This document shows positions 1 through 64,000 of a stretch of 64,000 nt of DNA, piece by piece. Origin of the DNA: Flectobacillus major DSM 103 (GTDB lineage Bacteria > Bacteroidota > Bacteroidia > Cytophagales > Spirosomataceae); the NCBI RefSeq assembly GCF_000427405.1, contig NZ_KE386491.1, positions 5,363,047-5,427,046 on the forward strand, read 5' to 3'. Each line of letters starts with the position of its first letter. Position 1 is the first letter of the stretch. The notes beneath the pieces are model-generated. The model was not told the origin of the DNA, ran no database searches, and worked only from the letters and a program-made list of their open reading frames with translations. A program made the translations under genes and the position numbers.

Positions 1-71
1 GTTTGAGCAAAAGAGGCAACTGTACTGGCAACAACAACCAAAGCAGAGGCGAACATTCTTGTAAATTTCAT
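1..71 (-). CDS. N-terminus of a secreted protein (partial)
   Basis: An ATG on the minus strand at 71 opens a frame that runs off the window after 23 codons. The translation is a textbook Sec signal peptide: a basic start (MKFTR), a hydrophobic core rich in Ala and Val, and an SFAQ-like cleavage site. The 275 bases upstream, up to the MFS gene, are AT-rich and free of genes. The mature protein lies outside the window, so no function can be given. Confidence 0.6.
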   Translation of the reverse strand, partial: MKFTRMFASALVVVASTVASFAQ

Positions 72-346
72 TTTTTTGTTTAGTTTTAGTTAATAAGGTA
101 AATAACAGGGTAATGTAGAAATTTGAAATTCAGCTAATGCTAGCCTACATCATCAGTTTTGGTTTTAAAATTACCTGATAATTAATTATTTTGTCTCAAA
201 ACTCAACACCCATAATTTAGCACTTGTAATTAGATTTATAATGCTAGGATGATAAAATAGCAAATTACCAGTGAAATGTAATGACTAAATAGAAATATAT
301 CAAATAGAATGATGATAAAAAGCATAAATCCATGATAGATGGAAAC

Positions 347-1573
347 TTAGGCTTCTTTAGGTACGGTTGTTTTAGGAAAAGACTTAAAAGCAATAAGAAG
401 TCCTAAAAATGCTAATATCCCGCCTGAAAAAAAGGCCGCTCCTGGAAAATGAATAGGAGCACTGGGTGATGAAAAAAATCTAAATAAACTAGAGGCCAAT
501 ATTGGACCAATAATAGCGGTCATACTCACAATACTGGTAAGCCCACCTTGTAGTTCGCCTTGTTCAGATGCCCCCACTTGCTGTGACATAACCGATTGGA
601 TAGATGGCCCTGCAATACCTCCCAGTGCATAAGGAATCATAATAGCGTACATCATCCAGCCTTGCCAAGCAAATGAAAATAGGAAAAAGCCTAATCCCCA
701 AAACAATAAGCCTACAAAGATAGATTTCTTTTCGCCTAGTTTGGGAATAATAACTCGGCCCAGATACCCTTGTACAAAAGCTACCATAACTCCTACAAAA
801 CCTAATGAAAAGCCGATTTCTCGTTTGTTCCATCCAAAGGTTAATTTAGTGAAATACGCCCATGTGCTTGGGTGGGTTTGACCAGCCAATTGGATACAAA
901 AAAGTGCAATGGCAAGCCCCAATAATAAAGGGTATTTCTTGATTTGGAGAAGCGAACCCACAGGATTGGCTCGTTTCCAGTCGAACGGGCGACGGTTTTC
1001 TTTTGCAAGCGACTCAGGTAAGATAAAATACCCATATAGCCAGTTGATAGCCGTAAGGCCAGCGGCGGTAAAAAAAGGTAGTTTGATATGAATTTCACCC
1101 AAAACACCACCTAATACAGGGCCAATAATAAAGCCTAGACCAAAGGCTGCTCCAATCATACCAAAGTTTTTGGCACGATCTTCGGGTTTACTAATATCGG
1201 CTATATAGGCACTTGCTGTCGTAAAGCTTGCTCCTGTAATACCTGCAATGATTCGGCCAACAAATAGCCAAATGATATTAGGAGCAAAAGCCAATATAAG
1301 GTAGTCGATACTAAAGCCCAATAACGAACATAAAATAATGGGACGACGACCGTACTTGTCGCTAAGGCCACCAATAACAGGCGAAAACAAAAACTGCATT
1401 ATCGAGTACGAAGCCATCAGTAACGACCCATATATAGCGGCATTGGCAGTGCCACCCCCCACAAATTCTTCGATAAGGTCGGGCAAAATAGGAATAATAA
1501 TACCGATGCCAAGCACATCGATAAGCATAGTAATAAAAATAAAGAAAATAGCTGGGGTGCGTTTGTCAGACAT
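347..1573 (-). CDS. TCR/Tet-type MFS efflux transporter
   Basis: This 408-residue inner-membrane protein belongs to the 12-helix drug:H+ antiporter branch of the major facilitator superfamily. The sequence shows alternating hydrophobic helices, an N-terminal [13 protein letters not shown] segment (about residues 18-31) and the loop 2-3 signature [11 protein letters not shown] (about 67-77), both typical of TetA-like carriers. Length matches the family. The start is the first ATG and no upstream extension is needed. Chromosomal relatives in Bacteroidota are usually annotated as tetracycline-resistance MFS transporters, but the substrate cannot be read from sequence and real resistance is not implied. 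It sits alone, with the next gene downstream facing the same way. Confidence 0.85.
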
Positions 1574-1639
1574 ACAGAAGAGCAGTGGCTGCTAGTGAAA
1601 TGGGTTGAAAACAATTGTCTGGCAAGTTAATGACTTTTT

Positions 1640-1682
1640 TGGGCTAAAAAAACAGAGATTGGAAGGTTTACCTCCCAATCTC
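1640..1682 (-). terminator. Rho-independent terminator after the isomerase gene
   Basis: GAGATTGG (1655-1662) pairs with CCAATCTC (1675-1682), with further inner pairing AGGT/ACCT. On the minus strand the stem is followed by a T-run (1643-1652). It lies 18 bases past the stop of the 1700-2614 gene. Confidence 0.7.
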
Positions 1683-1699
1683 AATAACTTTATATTGGC

Positions 1700-2614
1700 T
1701 TAAAGTTTTACTTTTAGGGTATTTACCAAATAGTTTTTGCTAATAGTAGCCGATTCTAGTGGGGTACGGTTTGGTTCGGGAACACCGTCGAGCTCTACAA
1801 CAGCCCATTTGTCAAACTTAATTTTGGCCAATGCTTTAAATACAGCAGGAAGATTGACATTCCCTTGCCCTAGCTCTACAAATTTATATGCTTTTGGGTT
1901 GTCTGGTTTTTCGGGAAGTGGTGATTTTACATCTTTGATATGCAAGGCAAAAAGGCGATCTTTGTATTGTTCAACAGCTTTTTCGGGTTGTCCGCCACCT
2001 TGATGATAATGGGCTACATCTAAAAGTAGTTTTACCCATTTTGGATTAGTTTCCTGTATTAATATATCTACTTCTTCGGGGGTTTCGCCCCATTGGTGCA
2101 TGTGGTTGTGATATGTAGTTTGAATACCCAAATCAGCCGTTTGTTCTCCAATTTGATTCATTACTTTGGCCAATGCCTTTAGCTCGTCGGTAGTAGGGGC
2201 TTGATTGCCTTTCCGAAGGCTATTGGTTAGCTGAATGGCATTTCCGCCAAGGGCTTTGACAAAGCTAGCGTGCGCAACATGATAATCGACATTGCTGGCA
2301 ACACGAGTTGGGTCTACTTCAACATTGCCACTCGAAAACATAGCAAGACTAAGGTTGTTTTCTTGAATTTTGCTTTTAAGCTCCTGTACTTTGGTTTTGT
2401 AAGTATCATAAGCATTGGCTCTTAGTTGAACCCCCTTAAAGCCCAAAGATGCAATTTGGCTCATGGCATCAAGGTCTTTACCTCCCCACGTAATGGCCGA
2501 ATAGGCCATTTGGATAGAGCTTGGTTTTGAGGCCATTAAGGCATGAGAAACCAAAGAAGCAGCCCCTAAAATGCTAACCTCTGTAATAAATTGGCGACGG
2601 TTGATAGATGACAT
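1700..2614 (-). CDS. Sugar phosphate isomerase/epimerase (AP endonuclease 2-type TIM barrel), exported by Tat
   Basis: The 304-residue protein starts with a twin-arginine signal (NRRQFITE at residues 5-12, then a hydrophobic stretch ending near ALMA), so it is probably folded before export to the periplasm. The rest is a xylose-isomerase-like TIM barrel: LGFKGVQLRA near residue 60, TTYHNHMHQWG near 170 and the metal-site strand LLLDVAHYHQGG near 200, then HIKDVKS and a VELDG strand near the C-terminus. These give the Glu/Asp/His metal ligands usual for the family. Substrate is unknown; relatives act on sugars or inositols. It is a single-gene unit with its own terminator. Confidence 0.8.
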   Translation of the reverse strand: MSSINRRQFITEVSILGAASLVSHALMASKPSSIQMAYSAITWGGKDLDAMSQIASLGFKGVQLRANAYDTYKTKVQELKSKIQENNLSLAMFSSGNVEVDPTRVASNVDYHVAHASFVKALGGNAIQLTNSLRKGNQAPTTDELKALAKVMNQIGEQTADLGIQTTYHNHMHQWGETPEEVDILIQETNPKWVKLLLDVAHYHQGGGQPEKAVEQYKDRLFALHIKDVKSPLPEKPDNPKAYKFVELGQGNVNLPAVFKALAKIKFDKWAVVELDGVPEPNRTPLESATISKNYLVNTLKVKL

Positions 2615-2775
2615 ATTCGGTAGTGTTTTCTGCTAAATAGTGAATAAGAAAAGCGATTTATCACCAAAAGAATATTTAGGTAGATATATACTGAACTTAA
2701 TTATCAATCTCAGCTAGGGCGTTGGTCTTGAAAAGGCAATAACCTTATCGTATTACCCCAATACCTCAATAGACC

Positions 2776-4350
2776 CTAAAGTCTGATAAACTCTACACGT
2801 CTATTTTTCTTTTTTTGTTCTTCCGAGTTATTAGGAGCAATAGGGTCGAGTGGCCCACGGCCAACAGCTTCGAGACGAGACGCAGCAATACCTCTTGTTG
2901 TAAGATAGTTGATAACAGCCCAACAACGGTCTTGCGAAAGCTTTAGATTAAGGTTAAAATCGCCTACGTTGTCGGTATGGCCTCGTATTTCGATTCTCAA
3001 ATTAGGGTTTTCTACTAACAATTGTACAAGGTAGTCTAGCTCTTTGAATGACTCTTCCCGAAGAATAGGGCTACTTTGGTCAAAATAAATATTGTTAAGA
3101 GGAATGGTTTTCCCTTGTTCGATAATACCAAATTGTTGCGAGGCAATAATATCGTTTGTAGGTGTGTGGGCTACAACAATTTTCTTTTTTTTTAGGTAAA
3201 AATCTTGTTGGAAAACCTTAGATTTAATCATATTGAGTGGTACAAAACGAGCATAATAAGGCTCGTATCCTTCAGCCTTGATCTGAATCGCATACTGTTC
3301 GTAAGGTAATAACTCAACAATAGGATACAACCCCTGCAAACTAACAGGCATGCTTTCTTTATTATCAAGATTGATTATTTTAAACTGGGCATTGTTGAGT
3401 TCACGATTAGGGTTTTCGCCCCAAGCTTTCAGGATGAAAGTGTATGTTTTTCTCTGTAATCCGAAAATGAGTTGTTTCTGGTTGAGAAGCGAATCACCGA
3501 TAAAATAGCTTTGTTTGAAGGGTTCAAACCCACTTGCTTTTAGGTCAATATGGAGGTCTTCGCCTTCTATCAGTAAAACCTTGAAGGGCGTTTCGTCAAC
3601 CAATTTAAGAGGCTCACGGTTGAGCGAAAAAGGAACAATATCTTTTGTCAGAAAGTCTTGGGCATAAATAGCCACAACTGTACTTGCTTTTTGGATAGGC
3701 CGCAACAAAAACGATACCGTTGTATTGTTATGACTGCTGTCGAGTCGGATAGTTTGGGGTTGGTAGCCATCGGCTACACATTCTATTGCAAAATGCCGAA
3801 TGTTGTCGTTGAGGCTCAGATAGGTGAGTGGTTGAGCCTTTACTGGCCGAATCTTTTGCAAATCATCAGTATGTGTATTTCTGATAAAATAGGTAGGTTT
3901 TTTGAGCAGTTGCTTACTAACGAAATCAAGAGCATTGAGTCGTATCTGAAAGGTTTCTTTTTCTAACAGAGCTTCAAACTCATACGCTTTACCAAGAGAC
4001 GTTACCAATATCTGAAATTTGCGAGAAATAGTTTGATACCCCGTAACTCTTGCTTCAATTTCGAGTCGTTCGGCTTCATGAAAAGTCAATTGTTGCAAGC
4101 CATTAGGAGCAAGTAGCGTTTTGAATTTATTCTCTTGTGCCGACTTGATAATAAATGTACCAGCAAGTTTTTTACGGGTGTTTTTATCACGTAACGACAT
4201 TCTTAAAACAGAAACGGGGCCACTGCCGAGTGCCGAGTGGAGAGACAAGGAGGTGTCTATGGGTACTTGACTCGAAATTTGGCCCAATACCATCACTGAT
4301 GTACTCAATACTAAAGCACAGAATAAAAATACAAGTAACTGTTTAGTCAT
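2776..4350 (-). CDS. OmpA-family protein with PEGA-like repeats
   Basis: The last 110 residues form an OmpA C-terminal domain that binds peptidoglycan, with the hallmark IRGHTDNVGDFNLN and a closing NRRVEFIRL. Before it lie repeated segments of about 80-90 residues that each carry a G(Y/F)xP or GYQ motif (VTGYQ, ADGYQP, ASGFEP, AEGYEP), which look like PEGA or carboxypeptidase-regulatory beta-sandwiches. The start at 4350 (MTKQLLVFLFC) gives a good signal peptide; the longer frame from 4377 would add nine residues before it and is less likely. The protein is probably lipid-free and periplasmic, linking the outer membrane side to the wall. No partner gene is adjacent. Confidence 0.8.
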   Translation of the reverse strand: MTKQLLVFLFCALVLSTSVMVLGQISSQVPIDTSLSLHSALGSGPVSVLRMSLRDKNTRKKLAGTFIIKSAQENKFKTLLAPNGLQQLTFHEAERLEIEARVTGYQTISRKFQILVTSLGKAYEFEALLEKETFQIRLNALDFVSKQLLKKPTYFIRNTHTDDLQKIRPVKAQPLTYLSLNDNIRHFAIECVADGYQPQTIRLDSSHNNTTVSFLLRPIQKASTVVAIYAQDFLTKDIVPFSLNREPLKLVDETPFKVLLIEGEDLHIDLKASGFEPFKQSYFIGDSLLNQKQLIFGLQRKTYTFILKAWGENPNRELNNAQFKIINLDNKESMPVSLQGLYPIVELLPYEQYAIQIKAEGYEPYYARFVPLNMIKSKVFQQDFYLKKKKIVVAHTPTNDIIASQQFGIIEQGKTIPLNNIYFDQSSPILREESFKELDYLVQLLVENPNLRIEIRGHTDNVGDFNLNLKLSQDRCWAVINYLTTRGIAASRLEAVGRGPLDPIAPNNSEEQKKKNRRVEFIRL

Positions 4351-4554
4351 GAACAAAGATTTACAGGATATTCGCAAAGTTTGTTAGGTACAGAGCTTGA
4401 CTAATGATTTGATAGGGTTATAGTATTGATTGTGAGATTTTTATATGATTGATTTGTCACTACAATCGATAAGGAAACAAGCAATAAATATAGGGTAAAA
4501 TAAGTAAACAATCTTGAATTTCTCAAGAATAACCTTGTATAGAACTGCTAAAAG

Positions 4555-4587
4555 AAAACCTCACCAACATGCTGCTGGTGAGGTTTT
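4555..4587 (-). terminator. Terminator after ahcY
   Basis: AAAACCTCACCA (4555-4566) and TGGTGAGGTTTT (4576-4587) form a perfect 12-bp stem with a 9-base loop, 22 bases beyond the ahcY stop codon. The minus-strand T-tract is short and interrupted. Confidence 0.75.
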
Positions 4588-4609
4588 CGAGAAAGGATTT
4601 TACAAAATC

Positions 4610-5926
4610 CTAGTAACGGTAATGTTCTGCTTTGAACGGCCCCTCAACAGTTACACCAATGTAAGCAGCTTGTTCATCATCCAAAGTTTCTAGCTGAGCA
4701 CCAATATGAGCCAAGTGCAATTTTGCTACTTTTTCGTCAAGGTGTTTAGGAAGAATATATACTTTGTTTTCGTATTTTCCTGGGTTTTGCCATAATTCAA
4801 GCTGAGCCAAAGTTTGGTTACAGAAAGAGTTAGACATGACAAAAGAAGGGTGACCCATTGCACAACCAAGGTTTACCAAACGACCTTCAGCCAATACAAT
4901 AACTTCTTTACCTTCGATATTATACAAATCTACTTGAGGTTTGATTTGTTCTTTTGTTGAGCCATAAGCCGAGTTTAACCAAGCCATATCGATTTCGTTG
5001 TCGAAGTGACCAATATTACAAACTACAGCTTTATCTTTCATTGCTCTGAAGTGACGTTCACGGATAATATTTACGTTACCAGTAGCAGTTACAAAGATAT
5101 TAGCACGAGTAGCTGCCTCGTTCATAGTAACAACTTCAAAGCCGTCCATTGCTGCTTGTAAAGCACAAATTGGGTCGATTTCTGTTACCAATACACGACA
5201 TCCAGCACCACGCAAAGATTCAGCCGAACCTTTACCTACGTCACCATACCCAGCCACAACAGCCACTTTACCAGCCAACATCAAGTCGGTAGCACGGCGG
5301 ATAGAGTCAACCAAAGATTCTTTACAGCCGTATTTGTTATCAAATTTAGATTTAGTAACTGAATCGTTTACGTTGATAGCTGGCAAAAACAACGTGCCAT
5401 TTTTTAAACGCTCGTACAAACGGTGAACACCAGTTGTAGTTTCTTCAGACAAACCTTTGATATCAGCAATAAGCTCAGGATAATTGTCAAATACCATGTT
5501 GGTTAAGTCACCACCATCGTCAAGAATCATGTTCAATGGTTTACGGTCTTCGCCAAAGAAAAGCGTTTGTTCGATACACCAGTTGAATTCTTCTTCGTTC
5601 ATTCCTTTCCAAGCATATACAGGAATTCCTGCTGCTGCTATAGCTGCTGCTGCGTGGTCTTGTGTCGAGAAAATGTTACAAGACGACCAAGTTACATCAG
5701 CACCCAAAGCTACCAATGTTTCAATCAAAACCGCAGTTTGGATAGTCATGTGCAAACATCCAGCGATGCGAGCACCCGCCAAAGGTTTTGAATCACCATA
5801 TTCAGCACGAAGTGCCATCAAACCAGGCATTTCGGCTTCAGCCAAACGAATTTCTTTACGACCCCATTCTGCAAGGGCGATGTCTTTTACTTTGTACGGA
5901 ACGTACGATTGTGTTGCAGTTGACAT
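4610..5926 (-). CDS. ahcY: Adenosylhomocysteinase (S-adenosylhomocysteine hydrolase)
   Basis: The 438-residue cytosolic enzyme splits S-adenosylhomocysteine into adenosine and homocysteine, removing the product inhibitor of SAM-dependent methylation. Visible marks are the N-terminal [19 protein letters not shown] block, the substrate region [17 protein letters not shown], the NAD-binding Rossmann loop [10 protein letters not shown], and the C-terminal PFKAEHYRY tail that ends nearly all members of this family. Length is normal. It is monocistronic, with a -7 box about 90 bases upstream of the ATG and a strong hairpin downstream. I looked for an SAH or SAM riboswitch in the leader and saw none. 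Confidence 0.97.
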
Positions 5927-6012
5927 TTATTTTTTGCTTTTTATTTCTTTTTGCTTAGAGATTACGGCTTATCAAAATAGAAAATTGAATGAACCATAAT
6001 CTTTATAAAGTA

Positions 6013-6020
6013 CAAAATTA
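6013..6020 (-). promoter_or_regulatory. Candidate -7 box of ahcY
   Basis: On the minus strand this reads TAATTTTG, a match to the Bacteroidota -7 consensus TAnnTTTG, about 87 bases before the ahcY start. A TTG in the -33 zone is 25 bases away, longer than usual. Confidence 0.4.
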
Positions 6021-6123
6021 GTAGGTTTTGAGAAGATTTTAAAAGCAAAACTATAAATCATTTGCTATGCTCTTTAAAAATAGATAATATAAAATATTTT
6101 AGGTGTATTTTGATAAAATATAT

Positions 6124-6516
6124 CTAAAATGTAGCTATATAATAGATAATTTCGTTTCTTCTACTCCAGATTGTGAACAGGTTACAAAAAAATACGATTA
6201 GTGCATAAGCAAACAGCAATCCACCATCGTCTTGTATTTCAATTCCGAGGATGGCAAGATGAGCTACAATAGCCCCTGAAATAATCCCCAATGATAGCAA
6301 CGCTCCCAAAATGGCTGTTCGTGGAATAAGCAAAAGTAGGGCTGCAATAAGCTCAGCAATACCGCTACCGATTCGTCCGTAGGGTTCAATGCCCAATTTT
6401 GAAAATATATATACCGACTCGGGAGCGGCGGTAAATTTAAAGAATAATGTTTGGAGTAAAATGATAGCTGCAATAATTTGGGCAGCCCATTGTAAAACAA
6501 CCGCATATTTTTTCAT
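6124..6516 (-). CDS. DoxX-family membrane protein
   Basis: A small integral membrane protein of 130 residues with four hydrophobic helices, the usual layout of DoxX/DoxD proteins. The motif SKLGIEPYGRIGSGIAEL lies in the first loop and second helix, as in the family. I place the start at the ATG at 6516 (MKKYAVVLQW); the longer frame to 6555 would overlap the upstream YHS gene by 19 bases. It follows the YHS-domain gene by 20 bases on the same strand, so the two are probably co-transcribed. DoxX proteins are linked to redox or thiol stress in other bacteria, but the role here is not known. Confidence 0.75.
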   Translation of the reverse strand: MKKYAVVLQWAAQIIAAIILLQTLFFKFTAAPESVYIFSKLGIEPYGRIGSGIAELIAALLLLIPRTAILGALLSLGIISGAIVAHLAILGIEIQDDGGLLFAYALIVFFCNLFTIWSRRNEIIYYIATF

Positions 6517-6536
6517 GACATGGTGTGTTGAGGAGT

Positions 6537-6998
6537 TTAAAAAATCTTTTTCCAATTACTATCGGCTTTGGCTTTAAGGATTTTTTCCTCCTTATTCCAT
6601 TTGTCGAGGGTATTATTCAAAAAGGAATGGTAATATAAATAGAGTTTCCCATCTATTATTTTATAGGTTTCGGGGTCTATTTCTACTTTTTCGCCCGTAG
6701 CACCCATAGCATAGGCACACCAGCCACCATATTGTGGCTCAAATTGACTAGGGTTTTGTTTGAACCGAGCCAAGTTATCGGCCGTCGAAAATAAGTATTC
6801 AATACCTTGATAGCTGCTCCTCAATGAAGTTTTGCCTTTGAGGGGTTTTTTCTGAATAAAATAACTAACAGGGTCGTAGCCCGACAAAGCGATTCCTTTG
6901 TCGAGATTAAAACCTTGCTGTCGATGCAGTGGGTTTTCTTGAGAAAATGAGATAAAACTAATACACGCAAAGGCGAAAAATAAAAGAGACAATTTCAT
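6537..6998 (-). CDS. Secreted YHS-domain protein
   Basis: This 153-residue protein has a clear signal peptide (MKLSLLFFAFACISFISFSQ) followed by a YHS domain, with GYDPVSYF near residue 40 and a YGGWCAYAMG segment near 90. YHS domains are small metal-linked modules; secreted versions are common in Bacteroidota, often next to DoxX genes. Here a DoxX gene follows directly on the same strand, which supports a shared periplasmic role, perhaps with metals or redox. The catalytic activity, if any, is unknown. Confidence 0.8.
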   Translation of the reverse strand: MKLSLLFFAFACISFISFSQENPLHRQQGFNLDKGIALSGYDPVSYFIQKKPLKGKTSLRSSYQGIEYLFSTADNLARFKQNPSQFEPQYGGWCAYAMGATGEKVEIDPETYKIIDGKLYLYYHSFLNNTLDKWNKEEKILKAKADSNWKKIF

Positions 6999-7580
6999 GA
7001 TTGTATGGCTTAATGATTTGATACCATAAATTTAGCTGAGTACAGCAAGATGAATTGTCGGTTATCTGACGGATTAAGAAAAACAGAAATACCAGTCGAA
7101 ATGTTTTTGAAGGGTGTTATAGATAGAAATACAAACAAAATACTAATTTTGTGTGCCATGCCTACATGATTGATTCAATTCTGCCAAATTCTTGCAAGTT
7201 CGATGGTTATATCATGAGACTTTTAGACCTTTTGCTTTTACAAGAAAAGGTATTATTCTGTACAAGGTAGTTTTAAATGCTATTGCAGATTAGGATTTTT
7301 TGAAGCTGGATAAAATGAAATATTTTTATTAACTCTACATCAAAAACCTGATTTATTACAATCCTTAACAAAGATAAAAGACCTAAAGTACTGCATTTAT
7401 TTTTGTTTGATAGTCCGTTTTTTACTTATAAAGAAGGACTTATGCCTGATAAATGAATGCTGAATTGATTTTACCACAAAACCTAATAAAGAGTTAAACA
7501 GTTTTATGACTAAAAAATCGAGCAAACATATTCTCTAAAATTAAAACTTAAACAATGTACCATTTATCAAACCTATTATA
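6999..7580. other. 582-base gene-free spacer between divergent genes
   Basis: AT-rich spacer between the divergent YHS gene and the giant Ig-like gene. I see one plus-strand TATTTTTG (7398-7405) that fits the Bacteroidota -7 box for the Ig-like gene, without a TTG at the right distance, and a weak AGTCC/GGACT inverted repeat near 7412-7440. There is no convincing small reading frame. Confidence 0.4.
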
Positions 7581-10500
7581 ATGCCGTCTTTATACCGCCC
7601 ATTTTTATTTGTGATAGTTTTTTTACTAATAAACCTTCACGCCATCAGTCAAAGTAATCCGTGTTCAAGTTTTTCGGGAGTAGCCATTACCGACACCTTA
7701 GAGCAAGACCTCAAAGAGTATATTATTTCAGAAGGAAATAGTATTTACCTCAAGCCCAAAACTCCCCTGTCGGGCATATCGAGCTATCAATGGAAAAAAG
7801 ACGGAGTCGATATTAACGGAGCCACCAATCGTAAGTACCAAGTTGCAGAATACGGTTTGTATAGCCTTACTGTTAGGCAAGGAAGCTGTACTGCTACTTC
7901 ATTAGGGATTTTTATAGGTGGTAATACCTATTATCAAATAGACCCTCCTGCGGCCACACAGGTTTGTGTGGGTGATACCATTGTATTGAAAACGGTTAAA
8001 GGACTAGGATATTTTTTTCAGTGGAAAAAAGATGGAAACCCTATTCAAGGGGCTACCAAGTCGGAATATAAAGCTTTTGCTACAGGTAATTATACTGTTG
8101 TTGTTTCACAAGGAAGATCCGAATTTAAAATGGAAACCCTACCTGTTTATTTGACATTTGGTAATACACTAGAAACCCAAATAGTATCTGATAAAAATAT
8201 GATTTGTGAAGGCAAAACTACGGTGTTAAAAGCCTCTAATATAAATAACCAGCATCGTGTGCAGTGGCTACATAATGGAACACCCATTGACGGTGCCACG
8301 AAAGATAGCTTGGTCGTAAATCAATCGGGATATTATGAAGTACAAATTATAAAGGGGGCTTGTTCGGCACATAGTGGATATAATGTTTCTGTAACCAATT
8401 TGAATTTGCCTCGACCTATCATCAATGACGACTTGGGTGGCCGTACATTTGAAGCATGCTCAAACAATGTTGTAAAATTGAGGGTCAAAGATTACCGCGA
8501 TGGTACTTACATTTGGTTAAAAGAGGGAAATGTTATTCCGAATGCTACATCGCCAGACTATACGGTTCGAGAATCGGGTAATTACTCGGTACGCTACAAT
8601 GGCAACGAGTTTTGTTCTGCACAATCCGAAGTAATACCTGTCTATATATCTAGTACACTTACGATGGATATTACTGGAAATGACCTGCTCATAGCTCCTT
8701 CACAATCAGCTATTTTTACAGCTAACGGTTCGGGAGTATTACCTTTTTTAATGCAAGTGAGTTCAGTTGATAATGGCGAACTGTTTTTTCAAAACTATTT
8801 TAACACCCTAGAGCTTATTATTTTTGGAGGGGGAGGGGAAATAACGACGTTCCGTCCCAATAACGCTTTTAGGATAACGAAGCTTGTAAATGCCTGTGGG
8901 GTGGGTACTGGTACGGGTACTGCTACTGTAACAATAGGGAATTGTGCCCAGCCTACTGTAGTTAATATATCAACATATTCCGACAGAGTTTGCTTGGGAG
9001 GAAGCACCGTTATTACGGCTCTAGCTACTGGCTCGGGCAATTTGAGTTATCAATGGCAAAAAGATGGCGTGGATATAGCAGGGGAAACACAGAAGGATTT
9101 GTTAATTCAAGATTTTTCGTATGCTAAGATGGGTAGATATAGAGTAAAAGTATCGAGCGATTGCGGTACGTTTGTATCTACAGCACTGATGATTGTTGCC
9201 AACTACGGGAATGTTGTAGTAGCACGATTGGGCTATCCAGCTTATACCAATACCGAATTGCTCTTGACGGCTTTTTCGGGTACTAATTTTGAAGCCTTCA
9301 ACTCATATACATGGACGGGGCCTAATGGCTTTACTTCAACAGAACAAAACCCTATCATTAGCCGTGTTACACCTCAAAATAGTGGTGTGTACACTGTTTT
9401 GGGGCGTAATGCTTCAGGATGTTATAATAGTACCTTTTTGAACGTAACCGTAAATAACCCACCAATAACAATAGGTAATTTAGGCTTAACTTCTTTTTGC
9501 CCGAATGGGTATTTTTCTGTACCTTTTTCAACAACCCTTCCCGTAGGAACACCGTATAAAGTTTACCTGTCTGACCAAGAGGGGAATTTCCAAAATGCTA
9601 CCGAAATAGGAAGTGGTTTGGCAAGTCCTATTTCGGTAAGAATACCGTTTTTTGTATCGGTAGGAACAGAATATCGCCTCAAAATAGTAGCCCAGAATTC
9701 GTCGTTGACAAGTACGCTCAGCTCTCGCCTAAGTACCAATGGCAAAGAATTAGACCTAATTGTGTATAATAGTGCAGGTAAAGAGGCTAAACTCAATAAG
9801 AATTTGGCTATTTGTAAGGGAGCTGCTATTACGCTGAACATGGTGAGTAATCAAAAAGATGATGTTATTTATCAATGGAAAAAAAGAGAACAGTTTATTG
9901 CACGAGATGCCAAAGTACGTCTTAGCCAAGAAGGAACTTATACTGCTAGCGTACAAAAAATGGGTTGTAGTAATGTTGAAAAAACATTTACCCTAACGTC
10001 TGTAGATAGCAGTAGTTATGTGCTAGAAAGGCTCGGTAACGAATTTCAATGCGAAGGAACGAATATTATTTTCAGACCTACCTATTATTCTGACAGTGCT
10101 ACTTATCAATGGCGACGCAATGGTAGTGTATTGCTCGGAGTAATAGCAGATACCCTTGTAGCTTCGCAGACAGGCAAATATTCGGTAGATATTCGAGATA
10201 AATGCCCTTTGCGGTATCAGTCAACCGATGCTGAAAGTGTAGTGTTTGGGCAAGAATTAAAGAATGGTATTATTTCTAACAGAGCCCAAGGGAATATTTT
10301 ATGTGGAGAAGCCTACACGTACCTTTCTTCTGTAGATCAGGATATTGCCAATCCTTTAGCACCTTATAGCTATCAATGGCAAAAAAATGGAGTACCTGTC
10401 CAAGGTGATGACGAAGGTGTTTACTACCGAGAATCGCCCAATTTAATAGGTATAAAAAAAGCAGGAGTATATTCACTAAAGCTCACGCAAGGTAACTGTT

Positions 10501-11765
10501 CGACCTATTCAAATGGTATTAATATTACAAGAGTAGATACTATTAAGTTGGCGTTAAAACTAGACGAAGGCTCGTTGGATAAAATTTGTACAGGTATGAC
10601 AACAACGTTCACTTCCGACAGCTATTTGTCGGGCAATGCAAAATTATATAAAGATGGTGTAGTTGTACCTACAGGGTTTGTGGTGTCTCAGACAGGAAGT
10701 TATGTACTAACCGATAACTATGAAGGATGTGTAATATTACCATCTGATACAGTAAAAATCAGTGTAGGTAATCTTATCAAGCCACAAGTAAAGGGTTTAT
10801 TAATAGATGGATGCGTATCGGCTTTCCCAACATTATATGCCAATATCAATGCAAATAGTGAATATAGCTTTCAGTGGTTTAAAGATGGAACACCTATCTC
10901 AAACAGTAATTCAACTAATTATAATGTTTTGGCAACAGGCTCGTATCAGTTGAAGGTTTCTAAAGGAGCATGTTCGGGTATGTCTGATCCTATTCCTATT
11001 CTTCAGCCATCAAGATTATCAAAGCCAAAATTGAAAAGCCAGCAAAACTTAGATTCTATCAATTACTATTGTAGTAATACCATTGCTGATTTGTCGATTG
11101 TAGATGATGCAGCATACACCAATTATGGTATCCAAACATTTATTTTGAAAAGAAATGGACAAACCGTGCTTGAGCGAACAGGTTTTTATGACAACATTAA
11201 TCAACATATACCTATTAAAACCGCTGGAACTTATACGGTAGTACGTAAGCAGGGCCCTTGTGAAGTAGAATCTGACCCTGTAATTATCAAATTTGGAGAA
11301 CCCATTACGGCAAAAATATCAGGTGGAAGTGCTATTTATCAGGGGCAGTCTAGCAAGCTAAACCTTAGTTTTGGAGGAGGAAATGCTTGGGTCTATCAAT
11401 TGTCGAACGATGCAACTTTACAAAATACCACAAAAATAACGTTGGAAAAATGGGTAAAACCTCGTACTACACAGATATATACGGTTGCCTTTGTGGGCAG
11501 TAATTGCGGAGTAGGTGCATCTAGTGGGTCGGCTACAGTTACAGTACTGCCTTGTCCTACCGACAAAACCATAAGTGTACAATCGGGTAATTGGAATGTA
11601 CCTGCAACGTGGTCGTGCGGACAAATCCCGACAGCAACATTAAAGGCTATTATTGAGTATGGGCATACCGTAAACCTGCCTAATGGCTATCAGGGTGTAG
11701 CCAAGGGGTTGGTATTGAGTGGAGGACTTAATCATGGCGTTAATGCTAGTTTGAAATTAGATTAG
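7581..11765 (+). CDS. Giant secreted Ig-like repeat protein (putative adhesin)
   Basis: A 1394-residue exported protein. Residues 1-24 are a Sec signal peptide. The body consists of about twelve Ig-like beta-sandwich repeats of 70-100 residues, each with a Y/FQWKKDG-type strand (near residues 70, 147, 228, 308, 490, 770, 848, 935, 1098) and a following GxYxLxVxxG(S/A)C strand. The conserved Cys pair in each repeat could form disulphides. The last 60 residues hold a NWNVPATWSCGQIP module common at the ends of Cytophagales surface proteins. I see no usual type IX sorting tail (no PNP motif). A role in adhesion or matrix is inferred from architecture only. The gene stands alone and is followed by an interspersed palindromic repeat. 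Confidence 0.75.
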   Translation: MPSLYRPFLFVIVFLLINLHAISQSNPCSSFSGVAITDTLEQDLKEYIISEGNSIYLKPKTPLSGISSYQWKKDGVDINGATNRKYQVAEYGLYSLTVRQGSCTATSLGIFIGGNTYYQIDPPAATQVCVGDTIVLKTVKGLGYFFQWKKDGNPIQGATKSEYKAFATGNYTVVVSQGRSEFKMETLPVYLTFGNTLETQIVSDKNMICEGKTTVLKASNINNQHRVQWLHNGTPIDGATKDSLVVNQSGYYEVQIIKGACSAHSGYNVSVTNLNLPRPIINDDLGGRTFEACSNNVVKLRVKDYRDGTYIWLKEGNVIPNATSPDYTVRESGNYSVRYNGNEFCSAQSEVIPVYISSTLTMDITGNDLLIAPSQSAIFTANGSGVLPFLMQVSSVDNGELFFQNYFNTLELIIFGGGGEITTFRPNNAFRITKLVNACGVGTGTGTATVTIGNCAQPTVVNISTYSDRVCLGGSTVITALATGSGNLSYQWQKDGVDIAGETQKDLLIQDFSYAKMGRYRVKVSSDCGTFVSTALMIVANYGNVVVARLGYPAYTNTELLLTAFSGTNFEAFNSYTWTGPNGFTSTEQNPIISRVTPQNSGVYTVLGRNASGCYNSTFLNVTVNNPPITIGNLGLTSFCPNGYFSVPFSTTLPVGTPYKVYLSDQEGNFQNATEIGSGLASPISVRIPFFVSVGTEYRLKIVAQNSSLTSTLSSRLSTNGKELDLIVYNSAGKEAKLNKNLAICKGAAITLNMVSNQKDDVIYQWKKREQFIARDAKVRLSQEGTYTASVQKMGCSNVEKTFTLTSVDSSSYVLERLGNEFQCEGTNIIFRPTYYSDSATYQWRRNGSVLLGVIADTLVASQTGKYSVDIRDKCPLRYQSTDAESVVFGQELKNGIISNRAQGNILCGEAYTYLSSVDQDIANPLAPYSYQWQKNGVPVQGDDEGVYYRESPNLIGIKKAGVYSLKLTQGNCSTYSNGINITRVDTIKLALKLDEGSLDKICTGMTTTFTSDSYLSGNAKLYKDGVVVPTGFVVSQTGSYVLTDNYEGCVILPSDTVKISVGNLIKPQVKGLLIDGCVSAFPTLYANINANSEYSFQWFKDGTPISNSNSTNYNVLATGSYQLKVSKGACSGMSDPIPILQPSRLSKPKLKSQQNLDSINYYCSNTIADLSIVDDAAYTNYGIQTFILKRNGQTVLERTGFYDNINQHIPIKTAGTYTVVRKQGPCEVESDPVIIKFGEPITAKISGGSAIYQGQSSKLNLSFGGGNAWVYQLSNDATLQNTTKITLEKWVKPRTTQIYTVAFVGSNCGVGASSGSATVTVLPCPTDKTISVQSGNWNVPATWSCGQIPTATLKAIIEYGHTVNLPNGYQGVAKGLVLSGGLNHGVNASLKLD

Positions 11766-11839
11766 TAGCTTTAACTCGACCAATAAACTGGAGTTATCGA
11801 TAGTAAAATAGCATACTTCTATAGGTACTGAAAGATAAG

Positions 11840-12040
11840 TCATCTCGAATTTTTAGAACACATAAGGCGGTCGAAAAACTAATTTCGACCGCCTTATGTG
11901 ATTAATAGTCAATAAATATCTACTAACATGTGTGTGTTTTTTCCATTAGGGTGCGATTGAAGCACCCAATAAATACAAATAAGAGTTCTCTATTTGAAAT
12001 TATCCCAAAATTCGGGATGACTCATGTTTACAATTATTTT
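11840..12040. repeat. Interspersed palindromic repeat, copy A (convergent spacer)
   Basis: This spacer between converging genes holds three linked parts. First, an 18-bp perfect hairpin (arms 11859-11876 and 11883-11900, loop AACTAA). Second, a TTAGGGTGC...GCACCC hairpin (11945-11972). Third, at 12005-12031, a block which on the minus strand reads ACATGAGTCATCCCGAATTT. A shorter imperfect inverted copy of that block (GTCATCTCGAATTTT) lies at the left edge near 11839-11853. The same parts recur near 44.0, 51.0 and 58.4 kb. The first hairpin may also terminate the Ig-like gene. Confidence 0.7.
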
Positions 12041-12095
12041 CTAGTAATATTGGTTTTGTTGTGGTTTGATTATCAGTATGATAAATAGGATATTC

Positions 12096-13082
12096 TTATT
12101 TTACTTCAAAATCGCCATTACCAATTTTAAAACCTTCGGCATATAGCTCTACGATATACCGCCCAGGGCGATATTCTATACCTCTGTTATAGACAATCTC
12201 GATATACTGGTTATGATTATCATAAAAAATATCTCCTCTTGTGGTAAAAGCAATGTCTTTGCCATTGAAGCTAAAACTACCCGAACCCGTTGCCGAATCA
12301 AAAACTGTAGCACCATCAGGGTCAAGAATTCTGACAAAGATAGTTTTCTTTTCGTGTTCGGTAAGTTCGTTTTTAGCCAACATAAACGCCACCTTGAGTC
12401 TGGCAATTTTAGAAGCTTTCATCTTCTTATCATCAAACTCTTTCCCTTTATCGGTAATACCCAAAACCCTCACATATTCGGTTTTTAGGGCTGTAGCTTT
12501 CGACACCTTTTCCGACAATACTTGATTACGGATTTCAGCATCTTCCTTTTGGGCAGAAATGCGTTCGGCCTTTTGAACAAGTGAATTTTTTTCAGATTTT
12601 AGGTTGGCATTCTCATTATTGAGCGTACTATTTTGGTACGATAAGGTTTGATTATCGGCTCTTAACTGCTGAATTTCTTTGTCTTTGACAGCCAATAATG
12701 ATTCATAGTTTTGAATTTTGGCTTGAAAAGAAGCTTTGATACTAGCTATTTCAGCATTTGTATTTTTGAGTAATTCTTTTTTATCGTCCTCCAGCTGAGT
12801 TTTAGCTTTTTGAAGCTCGCTAATATCGCCTCCTAGCCTTTGAATTTCGGCAATTTTCAAGTCTAGTTGTGTTGTAATAGAATCGAGCTTGATACGGGTA
12901 GATGCCAGTTCCATTACCTTCGATTCAATAACCTCTTGTTGGTTATTTTGGATTTGATTGCTTTGAATCAACCTATAAACCAGTAAAGCAGCAATAACGG
13001 ATACAACGGCAATACCAGCTTTCAGTGCCTTGTTGGTATCTGGTTTGGGTTGGTGGTTTGCGTCTAAAAAATCGTCATTCAT
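12096..13082 (-). CDS. Membrane-anchored coiled-coil protein
   Basis: This 328-residue protein has a short cytosolic head, one transmembrane helix (about residues 22-41, AGIAVVSVIAALLVYRLIQ), a long coiled coil (about 45-205, heptads rich in Glu, Lys, Leu and Gln) and a C-terminal beta-rich domain of about 110 residues that ends in a YIVELYAEGFKIGNGDF strand. Similar proteins in Bacteroidota are often labelled as SMC-like only because of the coiled coil; there is no ATPase domain here, so that name would be wrong. It is monocistronic and converges on the Ig-like gene. Function is unknown; a periplasmic scaffold is a fair guess. Confidence 0.7.
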   Translation of the reverse strand: MNDDFLDANHQPKPDTNKALKAGIAVVSVIAALLVYRLIQSNQIQNNQQEVIESKVMELASTRIKLDSITTQLDLKIAEIQRLGGDISELQKAKTQLEDDKKELLKNTNAEIASIKASFQAKIQNYESLLAVKDKEIQQLRADNQTLSYQNSTLNNENANLKSEKNSLVQKAERISAQKEDAEIRNQVLSEKVSKATALKTEYVRVLGITDKGKEFDDKKMKASKIARLKVAFMLAKNELTEHEKKTIFVRILDPDGATVFDSATGSGSFSFNGKDIAFTTRGDIFYDNHNQYIEIVYNRGIEYRPGRYIVELYAEGFKIGNGDFEVK

Positions 13083-13226
13083 AGTGTATGATATATAATA
13101 GCAGCCTTCATAGAAGCTTGCAGGCGGTAATTTATACTAAAGTAAGAAAAGGATAAGCTGAAAAGGCTGAATTATTCTGGTAATATTTTCATAAAGAGAA
13201 CAAGTTAATTGGTCTTGACCACTCAA

Positions 13227-14534
13227 CTACAAAAACTGCAAAACGCTTTCAAGACCCATTCCTCTTGAGCCTTTTACCAAAATATGCGTATTTTCGACAG
13301 GGTGGTCTTGTAACCAAACGTGTAAGCCAAATTTATCGGGAAAATAATGTACTTTCATAATAGGCAATTGCCCCACAGCAGACTCCATCAATTTTCCTGC
13401 CAAAAGTACATAGTCAAAATGACAAGTGGCTAATAACTGACCAAGGGCTTTGTGCTCTTCTGGAGCGTCGTCGCCTAGCTCAAACATATCGCCCAAAATG
13501 ACCATTTTTTTAGGGGCTTTCAAATTGTTGAAATTGGCAATAGCGGCCTGCATCGACGACGGATTAGCATTATAGGCATCCATCAAGATAAGGTTATTCC
13601 CCTTTTCAATAAATTGAGAACGATGATTAGTTGGCTGGTAATCGGCTACTGCCTCACAGGCCAGAGCGGTATCTATCTCAAAATATTCACCAATTCGTAC
13701 AGCCGCACACATATTCAAAAAGTTATATTTCCCTGTTAGGTGGCTTGTATAGGTATTTTCTTCAAAATCCTTGAAAATAACGCAAGGGATTTCTTCAATC
13801 ATTTCTATTACCTTTGGGAAAAGAGCATTTTCGTCGGTAGTGTAGGTAATAACTTCTTTAAATTCTTTGCCAAATGTCATTTCATAAGTAGGCGTTGAGG
13901 CTACATTGACAAAAACGGTATGATGGTTTTGGCCCAGAAAATCATATAATTCTCCTTTGCCTTTTACAACGCCTTCTATACCACCAAAACCTTCTAGGTG
14001 AGCTTTGCCAATATTGGTAATAAAACCATGAGTAGGCAAACAAATCTCAACAAGTTCTTTAATATCTCCTTGTTTGTTGGCTCCCATTTCGATAATAGCA
14101 ATTTCGATCGACTTGTCGATGGCCAAAACCGTAAGAGGCACACCAATATGATTATTGAGATTGCCTTGGGTAGCGTATGTTTTGTACTTTTTCGATAAAA
14201 CGCAGTTGATGAGTTCTTTAGTGGTGGTTTTGCCATTTGAGCCTGTAAGGCCAATAAATGGAATATTAAATTGTTTTCGGTGGAAAGTAGCTAATTTTTG
14301 GAGTGCCAAAAGGCCATCTTCAACCAATAAAAAACGCTCATCGGCTACTACAGAAGGGTCGTCAACCACAACATATTTTGCTCCTTTTTCTAATGCCTGT
14401 GCGGCAAAAGTATTGGCATTGAAGTTGGGCCCCTTCAAAGCGAAGAACATTACATCCTTCTCTATTTTGCGTGTATCGGTAGATACCCCCGAGCATTCCT
14501 TGAAATTTTTGTATAAATCACTAACTGAAATCAT
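13227..14534 (-). CDS. murF: UDP-N-acetylmuramoyl-tripeptide--D-alanyl-D-alanine ligase
   Basis: MurF adds D-Ala-D-Ala to the UDP-MurNAc tripeptide in the cytosol, the last soluble step of peptidoglycan precursor synthesis. The 435 residues show the Mur-ligase order: an N-terminal uridine-binding domain with STDTRKI near residue 19, the ATP loop GLTGSNGKTTTKE (about 95-107), the central NxGxAHLEGFG block, and the C-terminal domain with MDAYNANPSSM and LGDMFELG. Length is normal. Unlike in many bacteria it does not sit in a dcw cluster here; it is divergent from the FG-GAP gene with only about 63 bases between starts. Confidence 0.95.
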   Translation of the reverse strand: MISVSDLYKNFKECSGVSTDTRKIEKDVMFFALKGPNFNANTFAAQALEKGAKYVVVDDPSVVADERFLLVEDGLLALQKLATFHRKQFNIPFIGLTGSNGKTTTKELINCVLSKKYKTYATQGNLNNHIGVPLTVLAIDKSIEIAIIEMGANKQGDIKELVEICLPTHGFITNIGKAHLEGFGGIEGVVKGKGELYDFLGQNHHTVFVNVASTPTYEMTFGKEFKEVITYTTDENALFPKVIEMIEEIPCVIFKDFEENTYTSHLTGKYNFLNMCAAVRIGEYFEIDTALACEAVADYQPTNHRSQFIEKGNNLILMDAYNANPSSMQAAIANFNNLKAPKKMVILGDMFELGDDAPEEHKALGQLLATCHFDYVLLAGKLMESAVGQLPIMKVHYFPDKFGLHVWLQDHPVENTHILVKGSRGMGLESVLQFL

Positions 14535-14597
14535 CGTTTTTATCGTTATTAATGTACTTTGGTGGATGTGTTCCCGAAAAAATCAAACAAATATCGG

Positions 14598-16823
14598 ATG
14601 AAAAAATTACTTACTCTCTATTTAATATGGTCTTCCTTTCAAATTTTTGCCCAAGAAATTTCATTCAAATACAACGATAATCTTAAAATTATCCAAAATG
14701 GACTTGTACTTCCCAATGCTTGGGCTGGAGGGCTCAATACACCCCAGTTTTCGACTTGCCGCCTCAATAACGACGGTTTCGATGATTTAGTGGTATTTGA
14801 TAGAACAGCCCAAAAAATTGCTACTTTTTTGGCAGTACAAGATACCAATGGCAAGTTTTCATGGAAATATGCCCCCGAATATGAACCTTATTTTCCGAAA
14901 ATTCAAAATTGGATGCTTCTTGTAGATTATGACCAAGACGGCAAAAAGGATATTTTTACCCATTCACCAGCGGGTTTACGGGTATTTCGTAATATTTCTA
15001 CCGACACCAAAATAGCCTGGGAGTTGGTGGCTGACCCTCTTTACAGCGTGGGTTTTTCGGGAAAAATCAACTTGAGTGTTACAGCTACCGATATTCCAGC
15101 GATTGTTGACTGTGACAACGACGGTGATATTGATGTTTTGATGTTTGATTCTTCAGGCGATTTTGTAGAATATCATCGCAATAATGCCGTAGAGAAATAC
15201 CAAGATCCTAAAAGATTAGAATTTGTGAAAATAGGCTATTGCTGGGGGAATTTTTTGAAAGAACATTGCAAAGATTTTCGCTTTGATATAGAGTGTGGCG
15301 ATACTCCCGCAGGTGAAAGTATTGTCAAGGCTAGCCCCGATAAGGTATTGCATTCGGGCAATTCGTTGCTGCTGCTCGACCTCAATGGCGATAATAAAAA
15401 AGACGTACTCTTTGGGCATATTACTTGTACCAATATTGCCTCGATGCTCAATCAGGGAACAGAAAAACGGGCTATTTTTACCAATGTGAGTTATGTTTTT
15501 CCACAAGATGCTCCCATTGATTTCCCGATTTTTCCAGCAGTGTATTATGAAGACCTCGATTTTGATGGTATCAAAGACTTGGTAGCTGCCCCCAATGGCT
15601 ATGATAATGCTCTTCAAACGGTTGATTTTCAGCAGTCTGCATGGTTTTATAAAAATACAGCACAAAATGGAAACGCCAATTTTGTTTTCCAGAGTAAAAA
15701 TTTCTTACAAAACACGATGCTCGATTTGGGCGAAAATACAAGCCCTGTTTTGGTAGATATTGATGGCGATGGCGACAAAGATTTGTTGGTGGGCAATGGT
15801 GGGTTGCGTGGAGAACAAGGCTTCCGAGCTAGTATTTATTTGTTTGAAAACAAAGGTAATGGCAGTTTTGAATTAACCAATACAGACTTTTTGGGCTTGT
15901 CGTCGTCTTTACAACTCTTTGATATTAGGCCATTTATTAGCGATATTGACGGCGACGGCATTGAGGATTTTGGCTTTTCGTCCAATTCCTTTAAGGGAAT
16001 GGAAATTAGGTATATTATTAATAAAGCTGCTAAAGGAAAACCTTGGGATATTAAGCTGGCCGATGCCATACTCTTACCTACTATTCCCGACTTTATTGCT
16101 GGCGAAAGTGTGGTGTTTTTTGATTATGATAAAGACGGCATAAAAGATATTATTCATGGAACAGGCCGAGGAAATCTTCGTTTTTTCAAAAATAAAGGTA
16201 CTAACAAAGCTCCTAGTTATACCCTCCAGAATGACGATTTAGGCAGGCTTGAAGGCAATTATGTTACAGGAAACCTGTATTTGACTATTGCCGATGTCAA
16301 CTTGGATGGCAAAGCCGACCTTATTACGGGTAGCCGCGAAGGAAATATCAAAATCTATAAAAGTTTATTAGAACAAAACCCTACAGCCTTTGTAGCCGAT
16401 ACAAGCCTTATCTGGAATGCCACGACCGCTCGTAACGAACAGCTACATGTTGGTTCAAACCTTTCTATTGCAGTGGCTGATCTGGACAACGATTTGCTCC
16501 CCGATATGGTGGTAGGAAACAATACAGGTGGATTAAGATTTTTGAAAAATACATCTAATATTGTTGTTACTGGTACAGAAGAAACGTATGTAACACAGGT
16601 ATACCCAAACCCAACCAACAAATATTTGTACATAAAATCGGTACAAGCAGGACTTATCAGTCTTCTCGACCTAAAAGGGAATACGGTGTTAGGTACAAAA
16701 AGTATAAAAGCTAATGCCGAGGAATCATTTGATATGTCGGGGCTCAATACAGGGGTGTATTTCTTGAAATTTGAGCCAAACCAAGGGCAAGTTTCTACCA
16801 TTAAAGTATTACTTCAGAAATAG
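14598..16823 (+). CDS. Secreted FG-GAP/VCBS repeat protein with a T9SS sorting tail
   Basis: A 741-residue exported protein. The ATG at 14598 (MKKLLTLYLIWSSFQIFAQ) gives a clean signal peptide; the frame starts earlier but those codons precede the signal. The body is a series of FG-GAP or VCBS calcium-loop repeats with D-x-D/N-x-D-G motifs such as DYDQDGKKD, DCDNDGDID, DLNGDNKKD, DIDGDGDKD, DIDGDGIED and DYDKDGIKD, consistent with a beta-propeller. The last 85 residues (YPNPTNKYLYIKS onward to FxxGQVSTIKVLLQK) are a type A sorting domain for the type IX secretion system, so the protein probably ends on the cell surface or outside. Confidence 0.88.
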   Translation: MKKLLTLYLIWSSFQIFAQEISFKYNDNLKIIQNGLVLPNAWAGGLNTPQFSTCRLNNDGFDDLVVFDRTAQKIATFLAVQDTNGKFSWKYAPEYEPYFPKIQNWMLLVDYDQDGKKDIFTHSPAGLRVFRNISTDTKIAWELVADPLYSVGFSGKINLSVTATDIPAIVDCDNDGDIDVLMFDSSGDFVEYHRNNAVEKYQDPKRLEFVKIGYCWGNFLKEHCKDFRFDIECGDTPAGESIVKASPDKVLHSGNSLLLLDLNGDNKKDVLFGHITCTNIASMLNQGTEKRAIFTNVSYVFPQDAPIDFPIFPAVYYEDLDFDGIKDLVAAPNGYDNALQTVDFQQSAWFYKNTAQNGNANFVFQSKNFLQNTMLDLGENTSPVLVDIDGDGDKDLLVGNGGLRGEQGFRASIYLFENKGNGSFELTNTDFLGLSSSLQLFDIRPFISDIDGDGIEDFGFSSNSFKGMEIRYIINKAAKGKPWDIKLADAILLPTIPDFIAGESVVFFDYDKDGIKDIIHGTGRGNLRFFKNKGTNKAPSYTLQNDDLGRLEGNYVTGNLYLTIADVNLDGKADLITGSREGNIKIYKSLLEQNPTAFVADTSLIWNATTARNEQLHVGSNLSIAVADLDNDLLPDMVVGNNTGGLRFLKNTSNIVVTGTEETYVTQVYPNPTNKYLYIKSVQAGLISLLDLKGNTVLGTKSIKANAEESFDMSGLNTGVYFLKFEPNQGQVSTIKVLLQK

Positions 16824-16842
16824 ATAAGTTTAATATCAATGA

Positions 16843-16878
16843 AGTCCAATAGAGTTTAGTATTCTATTGGGCTTTTTT
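16843..16878 (+). terminator. Terminator after the FG-GAP gene
   Basis: AGTCCAATAGAG (16843-16854) pairs with TTCTATTGGGCT (16862-16873), allowing G-U pairs, and is followed by a T-run. It isolates the ebo cluster from the gene before it. Confidence 0.8.
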
Positions 16879-17012
16879 GTAGAAAAAAGTATTTTCTCTG
16901 AATGAGACAATTGTTGTATTTTATCAAGTTTTCTCTTAAATAATAATAATCGACTGTTTTTTAAAATATTGATTATTAGAAACTTGAGTATTTTTAAGGT
17001 TTGAGGCTTAAT

Positions 17013-17024
17013 TGATAATTATCA
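17013..17024. promoter_or_regulatory. 12-bp perfect palindrome upstream of eboA
   Basis: TGATAATTATCA is its own reverse complement and sits 98 bases before the eboA ATG, with AT-rich flanks that partly resemble Fur-type GATAAT hexamers. It could be an operator for the cluster; the resemblance is inference only. Confidence 0.3.
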
Positions 17025-17075
17025 TAATCGTACAATTTCCCTAAAAAACAAGATACCATAGTGGACAGATGTTTT

Positions 17076-17083
17076 TATCTTTA
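17076..17083 (+). promoter_or_regulatory. Weak -7 box candidate of the ebo operon
   Basis: TATCTTTA matches seven of the eight positions of TAnnTTTG that matter less or more, failing at the last base, about 39 bases before the eboA ATG. No TTG is found 19-22 bases upstream, so the assignment is weak. Confidence 0.25.
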
Positions 17084-17121
17084 CAAAAAACTGGATTATT
17101 GAATTAATGGAGGGCTAAAGA

Positions 17122-17973
17122 ATGTCTATCAAGAACGAATTATTAACAATTATAGAGAAAGCAGCTAATCAGAAAGAGTTGCAATGGCTAGAAGCAAAAG
17201 CAAATGCCGATGTAAAAACCATACAAATAGCATTTGTATCTGCTCCTCGATTTATTCGGAAAAGTGTAATTGAAGTAGACGAGCAGGCTATTCATCAACT
17301 AGTGCCAGCGTGGAATTTGGGCGAATGGACCTTAGAACGCCTTGTTAGGGTATATTTATTGTTGTGTTTGCCCAACGAAAACGAAGAAAGTTATGTTGGA
17401 TACATAGAAACGCTATTTGATACCGCCGAAATCAACGAATTAGTTGCATTGTATTCGGCTCTGCCTGTACTAAATTATCCCGAAAAATGGCTATTCCGAG
17501 CAGCCGAAGCCGTAAGGTCTAATATGGGTGTGGTATTTGATGCTATAGCTTTTGGAAACCCCTATCCACAACAATATTTTTCAGAATTGGCATGGAATCA
17601 GTTGGTACTAAAGTGTATCTTCAATGACAAACCGATTCATTTGATTGTAGGACTAGACCAGCGTGCCAATGCAAAATTAGCCGAAACACTATCGGATTTT
17701 GCTCATGAGCGTTGGGCAGCAGGCCGAAAAGTACCCGCTCAGGTTTGGCGTTTGGTAGTAAATTTTTTAAATGATACCATTTTGGAAGATATTAATAAAC
17801 TTTTTCAGTCAAACGACATCCAAAACCAAACGGCCGCAGCCTTGGTATGCCTAGAATCGGGCTATCAGGGAGCCGATACCATGCTCGACAATTATCCGAG
17901 TTTGCGAGCTTCGGTTCAAAAAGGACAATTTAGTTGGAAACAATTAGAGGTTTTACAGCTTTGCTATGTTTAA
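17122..17973 (+). CDS. eboA: EboA-family protein
   Basis: First gene of the ebo cluster. The 283-residue soluble, mostly helical protein has no enzyme motif that I recognise; the call rests on its helix-rich character (VPAWNLGEWTLERLVRVYLLLCLP near residues 60-83, alternating charged helices to the end) and its position directly before five recognisable ebo genes in canonical order. EboA proteins have no established biochemical activity. No signal peptide is seen, so it should act in the cytosol. The ATG at 17122 follows an AGGGCTAAAG stretch. Forty-three bases separate its stop from eboB. Confidence 0.82.
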   Translation: MSIKNELLTIIEKAANQKELQWLEAKANADVKTIQIAFVSAPRFIRKSVIEVDEQAIHQLVPAWNLGEWTLERLVRVYLLLCLPNENEESYVGYIETLFDTAEINELVALYSALPVLNYPEKWLFRAAEAVRSNMGVVFDAIAFGNPYPQQYFSELAWNQLVLKCIFNDKPIHLIVGLDQRANAKLAETLSDFAHERWAAGRKVPAQVWRLVVNFLNDTILEDINKLFQSNDIQNQTAAALVCLESGYQGADTMLDNYPSLRASVQKGQFSWKQLEVLQLCYV

Positions 17974-18016
17974 CACAGTGATTTTTTTAAGCTGGAAATC
18001 CTAACTATATAATATT

Positions 18017-19036
18017 ATGTGTCAAAAACATTCAGAAATAAGTCAAAATCCTTCACACTTTGAAGGAACTGCCGAAGAGCTTGCTACTGCACAAAATGTA
18101 CAGGCCAATTATATGGATTATATCAAAGACATGAAGTTCTTTGACCCGCATATCCACATGACTTCTCGTACCACCGACGATTATCAGGCTTTGGCCGATG
18201 CAGGCGTTGTTGCTATTATAGAACCAGCTTTTTGGTTGGGTCAGCCTCGTACAGGTGTGGCTACCTTCAAAGATTACTTTAGTAGCTTGGTAGGCTGGGA
18301 GCGTTTCCGTTCTTCACAGTTTGGTATCAAGCATTATTGTACTATTGGGCTCAACTCCAGAGAGGCCAATAACGAGCCATTGGCCGAGCAGGTAATGGAA
18401 ATATTGCCCTTGTATTTGTACAAAGAAGGTGTAGTGGGTGTAGGCGAAATAGGCTTTGACGACCAAACTGCCGCCGAAGATAAATATTATCGTTTGCAGC
18501 TAGAACTTGCCAAAGAGGCGGGGTTACCTGTGCAGGTACACACACCGCACCGTGACAAGCGTCGTGGTACTGAAAAAAGTATGGCTATTGCCTTAGAACA
18601 CGGTATTGACCCCAGTATGGTGATTATCGACCATAACAACGAAGAAACCGTAAAAAGTGTGTTAGATCAAGGGTTTTGGGCTGCCTTTACAATTTATCCA
18701 TTTACCAAAATGGGTAACGAACGTATGGTCGAAATTGTAAAGCAATATGGAGCTGAAAGAATCATGATTAATTCAGCGGCCGATTGGGGTATTAGCGATC
18801 CTCTGGCTGTAGCCAAAACGGCCGCTTTGATGAAAATGAAAGGTATTTCGGACGAAGATATTCGTTTGGTTACTTACCAAAATGCTATCGACGCTTTTGC
18901 TCAAAGCGGACAAATCAATATAGAAGATTTTGAAAATGTAGGCGAAATCGACCAAAGTAAAACTTTCAATGGAAATACCATTCTGAGAGGAGGGCAGCAG
19001 CCTAGAATTGATAAAAACGCCCTTTTAATTCGTTAA
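18017..19036 (+). CDS. eboB: EboB, TatD-like metal-dependent hydrolase
   Basis: The 339-residue protein is an amidohydrolase-fold TIM barrel of the TatD type. The metal ligands are visible in order: FDPHIH (His45 and His47), GEIGFD near residue 143 (Glu), VQVHTPH near 176, VIIDHNN near 202 and the late NSAADWG Asp near 250. About 40 residues precede the barrel. In cyanobacteria EboB is one of the proteins needed for precursor movement to the periplasm; its substrate is not known. It is followed by eboC after only three bases, which points to translational coupling. Confidence 0.92.
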   Translation: MCQKHSEISQNPSHFEGTAEELATAQNVQANYMDYIKDMKFFDPHIHMTSRTTDDYQALADAGVVAIIEPAFWLGQPRTGVATFKDYFSSLVGWERFRSSQFGIKHYCTIGLNSREANNEPLAEQVMEILPLYLYKEGVVGVGEIGFDDQTAAEDKYYRLQLELAKEAGLPVQVHTPHRDKRRGTEKSMAIALEHGIDPSMVIIDHNNEETVKSVLDQGFWAAFTIYPFTKMGNERMVEIVKQYGAERIMINSAADWGISDPLAVAKTAALMKMKGISDEDIRLVTYQNAIDAFAQSGQINIEDFENVGEIDQSKTFNGNTILRGGQQPRIDKNALLIR

Positions 19037-19039
19037 GTT

Positions 19040-19921
19040 TTGGATATTAAGTCATATTTGCAACTCATGCGGCCAGCCAATTTAGTAACGGCTGTAGCCG
19101 ATATTATGGCTGGCATGGCCATTTCAGGTTTTTTGTTTGAAATAAACTTTTCTTGTTTTCAAACTGTTCTAATCTTGTCTATGTCCACTATTGGACTTTA
19201 CGGTGGTGGCGTTGTCTTTAACGATGTCTTTGATGCCAAACTAGATGCCATAGAACGTCCCGAAAGAGCTATTCCCAGTGGAAGAGTAACCTTAATGGAG
19301 GCTACTATTTTGGCATTGGTATTACTGGTAGTAGGCATTTTGCTGGCAGGATTGATTAGCTTTCAAAGTGCAATGATAGCCTTATCGGTGGCTTTATTAG
19401 CCGTTATTTATGACCGATTTGGCAAGCATAATGCTATTTTGGGGCCTATTAATATGGGTCTATGTCGTGGAGGCAATTTATTATTGGGTATTAGTGTTTT
19501 GCCCAATGCCGTTGAACAATGGTGGTATTTAGGAATTATTCCTGTAGTTTATATTGCCGCTGTAACAATGGTTAGCAGAGGCGAAGTACATGGCGGAAAC
19601 CCAAAAACACTTTATTTCGCAGGTTTTTTGTATGTCTCGGTAAGTATTTGTCAAGTGTTTTTTGCGTACCAATTGGGCAATTTATGGTTAACGGTAGCCT
19701 TGGTAATCACTCATTTGTATATGATATTCAGGCCCTTGTTGGTAGCTATTCAAAACCCTATAGGCCCCAATATTGGTAAAGCCGTAAAAGCAGGGGTTAT
19801 TTCCCTGATTATTATGGATGCTGCTTGGGTAGGTGTTGCAGGCAATTGGGCTGTGGCTCTTGTGGTGGTTTTGTTATTACCTATTTCTATTCGATTGGCC
19901 AAAATATTTGCCGTTACGTAA
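19040..19921 (+). CDS. eboC: EboC, UbiA-family membrane prenyltransferase
   Basis: This 293-residue integral membrane protein has about eight helices and both Asp-rich prenyl-diphosphate motifs of the UbiA family: NDVFDAKLD (near residue 62) and YDRFGKHNA (near 125). It should attach a prenyl chain to, or otherwise handle, a small acceptor at the inner membrane. The start is unusual: the frame opens with TTG at 19040, three bases after the eboB stop, and the first ATG is nine codons later (19067). The residues between fit the family N-terminus (YLQLMRPANL), so I favour TTG. It is the only membrane-spanning member of the cluster. Confidence 0.92.
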   Translation: MDIKSYLQLMRPANLVTAVADIMAGMAISGFLFEINFSCFQTVLILSMSTIGLYGGGVVFNDVFDAKLDAIERPERAIPSGRVTLMEATILALVLLVVGILLAGLISFQSAMIALSVALLAVIYDRFGKHNAILGPINMGLCRGGNLLLGISVLPNAVEQWWYLGIIPVVYIAAVTMVSRGEVHGGNPKTLYFAGFLYVSVSICQVFFAYQLGNLWLTVALVITHLYMIFRPLLVAIQNPIGPNIGKAVKAGVISLIIMDAAWVGVAGNWAVALVVVLLLPISIRLAKIFAVT

Positions 19922-19993
19922 GAGCAAACTTTAATATATTACTAAATAAATCAAATATCGTAGGAGACACTCCTGCAAAAACATATAGTTTCG

Positions 19994-21160
19994 ATGTCAG
20001 TTATTCAACAAACGTTTCAGGTACAGTTTTCTTATAATATTCAATTTACCGAAAACCTGTTCAATCCTGCAAACACCCTATTTATAGATTTTATTCGTAA
20101 TTATGGTAGTAATACTTTTCGGAAAAAAATTCTATTTCTTATCGATGAAGGTGTAGCAATTCATCACCCTGCTTTGAAAAGTGCAATACAAAACTATTTT
20201 AAAAATCAGGACTTTGTAGAGCTAGCTAGCGAAATTTTGGTATTACCAGGAGGCGAGCAAGTTAAAAATGACCCCGTTTATTTTGAGAAAACCCTCGAAG
20301 CAATCGACCAATATGGTATCGACCGCCATTCTTTTGTGGCTGCTATTGGTGGTGGGGCATTTTTGGATATGACAGGCTATGCTTCGGCGGTGGCTCACCG
20401 TGGTGTGAAACATATTCGGATTCCAACAACGGTACTTTCACAAAACGACTCTGGTGTAGGAGTAAAAAATGGGGTTAATTATACTGGTAAAAAGAACTTT
20501 CTAGGCACATTTGCTCCTCCTGTGGCGGTATTCAACGATACAACGTTTTTACGTACACTCAACGAGCGAGATTGGCGTTCGGGTATTGCCGAGGCTGTAA
20601 AAGTAGCCCTTATCAAAGACCTAACCTTTTTTGAATGGCTAGAACAAAACGCTTTGGCTTTGTCGGCTCGTAACGAAAAAGCAATGTACGAGCATATTTT
20701 CCGCTGTGCTGAATTACACGTCCAGCATATTTCAAGCGGCGACCCCTTTGAAAGTGGTTCTGCCCGCCCCCTAGATTTTGGCCATTGGGCTGCTCATAAA
20801 TTAGAATACCTTACCAATTTCTCGATTCGTCATGGCGAAGCCGTTGCTATTGGTATTGCTCTGGATTCTGTGTATTCGCACCTCAAAGGCGACCTCACCC
20901 TCGACGAGCTAAACCGTATTATTGTATTATTACAAAACTTAGGGTTTGAACTATACCATCCTGCATTGGGCGAAAATGATAAGATTAATCTTTGGAAAGG
21001 CCTAAACGAGTTTAGAGAACACCTTGGTGGCCAGCTTACTATTACTTTGCTGAAAAAGCTTGGAAAAGGAGAAGAGGTACACGAAATAGACTTCGATTTG
21101 GTCAAAAAATCGGTTGATTGGCTCGCCAATATAGCAGAACAAACACTTCAGAAGGCATAA
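19994..21160 (+). CDS. eboD: EboD, 3-dehydroquinate synthase-like enzyme
   Basis: The 388-residue protein belongs to the sugar phosphate cyclase superfamily. The NAD region GGGAFLDMTGYASAVAHRG (near residues 117-135), the PTTVLSQNDSGVGVKNGVN block and the metal-site residues Glu (GIAEAVKVALIKD) and His (FGHWAAHKLE, SIRHGEA) are all kept, so the enzyme looks active. It is not the housekeeping AroB: it has a longer N-terminus and sits in the ebo cluster. The true substrate may be another keto-sugar phosphate. Spacing is 72 bases from eboC and 80 to eboE. Confidence 0.92.
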   Translation: MSVIQQTFQVQFSYNIQFTENLFNPANTLFIDFIRNYGSNTFRKKILFLIDEGVAIHHPALKSAIQNYFKNQDFVELASEILVLPGGEQVKNDPVYFEKTLEAIDQYGIDRHSFVAAIGGGAFLDMTGYASAVAHRGVKHIRIPTTVLSQNDSGVGVKNGVNYTGKKNFLGTFAPPVAVFNDTTFLRTLNERDWRSGIAEAVKVALIKDLTFFEWLEQNALALSARNEKAMYEHIFRCAELHVQHISSGDPFESGSARPLDFGHWAAHKLEYLTNFSIRHGEAVAIGIALDSVYSHLKGDLTLDELNRIIVLLQNLGFELYHPALGENDKINLWKGLNEFREHLGGQLTITLLKKLGKGEEVHEIDFDLVKKSVDWLANIAEQTLQKA

Positions 21161-21240
21161 TGTTGGGCAAAATATCCAATATTTAATGCGGACTGAACTT
21201 GTTTAAAAATAGGTTAAAACTAAAATATTTCTAATATTCT

Positions 21241-22437
21241 ATGCAAACATCAGCAGGTCTGTTGACCTATTGTAGCAATATTCATACAGGAGAAGACTGG
21301 CAACATCATTTTGCTGTATTGCAAAAGAGTATTCCTGTTATCAAGCAGCAAGTAAGCCCCCAAAATGCCTTTGGTATTGGTTTGCGATTGGCCAATCAGG
21401 CCAGTATCGACCTTTCAGAAAAAGAAAATTTAGACAAGCTAAAAACGTGGTTAACCCAAAATAACTGCTACGTATTTACAATGAATGGTTTTCCTTATGG
21501 GGGGTTTCACAATACCGTAGTAAAAGACCAAGTGCATGCCCCCGATTGGACCACCCAAGATAGAGTAGCTTATACCATTCGGATGTTTCGTATTTTAGCC
21601 GAAATTTTGCCTGATGATCTTTCAGAAGGGGGTATTTCAACATCGCCGTTGTCGTACCGTTTTTGGTGGAAAACCTCCAAAGATTTGCAAGAGGCCACAC
21701 TACTAGCTACCCAAAATATGCTTGTGGTACTCGACGAATTGGTTGCTATCAAAAAAACTACAGGCAAATCGTTGCATTTGGATATTGAGCCAGAGCCAGA
21801 CGGTATTCTTGAAAATTCACCAGAATTTATTACTTGGTATCAGGAGGTTTTATTGCCTTTAGGCATCCAACATTTTGCCCAAAAAGGAATAGACGAAGCC
21901 TTGGCCAAAACATATATTTACGAACATATTCAGCTTTGTTACGACGTTTGTCACTTTGCGGTAAGCTACGAAGAGCCAGCCGAAGTAATCCAAAAGTTAG
22001 AAGAATTAGGTATCAAAGTAGGTAAAATCCAGATTAGTTCAGCTCTGAAAGTGGATTTTAGCGATAACCCTACCGAGAAGCTTGCTGCCATAGCTCGCTA
22101 CGACGAACCAAGCTATTTGCACCAAGTTGTAGCTCGAAAAGCTGATAATACCTTTGTAAAATACCCCGATTTGGGCGAAGCACTACTAGCAGCTCTATCA
22201 GTACAGTTTGCCGAATGGCGTGTACATTTTCATGTACCTCTATTTATCGAGCATTACGGCTTGCTGTCATCTACCCGTCAAGAAATAGAAAAAATCTTGG
22301 CCATTCAAAAGCTGAAACCTTTTACTGCTCAGTTAGAAATAGAAACCTATACTTGGGGAGTATTACCTGCCGATTATCAAGCTCCGCTAGACGAATCAAT
22401 TATTCGAGAAATAGCTTGGGTAAAAAGTATTTTGTAA
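21241..22437 (+). CDS. eboE: EboE, TIM-barrel metabolite traffic protein
   Basis: The 398-residue protein is a xylose-isomerase-like TIM barrel. Strand-end residues that would hold a metal are visible: LHLDIEPEPDG near residue 182 (Glu), CYDVCHFAVSYE near 240 (Asp and His), KVGKIQISSALKVDF near 260 and the late HFHVPLFIEHYG near 330. Family members are annotated as metabolite traffic protein EboE and no reaction is established. No signal peptide is present. It is in line with eboABCD on the same strand; the gap to eboF is the largest in the cluster (185 bases). Confidence 0.92.
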   Translation: MQTSAGLLTYCSNIHTGEDWQHHFAVLQKSIPVIKQQVSPQNAFGIGLRLANQASIDLSEKENLDKLKTWLTQNNCYVFTMNGFPYGGFHNTVVKDQVHAPDWTTQDRVAYTIRMFRILAEILPDDLSEGGISTSPLSYRFWWKTSKDLQEATLLATQNMLVVLDELVAIKKTTGKSLHLDIEPEPDGILENSPEFITWYQEVLLPLGIQHFAQKGIDEALAKTYIYEHIQLCYDVCHFAVSYEEPAEVIQKLEELGIKVGKIQISSALKVDFSDNPTEKLAAIARYDEPSYLHQVVARKADNTFVKYPDLGEALLAALSVQFAEWRVHFHVPLFIEHYGLLSSTRQEIEKILAIQKLKPFTAQLEIETYTWGVLPADYQAPLDESIIREIAWVKSIL

Positions 22438-22622
22438 AAGAATGCTCGGTCAGTATTTGGAAAGATAGATTAATAAAGAGAAATACAAAATGATTTTAGC
22501 GTATAACAGAAACGACAGTTTTCTATGAAAATGCAGATATTTTGTGTATCAGTATTCATCTATTATCGTATTTCGGTGGTTATCAAATCACTTTTGTACA
22601 TTAACTTACTTCAGTAAAAGTC

Positions 22623-23987
22623 ATGAAAAAAACGGTAGTAATAGATATCGTAGGGCTAAGCACTAGTGTGATTGGTGAGCATACGCCTTTTTTGAAAAAA
22701 TATTTTGATGAACATCATCTTACGCATATCAAACCAGTATTACCTGCTGTAACCACAACGGCACAAAGCTGTTATGTAACAGGAAAATTTCCTGAAGAGC
22801 ATGGTATTGTTGGTAATGGCTGGTATGACCGAGAAGACAGCGAAGTGAAGTTTTGGAAGCAATCAAATAAACTGGTAAAAGCCGAAAAAATTTGGGAGGC
22901 TGCCAAACAGCAAAACCCCAACTTTACATGTTCCAAAATGTTTTGGTGGTACAATATGTACGCCACCGCCGATTTTTCGGTAACGCCACGCCCGCAGTAT
23001 CATGCAGATGGTGTCAAAGCTCCTGATTGTTATTCGTACCCAGCCGAATTGCGAGATGAACTACAAGCCGAATTAGGAACGTTTCCGCTATTTAATTTCT
23101 GGGGGCCAAACGCCAATATCAAGTCGTCGAAATGGATTGCCGATGCTTCGGTATGGGTTGATAAAAAGCATGACCCAACACTAACACTTATTTATTTGCC
23201 TCATTTAGACTATTGTTTGCAAAAATTTGGTGTAGATTTTTCTAAAATTCACAAAGAATTAGGTGAAGTAGATAAACTGGTTGAGGATTTGGTTACCTAT
23301 TATAAAAGTAAAAATGCTCAGGTAATACTACTGTCGGAATATGGTATCAATAATGTGAATAATCCGATTCATATCAATCGTATTTTACGTGAGAATGGGC
23401 TTATTTCGGTGCGTGTTGAAAAAGGATTAGAACTACTCGACTGTGGAGCTTCAAAAGCCTTTGCTACAGCCGACCACCAGATTGCTCATGTGTATGTCAA
23501 CGACCCAAGTAAAAAAGAAGCTGTTAGGGCTATTCTTGAAAAAATACAAGGAGTCGCTTTAGTATTGGACGAAACAACCAAGCAAGAATATCATATAAAT
23601 CACGAGCGTTCGGGTGATTTTGTACTCATGGCCGATGCCGATAGTTGGTTTACGTATTATTATTGGTTAGATGATACCAAAGCACCCGATTACGCACGTT
23701 TGGTAGATATTCACCGAAAGCCAGGATATGACCCCGTTGAGATGTTTATGAATCCTGCCAACCCGCTGATTAAATTAAGAGCAGCATATAAGCTAGCTCG
23801 TAAATTATTGGGATTCAGGTATTTAATGGATGTGATTCCGCTCGATGCCTCGTTGGTAAAAGGCTCTCATGGAGGGATCAATATCGGAAAAGAATACTAT
23901 CCCATTTTGGTTACCGACCAGCCGTTATCACAATCTGAAATTCAAGCTACCGATGTTTACGATGTTATTTGGCAGCATATTTTCTAA
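22623..23987 (+). CDS. eboF: EboF, alkaline-phosphatase-fold protein
   Basis: The 454-residue protein matches the nucleotide pyrophosphatase/phosphodiesterase branch of the alkaline phosphatase superfamily. It keeps the first metal Asp (VIDIVG, Asp8), the TTTAQSCYVTGKFPEEHGIVGN block with the candidate nucleophile Thr (44-46), Asp196 and a C-terminal KGSHGG His. The usual SDHG metal motif reads SEYG (238-241), and the His expected after Asp196 is Gln. I believe this pattern is shared by other EboF proteins, but cannot check it. No signal peptide is seen. The 185-base gap upstream may hold its own promoter. A perfect hairpin ends the cluster. Confidence 0.9.
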   Translation: MKKTVVIDIVGLSTSVIGEHTPFLKKYFDEHHLTHIKPVLPAVTTTAQSCYVTGKFPEEHGIVGNGWYDREDSEVKFWKQSNKLVKAEKIWEAAKQQNPNFTCSKMFWWYNMYATADFSVTPRPQYHADGVKAPDCYSYPAELRDELQAELGTFPLFNFWGPNANIKSSKWIADASVWVDKKHDPTLTLIYLPHLDYCLQKFGVDFSKIHKELGEVDKLVEDLVTYYKSKNAQVILLSEYGINNVNNPIHINRILRENGLISVRVEKGLELLDCGASKAFATADHQIAHVYVNDPSKKEAVRAILEKIQGVALVLDETTKQEYHINHERSGDFVLMADADSWFTYYYWLDDTKAPDYARLVDIHRKPGYDPVEMFMNPANPLIKLRAAYKLARKLLGFRYLMDVIPLDASLVKGSHGGINIGKEYYPILVTDQPLSQSEIQATDVYDVIWQHIF

Positions 23988-23999
23988 GATTTTTTGAAA

Positions 24000-24030
24000 T
24001 AGCGATGCTACCTTATCAATAGCATCGCTA
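24000..24030. terminator. Bidirectional terminator after eboF
   Basis: TAGCGATGCTA (24000-24010) and TAGCATCGCTA (24020-24030) form a perfect 11-bp stem between the converging eboF and lipoprotein genes, with a T-rich stretch on the plus side. Confidence 0.8.
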
Positions 24031-24039
24031 TACTTTATT

Positions 24040-24753
24040 TTATTGGTTGCCAGTACTATTAGCAACCTCATTGAACTCTACATTTACCTTGGTATAATAC
24101 AAAGTTGTGATAGCTTCAAATCCAGAATCTGTACCTACAATCAGCCACAATTGGCCTTTGTCGTCAGTTTTTCCTGTTACTGTTCCTGTGCGTTTTACTA
24201 GTTTGTATTTAGCTTCTTCCGAATCGTTGGCTACATTACCCATTACCTTCATATCTTTACCATCGGTAGCTTGCGAAATTTTACCAATGTTTTTGATACG
24301 GTAATAGCCATTATCTTTTTCTTTCTTAGGCTCGATTGCACTGAAGCCCGCTCCGAAGTACACGCTTTCGCCAGGCGAACCACCTACACCAAACAAACCT
24401 TTTGGAACATTACTAGCAAACTCTACTTCAAATTTGGCTGAATAAGTTTGGTTAGGTTTTAGACCTGACACTTTCTTTTTCATAAACATAAACAAGTCAT
24501 CGCTATGATTACTGCCCGAAATACGTAAACCTTTCTTGGTAGAGTCTAGTGGAGCAGGCAATTTTGTGTGCGAATAACTAAGTTGATAAAACACTGAATC
24601 GGTTACTGGATAATCAGCAAAATCACCTACCCAACCTTGGGCTGATGTATCAAATTTATCTTCCAAAATAAATTTGGTTGGAGTAGATACGTTATCATCT
24701 GAACAGGCCATCATTGTTGCGGCGGCGAAGATACTAAAAAGGACTTTTTTCAT
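24040..24753 (-). CDS. Lipoprotein of unknown function
   Basis: The 237-residue protein starts with a lipoprotein signal peptide whose lipobox reads MMAC, with Cys17 as the likely lipidated residue, followed by SDDN, acidic residues that favour surface sorting in Bacteroidota. The mature part is beta-rich (LEDKFDTSAQGWVGDF near residue 30, KVSGLKPNQTYSAKFEVEF near 92) and looks like a carbohydrate-binding or jelly-roll module, but I do not recognise the family with certainty. It converges on eboF; being on the other strand, it is not part of the ebo operon. Confidence 0.65.
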   Translation of the reverse strand: MKKVLFSIFAAATMMACSDDNVSTPTKFILEDKFDTSAQGWVGDFADYPVTDSVFYQLSYSHTKLPAPLDSTKKGLRISGSNHSDDLFMFMKKKVSGLKPNQTYSAKFEVEFASNVPKGLFGVGGSPGESVYFGAGFSAIEPKKEKDNGYYRIKNIGKISQATDGKDMKVMGNVANDSEEAKYKLVKRTGTVTGKTDDKGQLWLIVGTDSGFEAITTLYYTKVNVEFNEVANSTGNQ

Positions 24754-25050
24754 ATTAGTTTTGTTGTTATTGTTTTTTTTAAGGAGGCAGAAGGTTTGAA
24801 TTAGGTTGGAATATTATTTGAGAATTTTCCGAATAAACATATAAGTATCTGATATATAGATATATAAATTTTTAAAAAAATTATTGTTTCAAAAAAAATA
24901 TTTGGGGAATATGATAAAATAGGAAAATGTGCTAAACAAATATAGAAGAAAAAATAGACCTTTTACCTTAGAATAAGTAATACGAAAACGTGATTTTAGA
25001 GGAATAAATAGATGAATTTACGTATATAGGTTTTGTGGAAAATAATCATA
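24754..25050. other. Gene-free AT-rich spacer
   Basis: About 300 bases between the lipoprotein start and the tRNA terminator. I see a minus-strand TATATTTG (plus 24934-24941) that could be a -7 box for the lipoprotein, but it is 180 bases away and has no matching TTG. There is no reading frame of note. Confidence 0.3.
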
Positions 25051-25085
25051 AAAAAAGCGTTTTGTTTGCCAGACAAAACGCTTTG
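25051..25085 (-). terminator. Terminator after tRNA-Arg
   Basis: AAAGCGTTTTGT and ACAAAACGCTTT form a perfect 12-bp stem with a T-run on the minus strand, just past the 3' end of the tRNA. Confidence 0.8.
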
Positions 25086-25092
25086 AAAATTG

Positions 25093-25164
25093 TGGCTCCG
25101 GCGGGAATCGAACCCGCATCTAACGTTTAGGAAACGTCTATTCTATCCATTGAACTACAGTGCC
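25093..25164 (-). tRNA. tRNA-Arg (anticodon CCT)
   Basis: Read on the minus strand the 72-base sequence folds as a cloverleaf: an acceptor stem GGCACTG/CGGAGCC with one A-A mismatch, a T arm GCGGG-TTCGATT-CCCGC, and an anticodon stem GACGT/ACGTT with loop TTCCTAA, giving anticodon CCT and decoding AGG. The CCA end is not encoded (A followed by CAA). The mismatch in the acceptor stem is mild and does not suggest a pseudogene. Confidence 0.92.
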
Positions 25165-25251
25165 GAGTAGCTACAAGAGCTACTAATGTTGCAAAATTCT
25201 CAAAAAACTAGCTAATAAGCAAATTTGATTTTGGGAATATATTTTTGGTAC

Positions 25252-26541
25252 TTATTCTGTAATCAAATCCTCGCCTGTAGCATAGACCGAATCGCTGGCA
25301 AGCCAGTTAGGAAAAATCTGAAAATGGCGTTCTTTTACCAAATTGAGCAAGGTTTCGCGTAATTCATCAAGGTTTTCTTTTTGCTCGGCCGATACAAAAA
25401 CAGCGAGAGGCTGAGGCGTATGCAAATAAGAATTTTTCAGGAATTCTGTTACCTTCTGAATTCTCGAAGCTTGGTCTTTGGGTTGTTCTTCCCACTTATG
25501 GGCATCTTCCGAATGATTGATTTCCCAATCTTCTTTTTCAATACTCACCGATTCTGCTTCAAATAAATCAATTTTATTGAAAACCAAAATGGTTGGTTTA
25601 TCAGAAGCACCAATCTCGGTTAAGGTTTCATTTACAACAGCAATTTGCTCTTCGTAGTTAGGGTGCGAAATATCTACTACGTGTAGTAGGATGTCGGCCT
25701 CTCTTACCTCGTCGAGCGTTGATTTGAATGATTCAATCAACATGGTTGGTAATTTTCTAATAAACCCTACAGTATCTGATAGCAAAAATGGAATCGTGTC
25801 GATAGTTACTTTGCGTACAGTAGCGTCTACGGTAGCAAAAAGTTTGTTTTCGGCAAATACATCAGCTTTAGCCAATCGACGCATCAGTGTTGATTTACCA
25901 ACGTTGGTATAGCCCACCAACGACACACGTACCATCCGATCACGGTTTTTACGTTGTGTAAAAGCTTGCTTATCAATTTGGCGTAATTTTTCTTTCAAAA
26001 AGGAAATACGGTCATTGGCAGTACGACGGTCAGTTTCCAATTCTTTTTCACCTGGCCCACGCATACCAACACCACCACGTTGCTTAGAAAGGTGCGACCA
26101 CATGCGAGTTAGGCGAGGCAGAATATATTGCTGCTGTGCCAATTCTACCTGTGTACGAGCCTGAACCGTTTGAGCACGCATAGAGAAAATATTGAGGATC
26201 AACAAGCTACGGTCAAGTACCTTTACTTCTTTTTGAAGTACAGTAAATTCAGCTTCGATATTTCTGATTTGAATAGGAGATAGGTCATCATCAAAAATAA
26301 TCATATCCACATCATTATCAATTACATACATAACAATATCTTGCATTTTGCCTTTACCTACATAAGTACGGTTGTCGGGTCTTTCAAGTTTTTGGGTAAA
26401 TGTATATAATGTTTCGATACCAGAAGTATCGGCCAAAAATGCTAATTCATCCAAGTATTCCTTGGTTTGTTCTGCGTTTTGTTTTTGTGTTTGGACAGCC
26501 ACCAGTACGGCTGTTTCTTTTTCTTTATATGTACTATGCAT
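25252..26541 (-). CDS. hflX: GTPase HflX
   Basis: HflX binds the 50S subunit and can split stalled ribosomes under stress. The 429 residues show the N-terminal HflX domain, the glycine-rich linker GVGMRGPGEKELE (near 160) and a GTPase domain with G1 GYTNVGKST, G3 DTVGFI and G4 NKID. A charged C-terminal extension follows, with SAEQKENLDEL as the G5 region. Length is normal. The first ATG is kept. The gene is 102 bases downstream of the AAA-M41 fusion gene on the same strand and could share its transcript. Confidence 0.95.
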   Translation of the reverse strand: MHSTYKEKETAVLVAVQTQKQNAEQTKEYLDELAFLADTSGIETLYTFTQKLERPDNRTYVGKGKMQDIVMYVIDNDVDMIIFDDDLSPIQIRNIEAEFTVLQKEVKVLDRSLLILNIFSMRAQTVQARTQVELAQQQYILPRLTRMWSHLSKQRGGVGMRGPGEKELETDRRTANDRISFLKEKLRQIDKQAFTQRKNRDRMVRVSLVGYTNVGKSTLMRRLAKADVFAENKLFATVDATVRKVTIDTIPFLLSDTVGFIRKLPTMLIESFKSTLDEVREADILLHVVDISHPNYEEQIAVVNETLTEIGASDKPTILVFNKIDLFEAESVSIEKEDWEINHSEDAHKWEEQPKDQASRIQKVTEFLKNSYLHTPQPLAVFVSAEQKENLDELRETLLNLVKERHFQIFPNWLASDSVYATGEDLITE

Positions 26542-26643
26542 AATCTGTATTTTCAGAAATGGGTAATTCGTTTGTATCTATAAAAAGCAAAAAGTCGGAA
26601 TGACTTACTTGCAGTTAAAAAGGGCTAATGCCACTAGGTTATT

Positions 26644-28557
26644 TTAGCGAAATTCATGTAATATTTTTTCGTAAGGGGCTAATAATAAATAATTTTCATC
26701 TTTAATACCAAAATCATACCCAAATGTTTTGGCCATTTCTACTACTTCGGTCGACAGAAGGCTACCTTTTTCAAATAAAAGTTTTGACAAAGCAATCAGA
26801 AAATCTTTATTAGCTTCGAGCAACTCTTTTGTTTCGTTTTGCAAATTTTTCATCATTTTCTCAATCGACCAGTCGGTTACGCTGGTATCCATACTATAAG
26901 CTCCAGACTGACCATAATAAGCCGAAAAGTTGCTATCAAAACCGTACTTTCGGATATACTCCATAATCAAACTTACGGCTTCTTCACGGTCGTAGGCGTG
27001 CGAAATAGTGATATGGTCTTCGCCAAAAACAATTTCTTCGGCAATACCTCCTGCCAAATAAATTTTTATTTTGTGGATAATATTGCTTTTTGAAAGGTGC
27101 AACAAATGCGGAAACGAAAAGCCTGTGGCATACGAAGAAGCTACCCTCGATTTGAGTTGCAATGGTACTAAGCCTAGCAATAAACCGTATACCAAAGCAT
27201 GACCAGCTTCGTGTACCGAAATATTAGCTATCATATCGGGCAAATTATTTTGTCGGATTTTGTCGATTTTACCAATATAAGGCAATGAAACTGTTTTTTT
27301 GTCAGCCAAAATGGCAGTAATCTGCTGTGTATCAAAGTTATAATCCATTTTGATGTGCATATAGTTGTTGGTAAATGCCTCAAACAAAATGGTAGATAAA
27401 TTGGACTCAACAATATCGGTAATACTCGAAAAAACAGGCCTTACACCTTGTACAGGAAATACCCCATTTTGATAAATGAGTTGATTGATATTGGGCGAAA
27501 TTTCAATATCTACACCAAAATGCTCCTTATTTTTTTGAATAATTTTTCTAATTTCTTGATTAATTAATTGATTAAAATCCTGCTTTTTCAAAGACCTATA
27601 AATCAAGTGAATATTACCAAATCGGGCTACTTGTTCGGGCTTGAATTTCTTTGACAAAGCATTTTTAATATCTACTATCGTGATTTTTTCGGTATAAGCC
27701 CTAAAAATATCGGCATCAACGTCTGCTTCTCCAGTTTCGTTGGCCATCGAGTAGGCATCGTCTAAGTTACCGCTTATTATTATCAACGTTTTAGAGTGGT
27801 CGAAGGGTTCATAAACCGTTTTTTTATCTCTTTTTTGTTGCATAATCTTCAGAATATCCTCTTCTTTCATTTCGGCAATGTCCAATACCGACCCTTCGAG
27901 GTCAAAGGCTTTTTTGAGGTTGTTGGCTTCCCAAATACCTACTGTCAAGTCTTCTTCGTCTTCTTGCTCTATTTCAGCGTTTACTGGTAATTCTTTAATT
28001 TTAGCACGACGTTTTTGACGTTGCATTGTAGCATACAAATAGCGTTGCATGTACTCGTCGATAGCCTCTTTACTATCTCTTTTCGACAGTTTTCCATCCG
28101 ACAATAATTCCCAAAAATCTTGTGCACGAGAATTATTCATCGGTTTTCCTTCGGGGTCGATAGTATAGAATCGCTGAATTTCGTCGAAAAGTACTATTGC
28201 TGGCTGGCCATCGTTGATACAATTGGATTCGAACATTGTCGCAACATTATAATTCCATGAATGTTCGCTATTAGATAGTTCAATTTCAACAAAACGTTCT
28301 TGAAATTGAAGTTTAGTTACCAGTTTTCTGATTAGGTCAGTTTTGCCAACGCCAGTCATGCCCCAAAGGTTGATAATAATTGGGCGAGTCAATATGGCTG
28401 GCATAATAAACCAGATTTGGATATAATTAATTAATTCGTCAATGATATAATCTATACCGATAAACTCGTTTTTTAGCTCAGCTTTAATCGTGTCTAAGCG
28501 TTGTCTTTTTTGGTTAATTTCTTCGAGGTTTATCTGGATTTTGGGTTGTATGCTCAT
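26644..28557 (-). CDS. AAA+ ATPase fused to an FtsH-type M41 metalloprotease
   Basis: This 637-residue protein joins two parts. The first (about residues 30-400) is an AAA+ module with Walker A GMTGVGKT (66-73), Walker B IVLFDE (121-126), a sensor-1 Asn in ISGN (264) and a sensor-2 GVRP (371-374), which resembles Clp/HSP100 ATPases. The second (about 440-637) is an M41 zinc protease with HEAGH (449-453), LAGGIAEEIVFGE and the third ligand Asp523 in HAYDREEA. FtsH itself has a different AAA domain and two N-terminal membrane helices; neither is here. The module between residues 160 and 250 is highly charged and looks like an insertion. It is probably a soluble energy-dependent protease; its substrates are unknown. 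Confidence 0.85.
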   Translation of the reverse strand: MSIQPKIQINLEEINQKRQRLDTIKAELKNEFIGIDYIIDELINYIQIWFIMPAILTRPIIINLWGMTGVGKTDLIRKLVTKLQFQERFVEIELSNSEHSWNYNVATMFESNCINDGQPAIVLFDEIQRFYTIDPEGKPMNNSRAQDFWELLSDGKLSKRDSKEAIDEYMQRYLYATMQRQKRRAKIKELPVNAEIEQEDEEDLTVGIWEANNLKKAFDLEGSVLDIAEMKEEDILKIMQQKRDKKTVYEPFDHSKTLIIISGNLDDAYSMANETGEADVDADIFRAYTEKITIVDIKNALSKKFKPEQVARFGNIHLIYRSLKKQDFNQLINQEIRKIIQKNKEHFGVDIEISPNINQLIYQNGVFPVQGVRPVFSSITDIVESNLSTILFEAFTNNYMHIKMDYNFDTQQITAILADKKTVSLPYIGKIDKIRQNNLPDMIANISVHEAGHALVYGLLLGLVPLQLKSRVASSYATGFSFPHLLHLSKSNIIHKIKIYLAGGIAEEIVFGEDHITISHAYDREEAVSLIMEYIRKYGFDSNFSAYYGQSGAYSMDTSVTDWSIEKMMKNLQNETKELLEANKDFLIALSKLLFEKGSLLSTEVVEMAKTFGYDFGIKDENYLLLAPYEKILHEFR

Positions 28558-28666
28558 ACTAGCTTAAATATCTTTAGTTGGTTGTATAGATGTTTGATGA
28601 CTGTCTATAAAGACAAACAAACCAATAGGTTGTCCTTGGAATACTGAACAAAAAGTAATGCTATTA

Positions 28667-28700
28667 CAAATATATGATGTTTGTACTTGAAAAAGTACAA
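28667..28700 (-). promoter_or_regulatory. Promoter with overlapping palindromic operator upstream of the AAA-M41 gene
   Basis: On the minus strand a TATATTTG -7 box (plus 28667-28674) follows a TTG at 28698-28700 by 23 bases. The -33 side lies within a perfect inverted repeat, TTGTACTT (28681-28688) and AAGTACAA (28693-28700), four bases apart. A repressor bound there would block the promoter. A second -7-like box, TACCTTTG, lies further up at 28817-28824. Confidence 0.45.
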
Positions 28701-28861
28701 TATCCATGAAGGCAGGACTTTGCAGTACTGTGAAAGGAGTAATTAGGAGAAAATAAATATTAGCTTCATGGGAGTATGGATTCGGCAAGAATCTTTTACA
28801 AAAATCTATAATGGTGCAAAGGTAGATGTTTTTTTTGACAATAATAACTAAGATAGATAAT

Positions 28862-28901
28862 AAAAAAGCCCTCCAAAGTAATAAATTGACTTAGGAGGAC
28901 T
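28862..28901 (-). terminator. Terminator after the DUF2911 gene
   Basis: Arms 28867-28879 (AGCCCTCCAAAGT) and 28889-28901 (ACTTAGGAGGACT) pair with one mismatch and one G-U, and a T-run follows on the minus strand. Confidence 0.8.
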
Positions 28902-28918
28902 TTGAAGAGTAATGTTTT

Positions 28919-29752
28919 TTATTTTAACGAAGCAATTAACTTTTCGTTTAGGGCTACATAATCATCATTTTTAGCTTCTTTAGATAGAGCAATCGACTGA
29001 TTAGCAGTAGCTTTAGCACCAGCTTTGTCACCTAATTTAGCTTGAATTTTAGCTTTTAAGTGTACAATCCAGAACGCTTTTGGATTTGCTTCGATAGCTT
29101 TGTTGGCCCAAGCCAAAGCTTGATTAAGGTCTTTTCCTGTTTCAAAATAATAGCTTGCCGCTTGGAAATATGGACGGTTGTCGACATTCATAGCTGCATC
29201 AATGGCTTTTGAAATTTTTGAATCAATTTCGGCTGTTACAGGAATACTGATTTGGGTTTTTTCCCAAGCCACTACGATGTCGGCAGTTGCAGGTGTTACA
29301 TTGGCCAATTGAATCGAGAATGTTTCTACAGGAGCCGAAAGATTTGTCGGTTTCACTTTAAACTTGGCAGCATCTTCCGAAGCTTTGTAGCCATCAACAC
29401 CCCAGTTGTTGAGTCCTTTGTTGAAAATAACTTCCCATTCATCTTTGTTTGGAACGGTATACAACACATACGAGCCAGCTTTTAGGGCTACACTACCTAC
29501 GGTTACATCTTCGCCAAAGGTTACTCGGGTAGCAGCGTTAGCCCCTGTTCTCCACAACTTTCCGTAAGGAGCAAGGTCACCAAAAACCGTTCTGCCTTTC
29601 ATGTTGGGTCTTGAGTAAGTGATCTCAATCGAAGACAAAGCAAAATCTTGTTTGATTGTTTGGGTTGGGCTAGGAGCAGGGGTTTTGATAACTTGGGCTT
29701 GGGCTGTCACGATAGAAGCCATCGCGAACAATAATACTACAATTTTTTTCAT
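28919..29752 (-). CDS. Secreted DUF2911 protein
   Basis: A 277-residue exported protein: a signal peptide (MKKIVVLLFAMASIVTAQAQ), then a DUF2911 domain with the usual IEITYSRPNMKGRTVFG, PYGKLWRTGANAAT and VLYTVPNKDEWEVIFN segments (residues 45-125), then a helical C-terminal part of about 90 residues that looks like one or two TPR repeats (NQALAWANKAIEANPKAFW near 215). DUF2911 proteins are common and abundant in Bacteroidota; no activity is established. It is a single-gene unit with a good promoter and a terminator. Confidence 0.88.
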   Translation of the reverse strand: MKKIVVLLFAMASIVTAQAQVIKTPAPSPTQTIKQDFALSSIEITYSRPNMKGRTVFGDLAPYGKLWRTGANAATRVTFGEDVTVGSVALKAGSYVLYTVPNKDEWEVIFNKGLNNWGVDGYKASEDAAKFKVKPTNLSAPVETFSIQLANVTPATADIVVAWEKTQISIPVTAEIDSKISKAIDAAMNVDNRPYFQAASYYFETGKDLNQALAWANKAIEANPKAFWIVHLKAKIQAKLGDKAGAKATANQSIALSKEAKNDDYVALNEKLIASLK

Positions 29753-29798
29753 GGTGTTTGTTTTGGAGAATTGTAAAAAACTTTAATCAATTAAAATA

Positions 29799-29831
29799 CA
29801 AAAATAGGCATTATTATGTTTTTTTTATCAA
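29799..29831 (-). promoter_or_regulatory. Promoter of the DUF2911 gene
   Basis: On the minus strand a TTG (plus 29829-29831) and a TATTTTTG (plus 29799-29806) are 22 bases apart, close to the Bacteroidota consensus. The -7 box is 46 bases from the ATG. Confidence 0.5.
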
Positions 29832-29945
29832 TATAAAAAACAAGCCTAATTTCTATTTAAGTAATCGTACAAAGCAAGTTTGCTTTTAATCATAATTATG
29901 TAATAGTTAAGGATTGAATCTCAAAATGCTATACTCACCAAGTAC

Positions 29946-30767
29946 CTACGTGGTAGGTAAATGTTTAATCACAGAACCTACCATCCACCGTACACTTACG
30001 TCGAATGCCGTCATGATATTAATCCACGTTTTTTCTTTCAATTGCATTTTTTGAATAATCTCCACGGTATTGTATCCTTCCTGATGCCATTGTAAAACGG
30101 AGCCAGTAAAGTCTTCAAAATACTGAAGCTTCTGGCTAAGGGCTTGTTTTCCATGCTTGAGCTGAGGATTATGTGCACAAAAAAGCTGTTCAAAATCTTC
30201 TTGTAAAACCCTCTGAATAGAATGAATTTGTTGCCAAATATTCTCCCCTTTTCTGAATACTTTGATTTTTTGACTCACAAATAAATCACCTGAAAAAAGC
30301 CAGCCGTGTTGTTTTTCGATAAATACATGGTGGTCGACTGAGTGGCCAGGTGTATGGATTGTTTCTAGTTGATAATGAGGTGTTTGTATAAACTGAGGGA
30401 TATTTTGAATAGGGAAAACATGAGGTCGAACCTTCCCGAAAAAGTATTTTTCGTAAAGCATAATATCGAAACCATGCCTGATTTTGTTAGCCGTAAAAGG
30501 GTGAGCCCAAACCCTTGGGTGATGTTTTTGGTACAACGATGCTACATTGCCGATATGGTCTTCATGCCAATGTGTTAAAGCAATTTGTTCGAGAGGTTTG
30601 TTGGCAAAAATATGGTTTACGTTGTGCCGGCAGTTGTACTGAGCTGTATCGATAAGTAGGCCATCGAGCCAATAAATATGAACCGTAAAAGTAGGAAAAC
30701 CTGGCCAGTGATACCCCAGTTCATAACCTTCAACAGGGTGGTGTTTTTTGATGCTGAGCTGTTGCAT
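29946..30767 (-). CDS. Metallo-beta-lactamase-fold hydrolase
   Basis: The 273-residue cytosolic protein has the binuclear metal motif THWHEDH (HxHxDH, near residue 80), the TPGHSVDHHVF strand (near 139), FSGDLF (near 155) and a late CAHNPQ strand. The C-terminal 70 residues are helical, as in RNase Z-like and glyoxalase II-like MBL proteins with an extra substrate domain. No specific substrate can be named. It is divergent from a second, exported MBL protein, with about 135 bases between the starts. Confidence 0.85.
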   Translation of the reverse strand: MQQLSIKKHHPVEGYELGYHWPGFPTFTVHIYWLDGLLIDTAQYNCRHNVNHIFANKPLEQIALTHWHEDHIGNVASLYQKHHPRVWAHPFTANKIRHGFDIMLYEKYFFGKVRPHVFPIQNIPQFIQTPHYQLETIHTPGHSVDHHVFIEKQHGWLFSGDLFVSQKIKVFRKGENIWQQIHSIQRVLQEDFEQLFCAHNPQLKHGKQALSQKLQYFEDFTGSVLQWHQEGYNTVEIIQKMQLKEKTWINIMTAFDVSVRWMVGSVIKHLPTT

Positions 30768-30902
30768 AGTTCATACAGAATTTAGAGAGGTTCGTTTGTC
30801 GAAAAGTTGATGGAATTGTTTCAAAGATAAAACAATGACTCAGTAAAAATGCTTATCATTGAATGAATAGTAAACATGAACCTTTATTCTTTCCTTGATA
30901 GT

Positions 30903-31811
30903 ATGAAAAGACGAGATTTCCTTCAAAATTCGGCCTTGGGGCTTGTTACATTGGGCATGAGTAAATCTTTATTTTTGCCCCAAAAGATAAATATACTTGA
31001 TACCCCCTACAAGCTCAAAGAGTTGCGTAATGGTGTAGGTGTTTTTACAGAAAAGGGAGGTACAATTGCATATTTACAAACAGCTAAAGGCTTAGCTGTT
31101 GTGGACTCACAGTTTCCTGAGCAATCGACACACTTGATTGAAGAGCTAAAAAAGATGTCAGAAAAGCCTATTAAGCTTTTGATTAACACCCATCATCATG
31201 GCGACCATTCGGGGGGGAATATTTCGTTTAAAGGTATTGTTGAGCATGTAGTAGCTCATGAGAATTCTTTAAAAAATCAGCAAGTTACAGCCGAGAAGCA
31301 AAAAACAGTAGATAAACAGTTATTTCCCGACATTACTTATGCTACTCAGTGGAAGCAAAAGTTAGGCAAAGAAACTATCAAAATGCACTATTTTGGAGCG
31401 GGGCATACCAATGGCGATTCAATTGTACATTTTGAAGATGCTAATATTGCCCATCTTGGCGATTTGGTATTCAACCGTCGTTATCCATTTGTAGATAAAA
31501 CAGCAGGAGCTAATATCAAAAGCTGGGTAAATGTGCTGGATTCAATAGATAAAACCTTTGATAAAGATACACTTTTTGTATTTGGGCATGCTTTTGACCC
31601 AGAAAAGATAACAGGAAATAAAGAAGATATAAAGGCATTTAAAGATTACCTCGAAAAGCTTCTAGTATACGTAGATACAGCAGCAAAAGCGGGTAAATCG
31701 AAAGATGAAATTTTGAAAGCAACCGCCATTCCTGGTGTTACCGAATGGAAAGGCGATGGTATACAGCGAAGTATTGGAGCTGCTTACGAAGAAATAGTAG
31801 AAGGTAAATAA
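30903..31811 (+). CDS. Tat-exported metallo-beta-lactamase-fold hydrolase
   Basis: The ATG at 30903 starts a twin-arginine signal (MKRRDFLQNSALGLVTLGM); the frame extends nine codons upstream but that would precede the signal. The 302-residue enzyme carries NTHHHGDHSGG (HxHxDH, near residue 98), the GAGHTNGDS strand with a metal His (near 170), HLGDLVF with the bridging Asp (near 187) and a final FGHA His (near 230). It is probably periplasmic. Relatives are annotated as MBL-fold metallo-hydrolases or class B-like enzymes, but antibiotic hydrolysis should not be assumed. Its stop is four bases from the stop of the opposing gene. Confidence 0.87.
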   Translation: MKRRDFLQNSALGLVTLGMSKSLFLPQKINILDTPYKLKELRNGVGVFTEKGGTIAYLQTAKGLAVVDSQFPEQSTHLIEELKKMSEKPIKLLINTHHHGDHSGGNISFKGIVEHVVAHENSLKNQQVTAEKQKTVDKQLFPDITYATQWKQKLGKETIKMHYFGAGHTNGDSIVHFEDANIAHLGDLVFNRRYPFVDKTAGANIKSWVNVLDSIDKTFDKDTLFVFGHAFDPEKITGNKEDIKAFKDYLEKLLVYVDTAAKAGKSKDEILKATAIPGVTEWKGDGIQRSIGAAYEEIVEGK

Positions 31812-31815
31812 AACC

Positions 31816-32016
31816 CTATTTGCGAGTACTGTCTTTTATTAGTACTATTACTCGACCTACAAGGCCAATGCTAATGATACCTCCAATGAGTACAATAAAA
31901 AACGTTTTTTCATTGAAGCCATTTGTGGTTTGAAAGAGGGTAATAGCTCCCCAAGTAATCAGGGCAACAGTTGCCACAATAGCAACAATGAGCAAAATAT
32001 ATGCTAAGTTTTTCAT
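31816..32016 (-). CDS. Small two-helix membrane protein
   Basis: The 66-residue frame has two clear hydrophobic helices (about residues 4-27 and 40-60), a short polar loop between and a basic tail (KDSTRK). The hydrophobic pattern and tight packing, four bases from the converging MBL gene, suggest a real gene. No family is recognised. Confidence 0.55.
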   Translation of the reverse strand: MKNLAYILLIVAIVATVALITWGAITLFQTTNGFNEKTFFIVLIGGIISIGLVGRVIVLIKDSTRK

Positions 32017-32081
32017 CAGAATGGTATTTTAAATAACAACTATTGTTTGCCGCGATTGTTTAGAATAGGAGCAGATAAAAT

Positions 32082-32114
32082 AAAAAAGACTCATCCTTTG
32101 AGATGAGTCTTTTT
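32082..32114 (-). terminator. Terminator after atpG
   Basis: AAAAAGACTCATC and GATGAGTCTTTTT pair perfectly around a CTTTGA loop, with a T-run on the minus strand, about 17 bases past the atpG stop. Confidence 0.85.
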
Positions 32115-32130
32115 GAGGATATATCAAAGA

Positions 32131-33015
32131 CTAAGCAGATGCTAGAGCTTCGGCACCACCTACAATTTCGAGGATTTCCTTCGTAATTGCAGCCTGACGT
32201 GAGCGGTTGTAGATAAGTTTTAATTCTTTCAACAACTCCCCAGCATTATCGGTAGCCTTGTCCATGGCAGTCATACGGGCACCGTGTTCAGAAGCATTTG
32301 ATTCTAAAACAGCTTTGAAGACTTGCAATTTTAAAGCTTTAGGAATCAATTCGCTGATAATTTCTTCTTCCGAAGGTTCAAAGATATAATCAACATTTGA
32401 TTTCTTAGTTTGGTCGTCTTTTTTCTCAACAATAGGCAACATTTGTTCAGCTTTCAGAATCTGAGTTGCTACGTTTTTGAATTCGTTATAAACTACTTCA
32501 ACAACATCGTACTTGCCATCAACAAACCCGTTCATAGCAAATTCGGCTGCTGTACGAACTGTTGCAAAGCTCAATTTGCTGAAAGTATCAACAAATTGGT
32601 TATTAACATTGTAACCACGACGGCTTAGGTATTCGCCACCTTTTTTACCGATAGCCAAGATTTCAACTTTACCAGCTTCAAATTGACTAGGATATTTTTC
32701 ATTAATAAGGTTTACTACAGCCTTACCAACATTGGCATTGAATGCACCACAAAGACCACGGTCTGAAGTAACAACAATAATTAAAACACTCTGAATAGAA
32801 CGAGCGTTTGTATATGGATTTGATTGAGCTCCCTCTGCATTGGCCGAAACAGTTGCAATCATTTCGGTCAATTTTTGCGAATAAGGTCGCATCTGTACAA
32901 TAGCATCTGTTGCACGGCGAAGCTTAGCCGCCGATACCATTTTCATGGCTTTAGTAATCTGCTGAGTAGAGTTTACTGATACTATTCGGTTACGGACTTC
33001 TTTTAATGAAGGCAT
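32131..33015 (-). CDS. atpG: ATP synthase gamma subunit
   Basis: The gamma subunit is the central shaft of F1 that couples proton flow to ATP synthesis. The 294 residues begin with the family start MPSLKEVRNRIVSVNSTQQI, carry TSDRGLCGAFN near residue 85, and close with the C-terminal helix block NRSRQAAITKEILEIVGGAEAL. Length is normal. It is 119 bases downstream of atpA on the same strand; a stable hairpin lies in between. atpH, atpF, atpE and atpB are not upstream, and atpD-atpC not downstream. Confidence 0.97.
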   Translation of the reverse strand: MPSLKEVRNRIVSVNSTQQITKAMKMVSAAKLRRATDAIVQMRPYSQKLTEMIATVSANAEGAQSNPYTNARSIQSVLIIVVTSDRGLCGAFNANVGKAVVNLINEKYPSQFEAGKVEILAIGKKGGEYLSRRGYNVNNQFVDTFSKLSFATVRTAAEFAMNGFVDGKYDVVEVVYNEFKNVATQILKAEQMLPIVEKKDDQTKKSNVDYIFEPSEEEIISELIPKALKLQVFKAVLESNASEHGARMTAMDKATDNAGELLKELKLIYNRSRQAAITKEILEIVGGAEALASA

Positions 33016-33083
33016 CTTCTGCTAATGATTGAAAGAGTGAATGATTGAAATTCGAGTGAAATTTCTGAACAGATTATATATTA

Positions 33084-33118
33084 ATGAGAGAACAAGCACG
33101 TTGTGCCTATTCTCTCAT
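33084..33118 (-). promoter_or_regulatory. Stable hairpin between atpA and atpG
   Basis: ATGAGAGAA (33084-33092) pairs with TTCTCTCAT (33110-33118), and inside the loop GCAC and GTGC can pair again. No T-run follows on the minus strand, so it is more likely an mRNA stability or processing element, or a partial attenuator, than a full terminator. Confidence 0.5.
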
Positions 33119-33133
33119 CTAATCATTCAAAAA

Positions 33134-34714
33134 CTATGCTTGATACTTAACTGCCACTTCTTTCGCCACTTTCTTCAACACATCAGTCAAAGAGTCATCG
33201 TATTTACCTGCTTTCAAGGCATCCATCGTAGATTTTTGTGTAGCATTCATTACACCGATGAAATCCTTTTCAAACTCACGAACTTTATTTACTACCACGT
33301 TGTCAATCAAACCGTTGGTAGAAACAAAAATCATAGCGATTTGTTCTTCAACACGTTGAGGATGACCGTTTGGTTGTTTCAACATTTCAAGGTTACGACG
33401 GCCACGCTCGATAGTCAATTTCGTAGCAGCATCCAAATCAGAGCCGAATTTAGCAAAGGCTTCCAATTCACGGAATTGAGCTTGGTCAAGCTTCAATGTA
33501 CCTGCTACTTTCTTCATTGATTTGATTTGAGCATTACCACCCACACGAGATACCGAAATACCTACGTTGATTGCTGGACGAATACCTGCGTTGAACAAGT
33601 TGGTTTCCAAGAAAATCTGACCGTCAGTAATAGAGATTACGTTAGTTGGGATATAAGCAGAAACGTCACCAGCCTGAGTTTCGATAATTGGAAGAGCTGT
33701 TAATGAACCACCCCCTTTAACGATTCCTTTGATAGATTCAGGAAGGTCATTCATGTTTCTAGCAATTTCGTCAGAAGAGTTGATTTTTGCAGCACGCTCC
33801 AATAAACGTGAGTGAAGATAGAATACGTCACCTGGGTAAGCTTCACGTCCTGGAGGACGACGAAGAAGCAACGAAACTTCACGGTAAGATACAGCCTGTT
33901 TAGACAAATCGTCATAAACTACCAATGCAGCACGACCTGTATCACGGAAGAATTCGCCGATAGCAGCACCTGTAAATGGAGCAAAGAATTGCATCGGAGC
34001 TGGGTCAGAAGAACCTGCCGCTACAATTACAGTATAGTCCATAGCACCTGCTTTACGAAGGGCTTGTTCTACTTGCTTGATTGTTGACGATTTTTGTCCA
34101 CAAGCTACATAGATACAGTAAACTGGATTACCTGCGTCGTAAAATTCTTTTTGGTTAATGATTGTGTCAATACAAACAGTTGTTTTACCTGTCTGACGGT
34201 CACCAATAACTAACTCACGTTGACCACGACCTACTGGAATCATTGCGTCAATTGCTTTGATACCTGTTTGAAGAGGTTCTGTTACTGGCTGACGATAAAT
34301 TACCCCTGGAGCTTTACGCTCAAGTGGCATATCGTAAAGTTGTCCTTGCAAAGGACCGTTGCCGTCGATTGGCTCGCCAAGTGTGTTCACGACACGACCT
34401 AAGATACCGTCACCTACTTTGATTGAGGCGATTTCGTCTGTACGTTTTACGGTGTCGCCTTCTTTGATTTCAGATGATTCACCCAATAATACCGCACCTA
34501 CGTTGTCTTCTTCGAGGTTAAGGGCTAGGGCTTTCAAGCCGTTTTCAAATACGAGCAATTCACCCGCTTGTACTTTCGATAGTCCGTAAATACGAGCTAC
34601 ACCATCACCGATTTGTAGCACGGTACCTACTTCTTGGAGTTCAGCCTCTGACTTTGCACCTGAGAGTTGCTCTCTCAAGATGGCTGACACTTCATCTGGT
34701 CTGACTGATGCCAT
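33134..34714 (-). CDS. atpA: ATP synthase alpha subunit
   Basis: The 526-residue alpha subunit forms the F1 hexamer with beta. It begins [17 protein letters not shown], has the Walker A loop GDRQTGKTT (about 170-178), the [22 protein letters not shown]-type region and the alpha signature around [14 protein letters not shown]. Length is slightly above the usual 510. It starts a two-gene unit atpA-atpG with a -7 box about 150 bases upstream. Confidence 0.97.
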
Positions 34715-35713
34715 TTTTTTATAGTTGGATTTGTGATTTTGGAATTCGATTTGAGAGGTTATTAGTTAGATGTTTCCCAAGTACTAGTGATTTACAAAAT
34801 GGAAGAGATACTTCACTTATGTAATTGTTCGTACATCTTGAACTTATTAACTCTTTTTCGGGTGCAAAATTAGGGAAGAAATTTCACAATTCCACGACAA
34901 TACTATTTTTTTCGTGCTAAACGTTATACTTTTTTGAGAGAAGGCAATTTTTTGAATTGTATTTTTTCTATATCAATATTCTGTGCTTTTGCGGTTTGGT
35001 ATAATTTTTTATTTGAATTATTCTATTTTGCTTTCTGATTCTTTAAGCCTATGAATACATTATTTTGCCTTAATTTATTTGGTAAAATAGGGTAAAAAAA
35101 AAGTTTATCTGCTTTTTAGGAGTGATTTTAATAAAAATAGGGTATTAACAATACGATTCGGTCTTTTATAAAACTGAGTTTTTCAAAATAGAAGAGCCTG
35201 TATATACCCAAAGCTATTCTTAAAATCTTACAATATAGCATTTTATCCAAAAGTTATTAAGTGGTAGTTTTTTGTTATTTCTAATGTTTTTTTCATGATA
35301 AAATCTTGTAGAAAATAGGCAAAAATAAAGATTATGCTGTTAAAAAGTGTTAAAACACAACTATGCTATCTCAATATAGGTTATCATAGTGTATCATAGC
35401 ATCATTGAAATAAAATATATATACGAACACAACCATAATTTATCGCTGTAACTTTTCGTTCTAAGCATCATATAAAATAGCCAAACTTCGGAAATAAGTA
35501 ATTCAAATCCTTATTTTTGTATTTCGTTCCATAAGTGAATTGTCGCTTGAGCCAACGGTATCAGTAATTGAGGCAAGGAATACACATGATTTAGCAGGCT
35601 ATAGTATAAACAAGCTTATCAATGGGGTAATTTGAATAACAATTGTTGGGTAGTTGAGATAGCGACAAGTAAATTGCTTATAATAATTTAGTAGTAAACA
35701 TTAAAAAATTATC
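34715..35713. other. 1-kb gene-free spacer between atpA and the FKBP gene
   Basis: The longest spacer in the window, AT-rich and without a credible reading frame in any direction. It holds the atpA -7 box near its left end, a plus-strand TATTTTTG (35512-35519) that could serve the FKBP gene, and a tandem 10-base repeat TATCATAGTG TATCATAGCA (35382-35401) with a nearby inverted ATGCTAT (35363-35369). A small RNA or a decayed gene cannot be excluded. Confidence 0.4.
34865..34872 (-). promoter_or_regulatory. Candidate -7 box of atpA
   Basis: On the minus strand this is TAATTTTG followed by CACC, a full match to the Bacteroidota -7 box, about 151 bases upstream of the atpA ATG. TTG triplets occur 14 and 25 bases upstream, neither ideal. 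Confidence 0.45.
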
Positions 35714-36466
35714 ATGAATCTAAAACACATTTTATTATGTTCGGGCGTTGCCCTAACGTCTTTTGTTGCAGAAGCTCAAGTAAAAAAAGCTCCTGCTGCA
35801 CAAAAAGCAAGCCCAGCATCTAAAACTCCAGTTGCGAAAACCTCTGCTACACCAGCTACTAGCGTTAAATTAACGAGTTTGGCCGATTCGGCAAGTTATT
35901 CTTTGGGCGTTTTGGTAGCTCAAAATTTTAAATCACAGGATATTGCTATCAATCCAGATTTATTAGCAAAAGCTTTTGGCGAGGTAATGAATGGTTCGGC
36001 AACTTTGCTAAGTGATATGCAAGCCAATCAGATTTTGCAAAAATTTATGCAAGCAAAACAAGCCGAACAATTTAAGCCTGTAAAAGAAGCAAGCGAGAAG
36101 TTTTTGGCAGAAAACAAAAAGAAAGAAGGTGTTGTTACTTTGCCAAGTGGTTTGCAGTACCAGATTCTCAAAGCTGGTGATGGCCCCAAACCAACTATCA
36201 ACGATAAAGTAAAAACACATTATCATGGTACTTTAATCGACGGAACGGTGTTTGATAGCTCGGTTCAACGCAACGAACCTATTACTTTCCCTGTAAGCGG
36301 TGTAATTCAAGGCTGGATAGAAGCCCTTCAGTTGATGCCAGTAGGGTCAAAATGGAGATTGTTTGTGCCTCAGGATTTGGCTTATGGCCCTCGTGGTAGT
36401 GGCCCAACTATCAAGCCCTATTCTGCCTTAATTTTTGAAGTAGAATTATTAGGAATCGAAAAATAG
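35714..36466 (+). CDS. FKBP-type peptidyl-prolyl isomerase (Mip/FkpA-like)
   Basis: The 250-residue protein speeds proline isomerisation in exported proteins. A signal peptide (residues 1-21, ending VAEAQ) is followed by a low-complexity Ala/Lys/Pro/Thr linker, an N-terminal helical dimerisation domain (YSLGVLVAQNFKSQ near 63) and a C-terminal FKBP domain with VKTHYHGTLIDGTVFDSS, GVIQGWIEALQLMPVGSKW and PQDLAYGPRGSG. All core binding-pocket residues of FKBPs seem present. It is periplasmic and is followed, 247 bases on, by a processing protease of the same compartment. Confidence 0.93.
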   Translation: MNLKHILLCSGVALTSFVAEAQVKKAPAAQKASPASKTPVAKTSATPATSVKLTSLADSASYSLGVLVAQNFKSQDIAINPDLLAKAFGEVMNGSATLLSDMQANQILQKFMQAKQAEQFKPVKEASEKFLAENKKKEGVVTLPSGLQYQILKAGDGPKPTINDKVKTHYHGTLIDGTVFDSSVQRNEPITFPVSGVIQGWIEALQLMPVGSKWRLFVPQDLAYGPRGSGPTIKPYSALIFEVELLGIEK

Positions 36467-36713
36467 GCTTTAAGCAATTATCTCCAAGGATTATTGAGCA
36501 AATAAAATAGGAATACGGCAAATAAGTAAGCCGTAAAAATACGAACTTAACAGGCAGGAAAATGGTTAAATAGTTGTAATTTAAGAACCAATACTGCATT
36601 CCGTATTCCTATAGAATATTAACTATTAAAATAATAACGTTATTGGTTTGTAAGCTCATCGTTACTCTTAATATCCTTACGGATTACAGCTTAAACAAAT
36701 ACCCCAAATTTAT

Positions 36714-38858
36714 ATGAAGAAATACCTCATCGCTCTTGTTCCTGTAACCCTACTTGCGGTATTAGGACTTCGCTCGACATCGCATAGTGCCGAGAAAAAT
36801 ATTGCTGTGGCCTATAAATACACTGAAGATGATATAAAACCCACCGAGACTCAGAAAAAAGTAGAAGAATTAGTGACGCAGATTTTGGGGAATTACCACT
36901 ACCGTCGTGTGCCTCTCAATGATTCTTTATCTTCAAAAATCTTTGATAATTATATCAAAGAACTCGATGGTAATAAAATGAATTTTACCAAACAGGATAT
37001 TGATGATTTTGAAAAATTCAGATATACTATAGATGACCAACTTCAATCAGGGGATTTAACGGCTGCTTATCAAATCTATAATGTTTATCGTAAGCGTGCC
37101 AAGGAGCGTTTTACGTTTGTGGCTTCGTTGCTCAACAAACCTATGGATTTTAAAATAGACGAGGTGTATTCTCCTGACCGTGAAAAATCCTCTTGGGCAA
37201 ACAACAAGCAAGAGTTGGATGAGATTTGGAGAAAAGCCATTAAGAGTACTTTGTTAGATTGGAAAATTAGCGGAAAGGCTGATTCTTCGGCTGTCAAAGA
37301 CCTCAAAGAACGTTATACAAGAAGCGAAAAGTATTTTGATAAAACCAAAAGTGAGGATGTGTTTCAGCAATTCATGAATTCGTTTACTGAAAGTGTTGAT
37401 CCTCATACCAACTACATGATTCCAAAAGCCGCCGCTCAGTTCAACCAAGAGATGGCTCAATCGTTTGAAGGAATCGGTGCAACACTTCGTTTGGAAGGTG
37501 ATTACGTAACTATCATGGAGTTGATTACTGGAGGGCCTGCCTACAAAAGCAAAGCCTTAAAACCCAAAGATAGAATCGTTGGCGTTGCACAGGGCGACAA
37601 TGGTGCTTTTGTGGATATTGTAGGCTGGATGACCGACGATGCCGTAAAACTTATCAAAGGGCCAAAATCGACGGTAGTACGCTTGAAAATTTTGCCAGGT
37701 GATGCCGCTGTTGGAGCAATGCCTAAAGAAATACGTTTGGTTCGCGAAAAAATTAAACTGGAAGATGGAAGTGCCAAAAAAGATGTTTTGTTATTAAGCA
37801 ACAACGGAAAACCTTATAAATTGGGTTTGATTACTTTGCCTGTTTTTTATCGTGATTTTGAGGGTGTTCGCAAAGGTGAAGGTGATTTTAAAAGTACCAG
37901 TGCCGATGTGAAAAAATTCTTGATAGAACTAAAAGCTGAGAAAGTTGATGGTGTTATCCTCGACCTTCGCAACAATGGTGGCGGTTCGTTGGTGGAAGCC
38001 GTAAGTCTGACAGGGCTGTTTATTCCTCAAGGCCCAGTAGTACAACGCAAACACGCCGATGGCGAGATTTCTGCTGAATACGACCGTGACCCAAGTGTAA
38101 CCTACGACGGCCCATTAGGAGTATTAGTGAATCGCTTTAGTGCTTCGGCTTCTGAGATTTTTGCAGGAGCTATTCAAGACTACAAGCGTGGTATTATTAT
38201 TGGCGAGCAAACCTACGGAAAAGGAACTGTACAAACATTGGTAGATTTGAGCCGCTTCTTGAAAAGCGAGCCTGATAATGTAGGTCAGTTAAAAATTACG
38301 ATGGAAAAATTCTATCGTATCACAGGAAGTAGCACCCAACACAAAGGTGTAACACCTGATATTGAATTACCTTCTGGCTTTTCGGCAGCAGAATATGGCG
38401 AAAGCTCACAACCAAGTGCTTTGCCTTGGGACATGATTGCTTCGACCAAATATACCCCTTCGCAAGATGTAAACGAGCAAATTGTAAGTAAGTTAAAGAA
38501 AAAGTACGAAGAGCGTCTGAAGACTGAAGCCGATTTGAAAAAATTGGTGAGCGATTTTGATTATTGGAAAAAAGCCAAAGAACGCAAAACAATTTCATTG
38601 CAAGAAGACAAACGTCGCAAAGAAATTGACGAGCAGAAAAAACGCAATAGCCAAGAAATTAATAACGATTTGGGTGATGTAGATACCAAAGTAGAGGTTA
38701 AGACCGACTCGGTGAGTATTGCCAATGCCAAAGAAAAAGCCCTAAAAGAGCGTCGTGAAAAAGATGCGTATTTGAAAGAAACAGAGCGTATCTTAACCGA
38801 TTATATTTTCTTGGCACCTTCTAATGGTATCAAGTTGACTCAAAATAACAATAAATAA
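36714..38858 (+). CDS. prc: Carboxy-terminal processing protease (Tsp/Prc, peptidase S41)
   Basis: A 714-residue periplasmic serine protease. After a hydrophobic N-terminus comes a long helical domain, a PDZ domain (SFEGIGATLRLEGDYVTIMELI near 243, GGPAYKS), then the S41 catalytic core: ILDLRNNGGGSLVEAV (near 417), the Ser of FSASASEIFAGA (near 475) and the Lys of GEQTYGKGTVQ (near 500), the Ser/Lys dyad. A charged helical C-terminal region (DUF3340-like) follows. Tsp-type enzymes trim or degrade exported proteins from the C-terminus. Family assignment is firm; the gene symbol follows the E. coli orthologue type. Confidence 0.92.
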   Translation: MKKYLIALVPVTLLAVLGLRSTSHSAEKNIAVAYKYTEDDIKPTETQKKVEELVTQILGNYHYRRVPLNDSLSSKIFDNYIKELDGNKMNFTKQDIDDFEKFRYTIDDQLQSGDLTAAYQIYNVYRKRAKERFTFVASLLNKPMDFKIDEVYSPDREKSSWANNKQELDEIWRKAIKSTLLDWKISGKADSSAVKDLKERYTRSEKYFDKTKSEDVFQQFMNSFTESVDPHTNYMIPKAAAQFNQEMAQSFEGIGATLRLEGDYVTIMELITGGPAYKSKALKPKDRIVGVAQGDNGAFVDIVGWMTDDAVKLIKGPKSTVVRLKILPGDAAVGAMPKEIRLVREKIKLEDGSAKKDVLLLSNNGKPYKLGLITLPVFYRDFEGVRKGEGDFKSTSADVKKFLIELKAEKVDGVILDLRNNGGGSLVEAVSLTGLFIPQGPVVQRKHADGEISAEYDRDPSVTYDGPLGVLVNRFSASASEIFAGAIQDYKRGIIIGEQTYGKGTVQTLVDLSRFLKSEPDNVGQLKITMEKFYRITGSSTQHKGVTPDIELPSGFSAAEYGESSQPSALPWDMIASTKYTPSQDVNEQIVSKLKKKYEERLKTEADLKKLVSDFDYWKKAKERKTISLQEDKRRKEIDEQKKRNSQEINNDLGDVDTKVEVKTDSVSIANAKEKALKERREKDAYLKETERILTDYIFLAPSNGIKLTQNNNK

Positions 38859-38897
38859 GTAGAGGATAAATACCGCCTACTACTTTGTATATTCATC

Positions 38898-38929
38898 AAA
38901 GCCTGCGAGCTAGCTGCTCGTAGGCTTTT
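38898..38929 (+). terminator. Terminator after prc
   Basis: AAAGCCTGCGAGC pairs with GCTCGTAGGCTTT around a short loop, with one mismatch, and is followed by a T-rich tract, 40 bases beyond the prc stop. Confidence 0.75.
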
Positions 38930-38978
38930 GTGTTTTATGAGCATTTGATTAGTTTTGAAAAAAATAAACCAGTTTGTT

Positions 38979-39932
38979 ATGACACCCAAATTTATCCTGA
39001 AGCGAGTCTTGTTTGTGATGGTCGCTTTATTTATAATACTCAATTTTCTATTGGCTTTTCAGGCATATCGGTTTACCTATTTTTATGAGGCTAGTGAAGT
39101 TGCTTACAAAAAGCCTGAACAAATGACTTTAGGGGAAAAAATTTCAGGTGGATTGTTTGGTTTCAAATTTCCCAAACGGAAAATAGATACATTACCTAGT
39201 TTGCCCTTCAAGTCAGTTATTCTTACAACGGCTCAGTCATTGCACTTAAAATCATGGTTCGTAAAAGCCGATTCTGTGGCACTAGGCACTGTTATTTTAT
39301 TTCACGGACATGCTTCTAACAAGCAGAAGGTGCTGGCCGAAGCCACTTATTTTCATGAATTAGGTTATAATACACTTTCGGTAGATTTAAGAGCACATGG
39401 CGAATCTGATGGCAATATTTGTACCATTGGCGTAAACGAGTCGGAAGATGTTGAAGTAGCATTCAACTATGTGAAAAATACGCTTCACGAAAAAAATATT
39501 ATTTTTTGGGGAGTATCATTGGGAGCCGCCACGATATTGAAAGGCATTCATGATTTTGGCTTAACGCCTCAGAAAGTCATTTTAGAATGTCCCTTTGCCA
39601 CAATGGAAGACGCAGTAAAAGGTAGATTACGTTCATTACATATACCTGCAACGCCTATTTCTCAGATTTTGATGTTTTGGGGAAGCCTCGAAAGAGGATT
39701 TTGGGCATTCTCTCATCGGCCTGTTGACTATGCTAAGGCCGTTAAAGTACCTGTGCTATTAAATTGGGGGAAGCATGACCCACGAGTTACTATGGCTGAA
39801 ACAGAAGCTATTTTTGAGGCTCTACCAAGTAATAATAAGAAAATGGTGATTTACGAAAAATCGGCACATCAGTCGTTTTGTAGAAGTGAAACAGCCAAGT
39901 GGAAAAGTGAAATACAAGCTTTTGTCAAATAG
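38979..39932 (+). CDS. Membrane-anchored alpha/beta hydrolase
   Basis: The ATG at 38979 begins a 317-residue protein with one N-terminal membrane helix (about residues 7-30, VLFVMVALFIILNFLLAF) and an alpha/beta hydrolase domain. The oxyanion strand HGHASNK (near 108), the nucleophile elbow GVSLGA (GxSxG, near 183), an Asp in NWGKHDPRV (near 270) and the final His in EKSAHQSFC (near 300) complete a Ser-Asp-His triad. The active side probably faces the periplasm. Substrate is unknown; the fold is shared by esterases, lipases and peptidases. Confidence 0.85.
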   Translation: MTPKFILKRVLFVMVALFIILNFLLAFQAYRFTYFYEASEVAYKKPEQMTLGEKISGGLFGFKFPKRKIDTLPSLPFKSVILTTAQSLHLKSWFVKADSVALGTVILFHGHASNKQKVLAEATYFHELGYNTLSVDLRAHGESDGNICTIGVNESEDVEVAFNYVKNTLHEKNIIFWGVSLGAATILKGIHDFGLTPQKVILECPFATMEDAVKGRLRSLHIPATPISQILMFWGSLERGFWAFSHRPVDYAKAVKVPVLLNWGKHDPRVTMAETEAIFEALPSNNKKMVIYEKSAHQSFCRSETAKWKSEIQAFVK

Positions 39933-40004
39933 AATAGTACTCAGAAAAGCATTGTTACCTTAGTTATTTGAAAGAAAAGTAGGATAATTAGAAGAATATT
40001 TAAT

Positions 40005-40052
40005 TAGTGCCTGAATTAGCGATTGTTAAGATAATCGCTAATTCAGGCACTA
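40005..40052. terminator. Strong bidirectional terminator between converging genes
   Basis: Two perfectly complementary 20-base arms (40005-40024 and 40033-40052) around an 8-base loop, ending directly next to the stop codon of the nagB-like gene. It lies between the alpha/beta hydrolase and nagB-like genes. T-runs are weak on both sides. Confidence 0.7.
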
Positions 40053-40053
40053 A

Positions 40054-40773
40054 CTATTTGGTATAAATAGCTGCTTCTTCGTCCAGGAATAAAAGAGCAT
40101 TATGATGTTTCTGAAAAACGGTAGAAGGCAATACCTCGCTGATTTCTTCAGTAATAGTACGCTTAATAATATCAGCTTTCTTTGAACCACTTGCCAATAA
40201 AATCGCTATTTGGGCTTCTAACAAATGTTTGAGGCCAACAGTAATACCCTGTGTTAATGGCGTAGCTTGTGTAAAATATTTTTGCCCAACAGAAATTGTA
40301 ATTTCTTCTAAATCAGATACATGGCAGTAGTTTTCAAAGCTTGAGTGAGGCTCGTTGAGCCCAATATGCCCATTCAAGCCTATTCCAACAATAATTAAAT
40401 CCAAGCCACCTTTCTCAAAAATCAACTGGTCGATTCTTGTACATTCACTGGCCAAATTATCGGATAAACCATCAAAAAAAGTATAATTCTGACTAGGGAT
40501 TTGAAGAGGTTTGAGCAAATTTTCTTCTACAATATATCGGCAACTTCCCTCGCTTTCAGGAGGAATGCCTATCCACTCATCTAAGCCAATAAAGGTTACC
40601 TGGCTAAAATCAAGATCTTTACCTAATACAGCCATTTTTTGGTAAGCTAATTTTGGGGTGTCGCCCGAGGTTAATACAAGGGTAGCATTGGGTTTGTTTT
40701 TAATAAAATCGACTAAATACTGGGCCGTAAAATCAGATAGTTCTTCGTGGTTTTTAGAAATATGTATTTGCAT
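40054..40773 (-). CDS. Glucosamine/galactosamine-6-phosphate deaminase-isomerase
   Basis: The 239-residue cytosolic enzyme belongs to the NagB/RpiA/SOL fold. The substrate loop TSGDTPKLAYQ (near residue 35), the general-base region IGLDEW (near 62) and the GIGLNGHIGLNEP motif (near 131) are present. In E. coli NagB the Asn of GLNGH is a catalytic Asp, but Gram-positive and AgaI-type enzymes also carry Asn there, so activity is likely. It should release ammonia and a keto-sugar phosphate from an amino-sugar phosphate. It is a single-gene unit; a -7 box TAACTTTG is seen at 40809-40816 on the minus strand. Confidence 0.85.
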   Translation of the reverse strand: MQIHISKNHEELSDFTAQYLVDFIKNKPNATLVLTSGDTPKLAYQKMAVLGKDLDFSQVTFIGLDEWIGIPPESEGSCRYIVEENLLKPLQIPSQNYTFFDGLSDNLASECTRIDQLIFEKGGLDLIIVGIGLNGHIGLNEPHSSFENYCHVSDLEEITISVGQKYFTQATPLTQGITVGLKHLLEAQIAILLASGSKKADIIKRTITEEISEVLPSTVFQKHHNALLFLDEEAAIYTK

Positions 40774-40868
40774 AGTGTAAATGAGTTTTTCGGTTTTGAT
40801 ACAATGTACAAAGTTATTGGAAAAAACTGAGATGGATGCACTGCTTTTTATGTTAGGCTCAAAGCCAT

Positions 40869-40904
40869 AAAAAACGCCCTTGAGTTTTGTTCAAGAGCGT
40901 TTTG
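40869..40904 (-). terminator. Terminator after the Cys-rich mini-gene
   Basis: AAAACGC-CTTGA pairs with TCAAG-GCGTTTT (one mismatch), followed by a T-run on the minus strand, 22 bases after the stop of the Cys-rich gene. Confidence 0.75.
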
Positions 40905-40925
40905 AATGAATATATCAATCCTATG

Positions 40926-41102
40926 TTATTGACTTGCTTGGCTTTCCATTTTGGCAATAATTTTATCGACATCAGCGGCAGCACATGAGCCACAACCTTT
41001 TGGGCAACCAGCTTTATTTTTAAGGCTAAAGTTTTTTATCACGATATTGCCTAAATAGGCTATTGCACCAACAAATATAAGTCCAATAATGAAGCTTTCC
41101 AT
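40926..41102 (-). CDS. FeoB-associated Cys-rich membrane protein
   Basis: A 58-residue frame on the minus strand: an N-terminal membrane helix (MESFIIGLIFVGAIAYLG), a basic turn, then a Cys cluster CPKGCGSC, and a helical tail. This layout is that of the small proteins annotated next to feoB in many bacteria. Here no feoB is adjacent, so the gene is solitary within the window. It ends at a terminator and starts 28 bases downstream of the inositol monophosphatase gene, so the two may be co-transcribed. The Cys cluster suggests metal or Fe-S binding. Confidence 0.8.
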   Translation of the reverse strand: MESFIIGLIFVGAIAYLGNIVIKNFSLKNKAGCPKGCGSCAAADVDKIIAKMESQASQ

Positions 41103-41130
41103 AATAATATTGAAGGGTTTTGTATCCTTA

Positions 41131-41931
41131 TTATTCTTGATTCCAGTGTGTTTCTATCACATCCTTCAATTCACTAAACATACCACAAGCAGCAATTAGT
41201 TCACGGCCAAAAACAAAATCATCACCTCCTTTAAAGTCCGATACAATGCCTCCTGCTTCTTGTACAATCAAAGTACCTGCTGCAACATCCCACGGTTTGA
41301 GGTTATATTCAAAAAAACCTTCAAATCGCCCACAAGCTGTATACGCCAAGTCTACAGCCGCCGACCCCATGCGTCTCAAGCCATGCGATTTTTGCATAAG
41401 CTCTTTTAAAATAGCTAAATATTGGTCTGTTTGCTTGAAATCATAATAAGGGAATCCTGTAGCCAAGAGGCTATCTTTCAGGTGTTTGGCCGATGAAACA
41501 TAGATTCTTGTACCATTAAGGTACGCTCCACCGCCAAGCCATGCCGTAAAACTCTCTTCTCTGTTGATTTCAAAAACTACACCACTAACAATCCGATTGT
41601 GGTGCATTAGGGCAATCGAAATAGCAAAAACAGGTAGCCCGTGCATATAGTTGGTAGTACCATCTACAGGGTCGACAATCCAAGCAAACTCTTGGTCGTC
41701 TGTTTTTTGTGCTGTTCCTTCTTCTGCAATAAAGCCTGCTTCGGGCAAAATTTTGGATAACCCAGCCACAAGGCGTTCTTCTGCTTGTTTGTCAACATAC
41801 GAAACCAAATCGTTTAAGCCTTTGTATTCGATGCTCTCTCTTTTAAACTCAGAGGCAGCTTGTTTGACAAAAATAGCTGTTTGACGTGCCAATAAAGCAA
41901 CTTGCGAGGTGATATATTCTAAATTTATCAT
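41131..41931 (-). CDS. Inositol monophosphatase family protein
   Basis: The 266-residue enzyme (start at the ATG 41931, MINLEYITSQV; the frame runs 19 codons further up) is a Li+-sensitive-type, Mg2+-dependent sugar phosphatase. The metal motifs EEG (FIAEEGTA near 69) and WIVDPVDGTTNYMHG (near 85), and the late PWDVAAGTLIVQEAGG (near 211) with its Asp, match the family. SuhB/IMPase enzymes remove phosphate from inositol-1-phosphate or related sugars. The exact substrate is not readable. A minus-strand TAGATTTG (42045-42052) could be its -7 box. Confidence 0.9.
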   Translation of the reverse strand: MINLEYITSQVALLARQTAIFVKQAASEFKRESIEYKGLNDLVSYVDKQAEERLVAGLSKILPEAGFIAEEGTAQKTDDQEFAWIVDPVDGTTNYMHGLPVFAISIALMHHNRIVSGVVFEINREESFTAWLGGGAYLNGTRIYVSSAKHLKDSLLATGFPYYDFKQTDQYLAILKELMQKSHGLRRMGSAAVDLAYTACGRFEGFFEYNLKPWDVAAGTLIVQEAGGIVSDFKGGDDFVFGRELIAACGMFSELKDVIETHWNQE

Positions 41932-42129
41932 ACTGTTTTTATGGTTTACGACACCCAACAATACATGGGGCATATTGGGGACATACACAAGGCTTAAAAC
42001 GCTCTAAACAGATTTTGCCCTAGTGTAATGGCTTTATTTTTCTGCAAATCTAAACTAATTATGGGAAGGCGGTGTTAATTTTAAGCAGTTGTAAGGATAA
42101 TTTTTGTAATTAATTTACCCAAAAAAACA

Positions 42130-43881
42130 TTGAGACAGGAAGAAAAAAGCGGTCAAATATTTGATTTTCAGATTTTAAGGAGAATTTATGGATTCATTAA
42201 GCCCTACAAGTTACGTTTTTGGTCGTTGGTTCTACTAATAATGGTAATGGCTTGTGTAGTACCACTCAATCCATTATTGATTAGACAGACTATCGACAAT
42301 GAAATAGCCAAAGGTGATTATAATGGCCTGACCATAATGCTTTTGGCCATGCTAGGTGTATTGCTGGTGCAGGGTTTATTACAATTTGTTACTTCTTATA
42401 TGGCTGGTTGGCTTGGACAAACGGTAATTCGTGATATTAGGGTACAGCTTTATCAAAAGATTTTGTACTTGCGGTTAAAGTTTTTTGATGATACCCCAAT
42501 TGGCCGATTGGTGACAAGAACCGTTTCAGACATCGAAACGCTCAATGATGTTTTTTCTGAGGGATTGGCCTCTATTGCTGGCGACATTCTACAGTTGGTT
42601 TTGATTACAGGAGTAATGTTTTATACTGACTGGCGGCTTTCTGTTATCTGTTTGCTAACAGTGCCATTTATGGTAGTGTCAACGTATATTTTTAAGGAAT
42701 ATATCAAAAAATCCTTCAATGAAGTACGTATGGCCGTTGCCAACCTAAACTCGTTTGTACAAGAGCATATCACAGGAATGAGTATTGTTCAGGCATTTAG
42801 TGCTGAAGATATGGAATACAAAAAGTTTGTGGCTATCAACAAAACCCACCGAGATGCCAATATTCGTTCTATTTGGGCATATTCTGTTTATTTTCCTGTA
42901 GCCGATGTCATATTGGCAGCAGGCACAGGGCTGATTGTTTGGTTTGGCTCAAAACAAATACTAAGCCATGATATAACATTGGGTACATTAACAGCCTTTA
43001 TCATGTTTATGAACCTATTTTTTAGACCGATTCGTTTTTTGGCCGACCGTTTCAATACCTTACAGATGGGTATTGTGTCGACTGAAAGAATTTTGAAATT
43101 ATTAGATTCCGACGAATATGTGGCCAATAACGGTTCGTATCGTGCCGACAACCTCAAGGGCGATGTGGTATTCGATAAAGTATGGTTTGCCTATAATGAT
43201 GAAGAATATGTATTGAAAAATATTTCTTTTGAAGTAAAACAAGGCGAAACCATTGCTTTGGTTGGTGCAACTGGAGCAGGCAAATCCTCGACAATTAATC
43301 TGCTAAGTAGATTTTATGAAATTAATAAGGGAAGTATCTTTATTGATGGGCGTAACTTACATGATTATGAATTGAGTAGTCTGAGAAGTAAAATAGGCGT
43401 GGTGTTACAAGATGTGTTTTTGTTTTCGGACACCATCGAGAACAATATCACCTTGGGTGATAAATCTATTACAAGAGAAAAAATTGTAGAAGCCGCCAAG
43501 TTAGTAGGAGCTCATGAGTTTATCGAAAAACTTCCTGAAGGCTATATGTACAATGTCATGGAAAGGGGAGCAACGTTGTCGGTAGGACAGCGGCAGTTGA
43601 TTTCGTTTGTGAGGGCTTTGGTGCATAATCCTAAAATAATAGTACTCGATGAAGCCACATCGTCGGTCGATACCGAAACCGAAGAGATGATTCAGAATGC
43701 AATTGCTAAATTGATGAAAGGGCGTACAGCCATTGTAATTGCTCACCGTTTATCGACTATTCAGAATGCTCATAAAATTTTGGTATTAGACAAAGGCGAA
43801 ATAAAAGAAGAAGGTACTCATGAAACCTTACTGGAAAAAGACGGCTGGTATGCCCAATTGCATAAAATGCAATATAAATGA
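42130..43881 (+). CDS. MsbA-like ABC exporter (permease-ATPase half transporter)
   Basis: The 583-residue protein has a six-helix ABC exporter membrane domain (about residues 15-310) and an ATPase domain with Walker A GATGAGKSST (near 378), signature LSVGQRQ (near 482, Val where LSGGQ is usual) and Walker B IIVLDEATSSVD (near 503). It should act as a homodimer or with a partner to export lipid or drug-like substrates. The start is a TTG at 42130; there is no ATG nearby in frame, so the unusual start is likely. A copy of the interspersed repeat follows the gene. Confidence 0.9.
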   Translation: MRQEEKSGQIFDFQILRRIYGFIKPYKLRFWSLVLLIMVMACVVPLNPLLIRQTIDNEIAKGDYNGLTIMLLAMLGVLLVQGLLQFVTSYMAGWLGQTVIRDIRVQLYQKILYLRLKFFDDTPIGRLVTRTVSDIETLNDVFSEGLASIAGDILQLVLITGVMFYTDWRLSVICLLTVPFMVVSTYIFKEYIKKSFNEVRMAVANLNSFVQEHITGMSIVQAFSAEDMEYKKFVAINKTHRDANIRSIWAYSVYFPVADVILAAGTGLIVWFGSKQILSHDITLGTLTAFIMFMNLFFRPIRFLADRFNTLQMGIVSTERILKLLDSDEYVANNGSYRADNLKGDVVFDKVWFAYNDEEYVLKNISFEVKQGETIALVGATGAGKSSTINLLSRFYEINKGSIFIDGRNLHDYELSSLRSKIGVVLQDVFLFSDTIENNITLGDKSITREKIVEAAKLVGAHEFIEKLPEGYMYNVMERGATLSVGQRQLISFVRALVHNPKIIVLDEATSSVDTETEEMIQNAIAKLMKGRTAIVIAHRLSTIQNAHKILVLDKGEIKEEGTHETLLEKDGWYAQLHKMQYK

Positions 43882-43923
43882 CATGATATATTTTGAGAGT
43901 AGATAATTGATTCTTCAATTAAA

Positions 43924-44280
43924 GTAAACATGAGCCATCCCGAATTTTAGGTAATATTAAAATAGATCACCTCTTTGTGTCTGTTGGGATTCATAAGGTC
44001 GTTTGATAGAAAATTATTAGCTATTCATACAAAAGGCGTTCGAAAAACTAATTTCGAACGCCTTTTGTTACATAACAACACATCTTTAGCCGCAAAGCAT
44101 TGCATCATTACTGGTGAAAATCATATCTAAAAATAATCACTCAATTGTAGATTTATCTTTGCAAAATAATATGTGATAGTGAATGACTTAAACCGAGCGC
44201 TCAATGGTACATAGATACTGAGGTGGTGTTTGGTGACACCTTCATCACCACTAACTTTGGTATGACACATGTTTGTTAGC
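43924..44280. repeat. Interspersed palindromic repeat, copy C (convergent spacer)
   Basis: The spacer starts with AACATGAGCCATCCCGAATT (43929-43948) and has, near 44262, a degenerate inverted counterpart (ATGACACATGTTTGTTAGC). In between there is a 16-bp perfect hairpin (arms 44030-44045 and 44052-44067, loop AACTAA identical to copy A). A GAAAATCATAT...AATAATCAC segment (44117-44144) is shared with copy D. Confidence 0.7.
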
Positions 44281-44304
44281 TTATCATTGCTAGTTTATAT
44301 GTAA

Positions 44305-45744
44305 TTAACCCACATATCGTGTTTCTTTCAAACGCCCTGCAATAATAAAAAACAAAATAGTACTAGCAAACATTAAGCCCGTAAAGAACCAGAAATAAGA
44401 AGCTCCGCTTAGTTGTGCAAAGAATCCTCCATTGGCAATATTTTCATTAATCAACGATACAAACAAGTTACCAATAGATACGGTCGAAAACCAAATTGCC
44501 GACATCGTACTTTTCATTGATTTGGGAGAATTGGTATAAGCATATTCAAGCCCCGTAATAGACACCATAATTTCGCCCCAAGCCAAAATCAAATAAGCTA
44601 AAATTTGCCACCAAACAGATGGATGATTACCCGCATCAATACTGGTTTGAATCAACGAAATAATCACAAATGATACAGCCGTAAGGAAAAAACCAGCCCC
44701 CAAGCGACGTAATGGCGTAGTTTTAATACCTAATTTTTCAAAGAATGGATATATCACATAAGTAAATACAGGAATAAAACTTACCAAAAATAAAGGGTTG
44801 AGTACTTGTACTTGCTCTGGTAAAAATGCAAAGCCTAAGCCTGTGTTCAAATCTAATTTGGTAGCCTGTAATACCCATTCAGCCAAATTTTGATCCCATA
44901 ATGCCCAGAAAATCGGAATAAAGGCAAATACCGCCAAAACACGATAAACGGCTTTTACACCTTCAACCTTTTCGGGGTCGTAGCTTGTTTTAGCAACATC
45001 TAGCCAGCTTTCACCCTTTTGTTTTTTATTTATATTCAAAAGTGCATGTACCGAAATAAACACAAAATTGTTGCGGTTGATACCCATCGGTGGTACTTTT
45101 ACATACTTACCTCTTCCCAAATAGAAAATAATTGTAGCCAGAGCCATCAAAATACCAGGAACACCAAATGCCCAAGCAGCACCGTATTTGACATAAATAA
45201 TAGGAATAAGGATATTGGATACTACCGAACCCGTATTAATTGAAAAATAAAACCAACCATATACCTTCGACATCAAATGCTCGTTTGAAGCATCGAACTG
45301 GTCGCCAACATTGGCCGAAACACATGACTTGATACCACCAGCACCGGCCGCAATTACAATAAGACCAATCGAAAACATACTAAGGTCTTTTTCAAAAGTA
45401 GCCAACATTAAGTGGCCAAAACAATACAGTATCGAAACGTATAAAATCACTTTGTATTTACCAAAAAACCAGTCGGCCAAAATCCCCCCTACCATAGGCA
45501 TGATATATGCTAAGGCAACAAACATGTGAACTTTCTCGTTGGATTTTGCTTCGGCAACAGCCTGAAGGGCAGGAATAGCATTGGGATTGTAAAATTGGGC
45601 AACTAAGAAGGTTGATAGGATGGAACGCATTCCGTAAAAACTGAATCGTTCAGCGGCCTCATTGCCAAGAATGTACGGGATAGCTTTAGGAAACGAGCCC
45701 TTCTTTTCTTCGATTGCAGTTTCGGGCAAATTGTTTGATATCAT
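44305..45744 (-). CDS. POT/PTR-family peptide transporter
   Basis: A 479-residue (from ATG 45744; the frame runs 26 codons further upstream), 12-14 helix proton-coupled oligopeptide symporter of the inner membrane. The family blocks NEAAERFSFYGMRSILSTFL near residue 28 and GGILADWFFGKYK near 90, and the NxGS region FYFSINTGSVVSN near 168, are present. It imports di- or tripeptides. It is monocistronic and converges on the ABC exporter. Confidence 0.9.
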   Translation of the reverse strand: MISNNLPETAIEEKKGSFPKAIPYILGNEAAERFSFYGMRSILSTFLVAQFYNPNAIPALQAVAEAKSNEKVHMFVALAYIMPMVGGILADWFFGKYKVILYVSILYCFGHLMLATFEKDLSMFSIGLIVIAAGAGGIKSCVSANVGDQFDASNEHLMSKVYGWFYFSINTGSVVSNILIPIIYVKYGAAWAFGVPGILMALATIIFYLGRGKYVKVPPMGINRNNFVFISVHALLNINKKQKGESWLDVAKTSYDPEKVEGVKAVYRVLAVFAFIPIFWALWDQNLAEWVLQATKLDLNTGLGFAFLPEQVQVLNPLFLVSFIPVFTYVIYPFFEKLGIKTTPLRRLGAGFFLTAVSFVIISLIQTSIDAGNHPSVWWQILAYLILAWGEIMVSITGLEYAYTNSPKSMKSTMSAIWFSTVSIGNLFVSLINENIANGGFFAQLSGASYFWFFTGLMFASTILFFIIAGRLKETRYVG

Positions 45745-46148
45745 ATATTTTAAAGAATATAGTTTGTTATTTGTTAAGTGAATATAATGCTTTTGTTCAA
45801 TACAGAATATGATTATGTTCAAAAATTAAATAAAGGTTAATTCGTTTAAAACTACGCCAATAAACCAGAATTAATCATATTTTATTGTAAAAAACATACT
45901 AAATTAACCTTATTAAGCCTTTGAAACAATTTTTTCCTATTTCTTCGTCAATTTTAATTTTAGAGGGAATCAAAAAATAAATCAAATAAGCCGTAAAAAA
46001 AGGTAAAATTCGTATAATTAATTGACTTTTGCTAATTCAAAAAGTACGCTAAAAATAAATAATTCAATAACCATAAAATTTACCATTCACTTAATGTCAG
46101 TATTCAATACTATATCATAGTGTATTTCTACAAAGATTTTTTATATTC

Positions 46149-46167
46149 GTGAAACATTTGTGGAACA
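46149..46167 (+). promoter_or_regulatory. Pair of parS-like half-sites upstream of parA
   Basis: GTGAAACA (46149-46156) and GTGGAACA (46160-46167) are each half of a parS palindrome (TGTTnCACGTGnAACA type) but stand in direct rather than inverted order, three bases apart, 182 bases before parA. They may bind ParB weakly or be a decayed site. Confidence 0.35.
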
Positions 46168-46215
46168 CTTTTTGTAAATCTGGCTTGAAACACTGATATT
46201 TGAAGACGGATTGAG

Positions 46216-46250
46216 TTATTCGTTATTTGTTATTCGTTATCCGTTGTTTG
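46216..46250 (+). repeat. Tandem heptamer array upstream of parA
   Basis: Five 7-base units in exact register: TTATTCG, TTATTTG, TTATTCG, TTATCCG, TTGTTTG. It resembles short tandemly repeated sequences of other genomes. It ends 98 bases before the parA ATG. Confidence 0.75.
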
Positions 46251-46296
46251 TTGGCATTGATATTTCACCAGATTCATGTACATATACAAATGACCT

Positions 46297-46338
46297 ATAA
46301 CTGGATAACTAATAATCAGTAACTGAAACAAGTAACTC
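46297..46338. repeat. Second, inverted heptamer-like array next to parA
   Basis: Four related 7-base units, ATAACTGG, ATAACTA, ATAATCA, GTAACTG, and one more GTAACTC at 46332. In reverse complement their core is GTTAT, as in the array at 46216. They end ten bases before the parA ATG. Confidence 0.5.
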
Positions 46339-46348
46339 AGAAAATCAA

Positions 46349-47128
46349 ATGGGGAAAGTAATTGCGATTGCCAACCAAAAAGGAGGAGTTGGTAAAACTA
46401 CTACCACTATCAACCTAGCAGCAAGCCTTGCGGCATTAGAATTCAGAACTTTAATTGTAGATGCCGACCCACAGGCCAATTCTACGTCTGGTTTGGGTTA
46501 TAATCCAAAGGAAATTGAAAACTCAATTTATGAGTGTATGGTAGATGGAGTTCAGGTTCAAGATATTATCATTGAGACGGATTTGCCTTATTTGCACATG
46601 ATTCCTTCTCATATTGATTTGGTAGGTGCCGAAATCGAAATGATTAATCTTCGTGACCGAGAACAAAGAATGAAAGAATGCCTACAAACCGTTCTTCATG
46701 AATATGACTTTGTAATTATTGACTGTTCACCGTCTTTGGGTTTAATAACTATTAATGCCCTCACTGCTGCCGATTCGGTAATTATTCCTGTTCAATGCGA
46801 ATACTTTGCCTTGGAAGGGCTAGGAAAATTATTGAATACCATCAAAATTATTCAATCAAGACTGAATACTGCCTTGACAATTGAGGGTATTTTGTTGACA
46901 ATGTACGACTTACGGGTACGTTTGTCTAATCAGGTGGTAGCCGAAGTAACTTCTCATTTCCAAAATATGGTATTCAATACCATTATTCCTCGAAATATTA
47001 GGTTGTCTGAATCGCCAAGTTTTGGCGTACCTGCTATTGCACATGATTCAGAAAGTAAAGGAGCGATTAGTTATCTTAATTTGGCCAGAGAAATTTTGGC
47101 AAAAAACGGATACGTAACTCAGGAATAG
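46349..47128 (+). CDS. parA: Chromosome partitioning ATPase ParA (Soj)
   Basis: ParA binds DNA without sequence specificity and, with ParB and parS, moves replicated origins apart. The 259 residues start MGKVIAIANQKGGVGKTT, a deviant Walker A (KGGVGKTTT), followed by VDADPQANST and the Walker B FVIIDCSPSLG near 126. The length and lack of an N-terminal HTH mark the chromosomal, short ParA type. It heads a run of five genes on one strand; parB follows after 51 bases. Confidence 0.96.
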   Translation: MGKVIAIANQKGGVGKTTTTINLAASLAALEFRTLIVDADPQANSTSGLGYNPKEIENSIYECMVDGVQVQDIIIETDLPYLHMIPSHIDLVGAEIEMINLRDREQRMKECLQTVLHEYDFVIIDCSPSLGLITINALTAADSVIIPVQCEYFALEGLGKLLNTIKIIQSRLNTALTIEGILLTMYDLRVRLSNQVVAEVTSHFQNMVFNTIIPRNIRLSESPSFGVPAIAHDSESKGAISYLNLAREILAKNGYVTQE

Positions 47129-47179
47129 GGTAGCTGTTGAAGAAAACAAGACTACAAAAACATTATAAATGCTTAAAAG

Positions 47180-48121
47180 ATGAGTAAAGTGGAAATACCT
47201 GCAAAAAAACGTGTTGGACTTGGCAGAGGCTTAGGGGCTTTGTTACAGGACTCCGACTCAGTAAATGGAACTACCAATGCACGCCCAGCCAATCCAACGC
47301 CAATCGAGCGCCCGCAAAGGCTTGAGCAGATTAGTTCGATGAATGAGATTTCGGTGGATTTGATTGAAACCAATCCTTTCCAGCCTCGTACACACTTCGA
47401 CGAGGAGGCTCTTAATGAATTAGCCGACTCGATTCGTGTGCAAGGTATCATTCAGCCTATCACAGTGCGTCAAATTGGTGCTAATAAATACCAGCTAATC
47501 TCGGGTGAGCGTCGTTTACAGGCTTCTAAAAGAGCAGGTTTGCGTACTATTCCAGCTTATATTCGCACCGCCGATGACCAACAAATGCTAGAAATGGCAT
47601 TGATTGAAAACATTCAGCGTGAAAATTTGAATGCTATTGAAATAGCTTTGAGTTACCAGCGTTTGATTACCGAATGTAGCCTGAAACAAGAGGAATTAGG
47701 CGACCGTGTCGGTAAAAATCGTACAACTGTCAATAATTATATTCGTTTGCTGAAATTGCCCGATGTTATTCAGGTAGCTTTAAGAGACAATAAAATATCA
47801 ATGGGACACGCTCGTGCGATTATTAATATCGACAATCGTGAACACCAGCTGGCAATTTTCAACAAAACAATTGCCGAGGAATGGTCGGTAAGAAAAGTAG
47901 AAGAAGCTGTTCGTGAGCTTTCTAATGCAAGCTTGATGGCGGCAGGGTTAGATAAAAAAGGTGGTATTAAGCAAGAAATCAGAAGCTTACAGTTTCGCTT
48001 ACAAGCCTACTTTGGCTCGAAAGTTACTGTGAAAGCAGATGATAAAGGCAAAGGTGAAATAAAAATTCCATTTAGTTCACAAGAAGAATTAGATAAGATT
48101 TTGTTGTCGATAAAAGCCTAG
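47180..48121 (+). CDS. parB: Chromosome partitioning CTPase ParB (Spo0J)
   Basis: ParB loads on parS and spreads as a CTP-dependent clamp. The 313-residue protein has a flexible N-terminal ParA-contact region (KKRVGLGRGLGALL), the NPFQPRTHFDEEAL box, the CTP-binding GERRLQASKRAG (near 114) and ENIQREN motifs, and an HTH domain (KQEELGDRVGKNRTTVNNYIR split near 178-195). A C-terminal dimerisation domain follows. Its site parS is not clearly present in the window; only half-sites are seen upstream of parA. Confidence 0.96.
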   Translation: MSKVEIPAKKRVGLGRGLGALLQDSDSVNGTTNARPANPTPIERPQRLEQISSMNEISVDLIETNPFQPRTHFDEEALNELADSIRVQGIIQPITVRQIGANKYQLISGERRLQASKRAGLRTIPAYIRTADDQQMLEMALIENIQRENLNAIEIALSYQRLITECSLKQEELGDRVGKNRTTVNNYIRLLKLPDVIQVALRDNKISMGHARAIINIDNREHQLAIFNKTIAEEWSVRKVEEAVRELSNASLMAAGLDKKGGIKQEIRSLQFRLQAYFGSKVTVKADDKGKGEIKIPFSSQEELDKILLSIKA

Positions 48122-48235
48122 TCTTGTCTAATACAGTTGTATGGTATTAGGCCTTAATCATGTTAAATCTTGTTAAAGCGTTGATGCTTCGCATATTTTC
48201 AGTCAACTTTGCAAGAATTTTAAGACTAGAAAAGG

Positions 48236-48865
48236 ATGAAAAAATCATTTTTGGCTCGAATAGTATTCATTAATTTATTCGTATTGAGTGGATTAATAGG
48301 CAACGCCCAAATTCTTCGAGCCGATACTAATCAAATTAAAAACTCGGAACTAGCAAAAGTGCTAGAACCCAAAGATACCACAAAAGCTAAGTACAAGATT
48401 ATTCCACATGTGGCTACTATTCGCTCGGCAATGGTACCCGGCTGGGGACAAATCTATAATCGTCAATATTGGAAAGTGCCTTTGGTGGCTGCTGCTTTTG
48501 GGGTAAATATCTATTTTATCGTAGATAACAACCAAAAATATGTGAGGTTTTTGTCTAGTTACAAAACAGCCTATAATCTAAGCTCAACTGCAACAGTTCC
48601 TGTTGTAGATTTTGATGGAACAACACGAGAATTAACAGCAGCTCAGTTGAAAAAACGAGTAGATGTTTATCGACGCTACCGTGATGGCTCATACCTAATT
48701 TTATTGGTGGTTTGGGCTGCTAATATCGTAGATGCTAACGTAACGGCTCATTTAAAGACTTTCGACCTAACTGACGACATTTCGCTAAAGGTGCAACCTT
48801 CATTGAGTAGCCCCAATGTAATGTCGCCTGTGTTTGGAGCAAAATTGACCTTGGCTTTTAAATAA
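48236..48865 (+). CDS. DUF5683 membrane protein
   Basis: A 209-residue protein with a signal peptide (MKKSFLARIVFINLFVLSGL and a following NAQ site), the family motif ATIRSAMVPGWGQIYNRQYWK (near residues 59-79), and hydrophobic helices after it. DUF5683 proteins sit between parB and dapB in many Bacteroidota, as here, but no function is known. Probably anchored in the inner membrane or exported to the periplasm. Confidence 0.85.
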   Translation: MKKSFLARIVFINLFVLSGLIGNAQILRADTNQIKNSELAKVLEPKDTTKAKYKIIPHVATIRSAMVPGWGQIYNRQYWKVPLVAAAFGVNIYFIVDNNQKYVRFLSSYKTAYNLSSTATVPVVDFDGTTRELTAAQLKKRVDVYRRYRDGSYLILLVVWAANIVDANVTAHLKTFDLTDDISLKVQPSLSSPNVMSPVFGAKLTLAFK

Positions 48866-48924
48866 TATCTGGTAAAATCGTAGGATTAATATTCCTTTTC
48901 ACACAAATACATAATTATTTAAGT

Positions 48925-49641
48925 ATGAATATTGTACTTCTCGGCTATGGCAAGATGGGTAAGGTTATCGAAAAAATCGCCCTGAGTCGAGGTCATAACA
49001 TTGTAGCTCGAATCGACGTAAATAACCGTAGCGAATTCGATGCCCTAAGTGCTTCTCAAGTTGACGCTGTCATTGAATTTAGTCATCCGCTTTCTGCTTT
49101 CGACAATGTAAAGTCTTGTATCGAAAAAGGTATTCCTGTGGTTTGTGGCACAACAGGCTGGCTCGAAAAAAAGCCTGAAATAGAAGCCCTAACACTTGAA
49201 AAACAAGGAGCGTTTTTCTGGTCATCTAATTATTCAATTGGGGTAAATATCTTCTTTCAACTCAATAAAATGTTGGCAAGATTGATGAGCCCACAAAAAC
49301 AATATACTGTATCAACCACCGAAATCCATCATACCGAAAAGAAAGATTCGCCAAGTGGTACAGCTATCACTATAGCCGAAGGTTTGATTGAAAATTTGGA
49401 AGGTAAAGATAAATGGATTAACAACGAAATCCCTGCCCAAAATGAAGTGGCTATTTGGTCGGCTCGTGAAGGAAAAGTACCCGGAACACATATTGTGAAA
49501 TATATTTCGGATATTGACCAAATCGAAATTTTACATCAAGCACACGGCCGTGAGGGGTTTGCCCTTGGTGCTGTAATAGCCGCCGAATGGATTGTAGGTA
49601 AAAAAGGTATTTTTGGTATGAACGAGCTTTTGGCGAATTAA
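48925..49641 (+). CDS. dapB: 4-hydroxy-tetrahydrodipicolinate reductase
   Basis: DapB reduces HTPA with NAD(P)H in the lysine and meso-diaminopimelate pathway, in the cytosol. The 238 residues start with the cofactor loop LGYGKMGKVIE, carry VVCGTTGW (near 72), and the catalytic block EIHHTEKKDSPSGTA (near 133-147) with the His pair and Lys. The length is at the short end of the family, as is usual in Bacteroidota. It is 59 bases after the DUF5683 gene and 135 before lepB. Confidence 0.95.
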   Translation: MNIVLLGYGKMGKVIEKIALSRGHNIVARIDVNNRSEFDALSASQVDAVIEFSHPLSAFDNVKSCIEKGIPVVCGTTGWLEKKPEIEALTLEKQGAFFWSSNYSIGVNIFFQLNKMLARLMSPQKQYTVSTTEIHHTEKKDSPSGTAITIAEGLIENLEGKDKWINNEIPAQNEVAIWSAREGKVPGTHIVKYISDIDQIEILHQAHGREGFALGAVIAAEWIVGKKGIFGMNELLAN

Positions 49642-49776
49642 AAATAGATTGGTTGTAATTCTTCGTACCATCTTTCGACTTATTATTTGTACTTAGTAAA
49701 GCCTCAGTTTTGTACTAAAACCAATGGCTTAGAGCTGTTTGGTTATCATAAATTAAAGAAATTTTATTCATACAAA

Positions 49777-50949
49777 ATGTCCGAAAAAAAGCCTGTTAAA
49801 AAATCACCCCTTCGTGAGTGGGTCGATTCTGTAGTTTTTGCGGTAGTTGCTGCCACATTAATTCGTTTCTTTTTCTTTGAAGCCTACACCATTCCCACTT
49901 CTTCTATGGAAAGTAGTTTGATGGTCGGTGACTTCCTATTTGTAAGTAAGTTACATTATGGTGTAAGAACCCCAAAAACACCTCTACAAGTGCCGCTTAC
50001 TCACCAAAAGATTTGGGGTACTAATATTCCTTCTTACCTTTCTTGGTTAGATCTGCCTATTTATCGTTTGCCGGGCTTTTCGGAAGTAAAACGTGGCGAT
50101 GCTGTGGTATTTAACGTACCTAACTTTGCACCCGACGAAAATGCCCCTGTCGATTTACGTACTTATTATATCAAACGTTGTGTAGCTGTAGCTGGCGATG
50201 TAATTGAAATTAAAAATACTCAGTTGTATTTAGACGGAAAGCCCGCTGTGAACCCTCCGAAAATGCAACATGGCTTTTTGATAAAATCAACCAAAGAAAT
50301 TACCGATATTACTCCGTTTGAAGAACTCGGTATATTTAATGGTATTGATGCAATGGGGCATGAAAACAATAACTTGGTAGGCCCATATCAGGGCGACTCG
50401 ACCGATATGAAAAAAGGATACTTTATTTATGTTGTCAATACAAGCCAAGATAATATTGCTAAGTTGAAGCAAATTGACGGGATCAAACAAATTGAGCCAA
50501 TTATCTCGCCAAAAGGTGAAAGAATGGAAGTAGGCCCTAATATTATTCACCAAGAGGACGCACCAATGAGTTCAACACTTTATAATTGGAATCGTGATAA
50601 TTTTGGCCCAATTCAAGTGCCTAAAGAAGGATTAACGATTAAGTTGGATTCTGTCAATATTGATAAATATAAATACGTTATCAAATATTATGAAGGGAAT
50701 AAGAATGTAGAAATCAAGGATTATAAGGTATCTATTGACGGAAAGCCTGTAACTTCTTACACATTCAAACAAGACTACTATTTTATGATGGGTGATAATC
50801 GCCATAATTCTGAAGATTCTCGATTCTTTGGCTTTGTACCAGCCGACCATATTGTAGGAAAAGCTGTATTCGTTTGGATGTCGCTCGACCCTAATAAGTC
50901 GTTCTTGAGCAAAATCAGATGGAATAGAATATTTAGATTTGTCGATTAA
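49777..50949 (+). CDS. lepB: Signal peptidase I
   Basis: Leader peptidase of the inner membrane, cutting Sec signal peptides. The start ATG is 49777 (MSEKKPVKKSPLREW); the frame upstream from a TTG is unlikely. One membrane helix (about residues 16-35) is followed by the catalytic Ser in IPTSSMESSLMVGDF (near 45), the Lys in YYIKRCVAVAGD (near 133) and the box E motif GDNRHNSEDSR (near 345). The 390 residues are longer than usual; an extra domain of about 150 residues lies between the Lys region and the last box, which is common in Bacteroidota LepB. Confidence 0.94.
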   Translation: MSEKKPVKKSPLREWVDSVVFAVVAATLIRFFFFEAYTIPTSSMESSLMVGDFLFVSKLHYGVRTPKTPLQVPLTHQKIWGTNIPSYLSWLDLPIYRLPGFSEVKRGDAVVFNVPNFAPDENAPVDLRTYYIKRCVAVAGDVIEIKNTQLYLDGKPAVNPPKMQHGFLIKSTKEITDITPFEELGIFNGIDAMGHENNNLVGPYQGDSTDMKKGYFIYVVNTSQDNIAKLKQIDGIKQIEPIISPKGERMEVGPNIIHQEDAPMSSTLYNWNRDNFGPIQVPKEGLTIKLDSVNIDKYKYVIKYYEGNKNVEIKDYKVSIDGKPVTSYTFKQDYYFMMGDNRHNSEDSRFFGFVPADHIVGKAVFVWMSLDPNKSFLSKIRWNRIFRFVD

Positions 50950-50969
50950 TATTACTTTTTATTCATCAA

Positions 50970-51060
50970 ACATGAGTCAGCCAAATTCTGGGACTAGGAT
51001 TATTCTCCAACTGTTTATCAAAAAAGCGGTCGAAAAACAATTTTCGATCGCTTTTTTGAT
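50970..51060. repeat. Interspersed palindromic repeat, copy B (convergent spacer)
   Basis: A short copy: AACATGAGTCAGCCAAATTC at its left end, then a hairpin with 20-base arms (51017-51036 and 51041-51060, one G-U pair, loop ACAA) that shares the GCGGTCGAAAA core with copy A. It lies between lepB and the converging methyltransferase gene and may serve as a terminator. Confidence 0.65.
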
Positions 51061-51110
51061 ATTAATCTATTGAATGACATTCGGCTTTATGATTAGCAGG
51101 GATTATCTTA

Positions 51111-52397
51111 TTACTCTACATAAAGGACAAGCCCTTTTAAGTAACTTCCTTCTGGATGAAAGAAATTAACAGGGTGGTCGGATGGCTGGGTAAGATGATG
51201 CAATACCTTTACTTGACGACCCGCCTCTAAAGCAGCAGATACTACAGTATTGTAGAAAAGCTCACGGTCAACAACCTGTGAACAAGAAAAAGTAAACATA
51301 ATACCGCCTTTGGCCAGCCGTTTAAAACCTTCCGTATTGAGTCGTTTATAACCCTGAATAGCACGATGACGAGCGTCCATACTTTTGGCGTATGCAGGAG
51401 GGTCTAGTATGATTAAATCATAAAATTGGTCATTAGCCTTTAAATATTTCATCACATCTTCGGCATAAGCTTCATGATTAAGAGCGTTTTTGTCACCAAA
51501 GTTTGCTATAACGTTTTGATTAACAAGGTCGATAGCTTTTTGTGAAACATCTACCGAATGTACCAACGCCGCTTCAGCTTGAAGGGCATAAATAGAAAAC
51601 CCTCCCGAATAACAGAATGAATTAAGAACTTTTTTGCCTTTGGCATATTTGGCTAATAACGAGCGGTTGTCACGTTGGTCAAGGAAAAAGCCTGTTTTTT
51701 GTCCTGTTTCCCAGTTGATAAGAAACTGATGACCATTTTCTTTGGCAGGGTGTGGCACAGTACAAGTACCCCACAAATAGCCATTTTTGATACCAGAGGC
51801 ATACTGAGGAGGAAGTGTTTCTACACTTTTGTCATAAATTGCCAGAAGATTTTCACCCAAAACACGTTGAATAGCCCTCGCGATTTTGTCTTTTTCTAAG
51901 TGCATACCTATGCTGTGAGCCTGCAAAACAGCCACACCATTGTAAATATCAACAATCAGTCCTGGGCATCCATCGCCTTCGCCATGAATTAATCTGAAAC
52001 AGTTAGTTTGTTCAAAATCAATAAGTTTACGTACTTGAAATGCCTGGTCGATTTTTTGAAACCAAAAATTTTCATCTGCAACCGTTGGTTCAAACGAGAA
52101 TAGCTTTACAGCAATACTTCCTTCATGATAATGGCCTGTAGCTAAAAAGTTATGGCCAAAGTCAAGTACATCCACCACTTGTCCATCGGTAGGTTGTCCA
52201 TAAATTTGAGCAATTGCTCCCGAAAATACCCAAGGGTGAAAGCGTTTGAGGGGTAACTCTTTGCCTGCATGGAGTACAATAGTTGGTTTGTCAAAGGCAT
52301 GGTCGGCTATGTCTAAATGAGCAATAGCCTTGGCTGGCTTGTGACCACTGTTATTTTTTCTTCTGTAATCTGTATTTTTTCTAAATTGATTTTTCAT
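51111..52397 (-). CDS. RlmI-type 23S rRNA cytosine-5 methyltransferase
   Basis: The 428-residue protein (ATG at 52397, MKNQFRKNTDYRR; the frame runs 17 codons further up) has a basic N-terminal tail, a PUA RNA-binding domain (KRFHPWVFSGAI near 55), a middle domain, and a Rossmann SAM domain with NSFCYSGGFSIYAL (near 255) and LDPPAYAKS (near 330). The family methylates a cytosine in 23S rRNA in E. coli (RlmI, formerly YccW). Target position in this organism is not known, so I give no symbol. Confidence 0.88.
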   Translation of the reverse strand: MKNQFRKNTDYRRKNNSGHKPAKAIAHLDIADHAFDKPTIVLHAGKELPLKRFHPWVFSGAIAQIYGQPTDGQVVDVLDFGHNFLATGHYHEGSIAVKLFSFEPTVADENFWFQKIDQAFQVRKLIDFEQTNCFRLIHGEGDGCPGLIVDIYNGVAVLQAHSIGMHLEKDKIARAIQRVLGENLLAIYDKSVETLPPQYASGIKNGYLWGTCTVPHPAKENGHQFLINWETGQKTGFFLDQRDNRSLLAKYAKGKKVLNSFCYSGGFSIYALQAEAALVHSVDVSQKAIDLVNQNVIANFGDKNALNHEAYAEDVMKYLKANDQFYDLIILDPPAYAKSMDARHRAIQGYKRLNTEGFKRLAKGGIMFTFSCSQVVDRELFYNTVVSAALEAGRQVKVLHHLTQPSDHPVNFFHPEGSYLKGLVLYVE

Positions 52398-52463
52398 ATT
52401 ACAAAGGTATAGATAATTTGAATTCAATCTCTTGCCATGTATGGCCAAGGCATGAATTAAAGT

Positions 52464-53459
52464 TTAGTTTTCATCTCGGGCTTGAAAAATCCGTAGGAGC
52501 CAGTTTTTTTGTTCAATATCTTCTCCTTTTTTGATAGAATCTAATAATGGCTGGCTACCTAGTGTATTTAGGTCGGGTTGGCCAGCATCTACCCAACAAG
52601 TAAACCAGAAATCGCCCACCATTTTTACTGCATTTCGCATTTGTCGTTCTACCTGATTATTGAGTAAGGTATGATATTGAGTGGCATAACCTACCGAATA
52701 GCTTTTTACATTGATATTATTGCGTTCGTCGATACTGTATTTCTGTCCCAAAGGTGTTTGTTGATGAAGAGCTTTTTCAAAAATAAAAACAGAGTCGAGA
52801 CACCGATTGGCAGTACGGATATTTTGCCAAATTCTACTTTGAGTATGCGGAATATACCGAGCTTTACCCACAAAAAAATCATATTGATGAGCAAATAGCT
52901 CTGGTAGCCGAGATTCCCAAAAACCATGAATACCAATTTGGTTAGTTTTTTGTCCATTATAATTAGATGTTGTATGTAAAGGAACATTGGCATCGGCAAT
53001 ATAATGACCAATCTCAGCCGAAATTTTAAGAATTCGACCTAGGTTTTTCTCGGTAAATGCCGATGTAAGCTGAAATTTCATTAGCTGAATATGCCAAGGT
53101 ACAATACCGTGCTGCAAAAGTGTATCTTCTGGATACACCAGAACAATTTCAGGCCAAGGTTTGGCTAGGCGGTAAGTGGCACTATCGCCATAATAGTCCA
53201 AGTCAATAAAATGTCGTGGAGCTTCTTCTTTAATAGCATAGCGTCGTTTGTCGGGGTCAACAGCATGTTCGGCGAGGTAAGGTAGGTGTTTTTTATAAAA
53301 AACAATCATTTCAGGAGGAAGCGTAAAAATAGCTAGTCTATTAATAAGCTGATGTCCATAAAACCCCCATTGGGTTGACTGATTATTGAGCGAGGGGCTA
53401 TTGATAGATACCAGCAAAAATACTAGCAAATAAAGGTATTGACCAGAGCGTAGGTGCAT
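52464..53459 (-). CDS. Secreted zinc-dependent phospholipase C-like protein
   Basis: The 331-residue exported protein belongs to the zinc phospholipase C/S1-P1 nuclease fold, which uses three Zn2+ ions. Metal-binding residues are visible: the Trp/His start (WGFYGHQL near residue 32), PRHFIDLDYYG (near 86), the core IGHYIADANVPLHTTSN (near 152) with several His and Asp, and GIHGFWES (near 177). The N-terminus is a signal peptide. Bacteroidota relatives are annotated as zinc-dependent phospholipase C family proteins; real substrate is unproven. Confidence 0.8.
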   Translation of the reverse strand: MHLRSGQYLYLLVFLLVSINSPSLNNQSTQWGFYGHQLINRLAIFTLPPEMIVFYKKHLPYLAEHAVDPDKRRYAIKEEAPRHFIDLDYYGDSATYRLAKPWPEIVLVYPEDTLLQHGIVPWHIQLMKFQLTSAFTEKNLGRILKISAEIGHYIADANVPLHTTSNYNGQKTNQIGIHGFWESRLPELFAHQYDFFVGKARYIPHTQSRIWQNIRTANRCLDSVFIFEKALHQQTPLGQKYSIDERNNINVKSYSVGYATQYHTLLNNQVERQMRNAVKMVGDFWFTCWVDAGQPDLNTLGSQPLLDSIKKGEDIEQKNWLLRIFQARDEN

Positions 53460-53634
53460 AGTTGTATACAGATATGTGTGAAAAGATACCTCAAAAATGA
53501 ATAGAACTGATTAAAGTTATAAACTGATGATAGGAATTCCAACATATTTGTTAGACCTTTGCATAGCAAAAGAACGTTTTTTATCAATTAAAAGGATATT
53601 ATTGCTTATCTCAGAAGAAATTACAAGAAATTGA

Positions 53635-53665
53635 TTGTTTAACTACAACTTTTTCTGTACCTTTG
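53635..53665 (+). promoter_or_regulatory. Promoter of rpsT
   Basis: TTG (53635-53637), a 20-base spacer and TACCTTTG (53658-53665) form an ideal Bacteroidota promoter, 41 bases upstream of the rpsT ATG. Confidence 0.75.
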
Positions 53666-53705
53666 CACTTCAATTTAGAAAACCAATATTATTCGGGAAA
53701 TAAAA

Positions 53706-53963
53706 ATGGCAAATCACAAATCAGCGTTAAAGAGAATCAGATCGAACGAAGCTAAGAGATTACGTAACCGTTATCAGCACAAAACTACACGTACAATGGT
53801 AAAACGTTTGCGTGAAACTCATGATAAAGCAGTAGCTTCTGACCTCTATCAAAAAGTTTCTTCTGCCCTTGACAAATTGGCAAAGAAGAACATTATTCAC
53901 AAAAATAAAGCTTCTAACTTGAAGTCAAAGTTAGCTAAGTTAGTGAATAAAATTGCTGCTTAA
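53706..53963 (+). CDS. rpsT: 30S ribosomal protein S20
   Basis: The 85-residue, very basic, helical protein starts [20 protein letters not shown], the family signature, and ends in [11 protein letters not shown]. It binds 16S rRNA early in 30S assembly. It has its own strong promoter and a terminator, so it is a single-gene unit, as in many bacteria. Confidence 0.98.
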
Positions 53964-53989
53964 TCAGCTCTAAGATACTAAGTCTACAG

Positions 53990-54020
53990 AAGGTCTCATT
54001 TAATTATGAGGCCTTTTTTG
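53990..54020 (+). terminator. Terminator after rpsT
   Basis: AAGGTCTCAT pairs with ATGAGGCCTT (one mismatch or G-U) and a run of T follows. Confidence 0.85.
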
Positions 54021-54342
54021 TTGTATTAAAAATAATACACTAATTTAGGATATACTCCTTGATATTCAAGTGTATCAAAGGAATGCCTAATTATGTAAGG
54101 GTGCAGAATGGTATGGTATTTTTAGACTAATTAATTACCTAGTAGTAGACGAATGAAGGAGAATTTTAGGTATCAGATATTTGACTGATTGTGTAAAAAT
54201 GGAGCAAATAACTATTTGAGCGATATTCAAAAATCCCTAATCTGATATAAAGTCTAAACTTTCGTACATGATTAATTAATGATTAAATTCCGAAGCCAAG
54301 CTTATTTTGTACGATTACTTATGTCTTATAATTAATACAGCC
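54021..54342. other. 320-base spacer before radC
   Basis: AT-rich; I see no gene, no repeat and no promoter that fits the consensus well. Confidence 0.3.
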
Positions 54343-55044
54343 ATGAGCTTATATTCTACAGAACACCTCAATATCAAAGAATGGGCAGAAGAAGATCGCC
54401 CACGTGAAAAACTCTTACTCAAAGGAAAGGCAGCCCTTTCCGATGCCGAATTACTTGGTATTCTCATTGCTTCGGGTATTCAAAAACTTACAGCCGTAGA
54501 TATTGGTAAAATTATTCTACAGAGTGTCGATGGCGACCTTAATCGACTGGCTCGGCTAACGGTAAAAGATTTGGCCAAATTTAAAGGAATAGGAGATGCC
54601 AAGGCTATTACTATTGTAAGTGCTTTGGAGCTTGGTCGAAGACGAAAAGAAGCTGAAATACCCGAACGCCCACGCATTACTTGCTCAAAAGACTGCTATG
54701 AAGTCCTAAAACCCTATTTAATGGATTTGCCCCATGAAGAATTCTGGGTTATATTACTGAATCGAGGCAATCAGGTATTGCGTTGTGAACGCATTAGCAG
54801 CGGAGGGGTTTCGGGTACGGTAGCCGACCCCAAAATGATTTTTAAAGCTGCTCTTGAGTATTTAGCCAGTGCTATCATCTTGTCGCACAATCATCCTTCG
54901 GGCAATCTGACACCAAGTCAAGCCGACAAAGATTTGACGAAAAAAATGCGAGAGGCAGGACGTTTTTTGGAGATACCTGTACTCGATCATTTAATTTTTA
55001 CGGATAAAAAATACCTGAGCTTTGCCGATGAAGGTTTGATATAA
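54343..55044 (+). CDS. radC: RadC-family JAB/MPN+ domain protein
   Basis: The 233-residue protein (ATG at 54343, MSLYSTEHLNIKEWAEEDRP) has an N-terminal UPF0758/HhH segment (LAKFKGIGDAKAITIVSALELG near 70-91) and a C-terminal JAMM metalloprotease-like domain whose metal motif reads LSHNHPSGNLTPSQAD (near 180-195). Despite its name a DNA repair role is doubtful; the molecular activity is not established. It ends in a strong terminator. Confidence 0.92.
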   Translation: MSLYSTEHLNIKEWAEEDRPREKLLLKGKAALSDAELLGILIASGIQKLTAVDIGKIILQSVDGDLNRLARLTVKDLAKFKGIGDAKAITIVSALELGRRRKEAEIPERPRITCSKDCYEVLKPYLMDLPHEEFWVILLNRGNQVLRCERISSGGVSGTVADPKMIFKAALEYLASAIILSHNHPSGNLTPSQADKDLTKKMREAGRFLEIPVLDHLIFTDKKYLSFADEGLI

Positions 55045-55083
55045 AAAAAGGCGGTTGTCTTCTTGAAGATAACTGCCTTTTTT
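55045..55083 (+). terminator. Terminator after radC
   Basis: An AAAAAGGC...GTCTTC arm pairs with GAAGAT...GCCTTTTT (few mismatches), flanked by A and T runs, so it may work on both strands. Confidence 0.8.
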
Positions 55084-55150
55084 ATGAGTAGAATTAAAAA
55101 GCTACGAAATAAATAGTTTAGACCACCAAGAGCCTAGCTATTTTTCATGC

Positions 55151-55249
55151 TTATTTACCTCTTTCGTTATAGATATTTTGCAATTTAGTGCCAACAATTG
55201 CAGCTAATACGAAAAGAACTGTAAAAAATAATGCTCCTGAAACGCCCAT
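55151..55249 (-). CDS. Putative 32-residue membrane mini-protein
   Basis: A minus-strand ATG at 55249 opens a 32-codon frame: MGVSGALFFTVLFVLAAIVG, then TKLQNIYNERGK and a stop. It is one membrane helix with a short basic, charged tail. A full TATCTTTG -7 box lies 51 bases upstream, which supports transcription. I do not recognise a family; similar tiny membrane subunits occur in respiratory complexes, but no such genes are adjacent. Confidence 0.45.
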   Translation of the reverse strand: MGVSGALFFTVLFVLAAIVGTKLQNIYNERGK

Positions 55250-55299
55250 TGTATTGGTATTTTAGATTTAAAATATTGAATTGTCGAATATTGATGCCA

Positions 55300-55307
55300 C
55301 AAAGATA
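55300..55307 (-). promoter_or_regulatory. Candidate -7 box of the 32-residue mini-gene
   Basis: On the minus strand it reads TATCTTTG, a perfect Bacteroidota -7 match. No TTG is found at the right distance upstream. Confidence 0.4.
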
Positions 55308-55364
55308 AAATTCAAAAGCGAAAACTACATACTTTGTGTGCTAAACTTTGGATAGTTCTTGATT

Positions 55365-56486
55365 TTATAACACACCTTTGGTAGAAGGTAGGTTATCCAA
55401 GTCTTTGATATCTCTTTTTACAGCCATTTTAATAGCCTTGGCAAAAGCCTTGAATATCGCCTCAATTTTGTGGTGTTCGTTATCGGCATCGGCTTTAATA
55501 TTCAAGTTGCATTTAGCAGTATCTGTAAACGATTTGAAGAAATGGAAAAACATTTCGGTAGGCATTTCTCCAATTTTCTCACGGTTAAATTTGGCATCCC
55601 ATACCATCCAATTTCTTCCAGAAAAATCAATAGCTGCATGCACAAGAGCTTCGTCCATAGGTAAAAGGAAATAGCCGTAACGAGTTATTCCTTTTTTATC
55701 GCCCAAAGCTTTCCAATACGCTTCACCTAATGCCAAAGCCGTATCTTCGATAGTATGGTGCTCGTCGATATGTAAATCGCCCTGTACTTTTACGGTAAGG
55801 TCTGCACCCGAGTGTTTGGCTAGTTGGTCGAGCATGTGGTCAAAAAAGCCCAAGCCTGTTTCTATATTCGACTTACCTTTACCGTCCAAATTCAATTCTA
55901 CCAAGATTTGGGTTTCTTTGGTATTTCTTTCTACAGTAGCTTTGCGTTCGGGCAAGCGAAGAAATTCATAAATTACATCCCAATCGTTTGTTTCTAAAAC
56001 TGTTGCGTTTTGTAATGCTTCATCTGCTACGGCATTTTCGCCCATATAAATAGCTTTTGCTCCCAAATTAATAGCCAACTGAATATCGGTATGGCGGTCG
56101 CCAAGTACGAACGAATTTTTGAGGTCATATTTCGATTCATCAAAATATGCGGTAAGCATTCCCGTTCTAGGCTTGCGAGTAGGTGCGTTTTCGTGTTCAA
56201 AAGAGCGGTCGATATGCACTTGAGCAAAGAGGATATTTTCGCCTTCAAGGGTTTGCATCATTTTGTTATGAGCAGGCCAAAAAGTATCTTCAGGGAAAGA
56301 CTCAGTCCCGAGGCCGTCTTGGTTGGTAACCATGACCAATTCGTAATCAGATTCTTCGGCTATTTTACGGAGGTTAGAGATAGCTTTAGGCAAAAAGGCT
56401 AGTTTTTCTAAAGAATCTACTTGAAAATCAACAGGAGGTTCTTGGATAATGGTTCCGTCTCGGTCGATAAATAAAACTTTTTTCAT
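55365..56486 (-). CDS. hisB: Bifunctional histidinol-phosphatase / imidazoleglycerol-phosphate dehydratase
   Basis: The 373-residue protein (ATG at 56486; the frame continues 23 codons upstream) joins two histidine-pathway enzymes. The N-terminal HAD phosphatase (about 1-170) has [18 protein letters not shown] and [11 protein letters not shown]. The C-terminal IGPD domain (about 180-373) has [31 protein letters not shown] and the final [14 protein letters not shown] metal site. The fused form is typical of gamma-proteobacteria and Bacteroidota. The rest of the his genes are outside the window. Confidence 0.95.
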
Positions 56487-56830
56487 TGCGTTTTGTGATT
56501 GCGTCCTTGCGTAGCAAATTTTAGCGGGAAAAGCACAATAGTTGTTACTACCCAAATCGTTAGAATCACAAAGTTAGTGTTCGGTAGGTTGTATTTTATT
56601 ATTTTTTCCAAAATTGATACAGATTTTCGATTTTTAAGGCCAAAACAGGATTTATTAAAGAACTTCCTGTAAGCAAAGAATTCATTTAATAAGATATTAT
56701 CCAACTTTGCGGTATAATTCGGGGAGAGGTTGTATTTTTGAGCCAAAATATTGAGTCATGCAGTTTTCTCGCCTAGTATGCTGTATAACACGAGGCAATT
56801 AAGACAAAAAGGTTAATCAAAAGAATAGAT
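56487..56830. other. 344-base spacer between divergent hisB and DUF937-OmpA genes
   Basis: No credible gene. It holds a minus-strand TAACTTTG (56569-56576) that may serve hisB, and a plus-strand promoter candidate listed separately. Confidence 0.35.
56707..56740 (+). promoter_or_regulatory. Promoter candidate of the DUF937-OmpA gene
   Basis: TTG (56707-56709) and TATTTTTG (56733-56740) are separated by 23 bases, slightly longer than usual, about 90 bases before the ATG. Confidence 0.35.
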
Positions 56831-58201
56831 ATGAATTTAATAGTAGAGTTGAAAGAGCTATTGGGAGGTGAAGTAAGTCAGAAAGCAGCCTTCATAGTTG
56901 GAGAAAAAGAAGACAAAGTAAAGTTGGCTCTTGAAGGGCTTGTTCCTACAATTATTGGGGGTGTAATGAAGAGGGCTTCAAATGAAGCAGGTGCAACTAC
57001 CCTCATGAATGCCATTCAAAAAGGCAATCATGACGGAAGTATTTTAACGCAGTTACCTAGTTTTTTACAGGATAAAGAAAGTTTTACGGTTTTGACAGAC
57101 AAAGGACACAGCTTGGTAAGTATGCTTTTGCCTGATAAAAAAAGTTCTATTGCTACTTTGATTTCGCAGTATGCAGGTGTTAGAAACTCGTCGGCTACTT
57201 CATTATTGGCATTTGCTATGCCTGTTGTGATTGGGCGTTTTGGCAAAATTGTAGCTATTCAAGGTGCCGACAAAGTGGCACTGGCCAATGCTGTATTGGA
57301 TTTGAAGAGTAGTTTAATCGGTGAAACCCCTGAAAAGCTACAAGTACGCATGATTGATGTGTTGGGGTTGAGCGTTTTTATGAGCCAAGAAATCAAGCCA
57401 ATACAATTTGCTTCGGCGGCTCCTATCAAATCGCAGTCGATTCAAGCACCTGCCGCTCCAAAGCCTATTGAAGATAACTATGTGACATATTCAAATAAAG
57501 ATTATGATAATGCTTCAAGAGAACGAGAACCTATGCCAAAATGGGTGATTCCTGCTGCATTAATTGCTGTGGTGTTGGGTGGTTTGGGCTATTTTTTGTT
57601 GAATTATGATTGGAAATCGGCTTTTGGTAATTCCGACGAGGCTAGTGATAGCTTGCAAGTAGAGCAGGTAACAGGAGCTCAGATAGATACTACGGCTTTA
57701 CCCAAAGACACTACCTTGTCGAAAGTTGATTCTACTTCAATTCCTGAAATCAAGCCTGTCAATATTACATTGCCCAATGGACAAGCTTTGGATGTGATTT
57801 CGGGGTCTTTTTCTGATAGATTCACCAAATATTTGAGCGATTCAAGTGCAAAAGCATCACAATTGTTTACACTCGATAACGTAAATTTTGAAGGAAATAC
57901 TTCAACTCTTGTTGCTGGTGGCGATAAAACTGTTCAGGACTTAGTAAAAATTATGACGGCTTATCCACGTGTTCAAATTAAGTTGATTGGTCATACCGAC
58001 AACACGGGCGATACGCTTCAAAGCAAAAAATTGTCACTGAAAAGAGCATTTGCTGTAAGAAATTTGTTGGTAGCAGGTGGTATTAGTGCTATCCGTATAG
58101 ATTTTGATGGTAAAGGACCATTTGTTCCGTTGACAAGCAATGCTACAGAAGAAGGCAAAGCTAGAAATAGAAGAATTGAAATAAAAGTGGTACGAAAATA
58201 G
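56831..58201 (+). CDS. DUF937 / transmembrane / OmpA-like protein
   Basis: The 456-residue protein has three parts: an N-terminal DUF937 helical domain (residues 1-180, with LVPTIIGGVMKRASNEAG near 36), a linker with one membrane helix (about 238-257, PKWVIPAALIAVVLGGLGYF), and a C-terminal OmpA peptidoglycan-binding domain (KLIGHTDNTGD near 387, closing NRRIEIKV). The order implies a cytosolic DUF937 head and a periplasmic OmpA end. The function is unknown; DUF937 domains occur alone in other bacteria. A repeat element follows the gene. Confidence 0.85.
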   Translation: MNLIVELKELLGGEVSQKAAFIVGEKEDKVKLALEGLVPTIIGGVMKRASNEAGATTLMNAIQKGNHDGSILTQLPSFLQDKESFTVLTDKGHSLVSMLLPDKKSSIATLISQYAGVRNSSATSLLAFAMPVVIGRFGKIVAIQGADKVALANAVLDLKSSLIGETPEKLQVRMIDVLGLSVFMSQEIKPIQFASAAPIKSQSIQAPAAPKPIEDNYVTYSNKDYDNASREREPMPKWVIPAALIAVVLGGLGYFLLNYDWKSAFGNSDEASDSLQVEQVTGAQIDTTALPKDTTLSKVDSTSIPEIKPVNITLPNGQALDVISGSFSDRFTKYLSDSSAKASQLFTLDNVNFEGNTSTLVAGGDKTVQDLVKIMTAYPRVQIKLIGHTDNTGDTLQSKKLSLKRAFAVRNLLVAGGISAIRIDFDGKGPFVPLTSNATEEGKARNRRIEIKVVRK

Positions 58202-58390
58202 ATACCAGTGTTAACATAAGCATGTAGTATCCCGAGCTTAGTGAATTGTGATTGAGCAATTAATCTTATATGTTGCAGCAATAGAGACGTAATATTTTGT
58301 GTCTAAAAATGAGTCCTCCCGAATTTTAGATAATATTAAAAGAGATCTCCTATTGATGTTTGTTGGGATTCACGAGATAAACCATAGTGC

Positions 58391-58428
58391 TTTTCCCAAT
58401 AGGGTGCGATTGTACCCTATTGGGAAAA
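58391..58428. repeat. 15-bp hairpin inside copy D
   Basis: TTTTCCCAATAGGGT (58391-58405) pairs perfectly with 58414-58428 around GCGATTGT. A related hairpin with the same GGGTGCGATTG core occurs in copy A (11945-11972). Confidence 0.75.
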
Positions 58429-58477
58429 AAAATACGCAAATCTTAGGTATTTATTGACTATTAATCAAAAAAGGCGA

Positions 58478-58527
58478 GATTTTCATCTGTAGAGATGCAA
58501 TACATTGCATCTCTACAGATGAAAATC
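58478..58527. repeat. 50-base palindrome inside copy D
   Basis: Two perfect 24-base arms around a 2-base centre; the core GTAGAGATGCAAT resembles the GTAGAGACGCAAT palindromes that are scattered through many Bacteroidota and cyanobacterial genomes. A degenerate copy lies at 58273-58300 and another near 44093-44120. Confidence 0.8.
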
Positions 58528-58621
58528 ATATTCAACAATAATCACGCATTCGCTCAATCACAATTCACTAAATTAGGGACTATTAATATTTATGTTAAAT
58601 TTAAAAATTTATATACACTAT

Positions 58622-60127
58622 TTATCGTAATGCTGTTCTATTGGTTTTCCATTGGCTTTTGGCTATGGCGGTACCAGTACTTGAAGTAGATTTCACCTCT
58701 TTTTTGTTATTGACCAAATACCCTGCTAAAGCGGCTGCAATAATCTCTTCGTCGGCATCAGGAAGGCTATCCAATACTTCAGGAGTATAGTAAAGGCTGA
58801 TAAAACGTGTATCGAAATTACCAGAAAGGAAAGCTTCGTGCTGTAGCACAAATTTACAGAAAGGTAAGGTTGTTTGGATACCCGATATTTTGTATTCGTC
58901 AATGGCACGAATCATTTTATCGATAGCCTCTTGGCGATCTTTGCCATAAGTAATAAGTTTGGCAATCATTGGGTCATAATAAATAGGAATAGCCATACCT
59001 TGTTCCATTCCATCATCTACTCTCACCCCATTACCTTGTGGCCTTACATAAGTATGCAAAGTACCAACATCGGGTAAGAAGTTATTGCGAGGGTCTTCGG
59101 CACAAACACGACACTCTACTGCATGGCCATGAATTTGTAAATCCTCTTGCTTAAACGAAATCGGGTGTCCCTCAGCTATGCGAATCATCTCTTTTACTAA
59201 ATCTACACCAGTGATAAGTTCAGTAACAGGGTGTTCAACTTGCAAACGGGTATTCATTTCTAGGAAATAAAAGTCCAATTTTTCATCTACAATAAACTCG
59301 ACCGTACCAGCTCCATAATAGTTACAAGCACGAGCTACGTTTACGGCACATTGCCCCATTGCTTCACGGATTTCGGGTGTTAATACAGCCGAGGGGGCTT
59401 CTTCAACTACCTTTTGGTGACGACGTTGTACCGAGCATTCACGCTCGAATAAATGAACGATATTGCCATGTTTGTCGCCCAATACCTGAATTTCGATATG
59501 TTTTGGCGAAGTAATGTATTTTTCAACAAATACCGCTCCATTCCCAAAAGATGTAATTGCTTCAGAAACGGCACGGTCCATTTGTTCGTCAAATTCCTCT
59601 TCATTCTCAACAACCCTCATACCTTTTCCACCACCACCTGCCGATGCTTTGATTAAAACAGGATAGCCAATTTCTTTTGATTTTTGCTTGGCTACCTCAC
59701 GGTCGGTAACGGCATCTGGTGTACCTGGCACCATCGGAATATTGTATTTGGCTACCGTGTGTTTCGACGAGAGTTTGTCGCCCATCACCTCGATACTTTC
59801 GGGCGAAGGGCCAATAAATAGTAAGCCAGCATCAGTGACTTTTTTACAAAAGGCTGCATTTTCAGACAAAAAACCATAGCCAGGGTGAATAGCATCGACG
59901 TTGAGGTCTTTACAAATCTGAATAATTTTGTCGCCTAACAAATAAGATTGATTGGAAGGAGGAGGTCCAACACATACGGCTTCATCGGCAAATTTTACGT
60001 GTGGAGCCAGTCTGTCAGCTTCCGAGTAAATAGCTACAGTTTTGATACCCATTTCACGTGCTGTTCTCATAACACGCAAAGCTATTTCGCCACGATTGGC
60101 TACTAGGAGTTTATGGATTTTTCTCAT
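58622..60127 (-). CDS. accC: Acetyl-CoA carboxylase biotin carboxylase subunit
   Basis: AccC carboxylates biotin on BCCP using ATP and bicarbonate, the first step of fatty acid synthesis. The 501-residue ATP-grasp enzyme starts MRKIHKLLVANRGEIALRVM and has KASAGGGGKGMRVV (near 159), ERECSVQRRHQKVVEEAPSA (near 228) and EMNTRLQVEHPVTE (near 290). About 45 residues extend past the usual AccC end, with a low-complexity tail. accB does not lie next to it. It could instead serve a propionyl/methylcrotonyl carboxylase, but the sequence fits AccC well. Confidence 0.9.
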   Translation of the reverse strand: MRKIHKLLVANRGEIALRVMRTAREMGIKTVAIYSEADRLAPHVKFADEAVCVGPPPSNQSYLLGDKIIQICKDLNVDAIHPGYGFLSENAAFCKKVTDAGLLFIGPSPESIEVMGDKLSSKHTVAKYNIPMVPGTPDAVTDREVAKQKSKEIGYPVLIKASAGGGGKGMRVVENEEEFDEQMDRAVSEAITSFGNGAVFVEKYITSPKHIEIQVLGDKHGNIVHLFERECSVQRRHQKVVEEAPSAVLTPEIREAMGQCAVNVARACNYYGAGTVEFIVDEKLDFYFLEMNTRLQVEHPVTELITGVDLVKEMIRIAEGHPISFKQEDLQIHGHAVECRVCAEDPRNNFLPDVGTLHTYVRPQGNGVRVDDGMEQGMAIPIYYDPMIAKLITYGKDRQEAIDKMIRAIDEYKISGIQTTLPFCKFVLQHEAFLSGNFDTRFISLYYTPEVLDSLPDADEEIIAAALAGYLVNNKKEVKSTSSTGTAIAKSQWKTNRTALR

Positions 60128-60186
60128 TAATTATTGGTTTCTTCGATTTTGTTTTGTGAAAAAATTAAATACTTAATTGATGAGTG

Positions 60187-60194
60187 CAAAGTTA
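60187..60194 (-). promoter_or_regulatory. Candidate -7 box of accC
   Basis: On the minus strand TAACTTTG followed by CAC, a perfect -7 match, 60 bases upstream of the accC ATG. No TTG at the usual distance. Confidence 0.45.
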
Positions 60195-60280
60195 AAATGT
60201 TAAATAATTGATTATCATACTAATAAATACAATTAAATACCTAAACTTGCACGATTACTTAATATATTGATAGAAAATAA

Positions 60281-60637
60281 CTAGCGATTTTTGTTAAAAA
60301 TAGCTTTCATCGTTTCTGACATAGCAATTAGGTCATGAATTTTGTTTCTAGCCAAACGCATAACATGAATGTCGTTTTGATGACTAACCTCAAGGTCGAA
60401 GTACCGCCACAAATAAATCATATCGTTGATATGATTGGGAAAATCTTGTATATAATACATCACAAACTGTTTTTCCTGTGCTTGTGCTGTAAAAATAATC
60501 AAATACAAATCTTCGTCTTTGAGAATAGCCTTGAGTTGACTTTTAGAAAACTCTCTTGGCATTTCATTATTATCGACTAAAAAATCGATGATAAAACCTT
60601 GGTCGTGACACACAAATAGGTTTGTTGTTAAGCCCAT
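60281..60637 (-). CDS. Hypothetical cytosolic protein
   Basis: The 118-residue protein has no signal peptide, membrane helix or motif that I recognise. Mixed alpha/beta pattern; a MYYIQDFPNHINDMIYLWRYF stretch in the middle is rich in aromatic residues. It lies 153 bases upstream of accC on the same strand and may be co-transcribed. Codon use is like that of its neighbours, so it is probably a real gene. Confidence 0.55.
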   Translation of the reverse strand: MGLTTNLFVCHDQGFIIDFLVDNNEMPREFSKSQLKAILKDEDLYLIIFTAQAQEKQFVMYYIQDFPNHINDMIYLWRYFDLEVSHQNDIHVMRLARNKIHDLIAMSETMKAIFNKNR

Positions 60638-60825
60638 AATTCATTTTGTATTTTTCTAAGAAGTAGATAACTTGAAATCTTACAATTGAATAAAAGTACG
60701 CCAAAATCTAATTTTTATACAAGTTATAAAACGATTCTTAAATTATACATTTAGCGTAAAAACTTCTTGAAATATTGCAAGCAATAGGCAAAAGTAGACT
60801 TGTTATTCTTTGTTTAGTGCAATAT

Positions 60826-60856
60826 TTGGCAGATACAAAATAATACCTTAACTTTG
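60826..60856 (+). promoter_or_regulatory. Promoter of the serine palmitoyltransferase gene
   Basis: TTG (60826-60828), 20 bases, TAACTTTG (60849-60856): an ideal Bacteroidota promoter, 110 bases before the GTG start. It sits in the 329-base spacer 60638-60966, which shows nothing else. Confidence 0.7.
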
Positions 60857-60966
60857 AGATTATTTTAAGATTTTCATGGCAAGATTACTTTATCAAGTTT
60901 GATGAAAAACAATAAATGCTGTGAAGATTTTTGGCATTATTCATAAATCTAAAACAAAGATATAAA

Positions 60967-62235
60967 GTGGATATTTTTGAGAAAGTCGTTAACAACATGG
61001 GGCCGCTTGGTTCTTACCACAAGATTGGTCACCACTATTTTTCATTTCCTAAGTTGACAGGAGAACTAGGACCTTATATGAATTTCAATGGCAAGCGTAT
61101 GCTTAACTGGTCGTTGAATAACTATTTAGGCTTAGCCAATCATCCAGAGGTTCGTGAGGCCGACGCTCAAGCAAGTGCTGACTACGGTTTGGCGTATCCA
61201 ATGGGTGCAAGAATGATGTCGGGTAACTCTGATTTACACGAAGAGTTTGAGCGTCAATTGGCCGAATTTGTAGGAAAAGAAGATGCCTTTTTATTGAACT
61301 ATGGGTATCAAGGGGTTATGTCAATTATCGAATGTATGGTTGACCACCGCGATGTCATTGTTTATGATGCCGAATGTCATGCTTGTTTGATTGATGGTAT
61401 TCGTTTGCACAAAGCCAAAATGGGAACTTATTACAAGTTTAACCATAATGATATGGCTTCGTTACGCAAAAACTTGGAGCGTGCTACTAAAAAAGTAGCC
61501 GAAACGGGTGGTGGTATCTTAGTTATTACTGAAGGCGTTTTTGGTATGTCGGGCAAAGTAGGTTCGTTGGACGAAATCGTGGCAATGAAGCAAGATTTTA
61601 ATTTTAGAATCTTGGTTGACGATGCTCATGGATTTGGTACAATGGGGGCTAATGGCCGTGGAGTACACGAACACCTTAATTGTATTGAAGGTATTGATTT
61701 ATACTTCTCTACTTTTGCCAAATCAATGGCTGCTATTGGTGCATTTGTAGCTGCTCCAAAAGAAATTATCATGTTTTTGAAATACAATATGCGTTCACAA
61801 ACTTATGCTAAGGCTCTTCCTATGCCTTATGTAATTGGTGGAATGAAGCGTTTGGAATTGATTAAAAAACACCCTGAATTGCGTGAAAAATTGTGGGAAA
61901 ATGTACGTGCCTTACAAGATGGATTCCGTAAAAGAGGTTTTGATATTGGAGACACCACTTCGCCAGTAACACCAGTGTTTTTACATGGTGAATATGATGT
62001 TCTTATTGCTACTTCATTAATTAGAGATTTACGTGAAAATATGGGTATATTCTGCTCTATCGTGGTTTATCCAGTAGTTCCAAAAGGACAAATCATGTTG
62101 CGTATCATTCCTACAGCGTCACATTCACTTGAAGATGTAGAGTATACAATGGACCAGTTTGAGGTTATCCAAAAGCGTTTAGCTGAAGGGGTTTATAAAG
62201 CTCAAGCTGAAGAATATAAAGCTGTATTAGCATAA
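60967..62235 (+). CDS. spt: Serine palmitoyltransferase-type alpha-oxoamine synthase
   Basis: The enzyme joins serine and a fatty acyl-CoA or acyl-ACP to make 3-ketodihydrosphingosine, the first step of sphingolipid synthesis. The start is a GTG at 60967 (MDIFEKVVNNMGPLG), which fits the conserved family N-terminus; the frame upstream begins at a TTG and is unlikely. The 422 residues carry NNYLGLANHPEVREAD, the DDAHGFGTMG block (Asp and His near PLP) and the PLP lysine in TFAKSMAAIGAF (near 241). The sequence is closer to Bacteroidota SPT than to KBL or BioF. Sphingolipids are a hallmark of this phylum. Confidence 0.88.
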   Translation: MDIFEKVVNNMGPLGSYHKIGHHYFSFPKLTGELGPYMNFNGKRMLNWSLNNYLGLANHPEVREADAQASADYGLAYPMGARMMSGNSDLHEEFERQLAEFVGKEDAFLLNYGYQGVMSIIECMVDHRDVIVYDAECHACLIDGIRLHKAKMGTYYKFNHNDMASLRKNLERATKKVAETGGGILVITEGVFGMSGKVGSLDEIVAMKQDFNFRILVDDAHGFGTMGANGRGVHEHLNCIEGIDLYFSTFAKSMAAIGAFVAAPKEIIMFLKYNMRSQTYAKALPMPYVIGGMKRLELIKKHPELREKLWENVRALQDGFRKRGFDIGDTTSPVTPVFLHGEYDVLIATSLIRDLRENMGIFCSIVVYPVVPKGQIMLRIIPTASHSLEDVEYTMDQFEVIQKRLAEGVYKAQAEEYKAVLA

Positions 62236-62282
62236 TTTTAATACGTTTTTGTGCTATTTCCTTCTTTTTTTCTAAAAAGAAT

Positions 62283-62312
62283 TTGCAACATCTTGGAAAT
62301 TGACTATATTTC
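62283..62312 (+). promoter_or_regulatory. Promoter candidate of the H1-like gene
   Basis: TTG (62283-62285), 19 bases, TATATTTC (62305-62312), one base off the -7 consensus; 74 bases before the ATG. Confidence 0.45.
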
Positions 62313-62385
62313 GGCTGTAAAAAATGCGTACAGGACTCGTATGAGCCATTTTAACCATTTATCCAACCTAAATCCAATTACAAAT

Positions 62386-62565
62386 ATGAGCAGATTCTCA
62401 GAAGTAAAAGACTTGATTTTGTCCTTAGAGGGTGACTTTGAAAAATTCTATGAAAAAGGAAATCAAGCAGCAGGAACTCGTGTAAGAGGTGGTATGCAAG
62501 CATTAAAAACTTTGGCACAAGAAATTCGTACTGAAGTTCAGAACTTGAAAAACGAAACTAAATAA
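62386..62565 (+). CDS. Histone H1-like mini-protein
   Basis: The ATG at 62386 gives a 59-residue helical protein (MSRFSEVKDLILSLEGDFEK, then FYEKGNQAAGTRVRGGMQAL and a Lys/Glu-rich helix) that matches the small proteins annotated as histone H1-like in Bacteroidota. The frame extends 45 codons upstream over the promoter, so the short start is preferred. DNA binding is assumed from the family name only; the protein is less basic than true H1. It is followed by a strong terminator and is likely abundant. Confidence 0.8.
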   Translation: MSRFSEVKDLILSLEGDFEKFYEKGNQAAGTRVRGGMQALKTLAQEIRTEVQNLKNETK

Positions 62566-62576
62566 TTTTTTAAGTC

Positions 62577-62610
62577 AAAAAAAAGGCTAGAGATATTCTA
62601 GCCTTTTTTT
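62577..62610. terminator. Terminator after the H1-like gene
   Basis: AAAAAGGCTAGA and TTCTAGCCTTTTT pair around a short loop with A and T runs on both sides. It can serve both this gene and the converging MaoC gene. Confidence 0.85.
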
Positions 62611-62622
62611 ATGCTTTATTGC

Positions 62623-63027
62623 CTAGAAATGGTCTTTATTCATAATAGTAGCAAGGCCATCGGTAGTTTTTTTGCCAGTGGCTACATCCATTATTTCGCA
62701 TTTAATATCGGCAATGTGTTTGGCTTCGTCGATATTGATTACCGTAAAAACTGCTTCGTAATCGGTATCTACAAACATTGGCCGTTTATATTCTGATACT
62801 TGCTTGAGGTAAACACTTCCATAACCAGGAAATTCAGTACCCATTATTTTTGAAAAAATACTAGAAGCCAATGCTCCATGAATAATCGGACGTTTGAATT
62901 GGGTTGTAGCAGCAAATTCGGCATCGAGGTGCAATGGATTGTTGTCGCCTGATACTTTTGCGAATAAAATTACGTCATCTTGGGTAAATGAAAACTTATG
63001 ACGATAAACTGTGTTAAGAGCAATCAT
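62623..63027 (-). CDS. MaoC-family (R)-specific enoyl-CoA hydratase
   Basis: The 134-residue hot-dog-fold protein has the catalytic block FAKVSGDNNPLHLDAEFAA (near residues 22-40, with Asp and His) and the PIIHGALASSIFSKI helix (near 48). It would hydrate trans-2-enoyl-CoA or act on enoyl-ACP in fatty acid metabolism. Length is that of single-domain R-hydratases. It is monocistronic. The specific role is uncertain. Confidence 0.88.
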   Translation of the reverse strand: MIALNTVYRHKFSFTQDDVILFAKVSGDNNPLHLDAEFAATTQFKRPIIHGALASSIFSKIMGTEFPGYGSVYLKQVSEYKRPMFVDTDYEAVFTVINIDEAKHIADIKCEIMDVATGKKTTDGLATIMNKDHF

Positions 63028-63090
63028 GTAAATGGAATTAATAGTTGAGTTTGCAAAGATACTTTTCTAGCCAATAACCTGCTAACGAAA

Positions 63091-63522
63091 TTAAGAAGAA
63101 TGGTCGGCCACAATCACCCATTGTTTATTGATTTTTCGCCAAAGTAAGGTATAATGCCCTCCAATATCACCTTTTTCGGGTCTGGTAAGTGCCCATTTCC
63201 CTACAAGAAAACATACAGTTGGTGACTGAAATTCTACTTTAATAATGGTGAATTTTAGCGTACCCATTGCCGATTTGTCGGGATAATTTTTTTTGTAACT
63301 CTCCAACGTTTTTTGATAACCATACGTCACCCCCGATTTGCCAATGTACATTAGCGAGTCGGATTCCCAATAGCCTTTCATAAAGGTAGTTACGTCGCCG
63401 TTATTCCAAGCTTGGGTTTGTCGCTCAAGAATATCCAGAATTGTTTTTTTATCTTGATTGGTTTGAGATAAAGCATTCAAACTCATTAGTAAAAGGATAA
63501 AAGAGAGAAATCGTTTTTTCAT
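63091..63522 (-). CDS. Secreted DUF4440 / NTF2-like protein
   Basis: The ATG at 63522 starts a signal peptide (MKKRFLSFILLLMSLNALSQ); the frame runs 14 codons further up but would spoil it. The 143-residue protein carries a SnoaL/NTF2-like domain: ILDILERQTQAWNNGDVTTF near 27, FMKGYWESDSLMYIG and a closing HYTLLWRKINKQWVIVADHS. Such domains bind small molecules; no activity is known for this one. Confidence 0.85.
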   Translation of the reverse strand: MKKRFLSFILLLMSLNALSQTNQDKKTILDILERQTQAWNNGDVTTFMKGYWESDSLMYIGKSGVTYGYQKTLESYKKNYPDKSAMGTLKFTIIKVEFQSPTVCFLVGKWALTRPEKGDIGGHYTLLWRKINKQWVIVADHSS

Positions 63523-63553
63523 AAGAAGAATCTGTAATTGTGATGAAAGAATA

Positions 63554-63763
63554 ATGTATAACACCGATAATAATTATAAGAATAGACCAATACATCCCTC
63601 AAAATTTAGTAGTTTTGGGAATATATATTTGACTTTACCTAAAGGTAATTATTTTTATGAAATTCAAAGAATTTGTAGAGAAATACAAGGATTATTATTT
63701 GGTAGATGGATTGATGTACTTATCGTTTATCTTGATGATAGTAATAATGTTTATTTTTTTTAG
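63554..63763 (+). CDS. Weakly supported 69-residue frame
   Basis: A plus-strand ATG frame divergent from the DUF4440 gene. Its middle part (GNIYLTLPKGNYFYEIQ, GRWIDVLIVYLD) has a protein-like alternation of hydrophobic and polar residues, but the base composition is very AT-rich, it has no clear promoter and I know no family. It could be a gene remnant or chance. Confidence 0.25.
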   Translation: MYNTDNNYKNRPIHPSKFSSFGNIYLTLPKGNYFYEIQRICREIQGLLFGRWIDVLIVYLDDSNNVYFF

Positions 63764-63867
63764 TTAATATCGCCCTTAATTACTTCCGAGTTTTCAGAAG
63801 AATAGAGCTATTTCTAAGAAATTATGGATGAAATAGACAACAAAATGAATAACGGAGAACTGCTTAT

Positions 63868-64000
63868 ATGATTTGGTTTGTATTGAATCCTAAGTCTGGC
63901 ACTACGACCCCAGCACGAAAAAATAAAATTATACAGAGTATCAACAAACAGGCAAATTGTCAATTAATATTAACGGAGTATCCAGGCCATGCTACCGAAA
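63868..64000 (+). CDS. Diacylglycerol/sphingosine kinase-family protein (N-terminus, partial)
   Basis: The last 133 bases open with ATG and read MIWFVLNPKSGT, then a Lys-rich helix and LILTEYPGHATE before the window ends. This is the start of the DAGK catalytic domain (the phosphate-binding NPKSG loop and the EYPGHA strand). Family members phosphorylate diacylglycerol, undecaprenol-like or sphingoid lipids. Which of these applies is not visible. It lies 1.6 kb from the serine palmitoyltransferase gene. Confidence 0.75.
   Translation, partial: MIWFVLNPKSGTTTPARKNKIIQSINKQANCQLILTEYPGHATE

Follow-up and report, generated by a model that had tools for sequence, protein, structure and literature searches.

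A complete ebo operon of Flectobacillus major, a candidate membrane partner and a possible cyclitol product

What do the six ebo genes do for a bacterium in which no cargo gene lies beside them? The question is raised by a window of 64,000 nucleotides (G000:C6:5363047-5427046) from the 6.22-Mb genome of Flectobacillus major DSM 103. Six plus-strand ORFs at 17122-23987 of the window were identified from the ORF list and family matches as eboA to eboF in the published order: eboA (17122-17973; 283 amino acids), eboB (18017-19036; TatD-like), eboC (19040-19921; TTG start, UbiA-like prenyltransferase), eboD (19994-21160; sugar phosphate cyclase), eboE (21241-22437; xylose-isomerase-like TIM barrel) and eboF (22623-23987; alkaline-phosphatase-superfamily protein). 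The intergenic gaps from eboA to eboF are 43, 3, 72, 80 and 185 bp. The upstream boundary is a terminator-like hairpin followed by a T run on the plus strand (16841-16875; -18.7 kcal/mol, z -6.2), and a strong hairpin on both strands lies 3′ of eboF (23999-24031; -16.9 kcal/mol, z -5.4 on the plus strand and -19.8 kcal/mol, z -6.7 on the other). A consensus scan picked up neither boundary hairpin, and a Bacteroidota-type promoter pattern had 14 matches in the window, none of them between 16824 and 24000. An earlier note on this DNA had described a complete, terminator-bounded eboABCDEF cluster on one strand in canonical order; its gene identities, order and boundaries were right, and its interpretation is partly supported. 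The locus is a complete ebo operon and an ordinary representative of a known cluster. Its interest lies in the comparison with relatives rather than in the locus itself.

Profile searches placed EboC (NF035940, 404.6 bits; cut-off 250), EboD (NF004852, 570.6 bits; cut-off 333) and EboE (NF035939, 503.9 bits; cut-off 250) above the cut-offs of their models. EboA passed on the domain model only (NF035938, 186.6 bits; cut-off 50), since the longer model NF035937 gave 233.1 bits, below its cut-off of 320, and the NF035938 match assigns the operon to the variant with EboA, as distinct from that with EboG. Its AlphaFold model is composed entirely of helices (mean pLDDT 95.4), and comparison with the PDB gave no match with E below 0.3. 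EboB matched PF01026 (59.8 bits; cut-off 27). Its six TatD-type positions (H45, H47, E144, H175, H206 and D256), which we take to be metal ligands, are conserved in 81 of 81 rows; here and below, residues were counted in translations of 85-130% of the length of the window protein. EboD is distinct from the AroB of its own genome, as the AroB model gave 343.8 bits for AroB (cut-off 305) and 221.4 for EboD, and its motif R-P-L-D-F-G-H has D-F like cyclase 4p53, whereas four compared DHQ synthases have L-N-L-G-H. The structure model of EboE has a mean pLDDT of 92.0, and among its nearest folds are AsbF and IolI (TM about 0.45 by query), the substrates of which are presumably cyclic polyol ketones.

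Two of the proteins depart from their relatives at sites of possible catalytic importance. The first Asp-rich motif of EboC, NDxxDxxxD, is conserved in 88 of 88 rows. The second is reduced: R-G-E stands where the paralogue L002 of the same genome has REIIKDMEDLKGDE, a segment missing from all 25 EboC rows of the tree alignment. EboF matched PF01663 (218.2 bits; cut-off 23), and T44, D196 and H416 are conserved in 91 of 91 rows. All 91 rows carry SEYG, as against SDHG in solved relatives and ENPP proteins, and position 200 is Q in 89 rows and L in two, as against H in ENPP proteins. We read all these EboF sites as metal positions. The phosphatase fold assigned to EboF in the earlier note is right, but activity as a plain phosphatase is not assured because the metal positions differ from those of solved relatives. 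With a second Asp-rich motif missing from EboC and odd metal-site residues in EboF, the chemistry of both may differ from that of their relatives.

To compare the locus with its relatives, we used the best 80 of at least 593 stretches found by a contig scan for EboE, the window's own record being excluded. The nearest EboE proteins among the matches listed came from a Cytophagales MAG (69% identity), Arcicella (67-68%), ‘Cellulophaga’ sp. BC115SP (67%) and Flectobacillus sp. BAB-3569 (66%). Synteny, on the loss of which the earlier note would have given up its reading, is kept: ABCDEF is complete, ordered and on one strand in 70 of these best 80 loci. Six of the other ten are cut by contig ends (L126, L128, L131, L136, L177 and L191), and in L157, L159, L170 and L171 ABCDEF is not intact and no contig end cuts it. 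Gaps of more than 1 kb inside the block occur in 13 of the best 80; in 11 of these the gap is between eboC and eboD and holds other genes, such as a response regulator and a histidine kinase on the opposite strand in Chitinophaga L182. According to PMC5133447, the order ABCDEF is the ancestral one in Bacteroidetes.

The six genes were then sought with strict, gene-specific thresholds in 194 genomes of the order. Matches were found for A in 65, B in 67, C in 64, D in 66, E in 66 and F in 64 genomes, with a union of 67. At these thresholds all six were present in 61 genomes, at least three in 67, and none in 127; the six incomplete genomes (G017, G079, G082, G110, G141 and G193) are drafts of 210-770 contigs. 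The co-occurrence holds even where the genes are scattered. In the single-contig 9.0-Mb genome G004, D lies at 3.39, C at 3.41, E at 3.70, B and A at 4.13 and F at 4.94 Mb, and such dispersal on one contig indicates co-retention beyond linkage. We opened 60 of the 63 EboC loci in other genomes: 28 carry ABCDEF, 23 show no ebo gene but C within the stretch (some of them at contig ends, e.g. L085) and nine are intermediate. Of the 23 genomes with a lone C, 21 hold all six genes, while G141 lacks A and F and G079 lacks F. A tendency to co-occur and some scattering had already been noted in 2016 (PMC5133447). The locus consists of six homologous genes in a known order that are inherited nearly all-or-none in the order. 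This co-inheritance speaks for a shared function; it does not show transport.

A membrane protein encoded elsewhere follows the same distribution. TMEM220 (PF15071) is a family of small membrane proteins, represented in the window genome by a largely hydrophobic protein of 120 amino acids (G000:C6:5066922-5067215), about 313 kb from eboA and outside the window. It was found in 58 of the 67 ebo genomes and in six of the 127 others (194 genomes; Fisher’s test, kinship ignored: p = 1.4e-32). In the six families in which both states were seen, 28 genomes had both, two ebo only, five TMEM220 only and 14 neither (stratified p = 3e-6, with ebo-less genomes lacking a printed family left out and the listing not selected for the purpose). 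Four of the nine ebo genomes with no TMEM220 match are well assembled (G030, G055, G069 and G115). The gene lies 142-468 bp from an ebo gene in 10 of the 58 genomes; its neighbour is F in G004 and G160, D in G043 and G150, and A in the other six. It is directly 5′ of eboA in 18 of the best 80 loci, on the same strand in 16; these belong to Pedobacter, Mucilaginibacter, Sphingobacterium, Daejeonella, Agriterribacter and one Sphingobacteriales, and one of the 18 was assigned by Pfam, the others by clustering and profile. Eight residues, several of them charged, are invariant in 30 aligned rows (D22, D24, W28, Y32, E91, R94, E95 and G98). One query of a plasmid collection gave no TMEM220 match at E 0.01, and the record of an Aureibacter plasmid with ebo carries none, so that the link is unsupported outside these genomes. 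Titles and abstract openings of the TMEM220 literature concern mainly human and animal expression and mention no bacterial function, and no paper linking TMEM220 to ebo was found in a search that lay mostly outside subscription journals. From its sequence and distribution, TMEM220 is a candidate membrane partner of ebo.

A hint of the product came from records in which EboD is missing. We examined 47 records of the plasmid collection with EboE, counting an inositol enzyme when it lay within about 5 kb. Inositol-3-phosphate synthase was present in 29 (25 Streptomyces, two Embleya, one Nonomuraea and one Gemmatirosa), EboD in 15, neither in three and both in none; most of the 29 belong to closely related Streptomyces and many of these records are near-identical, so that independent events are few. 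The EboD of those strains might sit on chromosomes outside the plasmid collection. The 11.85-Mb Nonomuraea record had no EboD at E 1e-40, and of nine of these records searched with the EboD model, only the four of SPC type exceeded its cut-off; in one Streptomyces plasmid a cyclase matched weakly (135.7 bits against a cut-off of 333) at a distance of about 68 kb. Five of six Streptomyces plasmid loci opened encode, in this order, inositol-3-phosphate synthase, a SCO3242-family prenyltransferase, a sugar phosphate isomerase, EboA, TatD, EboE and EboF, their A, B, E and F proteins being 30-53% identical to those of the window. The sixth, picked as an exception, has a lone EboE among the genes of a type II polyketide cluster. 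PMC3610822 counts SCO3242 and SCO3243 (myo-inositol phosphate synthase) of S. coelicolor with the CDA cluster. The six actinobacterial inositol-type rows cluster in the EboC tree (99/99), in which branches are long and rooting is unsure. The haloarchaeal loci L202 and L203 encode TatD, UbiA, isomerases, inositol-3-phosphate synthase and an EboF homologue, with no EboA match, and Halobaculum is similar as judged from hit tables. Other loci speak against an exchange: Haladaptatus L116 has homologues of EboB, C and F and no annotated cyclitol synthase in its stretch, and the stretches shown for Halomarina and Runella contain the inositol enzyme but no annotated ebo gene.

Because one maker of a cyclitol is exchanged for another, the ebo product would seem to contain a cyclitol, as these sequences suggest. 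A counterpoint is that an inositol phosphate is not the same compound as a C7 cyclitol. In the literature searched, most subscription journals lying outside it, no paper was found that connects ebo to an inositol synthase. The exchange makes the question of the ebo product, as a prenylated cyclitol, directly testable in culturable strains.

The reading that we favour, with a probability of roughly one half, is that ebo makes a prenylated cyclitol that serves, as carrier or cofactor, in exporting a metabolite across the inner membrane, with TMEM220 as a candidate partner. EboD would cyclise a sugar phosphate, which published work guesses to be sedoheptulose 7-phosphate, to a cyclitol, EboE and EboB would rework it, and EboC would be the membrane enzyme attaching a prenyl chain to it. 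EboF may act on a phosphate-bearing intermediate or donor, and EboA may be a helical binding or scaffold protein. The resulting lipid would let a cytosolic metabolite cross the inner membrane, by analogy with the scytonemin monomer of Nostoc, and TMEM220, encoded elsewhere in the window genome, could be the membrane partner. A prenylated cyclitol is favoured because the cyclitol maker is replaceable while the UbiA enzyme and the alkaline-phosphatase-fold protein are constant. The carrier role is drawn from Nostoc genetics: each of five single ebo deletions leaves the scytonemin monomer trapped in the cytoplasm (PMC6282210); eboD was not among the deletions. The lipid-carrier-like pathway proposed in the earlier note is reasonable; as an idea it is not new, having been published in the Discussion of PMC6282210. 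No ebo product was described in the literature found. Two loci sit awkwardly with the explanation, namely Haladaptatus L116 and the lone EboE of the polyketide cluster.

A prenylated cyclitol could also be an end in itself. The 2016 proposal (PMC5133447, section 3.7), guessed from EboD, has ebo making a complete isoprenoid-cyclitol natural product, which would protect or antagonise in its own right and have no carrier role. The exchange of cyclitol synthases fits it equally well, and the EDB cluster of Pseudomonas, which is required in defence against grazing nematodes, has a full ebo set, as told in PMC6282210. Against this proposal, the Nostoc mutants described there all accumulate the same scytonemin monomer with no compound unique to single mutants, and ebo-type genes lie next to unrelated biosynthetic genes in Streptomyces but next to a ferritin-like pair elsewhere, as accessory genes would. 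We consider a finished product possible and clearly less probable than a carrier. Less probable still, and in our view unlikely, is that EboC prenylates an aromatic cargo, the prenyl tag driving its passage through the membrane while the other Ebo proteins process it. This reading takes its strength from the sole measured EboC activity, farnesylation of quinolines: 8-HQA was farnesylated by three EboC enzymes and quinaldic acid by that of Maribacter (PMC9235831). Those substrates are not cyclitols, which also speaks against cyclitol prenylation. A tagged cargo leaves no clear role for EboD or for the inositol-3-phosphate synthase that substitutes for it, and lipid-conjugated monomer was not seen in Nostoc according to PMC6282210.

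For the carrier reading, the genes around the operon could have named a cargo. The 5′ neighbour in the window is an FG-GAP protein sorted by T9SS; the 3′ neighbour, of 237 amino acids, had no family match in profile scans. Flanking ORFs were clustered for the best 80 of the at least 593 loci and for the 60 EboC loci. Both flank proteins have homologues beside ebo in the Flectobacillus-like loci L122 (BC115SP) and L124 (BAB-3569); that ebo serves the cargo of these neighbours is nonetheless very improbable, since their clusters occur in no other of the best 80 loci, and the next gene outward (cluster 22) recurs in L179, L191 and L196 as well. The most recurrent immediate neighbours in the best 80 are TMEM220 (18 loci), one cluster of the Aquirufa group (11) and an FG-GAP protein (11, in Chitinophaga), all remaining clusters having eight or fewer; in 35 of the 80 an immediate neighbour lies outside any cluster. 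Of ten genes scanned that lie beside scattered EboC genes, seven had a Pfam match, and their families are unrelated. Reading a cargo from the neighbourhood was ruled out, as no neighbour is common to the best 80 loci. Gfo/Idh/MocA oxidoreductases lie repeatedly near ebo, which in so common a family may be due to chance.

Flanks vary from genus to genus while the ebo block is constant, and the missing cargo is therefore no finding about the window genome. The earlier note correctly saw none beside the operon; among the best 80 loci its absence is usual rather than special, and the best explanation is that an ebo operon requires no fixed neighbours. The accompanying statement that scytonemin and other secondary-metabolite genes are missing holds as far as two families: no protein of the genome matched the ScyE family at E 1e-20, with 10 of 16 candidates scored, or the ferritin-like family PF12902 at E 1e-10. 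The ScyE family occurs in 17 of 67 ebo genomes and 3 of 127 others (Fisher’s test, kinship ignored: p = 1.4e-6), and PF12902 in five of 67 with ebo and five of 127 without, an association that is not clear.

A wider proposal, which we hold with considerable doubt, is that TMEM220 is a seventh, unlinked part of ebo in Bacteroidota that moves or anchors the ebo lipid, and that ebo belongs, with the related inositol-type clusters of Actinobacteria and haloarchaea, to one pathway family of prenyl lipids with an interchangeable cyclitol head. If true, this would be an unrecognised carrier class for small-molecule export. TMEM220 supplies a candidate for the membrane step that is missing, and its family gains a possible context.

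Compared with known systems, the window operon shares with the ebo cluster of Nostoc punctiforme (PMC6282210) homologues of eboA, B, C, E and F, each required in Nostoc; it differs in having eboD inside the operon and in a genome that gave no ScyE-family match among the candidates scored. EboC belongs to the same family as Ubi-297, the EboC of Maribacter, Zobellia and Algoriphagus (PMC9235831), and lies like it in an ebo cluster, the window enzyme being known from its sequence. The SCO3242-type cluster of Streptomyces (L109, L110, L117, L118 and L119; Nonomuraea L213) shares homologues of EboA, B, C, E and F, whereas it has no EboD and instead encodes inositol-3-phosphate synthase and an extra sugar phosphate isomerase. 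TMEM220 is not a named ebo protein and is co-inherited with ebo in the order. With the ebo operons of Bacteroidetes, cyanobacteria and eustigmatophyte plastids, as described in PMC5133447, the window has in common six homologues in the order ABCDEF on one strand, and it differs from them in spacing and flanks only, not in kind.

Across genomes of the order, the ebo genes and a TMEM220-family membrane protein are inherited together, and this protein is a candidate seventh ebo component. In F. major itself it is encoded outside the window, at G000:C6:5066922-5067215 (5887-6249 of the stretch L224, minus strand).

In Aureibacter, Mycetohabitans and Gloeothece, as well as in one genome of the order, a ferritin-like protein, recognized by annotation or match, adjoins the ebo genes (loci L111:5162-8222, L113:2468-5550 and L205:9846-13127, and G030:C2:1464562-1465173). 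In all three annotated loci (L111, L113 and L205) a large hypothetical protein lies next to it. These may be cargo genes.

Both in the window (14559-16823) and in a Chitinophaga locus (L182:452-2014), the gene immediately preceding eboA, in the same orientation, encodes an FG-GAP repeat protein, although the two belong to separate sequence clusters. The Chitinophaga ebo block also contains a response regulator and a histidine kinase between eboC and eboD (L182:5609-8247), both possible regulators. Downstream of ebo in the window, a 237-aa ORF (24040-24753) with a lipoprotein-like start, judged by eye, had no match in Pfam or NCBIfam. A 637-aa ORF (26644-28557), in which a HEAGH motif and an ATP-binding-type start were noted by visual inspection, appears to resemble an AAA protease of unusual make-up.

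In Streptomyces sp. NBC_01244, a type II polyketide cluster holds a lone EboE homologue (L201:8965-10143), and this location suggests that the EboE fold has been put to tailoring use. On two Streptomyces plasmids, the inositol-type ebo cluster is immediately preceded by ScyD/ScyE-family proteins (L110:5298-6497 and L117:3599-4801).
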